Part shown: in pieces, positions 1 through 27,518 of the stretch | Layout: each line of letters begins with the position of its first letter | Position numbering within the stretch: position 1 is the first letter of the stretch | The notes under the pieces: generated by a model | The model's input: the letters and a program-made list of their open reading frames with translations, nothing else | Databases searched by the model: none | What the model was told of the DNA's origin: nothing | Made by a program: the position numbers and the translations under genes | Source of the DNA: a virus | IMG/VR virus record: IMGVR_UViG_3300030110_003550 | Span: 3,957-31,474 of that record | DNA length: 27,518 bases | Direction: 5' to 3' (one strand)

Positions 1-2029
1 ATGCTTGTCCTAATGTCATTTGAATTTTTTCGTATACTTGATCAGGTAAACCTGCCATATCTGATGATAATTTATTAAATAAATTACTAGTTCTTTCTGC
101 AGCAGCTTGTAAATCAGCTTTAAGAGCAGGATCTTTAATGTTATTTAATTCATCAATCATTTGTCTCCATAATTTTAATTCACTAGCTCTAACTTCAGTA
201 TAAGGTTGTTTACTTAAATTTATATCTATTGTTCCATCTTCACGCATAAATCCTCTTTGTATAGCTAGTCGTTTTCCTTCTTCAGTTCCGTATTCATCTA
301 TTAAATCTTGAACATTTTTTCTAACTTTTTGTTCAATATCTTTTATTTCACTTCCTTTATATCCCATAGCTCTTAAATAACTATTTACATGTGCTCGTTC
401 AAAACTTACACTATGTTTTTGTAAGTTTCCTCCTAACATTGATACTAAACCTTTTTCAGCTTTTGCTGTACCTGCTAACATTGAATATAATAAAAAATTT
501 AAAGTTCTAGTAGAAGCTCTACCTATTTTATTAGGACTAATTCCTATTACAGGAAATTTTCCTACATACCCCCATTCGCCACCTGACATCATTCCTGCTA
601 ATCCAAATAATAAAGAAGCATCTTTATACTCTGTATCTTCTAAAAACATTTCAGCAGCAGCGTATGCTCCTCCACCTCCTAGTGCCATTTGTCCTTGAGT
701 ATACAATATATCTTTTAAAGTTTCAGTAGGTTTAGCCCACGGCCCTTTTCCATAAAGTTCCTTTAAGTTATTTAACCTAGCTTGTGCAGTTTTTCTACTT
801 CCTGCTATTTTATAAATATCTGCTCCTTTTTCTAAATAAGGATATAAATATTTTTTTGTACCATCAACAGCTTTTTTTGTAGCTAATGAATACATTCTTA
901 CTGGGCCAAGCATTAAAGCTTCTGTACCAAAAGTTACACCTTTAAGAAAAGCAGTATCTTCATTTTCAGGAACATCTAAAAAATTTAATATAGCTCGTCC
1001 ATATTCAGAATTAGCTGCAGCTTTTCTTCCTTTAGCAAACATACCAAAAGCTATACTAGGTATAAAATATTTATTTAAATAATCTGCGTCTTTTAAACCT
1101 TTTACTTCATAAGTGTAATCTACAAATGCTTGATGATAAAATTCTGCAAATAAATTTGGCCCATAAAATGATTTTAGAAGAGTAGGTGAAACTTCAGGAT
1201 CTTGTTTTATATCAGGATTTTGTGCAGAGGGTAATTTTGAAGGTTCTGCCCAAAAAAGAGGTGTTCCAATCATTGCGTTAAAACCTTCTAATAAAATATT
1301 TGGTCTTACTCCACCAATTATATAAGCTTTGTTTGGATCTTTAATATTAAGATCTTTTATACTACGAGTACCTACACGTAAATAACCAAAAGCATCAGGA
1401 ATATTTTCAAAAACAGTAAGCACTAAATCTCCAACAGTTACTCCTGCTCTTGAAACTGCTTGAGGAAGGCTACTAACACTTTTAATTTGTTTAGCAGCAT
1501 ATTTTCTAGTTTCTCTAAATGGAATTACTTTATCAAGAAAATCTATAAATCCAGAATCTTTATCAGTAGGTTGGTTTGTAGCAGAGCCTAGCTCATGCGA
1601 AGACGGTACACCTTCTTCATCTCTTCGTATACCTTCTTCTTTTTTCTTTTTTTCTTCACTTTCAATTGTTGGCCAATTACCTTGCCCAAAATCACTACGT
1701 TTTTTCTCATCTAATGTTTTAGCAAAATCACTTTGTAATCTTTGAAAATATTTATCAAAAGTTCCCATATTTATTTTAAGACTTTTTCCTGTTAAAACAT
1801 CTGTTTTTTTACCTTCACCTCCCATAAGAACATCTTGTTCTTCTGATCCTGATATTGTATCTTGTAAAGATATTTCTTCTTTTTTAGGTATATCTAAAGA
1901 AGACATTTGTTCTGTAATAGGTTGTTCTTTAACAACAGGTTGTTCTTTAATAACAGGTTGTTCTTCAGTAACAGGTTTAGAGGAAGAAGTATCTTTTAAC
2001 ATTCCTGAATATTCATTAATTAAAGACAT
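1..2029 (-). CDS. Large probable ejection/internal virion protein, 3' end off the window
   Basis: The reading frame opens with ATG at 2029 (MSLINEYSG) and stays open for 676 codons to the left edge, so the C-terminus is missing. The start lies 29 bases past the stop of the preceding gene, with only a weak GGA-type ribosome site. Residues 1 to about 160 look disordered: three hexapeptide repeats of the KEQPV type, then Lys/Glu-rich sequence. The rest is a long, mainly helical region with glycine/alanine-rich hydrophobic stretches (for example ALGGGGAYAAAEMF and LLFGLAGMMSGG) that could contact membrane. I recognise no family. Size, place after the fibre genes and composition suggest a protein packaged in the capsid and ejected with DNA, as the T7 inner-core proteins are; this is inferred from position only. 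Confidence 0.75.
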   Translation of the reverse strand, partial: MSLINEYSGMLKDTSSSKPVTEEQPVIKEQPVVKEQPITEQMSSLDIPKKEEISLQDTISGSEEQDVLMGGEGKKTDVLTGKSLKINMGTFDKYFQRLQSDFAKTLDEKKRSDFGQGNWPTIESEEKKKKEEGIRRDEEGVPSSHELGSATNQPTDKDSGFIDFLDKVIPFRETRKYAAKQIKSVSSLPQAVSRAGVTVGDLVLTVFENIPDAFGYLRVGTRSIKDLNIKDPNKAYIIGGVRPNILLEGFNAMIGTPLFWAEPSKLPSAQNPDIKQDPEVSPTLLKSFYGPNLFAEFYHQAFVDYTYEVKGLKDADYLNKYFIPSIAFGMFAKGRKAAANSEYGRAILNFLDVPENEDTAFLKGVTFGTEALMLGPVRMYSLATKKAVDGTKKYLYPYLEKGADIYKIAGSRKTAQARLNNLKELYGKGPWAKPTETLKDILYTQGQMALGGGGAYAAAEMFLEDTEYKDASLLFGLAGMMSGGEWGYVGKFPVIGISPNKIGRASTRTLNFLLYSMLAGTAKAEKGLVSMLGGNLQKHSVSFERAHVNSYLRAMGYKGSEIKDIEQKVRKNVQDLIDEYGTEEGKRLAIQRGFMREDGTIDINLSKQPYTEVRASELKLWRQMIDELNNIKDPALKADLQAAAERTSNLFNKLSSDMAGLPDQVYEKIQMTLGQA
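1920..1973 (-). repeat. Three 18-bp tandem repeats inside the left-edge gene
   Basis: Three adjacent 18-base units on the plus strand start with GGTTGTTCTT and end in ACA, at 1920-1937, 1938-1955 and 1956-1973. They differ at a few positions only. On the minus strand they encode a Glu-Gln-Pro-Val/Ile hexapeptide repeat in the N-terminal disordered part of the protein. The repeat keeps frame, so copy number could change without breaking the gene. Confidence 0.85.
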
Positions 2030-2058
2030 ATTATTATTATTCCATAAAGTTATTTTTG

Positions 2059-4758
2059 TTAAGGTATTTTTGAATTTACTGCACTAATTAAATTTTTAAA
2101 TAATGTCACATCAGTTCCAAGTATATTACTTTTCTCTCCTGATCCTTTATCTACCCTCTCTCCACCAAACATATGTGTAAAATCCTCTTGTTTCATATAA
2201 TTTTTAGTTACTAAATTAGTTGCTGCAGTTTTTGTGTCAAAAAATAAATTTTTAAAATCTTCTTTAAGTCTAGTTTCTACAGGACTTTTTCCATCTTTAC
2301 GAGTAGCATTAACTTCCTTTGCATAATTTACATTTATGTTATCATACAAAAAATCAATCATTTTTTTACGTTTGTTTATAAAATCTTGAAACTCAGCACT
2401 GTTATAGTTATTTCCATATGTATTTCTAAAATAATTATTAAAAACATTAGTATATTCTTTAGAATTAGGATATTTAACTTTTCCTCTAGTATACGTTCCT
2501 TCACTTTCACCTAATTTTTGTTTATCTTTTTCTGCATATTGTTGATCAATATCTGAAAATCTTTTATTATAACGAGATACAAGTTCTTTACGTAAACTAT
2601 GCATCCTTCCATAGCCTTTTGTATCACTAAGTAGTTGATATGTGCCAGTTTCTAAAAACAGATCATTAGCAGAAGCAAAAGCACTCATAGCTGAAAGTTT
2701 ATCTCTTAATGCTTGTAATCTTGCTACTGATGCTTCTTCAGATCCCCATAAAGCTTTAAACATAACTTCAAAATCTTGATTTGAAATAGTTCTACCACCT
2801 GTTGCATTACCTTGTACCATACCAGATAAACGATATGTTAAAGCTAATTTCCTAAATTGAATAATAGATCTACGTTTATATTCTTGAGAAGCATTTCCAC
2901 TAGACATTACATCTTGAATTTCTTTCATTTTTGAAGAAGCCCAACTTAATCTTTTTACATTGGCATCATTTAGTTGTGCATTTGAAGAAACTCCATTTTT
3001 AAAATGTTGGTTTTTTTGAACTCCTGCTATTTCTAAAACAGCACCATAAAGACCAGATAATTTTCTACCCCAGTTGTCTAACGCAAGTGAATACTCTGCT
3101 TGAAATCCCATTAAATTTTTCTTTGAATCTCCTATAGGAATAAGAGGTTTTCTTAGATCTTCAATTGTATTTCCTATTTTAAGTTGAGTTTCATCACTAT
3201 CATAAAATGTTAAAATACCATCAATGTCATCCATCAAACTAGCTGTTGTCATTAGAGTTTTTTTATACTGTGCTTGTAATTTCCAATGAGAATGTCCTTT
3301 TGGTAAATTAATAAGGCGAGTATTAGAAAATCTACTATTTTTTGGTGTTCTTCTTGCAGTTTTTGTAACAATTGTATTTAAAGGATCTAAAGAATATACA
3401 GTATATAAAGCTGTAGCCATAACACCATGAACTAAATTATCTGCTCTGTTATCTGTTATTCCTTCTGTTATTTTTTCTAATTGATTTGTAAAATTTTTAG
3501 TATTTTCTGGACTAGGATTTTCAAACCATGCAGTATACGTTTCTTTTAAAGATATTTCATCTTTAAATGTTTTTTGTGTAATTGAACTTTTTTTATTCAT
3601 ATTTTCTGGTGAAATTTTTGAAGGATCAATAAAAAAAGATTTAACAGTAGGATCTATGTCTATATGTCCAGATAACTGTTGTGTGTCTGGATTGTTTTTA
3701 AACGAATTACTTGTTTGATTATACACTTGTATATCTTGTTTGTTAGATGCACTTAAAGGTGTTACAACAGAATGTGTTTTGTTTATTAAAGGTACATTTT
3801 TTTCTATTTTATTAGTATTTGTTTGACCAGCTAAATCTTTAATGTGATCTCTATCTTTAAAAATTACAGAATCATTAGACAGTTCTGTATATTGTGTACC
3901 GTTTACATTTTTGTCTATTGGAGTTGTTCTTAAAACCTCTACACTTCTTTTAATTAATTGTTGTAGATATTGACTATTCATTGCTTTAGAACGTAAAGAA
4001 GGGTTAAGTTTTTTTAAATTACTATTTGTTATATCTAAAAATTCATTATGAGCTATAACTTTTTGTATATTATCTAATTTTTGTCCTCCTCCAAAACTTG
4101 CTCCACTTAAAACTACTGCATTATATACATTTTCAGGATATACAAAATGTTCTCCTATAGCAGGATCTTTAAAATTGTCGTATAAATCTCTATTTTTTGT
4201 ATTGCTTAAATACTGAGCACGTTGATTTCTTCTTTTAGTTTCATATTTATTTGCATTAGTTTTTAAAAAAGCTGCATGGTTTGCATATCCTTTTTGAGAC
4301 CAAGGAAATTTTACAAAATTTGAAATAAGTTTTATTGCTTTTTGTTTTTCAGAAGGATGCACTTTTGGATCTTCTATTATTTTTTGTATGTTAACAATAT
4401 TAGGTAATGGAATGTCTCCTTTCTCCATACTAGCAATAGAATTTGTCATATTTTTTAAAAAATCTTCTTCTGTTTTACCTCTTCGCAGTGACGTAGCTGC
4501 AAAAACTTGAGTCTTTGCTTGAGATAGTGGAACACCTTGTCCTACTAAAGTTGATATTTGTTCTGAAGCTCCCATACCTGATTTAGATAATACGTCAGGA
4601 CTTAAAGTAGTTAATGTATTTTTTATATTTTCTCTAGTAAGTTTTTCTGCTTTTTCTTTTGCTTTTGCTGCAGCACTTGTTTTTTCTCTACCTATAAGTA
4701 AAAGTTCATTTACAAAACCTGTTGCAAGTCCGGGTTTAAGTTTAAGTCCAAGTACCAT
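2059..4758 (-). CDS. Large helical virion (probable ejection) protein, 899 aa
   Basis: Begins MVLGLKLKPG, one base after the stop of the preceding acidic gene, with GAGGA eight bases before the ATG. The protein is long, polar and rich in Lys, Asn, Ser and Thr. Its N-terminus is strongly helical (Lys/Ala/Glu-rich, about residues 25 to 50), and no clear membrane segment, signal peptide or catalytic motif is visible. Codon use is extremely AT-rich, like the neighbours on both sides and unlike the capsid genes. I do not recognise a family. Position among the genes after the tail fibres, in the slot where podoviruses keep internal virion proteins, points to an ejected structural protein. A large enzyme domain cannot be excluded from inspection alone. 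Confidence 0.8.
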   Translation of the reverse strand: MVLGLKLKPGLATGFVNELLLIGREKTSAAAKAKEKAEKLTRENIKNTLTTLSPDVLSKSGMGASEQISTLVGQGVPLSQAKTQVFAATSLRRGKTEEDFLKNMTNSIASMEKGDIPLPNIVNIQKIIEDPKVHPSEKQKAIKLISNFVKFPWSQKGYANHAAFLKTNANKYETKRRNQRAQYLSNTKNRDLYDNFKDPAIGEHFVYPENVYNAVVLSGASFGGGQKLDNIQKVIAHNEFLDITNSNLKKLNPSLRSKAMNSQYLQQLIKRSVEVLRTTPIDKNVNGTQYTELSNDSVIFKDRDHIKDLAGQTNTNKIEKNVPLINKTHSVVTPLSASNKQDIQVYNQTSNSFKNNPDTQQLSGHIDIDPTVKSFFIDPSKISPENMNKKSSITQKTFKDEISLKETYTAWFENPSPENTKNFTNQLEKITEGITDNRADNLVHGVMATALYTVYSLDPLNTIVTKTARRTPKNSRFSNTRLINLPKGHSHWKLQAQYKKTLMTTASLMDDIDGILTFYDSDETQLKIGNTIEDLRKPLIPIGDSKKNLMGFQAEYSLALDNWGRKLSGLYGAVLEIAGVQKNQHFKNGVSSNAQLNDANVKRLSWASSKMKEIQDVMSSGNASQEYKRRSIIQFRKLALTYRLSGMVQGNATGGRTISNQDFEVMFKALWGSEEASVARLQALRDKLSAMSAFASANDLFLETGTYQLLSDTKGYGRMHSLRKELVSRYNKRFSDIDQQYAEKDKQKLGESEGTYTRGKVKYPNSKEYTNVFNNYFRNTYGNNYNSAEFQDFINKRKKMIDFLYDNINVNYAKEVNATRKDGKSPVETRLKEDFKNLFFDTKTAATNLVTKNYMKQEDFTHMFGGERVDKGSGEKSNILGTDVTLFKNLISAVNSKIP

Positions 4759-4759
4759 G

Positions 4760-5398
4760 TTATATTTCCTCTTCTTCTTCTTCTTCTGCTACATCAATAT
4801 CTTCTTCGTTTTCTTCAAAAGTATCAGAAGATATATCTAAAAAACTTCCTGTATTTTCAACCATATTTGTTTCTTCAATATTTTCTTCTTCTTTTTCTTC
4901 TTCAATTTCATCTGAAGAAATTAATTTAGTATTCATTACATTAAGTTTTGGCACATTATCATCAGTATCATCTTTTAATGAAATTTTTTTCATTAAAGAA
5001 TTTACTTCTTTTTTATTAATACTAGTTTCTGCAGGATCATTAAATAAAACATAATCTATATTTTCTTCTTCTGCCATAGATGCAATAGCAATTATAATTG
5101 CAGGTTTCATTAATTCAGCCATATCAGGAGTTATAATTCCATCTGAAAATGCTTTCATAGTAATATTTGATGCAATAGTTTCTGCAGATAATCCTATTTC
5201 TAAAATATCCATTAGATTTTCTTTTTGAATAGGTTTTTCAAAACCTTGAAGTATTCCTTCTAAAGCTTGAGGTACTGAAGCTGTTAAAGGAGGTTTTTCA
5301 TAAGGTAAATCTGACATATTTGAAGCTAAAGATTGACCGGGAATTGGTCTACCTATTGGATCTATTTGTAATTTTTCAGAATCAACTATTCTAGACAT
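4760..5398 (-). CDS. Acidic protein with poly-glutamate tail, 212 aa
   Basis: I place the start at the ATG at 5398 (MSRIVDSEK), because AAAGGA lies eight bases upstream. A TTG two codons earlier would add two residues and has no better ribosome site. The start overlaps the preceding gene's stop by 8 bases. Residues 40 to 115 look folded and include a hydrophobic helix (IIIAIASM, about 101 to 108). From about residue 163 the chain is dominated by Glu and Asp and ends in a run of seven Glu plus Ile, encoded by a GAA/GAG microsatellite near 4766. Function is unknown. Such tails can bind basic partners or mimic DNA, which is inference only. It sits between likely ejection proteins, so a packaged partner or chaperone role is plausible. 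Confidence 0.78.
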   Translation of the reverse strand: MSRIVDSEKLQIDPIGRPIPGQSLASNMSDLPYEKPPLTASVPQALEGILQGFEKPIQKENLMDILEIGLSAETIASNITMKAFSDGIITPDMAELMKPAIIIAIASMAEEENIDYVLFNDPAETSINKKEVNSLMKKISLKDDTDDNVPKLNVMNTKLISSDEIEEEKEEENIEETNMVENTGSFLDISSDTFEENEEDIDVAEEEEEEEI

Positions 5399-5816
5399 TA
5401 TCAAAATCCTTTGAATCTTCTTCTATAGAAAAATTTTGTGCTATATTATTTAAACTAATTAATTGTTGATAAGAATCATGTTTTTCTAAATTTGCATAAT
5501 TATTTCGTCTATATACATTTTCTATATTTTTTAATTTTTCAATAGTCATCATTTTTCTTTTTTCTAAAGGTTGTATAAGATCTAAAAGAAAAGATTGTTG
5601 AGATTTTTTTGGAAGTCCCATACCTTTAGTATCTACTCGTTTATTTGCATCTCTTGTTTGTTGCATTATTTTTTTCCATTTTCGATCTACAAATCCTTTA
5701 GTTGCTTCTTTCTTTCTTTCTTTTTCTCTATAAGATTTTTCATCATCTTTATCAGAATCACTTGAACCTAAAAATTTATCAGCAAAAAAAGAAACTACAC
5801 TAGTTACGAGACTCAT
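5391..5816 (-). CDS. Small basic helical protein, probable virion-associated, 141 aa
   Basis: Begins MSLVTSVVSFFADKFLG, an amphipathic or hydrophobic N-terminal helix, with AAAGGG seven bases before the ATG. Residues 18 to 60 are highly charged (Asp/Lys/Glu/Arg runs), followed by a helical C-terminal half. The stop overlaps the next gene's ATG by 8 bases, and the start follows the preceding stop by 11 bases, so translation is probably coupled on both sides. No family recognised. The N-terminal hydrophobic helix with a charged body would suit a small ejected or membrane-associated virion protein, but nothing in the sequence proves this. Confidence 0.72.
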   Translation of the reverse strand: MSLVTSVVSFFADKFLGSSDSDKDDEKSYREKERKKEATKGFVDRKWKKIMQQTRDANKRVDTKGMGLPKKSQQSFLLDLIQPLEKRKMMTIEKLKNIENVYRRNNYANLEKHDSYQQLISLNNIAQNFSIEEDSKDFDNV

Positions 5817-5827
5817 AATATTACCCT

Positions 5828-7303
5828 TTATTTAATTAAATAAGATTTTCCTACATCTAATGCTGCATCTACAAAATTAGCTAACAAAGCTCCTGAAGCT
5901 TTTGTATCTTCATATTCCATTTCTTTATCAAACATTGTAGAAGCAAATTGATTTCCTATGCTTGTTAAAGCTAACTGCAATGCTCTTTGAGCATCATTTT
6001 CACTAGATGTAAAAGAATAGTTAGCTTCATCTCTATACTTTTGCCATAAATTATTTTGAGAAGCTACTGTTAATCCTAACAATGAAGCAGCATTTATTTG
6101 ATTAGCAGCATTTTCTGTTACTGTATTTGCTGTATTAATACTTCTTCTCCAAACTGCATTTGATTGATCTATTTGTAAACGCATATTAGTATTAAATTTT
6201 TCTCTAGCATCTTCTATTTTTGCTTCGTATCTAGACATAGCGTTCATTTGATCTACATTAAATTGATCAGTAGCTGCTGCTCTGTTAGAGTTATTCGTAT
6301 CCACAGTTGTTTTTAATTGATCATAAAATTTATCAATTTCATTTTTAAACTGAGCATTAATTCTTTTTGATAAATTTATTTCTGATTGATCTTTAAATAA
6401 TCCTTCAGTTTGTTTTTGATAAGATAAATGTGCAGACACTTGTGCATTATTAGCATTTTGTAAATCTATTTTTAAAAATGATTCAGCATTAACTTTAGCT
6501 GCTTGTAATCTATTATCTAAATTTTTCATATTTAATGAAGCCATAGTAGCAGCATTAGATAAAACAGTTTGTTGTTCATTAGTTAAATTTTGTAGTTGTA
6601 TTTTAGAATAAGCTTGAGCATCTGCAGCAGCTATAGGTAATGCAGTTTCTACTAAAGCTTGTACCATTGCAGCAGAAGCCATTGAAGAATCACTTAAACC
6701 ACGTTTATTCATTATTGATTTAACTGTTCTTAATGGTGCTGAAGCCCATGAAGGCATCTCAGAACCAGTTTGTAAAGAATCCATAATTTTATTTAATTGG
6801 TATTGAACAGTAGCTTCTTGAGCTAATTCTTGTGTAGCTGCAGTAGATAATGCTCCTAAAGACAACATATCTTCTTTAGTTTTTGAATCTGTAATATCTG
6901 CTGCATTTATTTGTGCATCTGTAGAAAGAACACCTGTAATACCTTCTACTGTTCCAACTTTACCAACTGTTTTTTCAACATTTTGTATTTCATATGCACC
7001 AGTATTTTCTGGAGATACTACATCTGTACTATCAACAGCTTGAGAAGTAGGGAGAGATACATCTGTTGAAAGCAGTTTTCCAGTAGTATCAATATCTTCT
7101 CCTGTACCTACTGTTTGTTGAATAGGTTTATATTCTCCTGAACCTAAACTTGGAGTTATTCCACTAGCAGGATCAACACCTAAATCAGTAACACCAGTAG
7201 CTTGTTGTCCCATAACATCTAAAATAGGTTTGTTACGTTCTTCAACAGTTAAAGGTCTAGGTTCTGTAACAGTAGTAGGTGTTTGTTCTGTTTCTTCAGC
7301 CAT
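5828..7303 (-). CDS. Probable internal virion/DNA ejection protein, 491 aa
   Basis: Starts MAEETEQTPT, with AAAGG eight bases before the ATG. Residues 1 to about 130 are Thr/Val/Gly/Pro-rich and look unfolded. From about 135 to 470 the protein is a long Gln/Asn/Ala-rich helical region with few Cys or Pro, typical of coiled, rod-like internal proteins of podoviruses. It ends in a short hydrophobic helix (ALLANFVDAALDV). The pattern of a disordered head and long Ala/Gln/Asn helices matches ejection proteins such as T7 gp14/gp15 or P22 gp7/gp20 in character only; I see no sequence identity by eye. It is the first gene of the ejection cluster after the small membrane-protein trio. Confidence 0.75.
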   Translation of the reverse strand: MAEETEQTPTTVTEPRPLTVEERNKPILDVMGQQATGVTDLGVDPASGITPSLGSGEYKPIQQTVGTGEDIDTTGKLLSTDVSLPTSQAVDSTDVVSPENTGAYEIQNVEKTVGKVGTVEGITGVLSTDAQINAADITDSKTKEDMLSLGALSTAATQELAQEATVQYQLNKIMDSLQTGSEMPSWASAPLRTVKSIMNKRGLSDSSMASAAMVQALVETALPIAAADAQAYSKIQLQNLTNEQQTVLSNAATMASLNMKNLDNRLQAAKVNAESFLKIDLQNANNAQVSAHLSYQKQTEGLFKDQSEINLSKRINAQFKNEIDKFYDQLKTTVDTNNSNRAAATDQFNVDQMNAMSRYEAKIEDAREKFNTNMRLQIDQSNAVWRRSINTANTVTENAANQINAASLLGLTVASQNNLWQKYRDEANYSFTSSENDAQRALQLALTSIGNQFASTMFDKEMEYEDTKASGALLANFVDAALDVGKSYLIK

Positions 7304-7338
7304 ATTTTCTTACCTTTGTTGTCTTTATTATATTATCA

Positions 7339-7575
7339 CTATCCATCGTAAGGCAGCATTTTCATGGGTCTGTAACTTCCATCCATTGTCTTGTGCATTT
7401 CTAGCTTGCCTTTTGTACAAACCCAACGTGGCCCTTGATACGTGTTACTCTCTCGTTCTATTTTACGTTTAACTTTTAAACACTCACTTAAAGATTTACG
7501 TGGTGTAAACTCCATAACTGTTCCACCTACACTTGCTATCATTTGCAATATAAATCCTGTAAATATTTCTATCAT
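7339..7575 (-). CDS. Small membrane-anchored or exported protein with two cysteines, 78 aa
   Basis: ATG at 7575 overlaps the preceding stop by four bases (ATGA), a standard coupling arrangement. Residues 1 to 20 are hydrophobic (IFTGFILQMIASVGG), a signal peptide or signal anchor. The remaining 55 residues are basic and contain Cys32 and Cys53, spaced to form one disulfide if the domain lies in the periplasm. I recall similar short proteins with a hydrophobic start, two Cys and an RWVC-like motif in marine podoviruses, without a known function. With its two upstream neighbours it forms a compact membrane-protein cassette. A lysis role (spanin-like) or a tail-associated role are both possible. 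Confidence 0.75.
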   Translation of the reverse strand: MIEIFTGFILQMIASVGGTVMEFTPRKSLSECLKVKRKIERESNTYQGPRWVCTKGKLEMHKTMDGSYRPMKMLPYDG

Positions 7576-7964
7576 TTTCCGTTAGTATATTTTAAGTTTC
7601 TTTGGCTATCCTTAAGATCTTCAATATTACCCATAGCTTTCTCAACATCTTTTTGTAACCGTGATATGTTAACAGCATTGTGTGCCATAGATTCTATAGT
7701 TGTTTGTATCTTTTCTACTTGACCAGAAAGATGCTCTATTAACATATACTGTTCTTTGTCTGTAGGACTCTGTGGTGTTTTTATACGGAACTCATTGTTC
7801 TTTTCTAAATCTGATTGCATTAACTGTCCATTAGTTTCTAGCTTATTAAGTCTTTCTACTACACCAAAGTAAGCCCACGTTCCTACAGCTACTGCACCTA
7901 CAATACTAATAAGGTTTCGTATTGGCATTGCTACTGACGTATTAGAGTTTACTTCAGTTGCCAT
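7572..7964 (-). CDS. Single-pass membrane protein with coiled coil, 130 aa
   Basis: Starts MATEVNSNTSVAM directly after the upstream stop, with no gap. Residues 17 to 36 form one transmembrane helix (LISIVGAVAVGTWAYFGV). The following residues, about 38 to 125, are charged and helical, with heptad-like spacing of Leu and Ile. The topology (short N-terminal tail, one membrane helix, long coiled coil) resembles an inner-membrane spanin subunit, or phage proteins annotated only as membrane proteins. No lipobox or second membrane helix is seen, so it is not a typical holin. It overlaps the next gene by four bases. Similar proteins recur in marine phages by recollection; function is unproven. Confidence 0.78.
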   Translation of the reverse strand: MATEVNSNTSVAMPIRNLISIVGAVAVGTWAYFGVVERLNKLETNGQLMQSDLEKNNEFRIKTPQSPTDKEQYMLIEHLSGQVEKIQTTIESMAHNAVNISRLQKDVEKAMGNIEDLKDSQRNLKYTNGK

Positions 7965-8522
7965 TTATATACATCCTTTGCAAGCCCAGCTAATGTACCA
8001 ATACATACCTAATGCTACACCTATAATTATTAATAGTTTACCAAACTCCTGTAGTGCTTTCTTAAACTTTTTTCTGTTTTCATAAGCTCTATCTTTAGCT
8101 TCTTCTGCTTGTCGTTTTAATCGTTCATCTCTTTCTTTAATACGTTCTTGTCTAGTTTTTAATATAGTAGTCCACGTATCTGCACCAAATCTAGCATTGA
8201 GCATTAGAGACATATTACGTATCTCTTTTTGTGCTTGTTTCTTTTCTATAATTTCAGCAGCTATTTCTTGTATACTCGTACCATCACCTTCATCACCGCC
8301 AATCTTTTTACCTATAAACGTTTGCCATTTACCAGCAATACTAGACTGAGCTTTCTTTTTCTTTTCAGCAATTTTTTTATCAATGTGTTCTTGACCACTA
8401 AACACATTGTCTATGTGATGGCTAATTTCATGTATATCTTGGCAAGTATGTATTACTTCCTTAATACCTGTTACAGCACTCTTAACTAATTGTATACCAA
8501 CTAATGTTTCTGCTATTACCAT
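7965..8522 (-). CDS. Helical protein with C-terminal membrane segment, 185 aa
   Basis: The ATG at 8522 shares one base with the stop of the large fibre gene (TAATG). The N-terminal half begins MVIAETLVGIQLVKSA and is amphipathic. Residues 70 to 155 are Lys/Glu/Arg-rich and helical, probably a coiled coil. Residues about 160 to 178 form a membrane helix (LLIIIGVALGMYWYISW), followed by a short Cys-containing tail. I recall proteins of this type, starting with VAETLVGI-like sequence and carrying a conserved RFG..TW element, in marine podoviruses; here RFGADTW is at about 111 to 117. Their role is not established. Tail anchoring in the host inner membrane is plausible, and a holin or spanin-like function is an alternative. 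Confidence 0.8.
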   Translation of the reverse strand: MVIAETLVGIQLVKSAVTGIKEVIHTCQDIHEISHHIDNVFSGQEHIDKKIAEKKKKAQSSIAGKWQTFIGKKIGGDEGDGTSIQEIAAEIIEKKQAQKEIRNMSLMLNARFGADTWTTILKTRQERIKERDERLKRQAEEAKDRAYENRKKFKKALQEFGKLLIIIGVALGMYWYISWACKGCI

Positions 8523-11500
8523 TACCTAGCCCTGTTGTTAGATGCAAAAGGCGATCTTGCCCAAGCCATGTATATATAACCAACTCCACTAGCATTATGT
8601 TCTGCAGCCCCAGTTAAAGATTTAAAACCATTACTGTATATATCAAATGGACTAGATCCTAAGTTAGCATCTGTTTCATTTGAGCTAAGTCTTAAAGATC
8701 TATCTGCTGGGTTTCCATAAGAATTTGCGTTTTGTACATCATTATAAACTGCCCAGTTTGCTGAACCACTCAAACCTGCAATCCAAATTATGGAAGGTCT
8801 AAATCCTGTGTATACAAATGGCCCATCTGTAGTTCCATTTCCAGTGTAACTACTAAACTTACTAAATCCTTCAACGTCAGCAAAAGCATATGCAGTATAA
8901 GTATCACCATTATCATTTACACCTGTATGAAGACCTACACCAATTACTGTGCTGGTTGCAGGATCAGCACCCCACTGACGATCATCCCCCCAAGTTTCTT
9001 TATTACCTGTAGCTCCAAATGCTCTGTAGCTTCGATTAGAATTTAATCCATCGTGCCAGCTTAACGGTACACCATTTTGATCTGTCGGCATTACAAATAA
9101 AAATTTAGGTGTGGAATTTAATCCGTGAACAATTGTAGAAGCACTACCATTTCCTGTATATGACATTATACTTACACCGCTATCTGCATTAACGGCTCTT
9201 GTTATATTTGTCTGCGAACTATCACTAACTTTAGTCATTCCATTTGTAACTGTTCCACTAGATCCAGTTTTCCAACTAAATGCTACATATTTTTCTGAAG
9301 AAGTATTTACTTGATTATCAGTTCCTAAAGTAAATCCATCAGAATCAAAACTTTTAAGAGATTGTGCTGTTGTTACCAATCCACCTAAATCGCTTCTGTT
9401 TGGACTTGTATGTTTTGTAACTCCGTTTACATTATCAAATAAAAGCCAATCATCTGTTGCATCAAGATTTTTAATAAGTACTAATCCGGGTTGAAAACTT
9501 AAACTAGATATTTCTAATTCGCTTCCTGTTCCTGTGTACTGAATAGCATCACAATAATCTGTAGATTTTGTAATTGTAGGGGTTGGCATGTTGGCTGAAT
9601 TTAAAGCTTTAAATCCTGTAGGTGGAGAATATTTTAATGGAGTTTGCCCTGTATTTAAAATAGATGTATACGCTGCTCCATAACCGACAACAGGAGTATA
9701 GTCAGTATCTGTTAAATCACTATAAGCTTCGTTTGACCCTGCTGCTGGATCACCACTATTTTGCCACGTATTGTTTATACCCCACCATATCTTATCATTA
9801 TCTAAATCTAATGCTACTTGCAAACAATCATTAGCACCGACTGAATTTCCATAAGATGTTCCCGAACCATCTTTCATTTTATTACCACTGAAGGGGTTAT
9901 AGTAATAAATTCCAGTAGAGTTTAAATTAGCAGAACGATCTAAGCTACCATAATAACTTCCTTGGATAACACCAGTTGAACCACTTTGGTTTGTATGATT
10001 AGTTAATTCCCAATAATGTTTTCCACTGGTTAATCGAGCAATAGAAAATTCAGCAGCATGGTCAGCTACATACACAGCTTTTAAATTGTTAGCAGAAAGT
10101 GTAACATCACTGTTTCCAGCAGTATTAACAGCCTCTGGGTTTATCCTTGCATAATTTCCAACACCAGTTATTGTTCTTGTCAACTCTCCAAATCCTGTAG
10201 GTGCTGTTCCTGTCCATGAACCTGAAGCAAACCTAAGTGTTCCAGTACCACCTGCAGAACTATCACCTATAGAAACAAACAACCCACTGCCATCATAAGT
10301 TCTACTGTTTGTTGTATTTGTAGGCATATTCGTTACGGCTGCGTTAGTCGTTGTTCCAGCAGCAATTTCTGAAGCTGTAGCGGAATTTTGCCATGTATCA
10401 TTTTTGCTAAACCACATATCACCGCCATTCGTCATATCAATGGCAACACCTATAACATCATTGGTTGTCCAAGTATCTCCATAAGCATCGCCACTACCAG
10501 CCGTAATAGGGTTTGCATATAATTTACCATTAGATTGATTATACAAGAAACCTTTGTTAGCACCATTGCCACTTTCGTTATTTGCACAACTTCCTACAAC
10601 AACTCCTAAATACAATCCAGAAGATCCACCAGCTACAAACTCAAAATAAAATTTACCAGTAGACGGTAATGCAAAATTAACTTTTGTATTAGTATCAATA
10701 TCACCATCTGTACCTGTGTGAGTTAAATTTGCATTTGTTAAATTTATACTAGAGTTTTTAGTTAATGGATTTAACGCTGGATATAATTTAATTTCTTCAT
10801 CATCTTTATTAGTACAGGTATCAGCTACAACATTATTTGTACCTAAAGTAGTTTTTGCTGTCCAATTATTACCTTCACCACTTGTATCAGTGCCAACATC
10901 TGATCCTTGAAATTGTAATCTAAAACCATGATTGCCATAAGTAACTGATGGTTCTATTGGAACCCATATTCCTGTACCTTCGTTAAATTCACCAAAATCT
11001 GTAGGAGCTAAAGCAGAACCATCTACCCAAATTGCATCTCCACCAAGTATAAAACCAGCTTCATTACGAGAAGCGGTACTACTATGATTCATATCTGTAC
11101 CTATAACTTGAGTGGTAGTTCCACTTGCATAAGCAAACCCACGCATAACCTGATCTTCTGCGGGCCAGTTAGCAGAAGCTGTATCGGTAACTTGTACACC
11201 ATTAACATAAAACTTTATTCTATTTGTATCAGTGCTTTGAGTAGTGTCAATAGCTATAACAAAATGATAAAATGCTGATGTGTCTCTAAATTTAGGCGAC
11301 CATGTTACATCATCTGCTCCAGCAGCAAGGTAAATATTTATTTGGTCACTTGCATTAAAAGTAATTACATCATGCCCACCACTTGCTCCAGCCGTAGTAT
11401 TATTAGCACCAAATATACCTTGTGCTGCTGTTCCTAAAACAGTTCGTTTTATCCATGCACTAAACGTACCTTTTGTAGCTAAAGTAGATGATCCAGAAAT

Positions 11501-11599
11501 AGCACGTTGTAAATATTCGTCAGCAGATCTATTAAATCCAAGAGAATGAGTTATAGAATACCCTGCTGCACTAAAAATATATGGATTTATTATAAACAT
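8522..11599 (-). CDS. Giant modular adhesin/tail fibre with lectin-like and SPRY-like domains, 1025 aa
   Basis: ATG at 11599 follows the previous fibre's stop directly. Domains by inspection: residues 15 to 235 read as a concanavalin-A/LamG-like sandwich (SADEYLQRA, FSAWIKR, RIKFYVNGV, WVDG); 284 to 468 and 484 to 664 are two SPRY-like domains, each with a TWQNS strand (about 402 to 406 and 611 to 615) and a closing PTGF motif. Residues 688 to 777, 813 to 910 and 918 to 1016 are three diverged copies of a module that opens with YTGTG or YTGNG and contains a hydrophobic strand before an NxD/W-rich part. I associate that module with domains of unknown function in marine phage fibres. All folds are sugar- or protein-binding types, so receptor binding is likely. 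No trimerising chaperone, hydrolase motif or signal peptide is seen. Confidence 0.85.
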   Translation of the reverse strand: MFIINPYIFSAAGYSITHSLGFNRSADEYLQRAISGSSTLATKGTFSAWIKRTVLGTAAQGIFGANNTTAGASGGHDVITFNASDQINIYLAAGADDVTWSPKFRDTSAFYHFVIAIDTTQSTDTNRIKFYVNGVQVTDTASANWPAEDQVMRGFAYASGTTTQVIGTDMNHSSTASRNEAGFILGGDAIWVDGSALAPTDFGEFNEGTGIWVPIEPSVTYGNHGFRLQFQGSDVGTDTSGEGNNWTAKTTLGTNNVVADTCTNKDDEEIKLYPALNPLTKNSSINLTNANLTHTGTDGDIDTNTKVNFALPSTGKFYFEFVAGGSSGLYLGVVVGSCANNESGNGANKGFLYNQSNGKLYANPITAGSGDAYGDTWTTNDVIGVAIDMTNGGDMWFSKNDTWQNSATASEIAAGTTTNAAVTNMPTNTTNSRTYDGSGLFVSIGDSSAGGTGTLRFASGSWTGTAPTGFGELTRTITGVGNYARINPEAVNTAGNSDVTLSANNLKAVYVADHAAEFSIARLTSGKHYWELTNHTNQSGSTGVIQGSYYGSLDRSANLNSTGIYYYNPFSGNKMKDGSGTSYGNSVGANDCLQVALDLDNDKIWWGINNTWQNSGDPAAGSNEAYSDLTDTDYTPVVGYGAAYTSILNTGQTPLKYSPPTGFKALNSANMPTPTITKSTDYCDAIQYTGTGSELEISSLSFQPGLVLIKNLDATDDWLLFDNVNGVTKHTSPNRSDLGGLVTTAQSLKSFDSDGFTLGTDNQVNTSSEKYVAFSWKTGSSGTVTNGMTKVSDSSQTNITRAVNADSGVSIMSYTGNGSASTIVHGLNSTPKFLFVMPTDQNGVPLSWHDGLNSNRSYRAFGATGNKETWGDDRQWGADPATSTVIGVGLHTGVNDNGDTYTAYAFADVEGFSKFSSYTGNGTTDGPFVYTGFRPSIIWIAGLSGSANWAVYNDVQNANSYGNPADRSLRLSSNETDANLGSSPFDIYSNGFKSLTGAAEHNASGVGYIYMAWARSPFASNNRAR

Positions 11600-13651
11600 T
11601 TATGTTTGATATCCTATTAAGTAAACTTTAAGACCTGCACCAGCAGTGCTCGAACCAACACCATCAACATCTATTGTCATTAAAGCATCTGCAGCTAATG
11701 CAGGGCCAGCCCCACCTATAACGGCTGCTGTTGCTGCAGTAGCACTAGTTTTTTCACTTGCATCAATTGTTAACTTTGTAGTTAAACAGGTAGAACCTGC
11801 TTCGTTAAGATCAACAGTTAAAACTGAACCTACAGGGGCTGTAGTTACTCCAGCTTTTATTCCTGTTAAGTAAAAAGCATATGGCATATGAAAAGTAACA
11901 ACGGCTGTTGCTGCTGTTGTTGCTGTTGTTTCATCACCACAAGCAATTGCAATAACTTCAGTTTTAGCTCCAGTAGATATATGAGCTAAATCAACACTTC
12001 CATCAGTATAATGTTCTGAATTAATTGCATCGTCTGCTATCTTAGCTCCAGTTACAGCATCAGCTTGTATATCTGCAGTTTCTATTGTATCATTAGGAAA
12101 TAAAGGTACTTGGCTAAATGTAACTACACCGCCAGAAGATATAGCCATAGCATCCGTATCAGATGTATGTCCAATATTAGTACCATTAATTATAATGTCA
12201 TCTACTGTTAAAGTAGTAAGTGTACCGAGTGAAGTTATATTACTTTGAGCAGCCGTTGTAACTGTTGCTGCTGTACCACTAGTATTTCCTGTTACGTTAC
12301 CTGTTATGTCACCTTCAAAATTAGCAACTATAGTTCCTACAGATCCTGATACAACTTCACTTGATAATGACGCATCAGCAACAAATGTTAGCTTTCCTGC
12401 TGAATCATCCCAACCAAGAAATGCGTTCTTAGCTGCACTACCATTATGATATTGCATTACAATACCAACATCTTTATTAGTATCGGAACCTAACGCACCA
12501 CCATCTGAAGCAGTTTGAAGATGAATAATTGGATCTACTACACCCATAGTTGCAGTATTTACTGTAGTAGTTGTACCGTTAACTGTAAGATTACCTGTAA
12601 GTACAGTATTACCACCAACATTAAGATCACTAGCTAACGACACAACTCCAGCAGAAGTTATCTCTAAATCACTAGTATCTGCTAATGCTGTACCTGAATG
12701 TATCTTAAACTTTTCACTATCTGAATCATCGATGCCTACAGTAAAGAGAGTAGTACCGCCTTGTTGAAACTGAGTTGTAATATCTCCACTACCTGCTCCT
12801 ACATTTAATTTATAACCAGCAGAAGTAACCACTCCACTCGTTGTGTCATCACCGCTATTAATGAGAAAAGCATCATCTACATTTAATGTATTGGTAGATA
12901 GAGAAATATTAGTTCCTGCTGTAAGAGCAGTTTTTGACACATCTATTGCTGCACCAGAAGCAACACTTGCATTGACTACAGCGTTAGCTGCTAACTCATC
13001 TGCACCTACCGCATCATCTGCTAACATTGCATTTTCTACTGCCTGATTAGCAATTGTAACAGCACCGTTAGATGCTATCGTAACATCACCAGACACTGCA
13101 ACAGGATTATAATTTGTACCATCTGCTACAAGAATATGTCCAGAAGTATTCGTACCCATTGTAAGATCATCACCTGTGATAGTAAGATCTCCACCAACTG
13201 TTGTGTTACCTGATATATCTACTGCACCATTAATATCTATTGTAGTTGCATTAATTTCTATTTCAGTATCTGATACTAAATCTAATACACCGTCTGCTGA
13301 TTGATGAATGTAAGTTCCTGTATCACCAAATTGTAATCTGTTTGTGCTACTTACTAAAATTGCATCAGAAAACTCAAAGTAATCTTCATCTTCCATCCAC
13401 TTGAGCACACCGTCATTTGTTTCACCATCAAATGTCATAGTAATATCAGTACCTGCAGTTGCAGCACCAATTGTAATAGAATTACTACCAGTTAACTTTG
13501 ACAGAGCACCACCGTTACCTGCTGTGCCATCATGCGTATGTCCAGACGTTCCAAAAGCAGTTACAATCGCATCAAACTCTTCGTTTGTATCCTCTGCTTT
13601 GATTGTGTCTCCTGTAGTATATGTATTTTGTCTTGCTGAATATCCTGCCAT
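11600..13651 (-). CDS. Repetitive beta-rich tail fibre protein, 683 aa
   Basis: Starts MAGYSARQNTYTTGDTIKAED, an N-terminal pattern seen in fibres that dock to a tail, followed by GHTHDGT (residues 37 to 43), where histidines may bind metal in a trimer. Residues 60 to about 560 are short Thr/Asn/Gly/Asp-rich beta repeats (GDLTITGDDLTMG, GNTVLTGNLTVNGT) characteristic of a beta-helical or beta-spiral shaft. The last roughly 115 residues, from about 567, form a distinct domain (FHMPYAFYLTGIKAG ... LKVYLIGY) that I recall from other marine phage fibres, probably a tip domain. It lies one base after the nozzle gene and abuts the larger adhesin, so the two may form one fibre or alternate fibres. 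Confidence 0.85.
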   Translation of the reverse strand: MAGYSARQNTYTTGDTIKAEDTNEEFDAIVTAFGTSGHTHDGTAGNGGALSKLTGSNSITIGAATAGTDITMTFDGETNDGVLKWMEDEDYFEFSDAILVSSTNRLQFGDTGTYIHQSADGVLDLVSDTEIEINATTIDINGAVDISGNTTVGGDLTITGDDLTMGTNTSGHILVADGTNYNPVAVSGDVTIASNGAVTIANQAVENAMLADDAVGADELAANAVVNASVASGAAIDVSKTALTAGTNISLSTNTLNVDDAFLINSGDDTTSGVVTSAGYKLNVGAGSGDITTQFQQGGTTLFTVGIDDSDSEKFKIHSGTALADTSDLEITSAGVVSLASDLNVGGNTVLTGNLTVNGTTTTVNTATMGVVDPIIHLQTASDGGALGSDTNKDVGIVMQYHNGSAAKNAFLGWDDSAGKLTFVADASLSSEVVSGSVGTIVANFEGDITGNVTGNTSGTAATVTTAAQSNITSLGTLTTLTVDDIIINGTNIGHTSDTDAMAISSGGVVTFSQVPLFPNDTIETADIQADAVTGAKIADDAINSEHYTDGSVDLAHISTGAKTEVIAIACGDETTATTAATAVVTFHMPYAFYLTGIKAGVTTAPVGSVLTVDLNEAGSTCLTTKLTIDASEKTSATAATAAVIGGAGPALAADALMTIDVDGVGSSTAGAGLKVYLIGYQT

Positions 13652-13652
13652 T

Positions 13653-15386
13653 TTACATTCTCGCTCCCGGTGTAAATTCTAACTCAAATCCTTTTAAGGT
13701 TATAGGTGGATTACTACTTGTATCTGTTAAACGTATAACGACTGTAAATCCGCTTCCTTCTACTGATTGTCTTACAATTGGCATACCTTCTGCACCGTAT
13801 ACTGCAGAACCGTACAATGAACCTGAATTACCGTAGACAGCAGCAGTATCGGCTGTGGTTAATGTGTATGCTGCAGGTTGCGGTGTTGCAGCATCTTCAA
13901 AATCATATTTAACAAATAACGAGACATTTACTGCACCTTCAGGATCATAGTTTACATTAATACGTTGCATATTTTTTCTTATACCAGCATCACCCATTGT
14001 TAAGTCTGGTGATCTGTAGAGGGCTGTCATAGCTGTTCCGGCAAATGTATTTCCTGATTCTTGTTTGTATACATAGCCATCGTATCCACCATGTATAATT
14101 GTTTCAACACCCGATACAAATCCAGAAACACAACAAGAAGGTTTTAGTCCTCGTATATCACTGTATTCCCAACCTAGCTGTCCTTGAGGATTAGATTTAA
14201 GAACTCCTATTAATCCTTTAGCAGAAGTTTCTAAACCACCTGTTGTTGGATAAAACAAACGATATTGACTTTTACCTCGAATAACAACAGAGGATACATT
14301 GTCAAATCCTATGTCATTAATCCTATCTTGTATTTGTTTAGATACAGTTCCTAATTCTACGTCACCAATACGTGCAGTACCAGCAACAGTACGTAAACCA
14401 TCTGGTGCTAGAAAGAGAATGTCACCGCCTATTTCCTGCACACTAAAAGCATCTGAACATCCTACGTTACGTGAAACAGGTTCTATTGCAAAATCTGCTA
14501 ACGCATTTCCTGTTAGTTTGTAGATACGATCTTCACAAAATATCATCAGTGATTCACGAAAAGATTTGATAGCAACAATAGTACTATCTACATTTAACGA
14601 ACCTGCACCGTTGCCTGATGTAAAATCATTCTCATCACCAATAGCAGAAAATATTATTGTGTTAGGTTCAGCACTCATGCCAGCATAAAACATATGATTT
14701 TTAAAAGCTGCAACCATACTAGGATTTGTTGGGGCTGTGCCTAAACCTGCAAAAGTTACACTAGCACTGCTAATAGTACCTGTTGTAGCTACAGACATTG
14801 TTATAGTTGTTCCTGAAACACTCGATACTTTAGCACCAGAACCAATGTTAGTACCGCCTATGTACATACCTTCAGCTATACCAGCAGCACTCGTTACACT
14901 TAATGATGTTGAAGAACTACTTGCTGATCCTGTTGCAGAGATTGTTGTAGAACCTTTTATGTCAACAACAGTAGTGCCATTATAAAAACTTGCAAAGTTA
15001 GCACCATCAGCAAAAATAAGTCTATTCTCATTCGTAGTAAAGTTGTACTCTTCAAAACGATAACGACCTGCACTCGTTCTTCCTGTGTCTATACTCGACC
15101 AGCCACTGCCAGAACTTTCTTGAACAATCGTACTTGAAGCTGCTATAACCTTATCTCTAAATATAGCTACACCCAATACTGTGTCCGTAGCTCCACCTAG
15201 TAAATTAGCGTCATATTTAGCTGTACCGCTTAACCTACGATAACCACCTTTTACAGAAGGTTCAAAGTTTTGCAGTATTGTAGCTGCTCCAACTGGCATC
15301 GTATAAACATCTCTGTCTAGTACTAAGCCACCTGATACCGTTACAACGTAAGGAGATATATATTCGGGTGCTGTTATCTCAGCCAT
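13653..15386 (-). CDS. Tail nozzle/tubular protein B-like beta-propeller, 577 aa
   Basis: Begins MAEITAPEYISPYVV one base after the adaptor gene's stop. The chain repeats short strands with W, Y and G in a propeller pattern, and includes the segment MIFCEDRIYKLTG (281 to 293) followed by SVQEIGGDILFLAPDGLR (315 to 332), typical of nozzle proteins of short-tailed phages (T7 gp12 or P22 gp10 class). Order directly after the adaptor supports this. Residues about 147 to 213 form an extra Ser/Thr/Gly-rich segment that interrupts the propeller, probably an inserted surface domain. The protein would form the hexameric end of the tail. Assignment of class is good; the exact family is not certain. Confidence 0.82.
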   Translation of the reverse strand: MAEITAPEYISPYVVTVSGGLVLDRDVYTMPVGAATILQNFEPSVKGGYRRLSGTAKYDANLLGGATDTVLGVAIFRDKVIAASSTIVQESSGSGWSSIDTGRTSAGRYRFEEYNFTTNENRLIFADGANFASFYNGTTVVDIKGSTTISATGSASSSSTSLSVTSAAGIAEGMYIGGTNIGSGAKVSSVSGTTITMSVATTGTISSASVTFAGLGTAPTNPSMVAAFKNHMFYAGMSAEPNTIIFSAIGDENDFTSGNGAGSLNVDSTIVAIKSFRESLMIFCEDRIYKLTGNALADFAIEPVSRNVGCSDAFSVQEIGGDILFLAPDGLRTVAGTARIGDVELGTVSKQIQDRINDIGFDNVSSVVIRGKSQYRLFYPTTGGLETSAKGLIGVLKSNPQGQLGWEYSDIRGLKPSCCVSGFVSGVETIIHGGYDGYVYKQESGNTFAGTAMTALYRSPDLTMGDAGIRKNMQRINVNYDPEGAVNVSLFVKYDFEDAATPQPAAYTLTTADTAAVYGNSGSLYGSAVYGAEGMPIVRQSVEGSGFTVVIRLTDTSSNPPITLKGFELEFTPGARM

Positions 15387-15387
15387 G

Positions 15388-16476
15388 TTATGCGTTCACA
15401 CCTACAAAACGTTTGGAAGCTCCTGTAATACCTGCAGGATAAAAATAGTTTTGATGATTTAGCAACTCAACTCTCATTCTTTTTACACCTTCCAGATAAT
15501 CTTTCTCAGCTAACTGAGCACCAGCCATGTTTGCTCTCATCATGTACGCATAGTATTTAGCTCTGTTAACTACGATGTCATTAAACCTATCAGGCAATGT
15601 AGGACTATCGTTATGTGCAGATAAATCTGTATGTGTTATAAAATAATCATAAGAAACAGAATACGTGCTTTTTTCTGGTATAGGACTAAAACCTATATTA
15701 CTGTTATCTTGTGTACGATAAACATATCGAGGTAAACCAAACTGATCTGAACTTGTTGTGCTAAGATCACGTTCACTGTGGTTATCAAGCCATTCATTGT
15801 AAGAAAGATATGTTAAACGTTCTGGTTGAATATTTTCAGTAACTTCTACACTGCCTACGTCATAGTTGCTGGAAGCTGTATTAGCAAAACCTATGTATAT
15901 GGTTGTAGCTGTTGCAGTAAATGTAGTTATATTATACTCTCCATCACCTGCATTGTCAACAGTTAATGTTGTACTAGATATTTCTGTACCACCAGAACTT
16001 GTACCTATTTTTAGAGTTATGTCTCCACCAAAAGTACGTGTTCTAACAACATAGTCTTTACCGTTTATTGTACTGATAGATTGTGTAGCTTCAGCAGCAT
16101 TTAGACGTAGAGCACCATCTGCTGAAGCTTTAGTGTAGAAAGGAGATCCTGATACTGTTGTCCAATCACTAATGTTGTTTGTAAACGAACCATTTGTAAT
16201 TAAATCAGTTGGTGTTAATACAAAACTATTAAAGTTTATCTTACGAGCATCAGAAGGATAACCATACGTTCTTTGACCTGCTGTCAAAACTTGTTCTTTG
16301 GCTTTATACAAAAATGACCATTCTACTTCTGAATTGTAAATATCGTTAATTCCTTTGTTAACGACATTCTTCACCATAGATTGCACACCTCTCGATGAAC
16401 TAAAATTTGAAGAAGTTAACTCAACTTCATTTAATTCATTTAAAACTCTGTTCGTTAAGGTCAAATATGTTGCCAT
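15388..16476 (-). CDS. Head-tail adaptor (tail tubular protein A-like) with inserted carbohydrate-binding-like domain, 362 aa
   Basis: The helical N-terminus (TYLTLTNRVLNELNEVEL) and the C-terminal part (VYRTQDNSNIGFSPIPE near 258 to 274, then RFNDIVVNRAKYYAY near 307 to 321) match the pattern of gp11/gp4-type adaptor proteins that join portal and nozzle. Between them, residues about 91 to 213 start LITNGSF and end with a YDVGSVEV strand, the signature layout of a galactose-binding-like jelly roll (CBM4/9 type). The adaptor core without this insert is about 240 residues, near the usual size. Start at 16476 has AAAGGA upstream, within the end of the LysM gene. Adaptor role is well supported by context; sugar binding by the insert is inference. 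Confidence 0.82.
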   Translation of the reverse strand: MATYLTLTNRVLNELNEVELTSSNFSSSRGVQSMVKNVVNKGINDIYNSEVEWSFLYKAKEQVLTAGQRTYGYPSDARKINFNSFVLTPTDLITNGSFTNNISDWTTVSGSPFYTKASADGALRLNAAEATQSISTINGKDYVVRTRTFGGDITLKIGTSSGGTEISSTTLTVDNAGDGEYNITTFTATATTIYIGFANTASSNYDVGSVEVTENIQPERLTYLSYNEWLDNHSERDLSTTSSDQFGLPRYVYRTQDNSNIGFSPIPEKSTYSVSYDYFITHTDLSAHNDSPTLPDRFNDIVVNRAKYYAYMMRANMAGAQLAEKDYLEGVKRMRVELLNHQNYFYPAGITGASKRFVGVNA

Positions 16477-16482
16477 TAAACG

Positions 16483-17424
16483 TTATCCTTTATACTTTGC
16501 TACACGACCACCATAAGCATATTTTTTACCTTTTTTAATCATACCACCACCCATATAATACTGTGGCATCTTTTTCTTTTTAGCAGGTGAAGACATTTTT
16601 TTAGCAGACATGTCAGAAGCACCTACCATACCTCCTCCAGCAAGTTCATCTCCTGATTTTGCATTGTAGTCAAATTTTATACCAAGTTTTCTAGATAAAT
16701 CTCCTAACATTGTTCCTTTTTTTCCTGCAAATCTAAAACGTGGTTTTTCTTGTTTTCTTTCTTGAGATTTTTTCTTTGCATCTTCAGAAAATTTTGGTTT
16801 TCTTCTTGTCATACTTTTTGTATCAACAGATTCATCTATAACAGGATCTTTTTTAACAGATTTTTTTGTAGAAGAACGATCTCTGTACAAAGAATACTTA
16901 GCTGGTTTTCTACCTTTATCTCCACCTCTTGCAGTTTTTTTATCAAAAGAATCAGCTTTCGTTGAAGTAGGAAGTTTTAATGAAGCTCCTGCACGAATTT
17001 TATCAGGATTTTTTATAGAGTTAAGTTTTACTAATGTTGCTACTGTTGTATTATTTTTTTTAGCAATTGCAGATAAAGTATCTCCACTTTTTATTTTATA
17101 AGAACCTGAAGAAGATTTTGATTTTTTCTTTTTTGCAGTAGCACCTTTATCTTTTTTCTTTTTTACAATAGTATCTAAAGGTTCTGGCTGCTTAGATATC
17201 TTCCTAATAGTATCTAAAGGTTCTGGCTGCTTAGATATCTTCTTCTTCTTCCTAATAGTATCTAAAGGTTCTGGCTGCTTAGATATCTTCTTCTTTTTCC
17301 TAATAGTATCTAAAGGTTCTGGCTGCTTAGATATCTTCTTCTTCTTCTTTTTCTTTCCTACTTTAGAATCATCTTCTAATACTTCTAAATTTAGTTTTGG
17401 TATTTTAATTGTTGGTTCTGGCAT
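16483..17424 (-). CDS. Lysine-rich LysM-domain protein with 16-aa tandem repeats, 313 aa
   Basis: I start at the ATG at 17424 ([10 protein letters not shown]) because AAAGGAGA lies five bases upstream; an in-frame ATG at 17472 would run into the previous gene and has no ribosome site. Residues 27 to 87 hold four copies of a repeat whose core is [11 protein letters not shown], separated by Lys runs. Residues 109 to 151 form one LysM domain ([20 protein letters not shown] ... AGASLKLP), which binds N-acetylglucosamine chains of peptidoglycan. The rest is basic and disordered, with Gly-Gly-rich C-terminal motifs ([15 protein letters not shown]). No catalytic domain is seen. It may be a virion protein that contacts the cell wall or DNA during entry. 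Lysine content far exceeds that of its neighbours. Confidence 0.8.
17167..17334 (-). repeat. 48-bp tandem repeat in the LysM gene
   Basis: Four near-identical copies encode a 16-residue unit with core [11 protein letters not shown] and a Lys/Arg linker. Distances between the plus-strand GTATCTAAAG marks (starting at 17171, 17210, 17258 and 17306) are 39, 48 and 48 bases; the 39-base spacing reflects loss of three codons from a linker. The copies agree over about 36 bases each, which suggests recent expansion or ongoing slippage rather than old divergence. Confidence 0.92.
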
Positions 17425-17446
17425 TTTATTCTCCTTTATATTAATA

Positions 17447-17938
17447 TTAAGTTGCAGCAAAGACACGTACATTAGCTGTACTGCCTGATGAGTTATAACA
17501 TTCTATTCGGTCTATTGTATCTGCAGACCAATTTGTTTCCCACGTATCTATTTCACTTTGATGATTGCTCTCATTAAACGTACCAGCCATATTACCCATG
17601 TTACGGCTATCATCACTGCCTAGAACAAAAGGTACACCAGCAATTAATTTAACACAGAAACCGTTCTCTATATTATTTCCTGATAGTGTTCCACCTTCAT
17701 TACAAACGAGTTGTAGCTCTACGGTCTGATCTGCTTCTATCCACAAAAAATCAAAATCTGATAAAAGATCATCATTCCATACTTCTGTAAGCGTTGAGTT
17801 AGTAATACTATAACGCTTATCAAAGTAATGTGTAATTGTTATTGAATCAGTAGCAGTAGTGCTTCCACCAGTAATAGTATGACTATCATCATCAGGAATA
17901 TCTACTGTAAAGTGTGTAGTCAAACTTAATGTAGCCAT
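17447..17938 (-). CDS. Small beta-rich structural protein, 163 aa
   Basis: Starts [20 protein letters not shown], with AAGGAG nine bases before the ATG. Composition is Thr/Ser/Asp/Asn-rich with alternating hydrophobic strands, for example [12 protein letters not shown] and [13 protein letters not shown], and ends NVRVFAAT. This suggests a single beta-sandwich domain. Three Cys are present, with no signal peptide and no membrane helix. Located between the oxygenase and the LysM protein, 22 bases before the latter. I do not recognise a family. A decoration, head-completion or fibre-accessory role would fit such a compact beta protein in a virion operon, but the sequence does not decide between them. 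Confidence 0.75.
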
Positions 17939-17951
17939 TCGTCTTTACTCC

Positions 17952-18587
17952 TTACTTACCCCATTCTTTTTTAAGGTACGTTTGTATTAAAGTTGATTTA
18001 ATAAATATTTCTTTGTTTTGATCCATAAGGTAAGAGTTTACCTCGTACATCGTGTGAAGAAGAAAAGATTGTTCGTATGTTACGTTAGAGGATAACCATC
18101 CAATAATATTTTCTCTTTCACCTTTTATTATTCTTTTTACACCATGTGGATAAATTATAGGAAATATAACAGCTTCACCACTCGATAGCTTTCGTTCTAT
18201 GTTTCCTAGAGGTGTCTGTAAAACAAATTCTCCACCTTCATAATCATCCGATAAATTTACACTAAAACCGTAATCAAAATATATGTTGTTAGATTTAGGT
18301 TTAGCTTTAAAAGAATCTACGTGTATATCGTAAAAATCACCCTCAACGTATTTATTATAAAAATTTACAGAAACTCTGTTGGGACAATAAACTGAATCAA
18401 TGTAGTGATTATCATAAAATTTATTTGTCAGTATTCTACGTACATTTTCAGGTATACCGATAGATTCTGTGTTACTTTTAGAATTTTTAATAGGTTGTGT
18501 AATTGAACCGTTTATAAATTTAGCTTTACGTATTCCTTTTGCACAATCTTTAACTTCATTATCTTCAAGCAGCTTTAAAAAAAACAT
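17952..18587 (-). CDS. 2-oxoglutarate/Fe(II)-dependent oxygenase, 211 aa
   Basis: Residues visible: His89 and Asp91 in the segment YDIHVDSF give the HxD iron ligands; His148 in YPHGVKRI is the distal iron ligand; Arg158 is placed to bind 2-oxoglutarate. The strand motif DDYEGGEF (114 to 121) and the SSGEAVIFP segment (135 to 143) are typical of prolyl-4-hydroxylase/PKHD-type members. These enzymes couple 2-oxoglutarate decarboxylation to hydroxylation of proteins, nucleobases or small molecules; the substrate here is unknown. Length fits a single-domain enzyme. AAAGGA lies six bases before the ATG. It sits downstream of a hairpin after the capsid genes, and such phage-borne oxygenases are frequent in cyanophages. 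Location among structural genes suggests virion protein modification, or passenger status. Confidence 0.85.
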   Translation of the reverse strand: MFFLKLLEDNEVKDCAKGIRKAKFINGSITQPIKNSKSNTESIGIPENVRRILTNKFYDNHYIDSVYCPNRVSVNFYNKYVEGDFYDIHVDSFKAKPKSNNIYFDYGFSVNLSDDYEGGEFVLQTPLGNIERKLSSGEAVIFPIIYPHGVKRIIKGERENIIGWLSSNVTYEQSFLLHTMYEVNSYLMDQNKEIFIKSTLIQTYLKKEWGK

Positions 18588-18627
18588 AATGTGTCCTTTC
18601 TGTCAAAACAATACAATACAAAGAAAG

Positions 18628-18652
18628 TGTGGGATTTTTGCAGAACCCCACA
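18628..18652 (-). terminator. Terminator-like hairpin after the capsid genes
   Basis: On the minus strand TGTGGGG pairs with TCCCACA (six Watson-Crick pairs plus one G-T) around an 11-base loop, followed by a T-rich tail (CTTTCTTTG). It lies in the 80-base gap between the decoration-protein gene and the oxygenase. T7 has its main terminator just after its capsid gene, so this placement is sensible for lowering downstream expression. The tail is not a pure T run, so strength is uncertain. Confidence 0.42.
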
Positions 18653-18667
18653 AAACTGTATTAAGTG

Positions 18668-19144
18668 TTACGTGCCAGTAGACACCGTAGCCGATTCAAC
18701 TGGGTTAACTGAAACATCAGCTAACACAACATGAATACGGAAACGTAGAGCACTTTCACCAGTTGATCCACCATCTAAGATGAGAGCATCAATAGTGTCA
18801 GCACTTGTGAGCATACGAGCATTAGATCCTGATGCTCCTACAGCAGCTTCTAGGAATGGTGAGAAACCTGCAGCACATGCAGAACCGTCAAGAAAACAGT
18901 CCACATCACCGCCAGTAAACCCAATATCCATAGTAATTTGACCATTGCCACGAGCTTCTAGAACTTCTAGACACCCTGCAATAATCATAGTATCAGCAGG
19001 TACATCGATCAATTGAACGATGTCACCACCAGCACCACCATCTGCAGTATCCCACACAGGAGATGTTACAACATATGGAACAGCAGCATTAGAAGGATGC
19101 CCAGCAGTACCACCGCCTGTAACAGTACGATCATAAGTAGCCAT
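18668..19144 (-). CDS. Probable capsid decoration/head stabilisation protein, 158 aa
   Basis: Starts MATYDRTVTGGGTAG, with a near-perfect AAGGAGGA ribosome site, suggesting high expression like the capsid gene 14 bases upstream. The protein is Gly/Ala/Asp/Val-rich with short beta strands and ends HVVLADVSVNPVESATVSTGT. Three Cys occur (near 58, 82 and 89). A small strongly translated gene directly after the major capsid protein is the usual place of decoration proteins. I recall similar marine phage proteins in the same position, without a proven function. No other activity is visible. Confidence 0.75.
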   Translation of the reverse strand: MATYDRTVTGGGTAGHPSNAAVPYVVTSPVWDTADGGAGGDIVQLIDVPADTMIIAGCLEVLEARGNGQITMDIGFTGGDVDCFLDGSACAAGFSPFLEAAVGASGSNARMLTSADTIDALILDGGSTGESALRFRIHVVLADVSVNPVESATVSTGT

Positions 19145-19158
19145 TTTTAATCCTCCTT

Positions 19159-20109
19159 TTAACTGTCTAGATCCATCAACCCTTTGAATACACCTTTGTA
19201 GCCAGTTCCAGAGCCACGAATAACTTTACGTCCAAATACGTGAAGACCACGTACAATGTCAGCAAAACTATTTGGATCTCGAATGACTTCCGTCTTGGCA
19301 ATATGAGAAGCAGTTACTACTGCAGACATATGACCAAAGAGGATCAAAGTGTGTCCAGAGGTTGCAGAATCGTTGAAAACATGTGTTGCTGCTGAACCAG
19401 TAGTACCAACACCAATTGCATTAGACTGATAAAGATCAAATCCATGCAACTTCTGTTCTGTAACTTTGCCGTTAAGCAATGGAGACTGTGCTCCACCAGT
19501 TATAGACATATCCATAATTTTAGAAGATGCTTTACGCAGTACTTCATAAAATCCGGGTGCTGCTACTAGCCACCTATTCTCTTCAGGAACATCGTTCTTA
19601 TCTAGTTCCGCAGCAGCTTGTGCTACTAAATCGGCAACTTCGTCACCAGTATTAGCAGATGTAGCTTGCGTTGCTAGAGTTCCTGAAGGAGCAGCAGCAT
19701 TGTCAGCAATATTTTTTAGAACATTGTAGTCATAAGCTTTCTTCAAGGTGTAAGCACCAGAAGATGTAGCTAGTGATTCAAAGTTCAGATGACTATGACG
19801 CTCTTCAATGTCATCAACCTTAAAAGCAAAGTAGTTGCCTTGGTCTACGACAAGCTGAATCTGATCATCAGCAAGAGCTTCAGTATTTACTGTGCTACCA
19901 CGAGTATAAGAGTTTACCGTGATGGTAGGCTCTTTTATGATATTCACAGTATCGCCAAAGTTTTCAATCTCTCCAGCGTAATCGGTATTCGTAATTGCTT
20001 CCGCTACCGAGGCACGTCTAAAGAATTTGAGAACTTTTTGGCTATAGATTACAGGTACGAAATTACCACTAGGTAGATTTCCATATCCTGCTGCAGTCGA
20101 AAAAGCCAT
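19159..20109 (-). CDS. Major capsid protein, 316 aa
   Basis: Begins MAFSTAAGYGNLPSGNF, with GAAGGAGA before the ATG. Key stretches: YSQKVLKFFRRASVAEAIT (22 to 40), the strand TVNIIKEPTI (54 to 63), an E-loop-like YTRGSTVNTEALADDQIQL (68 to 86), and a long helix ending in DDIEERHSHLNF. The second half carries RWLVAAPGFYEVL and a C-terminal GLHVFGRKVIRG strand, all in HK97-fold order. Position just after a scaffold gene and before a decoration gene confirms the role. No separate protease is seen nearby, in line with a P22/T7 style scaffold-driven assembly. Its codon use is visibly less AT-extreme than that of the ejection genes, as expected for a highly expressed gene. Confidence 0.93.
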   Translation of the reverse strand: MAFSTAAGYGNLPSGNFVPVIYSQKVLKFFRRASVAEAITNTDYAGEIENFGDTVNIIKEPTITVNSYTRGSTVNTEALADDQIQLVVDQGNYFAFKVDDIEERHSHLNFESLATSSGAYTLKKAYDYNVLKNIADNAAAPSGTLATQATSANTGDEVADLVAQAAAELDKNDVPEENRWLVAAPGFYEVLRKASSKIMDMSITGGAQSPLLNGKVTEQKLHGFDLYQSNAIGVGTTGSAATHVFNDSATSGHTLILFGHMSAVVTASHIAKTEVIRDPNSFADIVRGLHVFGRKVIRGSGTGYKGVFKGLMDLDS

Positions 20110-20136
20110 TGTTTTTCTCCTTCTTATTCTATATTA

Positions 20137-21051
20137 TTACTCTACAGAATCCACAACTCGACCTTCCTTTACGGCTCTATCAATCTCTTTTTCTAAAAGC
20201 TCGTACTCTTTAGGTTTTAATCGTGAAATTTCTGCTATAGACCAAATCTTTGTGTCATCTTGAAAACTATCTAAGCTTCTGTTTGCTGTGGTCTTTGTCA
20301 CAGATTGAGCAGCTTGGTTTTTAGATGAGCTAGATTGTGGACGTTTATTGGCTTTCTGATTTGCACGTTTTGTGTTACGAGGAGCACCGATATCTGCTTT
20401 GAAGAGATCGACAACTCTAGCTGCCCATTTTACGTCAGTATTGTTTTTAAAAATACCGTCAGATATATTGTTAGGCTGTTCTTCTAGCCAGTTTAGAAAA
20501 TTTTCATTTTCTTTGAGATCAACAAAATCAGGATGTATATTTAAAAGTTGTTTTTCGGCTGTTTGTATTACAGCTTCTTGTTCTTTGTAACGCAACTCTT
20601 CTAAACGTCCTTCAATATCTTTCACTTTTTCACTGGCTTGTAAAGATGATATAGTTTCCACTACATCGTAGACATCAGGATATTTTTCTTTGAAACTTTC
20701 TAACTCTTCTTCAGTCTTGGGCAACTTTTTTATGTCATGCTTTTTTGCCTCTACTGCAAGCTTTGCTTGAAACATTTCTTTTTCCTGTTTCCACTCATTT
20801 AACTTAGTGTCGTAGTGACGTTTTAAATCACCGTAACGCTTTTTAAAATCGTGTGTCTGTTCTTTACTGGCCTTGGTCTGTGCTAATCCCTCAGTATCTT
20901 TTCGAGTAGTCTGCATATCTGCAGGGTCTTGAAGATCACTTTCATCGGAATCATCATCTATCGCAAGGTTTCGCCTATAATCATTCTGATATGGGGTAGG
21001 CTCTAAGTCTTCTCCTTCGTTATCATCAGTTTGTACATTTTCTCTAGCCAT
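20137..21051 (-). CDS. Scaffolding protein, 304 aa
   Basis: A strongly charged, mainly helical protein directly upstream of the major capsid gene. Residues 1 to 60 are acidic and disordered, 63 to 165 form a coiled coil rich in Lys, Glu and Gln, and 225 to 260 are basic, Ser/Gln/Asn-rich linker. The C-terminal 35 residues (IWSIAEISRLKPKEYELLEKEI) form a short helical unit that, as in P22 and T7 scaffolds, likely docks on the coat protein. AAGGAGAGG precedes the ATG, so expression should be strong. It directs procapsid assembly and leaves before packaging. Length and layout fit podovirus scaffolds. Confidence 0.88.
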   Translation of the reverse strand: MARENVQTDDNEGEDLEPTPYQNDYRRNLAIDDDSDESDLQDPADMQTTRKDTEGLAQTKASKEQTHDFKKRYGDLKRHYDTKLNEWKQEKEMFQAKLAVEAKKHDIKKLPKTEEELESFKEKYPDVYDVVETISSLQASEKVKDIEGRLEELRYKEQEAVIQTAEKQLLNIHPDFVDLKENENFLNWLEEQPNNISDGIFKNNTDVKWAARVVDLFKADIGAPRNTKRANQKANKRPQSSSSKNQAAQSVTKTTANRSLDSFQDDTKIWSIAEISRLKPKEYELLEKEIDRAVKEGRVVDSVE

Positions 21052-21141
21052 AATACCTCTCCTTCATTGGGGCTACACTTGTTGTGTAGGTTGCCATCGG
21101 TAGGTTAACAAGCAGGGCCGAACTGTTGTTCAGGTAGCTGC
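21052..21141 (-). other. Longest non-coding gap, before scaffold and capsid genes, with two small hairpins
   Basis: Ninety bases separate the lysozyme stop from the scaffold start. Two short inverted repeats occur: CTACAC and GTGTAG around five bases at 21073-21089, and a bulged CCTGAAC/GTTCGG stem at 21118-21134. Neither has a T tract, so they are poor terminators. The gap is more GC-rich than most of the window. RNA processing or expression control before the most expressed genes is an inference. No convincing promoter boxes were seen. Confidence 0.4.
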
Positions 21142-21630
21142 TTACGAAAGAAACAACGTAAAAAATAATTCGTTACGTTGCTTCAATTCTTTCTTAGTGC
21201 CGTTAGCACTATAATATCTTTTGTATTGTTGTCTCATACCTTCTAAGTCATCATCACATACTGCTTTTACAAACTTAGGAAATTTTTTTAAACCACCGCC
21301 ACCTAAGTTGTAAGCAAAATCTATGATCATGCATTTACCGTTATCTGAGAGACTGTCAAAATCTTGATTAAAATGACTCTTCATAACTCTTCTAGCTACT
21401 TGCGTAGCATTGTCTACATCGTTCATAAACATCTGAGTAATAGCTGTCTCTGACAAACCTTTGTTTGCCGTTTCAACTTCGTCATCTAATAGTTTGTGTC
21501 CGTAACCAATTGTATCGTTACCACCTTCAGGTGATGCGTGAGGATACCAAACTTGTTCAGATACGTGCCATCCAACTTTGTTACCGTTCTCTACTTTTTT
21601 AAGAAAGTGTAAAAAACTATCGTAGATCAT
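21142..21630 (-). CDS. Phage lysozyme, GH24 type, 162 aa
   Basis: The chain starts MIYDSFLHFLKKVENG; Glu14 is in the place of the T4 lysozyme catalytic Glu. The TIGYGHKL motif (40 to 47) matches the conserved substrate-site segment, and Thr40 corresponds to T4 Thr26. The position of the catalytic Asp (six before that Thr) is Pro34 within PHASPEGGND, so the second acid is displaced or absent; nearby Glu35 and Asp39 could substitute. Length is close to T4 lysozyme. It hydrolyses peptidoglycan glycan chains. The ATG overlaps the previous stop by four bases. No signal peptide is present, so export would need a holin or delivery in the virion. Its place between portal and scaffold genes is unusual for an endolysin. 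Confidence 0.9.
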   Translation of the reverse strand: MIYDSFLHFLKKVENGNKVGWHVSEQVWYPHASPEGGNDTIGYGHKLLDDEVETANKGLSETAITQMFMNDVDNATQVARRVMKSHFNQDFDSLSDNGKCMIIDFAYNLGGGGLKKFPKFVKAVCDDDLEGMRQQYKRYYSANGTKKELKQRNELFFTLFLS

Positions 21631-22970
21631 CTTGTTACAAAACCTCCTGAAGCTCTTTGATTAGGTGGTGCTCCTTCTGCAAGATCTTGTGTTTTGCCTG
21701 AATTTAAATAACTTTTCATTTTTTCTAAAATATTTATTTGTTCAGGGGTATAAGATCCTCGCCATTCATCTGCTTTATCAGGACTTAAATACCCACGAAT
21801 ATGTGCATCTAATCTATTTGCATCAAACCATTTGTTGTAAGGTCTTTTTTCTCCATACATTTCTTTAGAACGTGCATAAGCTCTTTTATCAATTGCTTTT
21901 TGTCCTTGTGTTAAAGATTTTAAATACTGATCTCTAAAATCTGAAAATGTTGGATCAACATCTGCTAGATAATGTAATGCTTCACCTTTTACAAACTCAT
22001 CTATATTTCCTACTTGTTTTTCTAACTCAGATCTATTTCTAATAATAATACTAGGTTTTTTTAATGTATTTGAAGGTTCATCAGGATGTACAAACTCTAT
22101 AAATCCTGATCCTTCAGATTCATAACTAGGATCATCTACAACATTAAAATCATAGCCATATATACGTCTTTGTGTGCCTTGTTTAACATTACCACCTTCA
22201 TTATAACCTGCTGGAGCACTGAAACCTTGTTGTACACGTTTACCATCTGGTGTCATCATTGCTGGTTGTTGTGCTTTTAGTCTCGTTTGTTCTTGTGTTG
22301 TAGGAGCTTTATCTTTTTCCAACATTGCAGCATCTTTATCTTTGACAAAACCACCTTTTTGCATCATTGGTGGTGGTGGCATAGGTGCTTCTTGTGGTTG
22401 TGGTGGCATCATAGGTGTTTCTGGTTGTTCTATCATACCTTGTGGTTGTGGTGGCATCATACCTTCTTGTGGTAAAGGTGGCATAGGTTGTTCTTGTTTA
22501 TTAGGAGTTTTTTGTTCTGATTTTTTTTCTTCATCTAATCTTTTACGTAGTTGAAGACCTTCTTCTCTTATTTTATCAAGATATTTTTTACCACCACCAA
22601 AAAATGTAACTAATTGTTTAGGAATACGATATTCATAATTACTTATTTTAATAGGAACTTTATCTGTAGGATCAATATCCGTACCAGATAAATCAACATC
22701 ATTAGCCATAGCAAGTTGTATTGCTTCTCTAGCGTATCTGTTTAAATCTTTTAAACCAACTAGCAAAACAGTCTCGTAAGGAAGAATATAGTCACCTTCT
22801 TCTGCTTCCATTGGTATGTCATCCGCTACAGATTCTTCTCCACCTTCCTGTGGTGGCATAGCACTAGGTTCATTTATAAAACCTGCTTCTGGTGGCTGCA
22901 TTGGTGGCATAGGTTTTTGTGGTTGTTCTGCTTGTTGTGGAGCCATTGCCATCATATCATTTATTGCCAT
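21627..22970 (-). CDS. Pro/Gln/Met-rich virion-associated protein with folded C-terminal domain, 447 aa
   Basis: Starts MAINDMMAMAPQQAEQ, with AAAGGA seven bases before the ATG. Residues 1 to 55 and about 160 to 205 are Pro/Gln/Met-rich low-complexity linkers. Residues 58 to 150 form a first folded part (GDYILPYETVLLVGLKDL onward). Residues about 270 to 425 form a second (GEALHYLADVDP near 329, FDANRLDAHIRGYLSPDKADEW region 382 to 403, then helices). Gly-Gly-Phe-Val motifs occur at about 206 to 209 and at the C-terminus. By memory, RLDAHIRGYL-like segments recur in marine phage proteins of unknown function. The gene lies between portal and lysozyme and overlaps the latter by four bases. I infer a virion protein; an enzyme domain at the C-terminus is possible. 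Confidence 0.75.
   Translation of the reverse strand: MAINDMMAMAPQQAEQPQKPMPPMQPPEAGFINEPSAMPPQEGGEESVADDIPMEAEEGDYILPYETVLLVGLKDLNRYAREAIQLAMANDVDLSGTDIDPTDKVPIKISNYEYRIPKQLVTFFGGGKKYLDKIREEGLQLRKRLDEEKKSEQKTPNKQEQPMPPLPQEGMMPPQPQGMIEQPETPMMPPQPQEAPMPPPPMMQKGGFVKDKDAAMLEKDKAPTTQEQTRLKAQQPAMMTPDGKRVQQGFSAPAGYNEGGNVKQGTQRRIYGYDFNVVDDPSYESEGSGFIEFVHPDEPSNTLKKPSIIIRNRSELEKQVGNIDEFVKGEALHYLADVDPTFSDFRDQYLKSLTQGQKAIDKRAYARSKEMYGEKRPYNKWFDANRLDAHIRGYLSPDKADEWRGSYTPEQINILEKMKSYLNSGKTQDLAEGAPPNQRASGGFVTR
22391..22461 (-). repeat. Direct repeat in the Pro/Gln-rich linker, two 23-bp copies
   Basis: The plus-strand sequence beginning CTTGTGGTTGTGGTGG and ending CATCATA occurs at 22391-22413 and again at 22439-22461, a period of 48 bases. 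It encodes MMPPQPQ twice, 16 residues apart, inside the low-complexity linker of the 447-residue protein, and points to local duplication. Confidence 0.85.
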
Positions 22971-22999
22971 AATATTTTCCTTTGTTGTATTTATTTAAC

Positions 23000-24097
23000 T
23001 TAATAGATATCCCCAGTCATACCACCCATACCTGTACCACCTATATTTCCAGAACCATCACCTGCTACACTACCGCCACTACTATCATCACCTTCACCTG
23101 AAGCATCTTCAGCATCTGATCCACCAACTGGTGCACTACCTCCAGTTTCTACATCAGTGTCTTCACCTTCGAAAGTTTCTGATAAATCAAAACTACCAAA
23201 TTGATCTTCTTCACCTGCTTCATCTTCTGAGAAAAAAGCTTGTTGTTCACTTAACCTATCTAAAAGAGATTGTTGTTCACTCCATTGTGTTTGACTCATA
23301 GGATCAGTAGTGACATCACCATATGTATATGTGTAATCATAAGTAATAACACCTTGTGGATCTGTCGTCTTACGTCCTGATATATTTTTATTTTCCATAT
23401 CAAATATCATTTTATTAAGCGTAAGATCATCTTCTATATTAAAAAATTTTTTTACAGACTCTGGAAGTGCTTGTTTTGCCATATCTAAAGCTGAAACTTT
23501 ACTTCCAAATTGACCATATGCTGATCGTATAGCATCTGCTTGATTAGCATACATACCTGCAGAAATTAAAGCACCACCGGGTAAAACTGATAACATATGA
23601 CCTATAGATCGTTGATCTTCTGAAAGCCATCCATAATTTGTTTCAGAAGTTCTGTCTGGAGCTTGCGTTTGTGGAGCAGAAGAATCATCACCAAATTGTT
23701 CTGTTTGTTCCGACACTCTACGTCTAACTACTGGTGTAACATTTTGATCTGAAACAGGTGCAGCCGTTTCTTCTTTAGCAATATTTCCTTGCATATCTGC
23801 TAAAAATCCTTTAGAGTAAGGTGCTTGAGAATATCCAGATAATCCCATTCCAGCAAAAAGAGGATGTTGATACATTTTAGTTGCTGACATATTTTGTGGA
23901 GTATTTATAGGAGTTCCACCTTCTCTCATAAAATCACTGTACGCTTTACGCCAATCTGAAGCATTAGGATTTTTTTTACCACCTAATGTAAATTCATTTG
24001 TATTAGAATCTAAAGAAATTGTTGGGCCTTTTGCATCTTCTTCAAATTTTTCTTTTAGAGCATTTGCAACTGGATCATTACTATCAAAATATGCCAT
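23000..24097 (-). CDS. Unknown virion-region protein with Gly/Asp-rich tail, 365 aa
   Basis: Starts MAYFDSNDPVANALKEKFEED. AAGGA lies seven bases before the ATG, inside the last codons of the preceding small gene, so translation is probably coupled. Residues 1 to about 160 are polar and likely flexible. A hydrophobic stretch follows (HMLSVLPGGALISAGMY, about 168 to 184), then helices to about 220. The last 75 residues are Glu/Asp- then Gly/Ser-rich (GGSVAGDGSGNIGGTGMGG) and surely unfolded. No family recognised and no catalytic motif seen. The hydrophobic segment might cross or enter a membrane, but is also compatible with a buried helix. Place between portal and scaffold suggests a head-related protein. 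Confidence 0.72.
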   Translation of the reverse strand: MAYFDSNDPVANALKEKFEEDAKGPTISLDSNTNEFTLGGKKNPNASDWRKAYSDFMREGGTPINTPQNMSATKMYQHPLFAGMGLSGYSQAPYSKGFLADMQGNIAKEETAAPVSDQNVTPVVRRRVSEQTEQFGDDSSAPQTQAPDRTSETNYGWLSEDQRSIGHMLSVLPGGALISAGMYANQADAIRSAYGQFGSKVSALDMAKQALPESVKKFFNIEDDLTLNKMIFDMENKNISGRKTTDPQGVITYDYTYTYGDVTTDPMSQTQWSEQQSLLDRLSEQQAFFSEDEAGEEDQFGSFDLSETFEGEDTDVETGGSAPVGGSDAEDASGEGDDSSGGSVAGDGSGNIGGTGMGGMTGDIY

Positions 24098-24100
24098 TCT

Positions 24101-24337
24101 TTATTCCTTAAATTTTTTATTTACTTTTACTGTAGCGTTAGCTGATTGTTTCAGTTTGAGGAGCATTTCCAGTAAAGCCAGCTTCCCCTGCAGTCTTCGC
24201 ACTTCCAACTCCGATTCCTCCACCACCAACCGCTGTCTCATCATTGGGGCCAACTCCTTGAGGTACTCCTCCAGTGCCTCCCATGCCTGTTGGTTGTTGA
24301 CCAGTGGCAGGAGCAACTTCGCCTGTTGTTCGTTCAT
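24101..24337 (-). CDS. Small helical protein overlapping the portal tail, 78 aa
   Basis: ATG at 24337 lies 200 bases before the portal stop, in a different frame, with AGAGG five bases upstream. It ends three bases before the next gene. The product (MNEQQAKLLLPLVNNQQ, then WEALEEYLKELAPMM) is a compact, coherent amphipathic helical protein with Leu/Ile spacing of a coiled coil; the last 12 residues are basic. I recall short proteins of this type (LLxPLVNN near the N-terminus, a Trp or Leu-rich helix after) next to portal genes of podoviruses, so I judge it real. It could be a head-tail or packaging accessory. Overlap with low-complexity portal sequence would make this frame the more constrained one. 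Confidence 0.72.
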   Translation of the reverse strand: MNEQQAKLLLPLVNNQQAWEALEEYLKELAPMMRQRLVVEESELEVRRLQGKLALLEMLLKLKQSANATVKVNKKFKE

Positions 24338-26276
24338 TTAAACCTCTCAGTACTTCAGCAAACACTGCTGCTTCACTAACGTCATTGACTAGAGCATCGG
24401 GATCTATGTCTTGACTAATTGCTAGTTCTTTAATTAAGTTTGGTATTTTAATAAATGGTGCTAACATTGGATTGGCAACAGTCTGTAACAAAGCTGTCAA
24501 TCGTTGTGACCTAACTTCTTTCTGCACAACAGCACTTGTACCCTTTGGTTTAATTTCTAGGTCGCCTATCTTCTCTGGAGTATCGTCATTAAACTGCATG
24601 TTCCATTGAAAGAAAGCTTCACCTAACGGTTTGAGCAAGGAATCATCGATATTTTTTATAACTGTTTTTACACTAAGTCCTGCACTCGACATTAACATAC
24701 TCAGTCCTGCAGCAGTACGACCAGTACCAGTAACACCTGTCTGTCCGTGTGATATACTCTGTATACCAGTTTGTTCGTCTGCTAGTTGTCTAGCTTTATC
24801 GTACATCTGTATATTTTCACCTGCAGTACTCGGAAACTTAATAGCATTAACAGCAGTACCAGTAACACCTGACTGTCTACGAAATACTTTACCGGGAAAT
24901 ACGTCATAAGACTGACCGGGTACAAGTTGTGTTTCGTCTATGTCAAATACTAAGTGTCCTGCTAATGCAAGATTGTCTATAGCCATACGAATGTGACCGT
25001 TCATTAGCATCTGGCTATCTTCCATATTCTCAGCTACACCTACACCAAACAATTGATAGGGGTTGAGTTCGTAAGGAAAAGAGTGATAAGGAATACGAGC
25101 AGGAATAAAAGGATTAGCTACAAAGCGAATAATTTCATTTCCACATATCCAGATATTTACTTGGATTGAGTCCAAATCATCTTTAATTTCTCCCATATCC
25201 ATACCAAACTCTTCTGCAAGTTTCGTATCAAGGTTGCCCCAATATTCATACACTTCATAACGATTACCTGCATAAGTCGGATCATCTTCATTAGAATGGA
25301 GTGAGTGCTCGAAATAACGCTCTTGGTAGTTTGGGCCACCACTGAGCACATTGCTGATAGCTTCTGGGTCAAAATGAGGACGGTTTGTGAGATCACGTAA
25401 TTGCTCCCTGTTCATTCTATGTCTTTGTATTACATACTCAGCATCATTAATATTCGTAGCACTAGGATCTGGATAGAAGTCCCAACAGCTAACTGCTTCT
25501 ACTCTTGGTACAGTTTTCTCATAAGGATCGTAAGTTCTTTCTTGTCCTTCTTCTCCCATTGACCAATTATGCACAGTTTTTGTGTAATTGAACGGCCCTT
25601 TTATGACACCAGTACCTAACAATGCACACTCGAATATAGCATGACGTAACACAGTGATGGCACTGGTATCGAGAAGTTGGTCGTGGATGCACTTCTCCAT
25701 GTTTCGTGCTGCATCGGCTGCAGGAGATATTTGAGGTTCACCTAATTTTGCTGGCCCTGAAGCTAAATTAGCTCCTGCGTACTTATCACTTAAACCACCT
25801 AAGTTTGCAGCTTGTGGCCCTTCTTGTTGTTTAGGTGTTGCTTCCATTGCTCCCGGAAGGAGTTCGTTGTCATCACCTTCAAAACCATAAGGCCCAAAAT
25901 CTTCTTGTACTGGCTGTTTACTTAGATGTGCAAACTCATCTATACCTTCTGGCATAGGTGTACTTTCTACTGAGATAGGAAACTTATTATTAGCAAATAG
26001 TATATCTACAATTTGTCCGTAAGCTGCAAGTACTTTTGTTTTGGTTATCTTAATAAATACTTGACTACGTTCATTGTTACGATATTGAGTAGTTGAATCA
26101 TAGATTCCTCTATAATTCTTGTAGGATTTTAACCAACGTTGTTCTTCTAGTTGCCGACCATTCTCTGCATCATTAAAACGTTGTTGTATTGTTCCTACAA
26201 TACCTGTTGCTGCTTCCGCTTCTGGTACAGCGATCATACCTTCTGTATCTTCTAGTTCACCGTCATCAATTGCCAT
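24138..26276 (-). CDS. Portal protein (P22-type size), 712 aa
   Basis: Starts MAIDDGELEDTEGMIAV. Features: an N-terminal helical domain with EEQRWLKSYKNYRGIYD (44 to 60), RSQVFIKITKTKVLAAYGQIVD (70 to 91), and a stem region with CWDFYPDPSATNINDAEYVI, characteristic of large portal proteins (P22 gp1 class, about 725 residues). A Pro/Gly-rich stretch at about 115 to 190 is an apparent flexible insert. Residues about 647 to 712 are Gly/Thr-rich, low complexity, and overlap the next gene. The portal forms the dodecameric channel at one capsid vertex through which DNA enters and leaves. AAGGT precedes the ATG. Order before scaffold and capsid genes supports the assignment; the class by family is likely, not proven. 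Confidence 0.9.
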   Translation of the reverse strand: MAIDDGELEDTEGMIAVPEAEAATGIVGTIQQRFNDAENGRQLEEQRWLKSYKNYRGIYDSTTQYRNNERSQVFIKITKTKVLAAYGQIVDILFANNKFPISVESTPMPEGIDEFAHLSKQPVQEDFGPYGFEGDDNELLPGAMEATPKQQEGPQAANLGGLSDKYAGANLASGPAKLGEPQISPAADAARNMEKCIHDQLLDTSAITVLRHAIFECALLGTGVIKGPFNYTKTVHNWSMGEEGQERTYDPYEKTVPRVEAVSCWDFYPDPSATNINDAEYVIQRHRMNREQLRDLTNRPHFDPEAISNVLSGGPNYQERYFEHSLHSNEDDPTYAGNRYEVYEYWGNLDTKLAEEFGMDMGEIKDDLDSIQVNIWICGNEIIRFVANPFIPARIPYHSFPYELNPYQLFGVGVAENMEDSQMLMNGHIRMAIDNLALAGHLVFDIDETQLVPGQSYDVFPGKVFRRQSGVTGTAVNAIKFPSTAGENIQMYDKARQLADEQTGIQSISHGQTGVTGTGRTAAGLSMLMSSAGLSVKTVIKNIDDSLLKPLGEAFFQWNMQFNDDTPEKIGDLEIKPKGTSAVVQKEVRSQRLTALLQTVANPMLAPFIKIPNLIKELAISQDIDPDALVNDVSEAAVFAEVLRGLNERTTGEVAPATGQQPTGMGGTGGVPQGVGPNDETAVGGGGIGVGSAKTAGEAGFTGNAPQTETIS

Positions 26277-26300
26277 ACTCAGTTACCTTGTGTATATTTA

Positions 26301-26528
26301 TTAGATACTTTGTTTACTTGAAGCCATAATCATAGCAGCTTGACCCATGTGCTTGTTACCGCCCTCTGAAGGAAAGTCTTCTGTAAGAACACCTTGTTTT
26401 GTTCCGACACCAAACTCTAGCTTCTCACGATAAAGTGCAGACTCATTTGCGTCACTAAATTCACCTTGCTTACTCATTTGTCCCATGATGTACCCTTTTC
26501 CGTACATCTGTTTATTTCCCATTGGCAT
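26301..26528 (-). CDS. Small protein upstream of the portal, 75 aa
   Basis: Begins MPMGNKQMYGKGYIMGQMSK, with AAGGAG eight bases before the ATG. It is rich in Met, Gly, Lys and Ser, has no hydrophobic helix or signal peptide, and seems partly disordered. The stop lies 24 bases before the portal start, so both are probably in one transcript. I recognise no family. A small head-completion, capsid or tail component is possible given the place, as is a non-structural protein. The good ribosome site and clean spacing support a real gene. Confidence 0.65.
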   Translation of the reverse strand: MPMGNKQMYGKGYIMGQMSKQGEFSDANESALYREKLEFGVGTKQGVLTEDFPSEGGNKHMGQAAMIMASSKQSI

Positions 26529-26579
26529 AGTATTTACTCCTTAGTTAGTTAGTTGTTGTAATTAAAAATTGAAAATTTA

Positions 26580-27518
26580 TTAGTATCCAAACGGCCCTCT
26601 TTGATCTTTTGGTTTTTCTAGATTTCTTATCCAATAACTTGCAGATCTAGGATTATTAGTAGGTACACCTTTTTGACCTACTATTCCTTCATTTGATGGA
26701 AAAGTATCTATAAAATCTTTTTTTGACAATCTTCCAGTATTTACATCCATTTGATTTTGCAACATTTGTGTATCTAATTCTTTTGCAGTTACTTTTGGAC
26801 TAGGTGTTTTAGGTTTAGCTTTTGCAATTTCTTCTTGCATTTGTTGAAAATCTTCTTTATTTAGACCTTCGACTAAAGAAGGTTTTTTATGATAACTTTC
26901 AAACATTAATCCTACTTGTTTTCCTAAGTCTCCTCGTAATTTTAATTTTTTATCTAGAAAATCTCTTTGGCGTTCTTCTAAATCAATTTGACTTTTAACA
27001 TCTCCTATTATTTCTGGAGCATATTGTGAACCTTCTAAAGTAAACTCAGATCTTCCTTCGGTCATCTTAAACATTTCTTGTATTTTTCCAGCAAAAGATT
27101 CTGGTGGTTTTTTACCGGGGGTACTGGGAGTACTTGCTTGTAAACCTAATTCAAAAATTAATTCTCCAGCCCTTGTTTGAGGAGCAGCTACATATAAAGC
27201 TCCTTTTAATAAAGTTTTTCCTATACCCCCTGCTACTGCTATTGCTCCTGCAGTTTTTGAAAAGTTAGATAAAAATTTTGTTACAGTTTCAGGATTATAT
27301 TGCGATATACGTTGTGCAAAATTAGAATCTTTTTCTGAAGCTAATCTAAATATAGAACCATCTTTTCTAGAATTGTATATTTCTTTAGAACTCATTCCAG
27401 AATTTCGTAATACTTTTTTTGCTTCATGCATATTTTCATGTAATGTACGATTATTAGGTTCTGTATACTTTATTTTATCTTCTTTTTCAGAAGGTTCTAC
27501 AGATAATTCTGCTACACT
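26580..27518 (-). CDS. Unknown protein, 5' end off the window (at least 312 residues)
   Basis: The reading frame is open to the right edge, with 29 codons (frame SVAELSVEPSEK ...) before the first internal ATG at 27431. That ATG has no ribosome site, so the true start is outside the window. A Gly/Ala-rich hydrophobic stretch (AGAIAVAGGIGKTLLKGALYV) is followed by charged helical and Pro-rich linkers, and the C-terminus ends KDQRGPFGY. Composition (Lys, Glu, Pro, AT-rich codons) resembles the ejection-type genes at the left edge rather than the capsid genes. No family recognised. The 51-base gap to the next gene is AT-rich and contains three CTAA repeats but no clear signal. Confidence 0.72.
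   Translation of the reverse strand, partial: SVAELSVEPSEKEDKIKYTEPNNRTLHENMHEAKKVLRNSGMSSKEIYNSRKDGSIFRLASEKDSNFAQRISQYNPETVTKFLSNFSKTAGAIAVAGGIGKTLLKGALYVAAPQTRAGELIFELGLQASTPSTPGKKPPESFAGKIQEMFKMTEGRSEFTLEGSQYAPEIIGDVKSQIDLEERQRDFLDKKLKLRGDLGKQVGLMFESYHKKPSLVEGLNKEDFQQMQEEIAKAKPKTPSPKVTAKELDTQMLQNQMDVNTGRLSKKDFIDTFPSNEGIVGQKGVPTNNPRSASYWIRNLEKPKDQRGPFGY

Follow-up and report, generated by a model that had tools for sequence, protein, structure and literature searches.

Positions 1–7,303 of the window (the whole analyzed stretch of 27,518 nucleotides, part of a viral record of 31,474 bases) contain five open reading frames, all on the minus strand and arranged from right to left in the order A-B-C-D-E (Table 1). 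In the window's ORF list the fibre genes are followed by three small genes and then by gene A. A preliminary description made from the letters alone had proposed five AT-extreme genes here, two of them very large, and both points held: D has 899 residues and E about 1,600, and the GC content of the block (0.25–0.32; A 0.315, B 0.249, C 0.274, D 0.285) lies below the 0.35–0.41 of the head, tail, and fibre genes (0.348–0.413 across seven genes), with values of 0.278–0.323 in the five 1,500-base steps up to position 7,500. Gene C has an alternative TTG start two codons upstream (4760–5404, 214 residues). Gene E, incomplete in the preliminary description, continues beyond ten N at the window's left edge, where the same strand is open; the continuation was recovered, though the ten N still interrupt the gene. 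Since a single 1,397-residue protein of the relative L018 matches the first piece of E at 308–361 and the second at 1236–1320, E is one gene of about 1,600 residues.

Table 1. Features of the five-gene block (window positions unless a record is named).
Feature	Position	Strand	Description and basis
Gene A	5828..7303	-	491 aa; conserved module anchor; ORF list
11-residue repeat region of A	5984..6685	-	Codons 207–440, Asn/Gln-rich; repeat and register analyses
Gene B	5391..5816	-	141 aa, small, charged; ORF list
Gene C	4760..5398	-	212 aa from ATG; conserved anchor
Gene D	2059..4758	-	899 aa, gp15-sized; ORF list
Conserved domain of D	2320..3021	-	Residues 580–813; iterated search and domain alignment
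Gene E, first 676 aa	2..2029	-	Cut at window edge; ORF list
Gene E, second piece	L002 1104-3854	-	916 aa from first ATG

The portal protein of the window phage is 53.9% identical to that of HTVC033P, 52.2% to that of HTVC115P, and 49.1% to that of HMO-2011, and its late genes are ordered as in HMO-2011-type podoviruses. Judged by portal and late-gene order, the phage is an HMO-2011-like marine podovirus, with the replication genes lying outside the 31-kb record. A scaffold-like gene (20137–21051), named by its position only, sits between lysozyme-like and coat genes.

None of the block proteins matched a PHROG family (best E-value 0.093) or a Pfam family (best 0.0083, at 15.5 bits where the cut-off was 27), and searching PDB profiles with A, C, D, and E returned nothing usable for the window. 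The C profile retrieved designed pentatricopeptide repeats (best 2e-5) and the E-domain profile retrieved designed helical repeats and a spore protein (best 3.8e-5); we read both as chance helical-repeat matches because no stretch passed alone. The earlier statement that the genes belong to no recognizable families thus stands for the window's proteins against Pfam and PHROG, but the set as a whole has relatives and forms a conserved module; no search made here assigned any of them to a known non-ejection family.

In each of the 15 relatives fetched, this block again comes after the tail and fibre genes, and in their records the A–E slots are labeled as hypothetical protein, except for one ‘huntingtin’. 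Gene A was matched by tblastn in 27 phage records. Scans of IMG/VR with A or D as a single protein recovered zero relatives, whereas the alignment-based scans found them: of the 80 loci found with A, all contain A itself and 77 contain C, and among those found with the D domain, 57 of 80 hold A, C, D, and E together, the other 23 being cut by DNA ends. Across relatives A and C are conserved, whereas D and E diverge fast. No phage matched the window's D or E by tblastn, or the D of L028 and the E of L032, and hhalign between subgroups reached at most 11.6% for D (that best being to L029, a member of the window's own clade) and at most 0.9% for E. A conserved domain can nevertheless be identified in each, that of D carrying a QGGxTGGRTISDQDV-like motif within its clade and having relatives in number (19 by iterated search, 136 by domain alignment), and that of E spanning residues 694–833 of the second piece. 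For B we found no relatives, and its slot varies or is empty in other phages with the block. The late module of HMO-2011-type phages (HTVC033P, HTVC104P, HMO-2011, phiM6, CHOED, and others) has the same position and order with homologous A and C, but outside the window clade its D and E are not detectably homologous to those of the window. The conservation of the module is strong, and by these comparisons the set is best described as a module conserved among HMO-2011-type and related podoviruses, with a LUZ24-like link through the E of three relatives.

Passages of PMC8954989 describe an ejection operon that follows the tail genes and comprises a gene for ~200 aa, one for 431–982 aa, and then a larger one, give a size range of 609–1337 aa for gp16-like proteins, and state that most gp15-like members were matched by size and synteny; in an excerpt of PMC10386132, such phages are recognized by a tube B gene with ejectosome candidates after it. 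C, D, and E (212, 899, and about 1,600 aa) follow the published order, with E above the 609–1337 range. Operon logic and size order are shared with T7 gp14-gp15-gp16 and P22 gp7-gp20-gp16, C being gp14-sized. As the preliminary description had noted, the T7 and P22 sets have no sequence similarity to the window proteins (hhalign of at most 1.4% between the window profiles and 22 proteins of T7, P22, LUZ24, and HTVC010P), and they contain no counterpart of A with an 11-residue repeat. An hmmsearch against 22 known internal proteins paired D best with P22 gp16 (9.1 bits, 0.0007), E-values being small for a target set of only 22 proteins; because hhalign did not exceed 1.4%, we read such values as composition. 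Gene A as a relative of T7 gp14 was likewise dropped after the profile comparison with known internal proteins. LUZ24 gp53-gp52-gp51-gp50 (313, 126, 505, and 1055 aa), annotated as phage particle or virion structural proteins, parallel the window block in order and sizes, although gp53, unlike A, has no 11-residue repeat (z = 1.8) and the A, C, and D profiles yielded no convincing match in LUZ24.

The link to LUZ24 runs through E. The LUZ24 gp50 family matches the E of Slicky01, HTVC104P, and HTVC115P, and the latter two, out of 15 other relatives, carry a lysozyme domain in E. In the window's record the gp50 family did not match E, and a wall-cutting domain was found in 0 of 30 window-clade E proteins (chosen from 88 found), so that some other protein would have to cut the wall; according to passages of PMC8954989, such a domain is not universal, P22 gp16 being without one. 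Position, gene order, sizes, and, in relatives, the lysozyme domain and gp50 match of E all support the ejection-like reading. The literature searched contained no virion proteomics of the HMO-2011-type group, the term mass spectrometry is absent from PMC4482731 (on a LUZ24 relative), and the passages seen on HMO-2011 and ejection concern other phages. Because the window's own D and E match neither the lysozyme domain nor the gp50 family, we infer the ejection role of the block, though on good grounds.

The preliminary description had also pictured Gly/Ala-rich hydrophobic stretches forming a channel through the envelope. A 19-residue Kyte-Doolittle scan at 1.1 marked residues 208–226 and 472–490 of A, 90–121 of C, and 562–580 and 807–825 of the second piece of E, but nothing in B, D, or the first piece of E, and the channel idea was dropped on this weak signal. 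D has a hydrophobic segment near its N-terminus. As to the transmembrane helices expected of a gp14-like protein, 45 of the 77 C proteins have one hydrophobic segment and none has two, but T7 gp14 itself shows none at that setting. C opens with a PIPGxSLTxxPxxxPWExPP-like sequence and ends in an acidic tail.

AlphaFold2 predicts that the N-terminal third of A is disordered and is followed by three long helices (mean pLDDT 71.1, pTM 0.34, a monomer model of middling confidence). Both models made, of A and of the second piece of E, fit the earlier characterization of these proteins as helical or disordered. Foldseek found no match at 0.001 for the A model in the PDB or for the E model in the PDB and BFVD; VIA-align 2 of A gave a best Z of 6.7, which may reflect only a common arrangement of long helices, with phiX174 H and phage ejection chains absent among the best 50 matches listed.

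The predicted long helices of A are built on an 11-residue repeat. The 11-lag signal is z = 4.7 in the window's A and 6.2–15.5 in 15 relatives, and the repeat is absent from the 22 proteins of T7, P22, LUZ24, and HTVC010P (z from −2.0 to 2.6), which gives substance to the earlier suggestion that the apparatus may be of a different type. In 12 of 16 repeats (residues 229–409) the same register holds Asn, and all 15 relatives have a comparable register that is significant. The repeat region shows 12 distinct indels of at least 4 residues, each of them a multiple of 11, with net length changes of −22 to +176 residues across relatives. The hydrophobic period of the helices is 3.67–3.72, not 3.5, and the Asn/Gln and hydrophobic faces lie ~155 degrees apart in helix 1 and ~163 degrees apart in helix 2. 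These faces reach significance only in part (hydrophobic, p = 0.09 and 0.0005; Asn/Gln, p = 0.03 and 0.39, for helices 1 and 2).

Literature on hendecads and bacteriophages offers by title one DNA conduit, that of phiX174, and among the matches listed for ejection proteins and hendecads no title concerns this phage group. Both phiX174 H and A have long helices with 11-residue repeats in which an amide residue recurs at one register (Gln in all four hendecads of H residues 151–194, Asn in A); A is longer and comes from a tailed phage with double-stranded DNA. The likeness is in kind only: homology was not detected (hmmsearch 5.9 bits with a bias of 13.5, hhalign 0.2%), and the 11-lag signal of H is weaker (z = 4.1, a modest excess over its own control lags at 3.2). 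The H-type tube is a decameric barrel with inward amide and guanidinium groups, with which the Asn register of A, known as a monomer model, is compatible.

The five genes most likely make parts that carry DNA through the bacterial envelope. Starting from the directly observed gene order, module conservation, repeat, Asn register, and whole-repeat length changes, we lean toward a genome-ejection module of an HMO-2011-like marine podovirus with A as a helical DNA conduit. C, D, and E would fill the slots of T7 gp14, gp15, and gp16, be packaged alongside the DNA in the head, and leave through the tail to help build the envelope passage. A would be an added component, whose helices, with hydrophobic and Asn/Gln faces roughly opposite on an 11-residue repeat, would most likely come together as a straight bundle or barrel and conduct DNA through the periplasm as phiX174 H does, with a putative amide-lined lumen. 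More tentatively, and with some doubt on our part, A may be a hendecad Asn-ladder tube for double-stranded DNA, convergent with H and tuned in length by whole 11-residue units, possibly to fit each host's envelope. If so, two unrelated phage types would have arrived at the same answer, a helix with an 11-residue repeat that bears amides, and this would point to a rule that holds for DNA conduits in general. The idea of length fitting can be tested directly through the length changes by whole repeats, and proteomics and structure determination gain concrete targets from the borders and conserved anchors that the module supplies for the apparatus.

The same length changes would suit an external coiled-coil rod, a tail needle or fibre shaft encoded next to the fibre genes, with C, D, and E still serving as ejection proteins. 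Gene A does come directly after the fibre genes and another three small genes, the P22 gp26 needle carries such repeats, though heptad ones (z = 5.4), and in trimeric stalks Asn can occupy a fixed core register. An Asn in the core would lie on the hydrophobic side, however, whereas the two faces of A lie on nearly opposite sides, with only part of this significant, and A accompanies C, D, and E at every locus of sufficient length while the fibre genes vary; we consider such a rod unlikely. Lipid-binding helices, too, typically have 11-residue repeats, and A could be an amphipathic helix of the alpha-synuclein or perilipin kind that coats host membranes after ejection; those repeats are lysine-rich, unlike A, which is Asn/Gln- and Ala-rich and has a low charge in helix 1 (0.138), and this makes the reading quite improbable. 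That the block encodes assembly factors or factors internal to the head, none of them ejected, would accord with the negative literature search for virion proteomics and with mostly helical proteins, which assembly factors can be, but seems equally remote given the scaffold-like gene already present, as judged by position, and the lysozyme domains and LUZ24 gp50 match of relatives, which point to internal virion proteins.

The phage is a member of the HMO-2011-type podoviruses and their relatives. Its portal protein is 53.9% identical to that of HTVC033P, 52.2% to HTVC115P, 51.9% to HTVC104P and 49.1% to HMO-2011, and 42.6–49.6% identical to those of roseophages, rhizobial phages, CHOED and others. 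One paper holds the HTVC103P type separate (PMC11288001).

As the preliminary description had observed, five AT-rich genes (here A to E, right to left) occupy the left end of the window; all lie on the minus strand, with a GC content of 0.25–0.32 for A–D versus 0.35–0.41 for seven head, tail and fibre genes. It had also called for the complete left-edge gene, and E could be traced past the window edge: the window covers bases 3957–31474 of a 31,474-base IMG/VR virus record, and in the part of it left of the window, beyond ten N, E's strand is open for 916 aa counted from the first ATG. A single 1,397-aa protein of L018, an IMG/VR locus, matches the first piece of E at 308–361 and the second at 1236–1320; thus E is a single gene encoding about 1,600 aa. 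The two record pieces flanking the ten N fit one gene, and the run is likely a scaffold join. Two small ORFs follow E, one of which (136 aa, with hydrophobic stretches seen by eye) could encode a holin.

Features of the window and of the adjoining record (L002, the IMG/VR record that contains the window)
Feature	Position	Strand	Remarks
Five-gene block	1–7303	minus	right to left: A, 491 aa; B, 141 aa; C, 212–214 aa; D, 899 aa; E, 676 aa to window edge
Hydrophobic segment of D	4669–4758		in first 30 residues
Three small genes	7339–8522		between fibre gene and A; strongly hydrophobic segments in two of them
Lysine-rich tandem-repeat ORF with LysM-like stretch	16483–17472		LysM by eye
2OG-Fe(II) oxygenase-like ORF	17952–18587		among tail genes; by eye
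T4-type lysozyme-like ORF	21142–21630		between head genes; by eye
Ten N	L002 3947–3956		within E, at window edge
Two small ORFs	L002 327–1095	same as E	after E, left of window

The block belongs to a conserved module. The 15 phage relatives examined all share a late gene order of tail and fibre genes, A, a variable number (from none to several) of additional small or mid-sized genes, C, D and E, with the A–E slots annotated as hypothetical proteins save for a single “huntingtin.” By blastp at 1e-3, A matches in 105/105 relative pairs and C in 103/105, D in 2/105 and E in 13/105; the window's A matches 15/15 relatives and its C 12/15. Scanning IMG/VR with the A alignment gave at least 574 relatives, and among the best 80 loci, which were kept, the A profile matches 80 and the C profile 77. 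The window's E is joined by blastp to 19 loci (L018–L025, L027–L034, L044, L053 and L076) and by iterated search to L026. Iterated searches also delimit a conserved domain of the window-clade D proteins (residue 580 onward, common to 19 relatives) and one of E (residues 694–833 of the second piece, common to 20). A scan with the D domain found 136 relatives; the 80 loci kept carry A+C+D+E (57), D+E (10), A+C+D (8), C+D+E (2), C+D (1) or D only (2), and in the 23 incomplete loci the absent parts fall, by coordinates, at or past the end of the locus DNA. Hhalign detected no similarity of window-clade D and E to those of other subgroups (at most 9.0% for D and 0.9% for E).

The unusual part of the module is A, whose residues 207–440 are built on an 11-residue repeat. 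Among 129 relatives aligned to the window's A, 73 of 78 gap runs in this region are multiples of 11, although these runs come from related sequences and are not independent (a single +66 event accounts for 31). In this region 81 relatives show no net length difference, 43 differ by a non-zero multiple of 11, and five differ by other amounts (−12 twice, −1 twice, −2 once). Counted as distinct indel events, 12/14 are multiples of 11, as are 12/12 of those of at least 4 residues; for events of that size the other parts of A give 1/28, 11/152 and 4/22. Self-similarity at lags 11, 22 and 33, scored as z alongside five control lags, is 4.7 for the window's A, 5.9 for its repeat region and 6.2–15.5 for A of the 15 relatives, where the best control lag (1.5–9.5; highest in ctYwJ313, 9.5, and CRP-207, 5.1) is always below the z at 11. 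In 22 proteins of T7, P22, LUZ24 and HTVC010P z is −2.0 to 2.6; for the P22 needle protein gp26 a score of 5.4 is reached on the heptad.

An AlphaFold2 model of A (67 sequences; mean pLDDT 71.1, pTM 0.34) contains three long helices (207–300, 307–409 and 413–490), in keeping with the helical character first ascribed to the block, as is the mostly helical model of the second piece of E (63 sequences; mean pLDDT 66.1, pTM 0.45). Hydrophobicity along A has its strongest period at 3.72 (helix 1) and 3.67 (helix 2), and a period of 3.5 carries little power. When the period is set to 11/3, permutation tests give hydrophobic residues p values of 0.09 (helix 1) and 0.0005 (helix 2), and Asn/Gln values of 0.03 and 0.39, respectively; the two classes are separated by 155 degrees in helix 1 and 163 degrees in helix 2. 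Asn occupies one register in 12/16 repeats of residues 229–409 (p = 0.0002), and a like test gives fractions of 0.47–0.82 in A of the relatives (p≤0.005 in 15/15). Asn plus Gln make up 27% of the repeat region on average across the family (17–34% in single members).

These features recall the phiX174 pilot protein H, described as a decameric helical tube 170 Å long and 22–25 Å wide with hendecads at its start (PMC7354561); according to Table 1 of that paper, Asn, Gln or Arg takes up 18 of the 23 positions that face inward. H has an 11-lag z of 4.1 (best control lag 3.2), and by our own count Gln stands at one register in 4/4 hendecads at the tube start (p = 0.007). Both proteins place an amide at a fixed register, Asn in A and Gln in H. 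No homology of A to H was detected, and the resemblance is therefore in kind only. By this analogy, our preferred reading is that A, taken with its neighbours, may form a DNA conduit; the main rivals would make A an outer rod or a membrane-coating helix.

What the preliminary description observed of the block is confirmed, and its interpretation is partly supported. In the published account of podoviral ejection operons (PMC8954989), a gp14-like protein of ~200 aa accompanies a gp15-like protein of 431–982 aa, mostly matched by size and synteny, and a larger gp16-like protein of 609–1337 aa; C, D and E fit in size and order, except that E exceeds the gp16-like range. Among 17 E sequences, one from each of 15 relatives plus the two pieces from the window, a lysozyme-type domain was found at 0.01 only in HTVC104P (near 1469–1634; phrog_7, 4.6e-20; phrog_2083, “internal virion lysozyme motif,” 5.4e-9) and HTVC115P (1431–1584; phrog_7348, 1.2e-19). 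Phrog_6958 spans the full length of LUZ24 gp50; it also matches the E proteins of Slicky01, HTVC104P and HTVC115P (3/8 relatives searched) and nothing in T7, P22 or HTVC010P; phrog_30152 matches both Slicky01 E and gp50, and an iterated search seeded with Slicky01 E unites all four proteins. By tblastn, Slicky01 E matches 54 records, the majority of them from LUZ24-like and KPP25-like Pseudomonas phages; the matching proteins carry the label structural or internal particle protein in several cases and hypothetical in others. For the window's own block, ejection is argued from the module and its position; against it, phrog_6958 has no match in the window's record, and 0/30 window-clade E proteins (chosen from 88) have a wall-cutting domain. 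A further point against it is that the A, C, D and E profiles produced no convincing hit in the 22 proteins of T7, P22, LUZ24 and HTVC010P; the reported lack of sequence likeness to the T7 and P22 sets held. In one of the 15 relatives, E has a Pfam match to LPD38 (1.3e-23), a large polyvalent protein domain.

The model of the second piece of E has no match in PDB or BFVD at 0.001 (best BFVD row, E = 0.005); BFVD rows up to 0.1 include uncultured-phage proteins named lytic transglycosylase domain or large polyvalent protein domain, tail proteins and unrelated coiled coils. Many E proteins outside the window clade (e.g., L038, L046, L048, L097 and L012) start with 2–4 copies of a phage-specific short motif in their first 100 residues. 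At least two copies (7-mer, two mismatches) occur in 32/56 of them, versus 1–8/56 in seven later 100-residue stretches, 15/280 shuffles, 2/76 D proteins and 2/20 window-clade E; a stricter per-sequence test at 0.01 passes 9/76 E and 0/76 D. The copies are possibly a packaging tag. D proteins begin with a hydrophobic segment: the best 15-residue Kyte-Doolittle value in residues 1–30 averages 0.85 over 76 proteins (1.2 in the window's D), and −0.04 and −0.09 in residues 101–130 and 201–230.

Elsewhere in the window, the middle one of the three small genes next to A matches phrog_20984 (2.8e-34), a family whose function is unknown. The phage collection yielded a single DNA match, to pelagiphage HTVC041P (77.9% over 86 bases), and this gene overlaps it. 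An annotated lysozyme or endolysin lies near A in several relatives, and HTVC033P carries two annotated 2OG-Fe(II) oxygenases.
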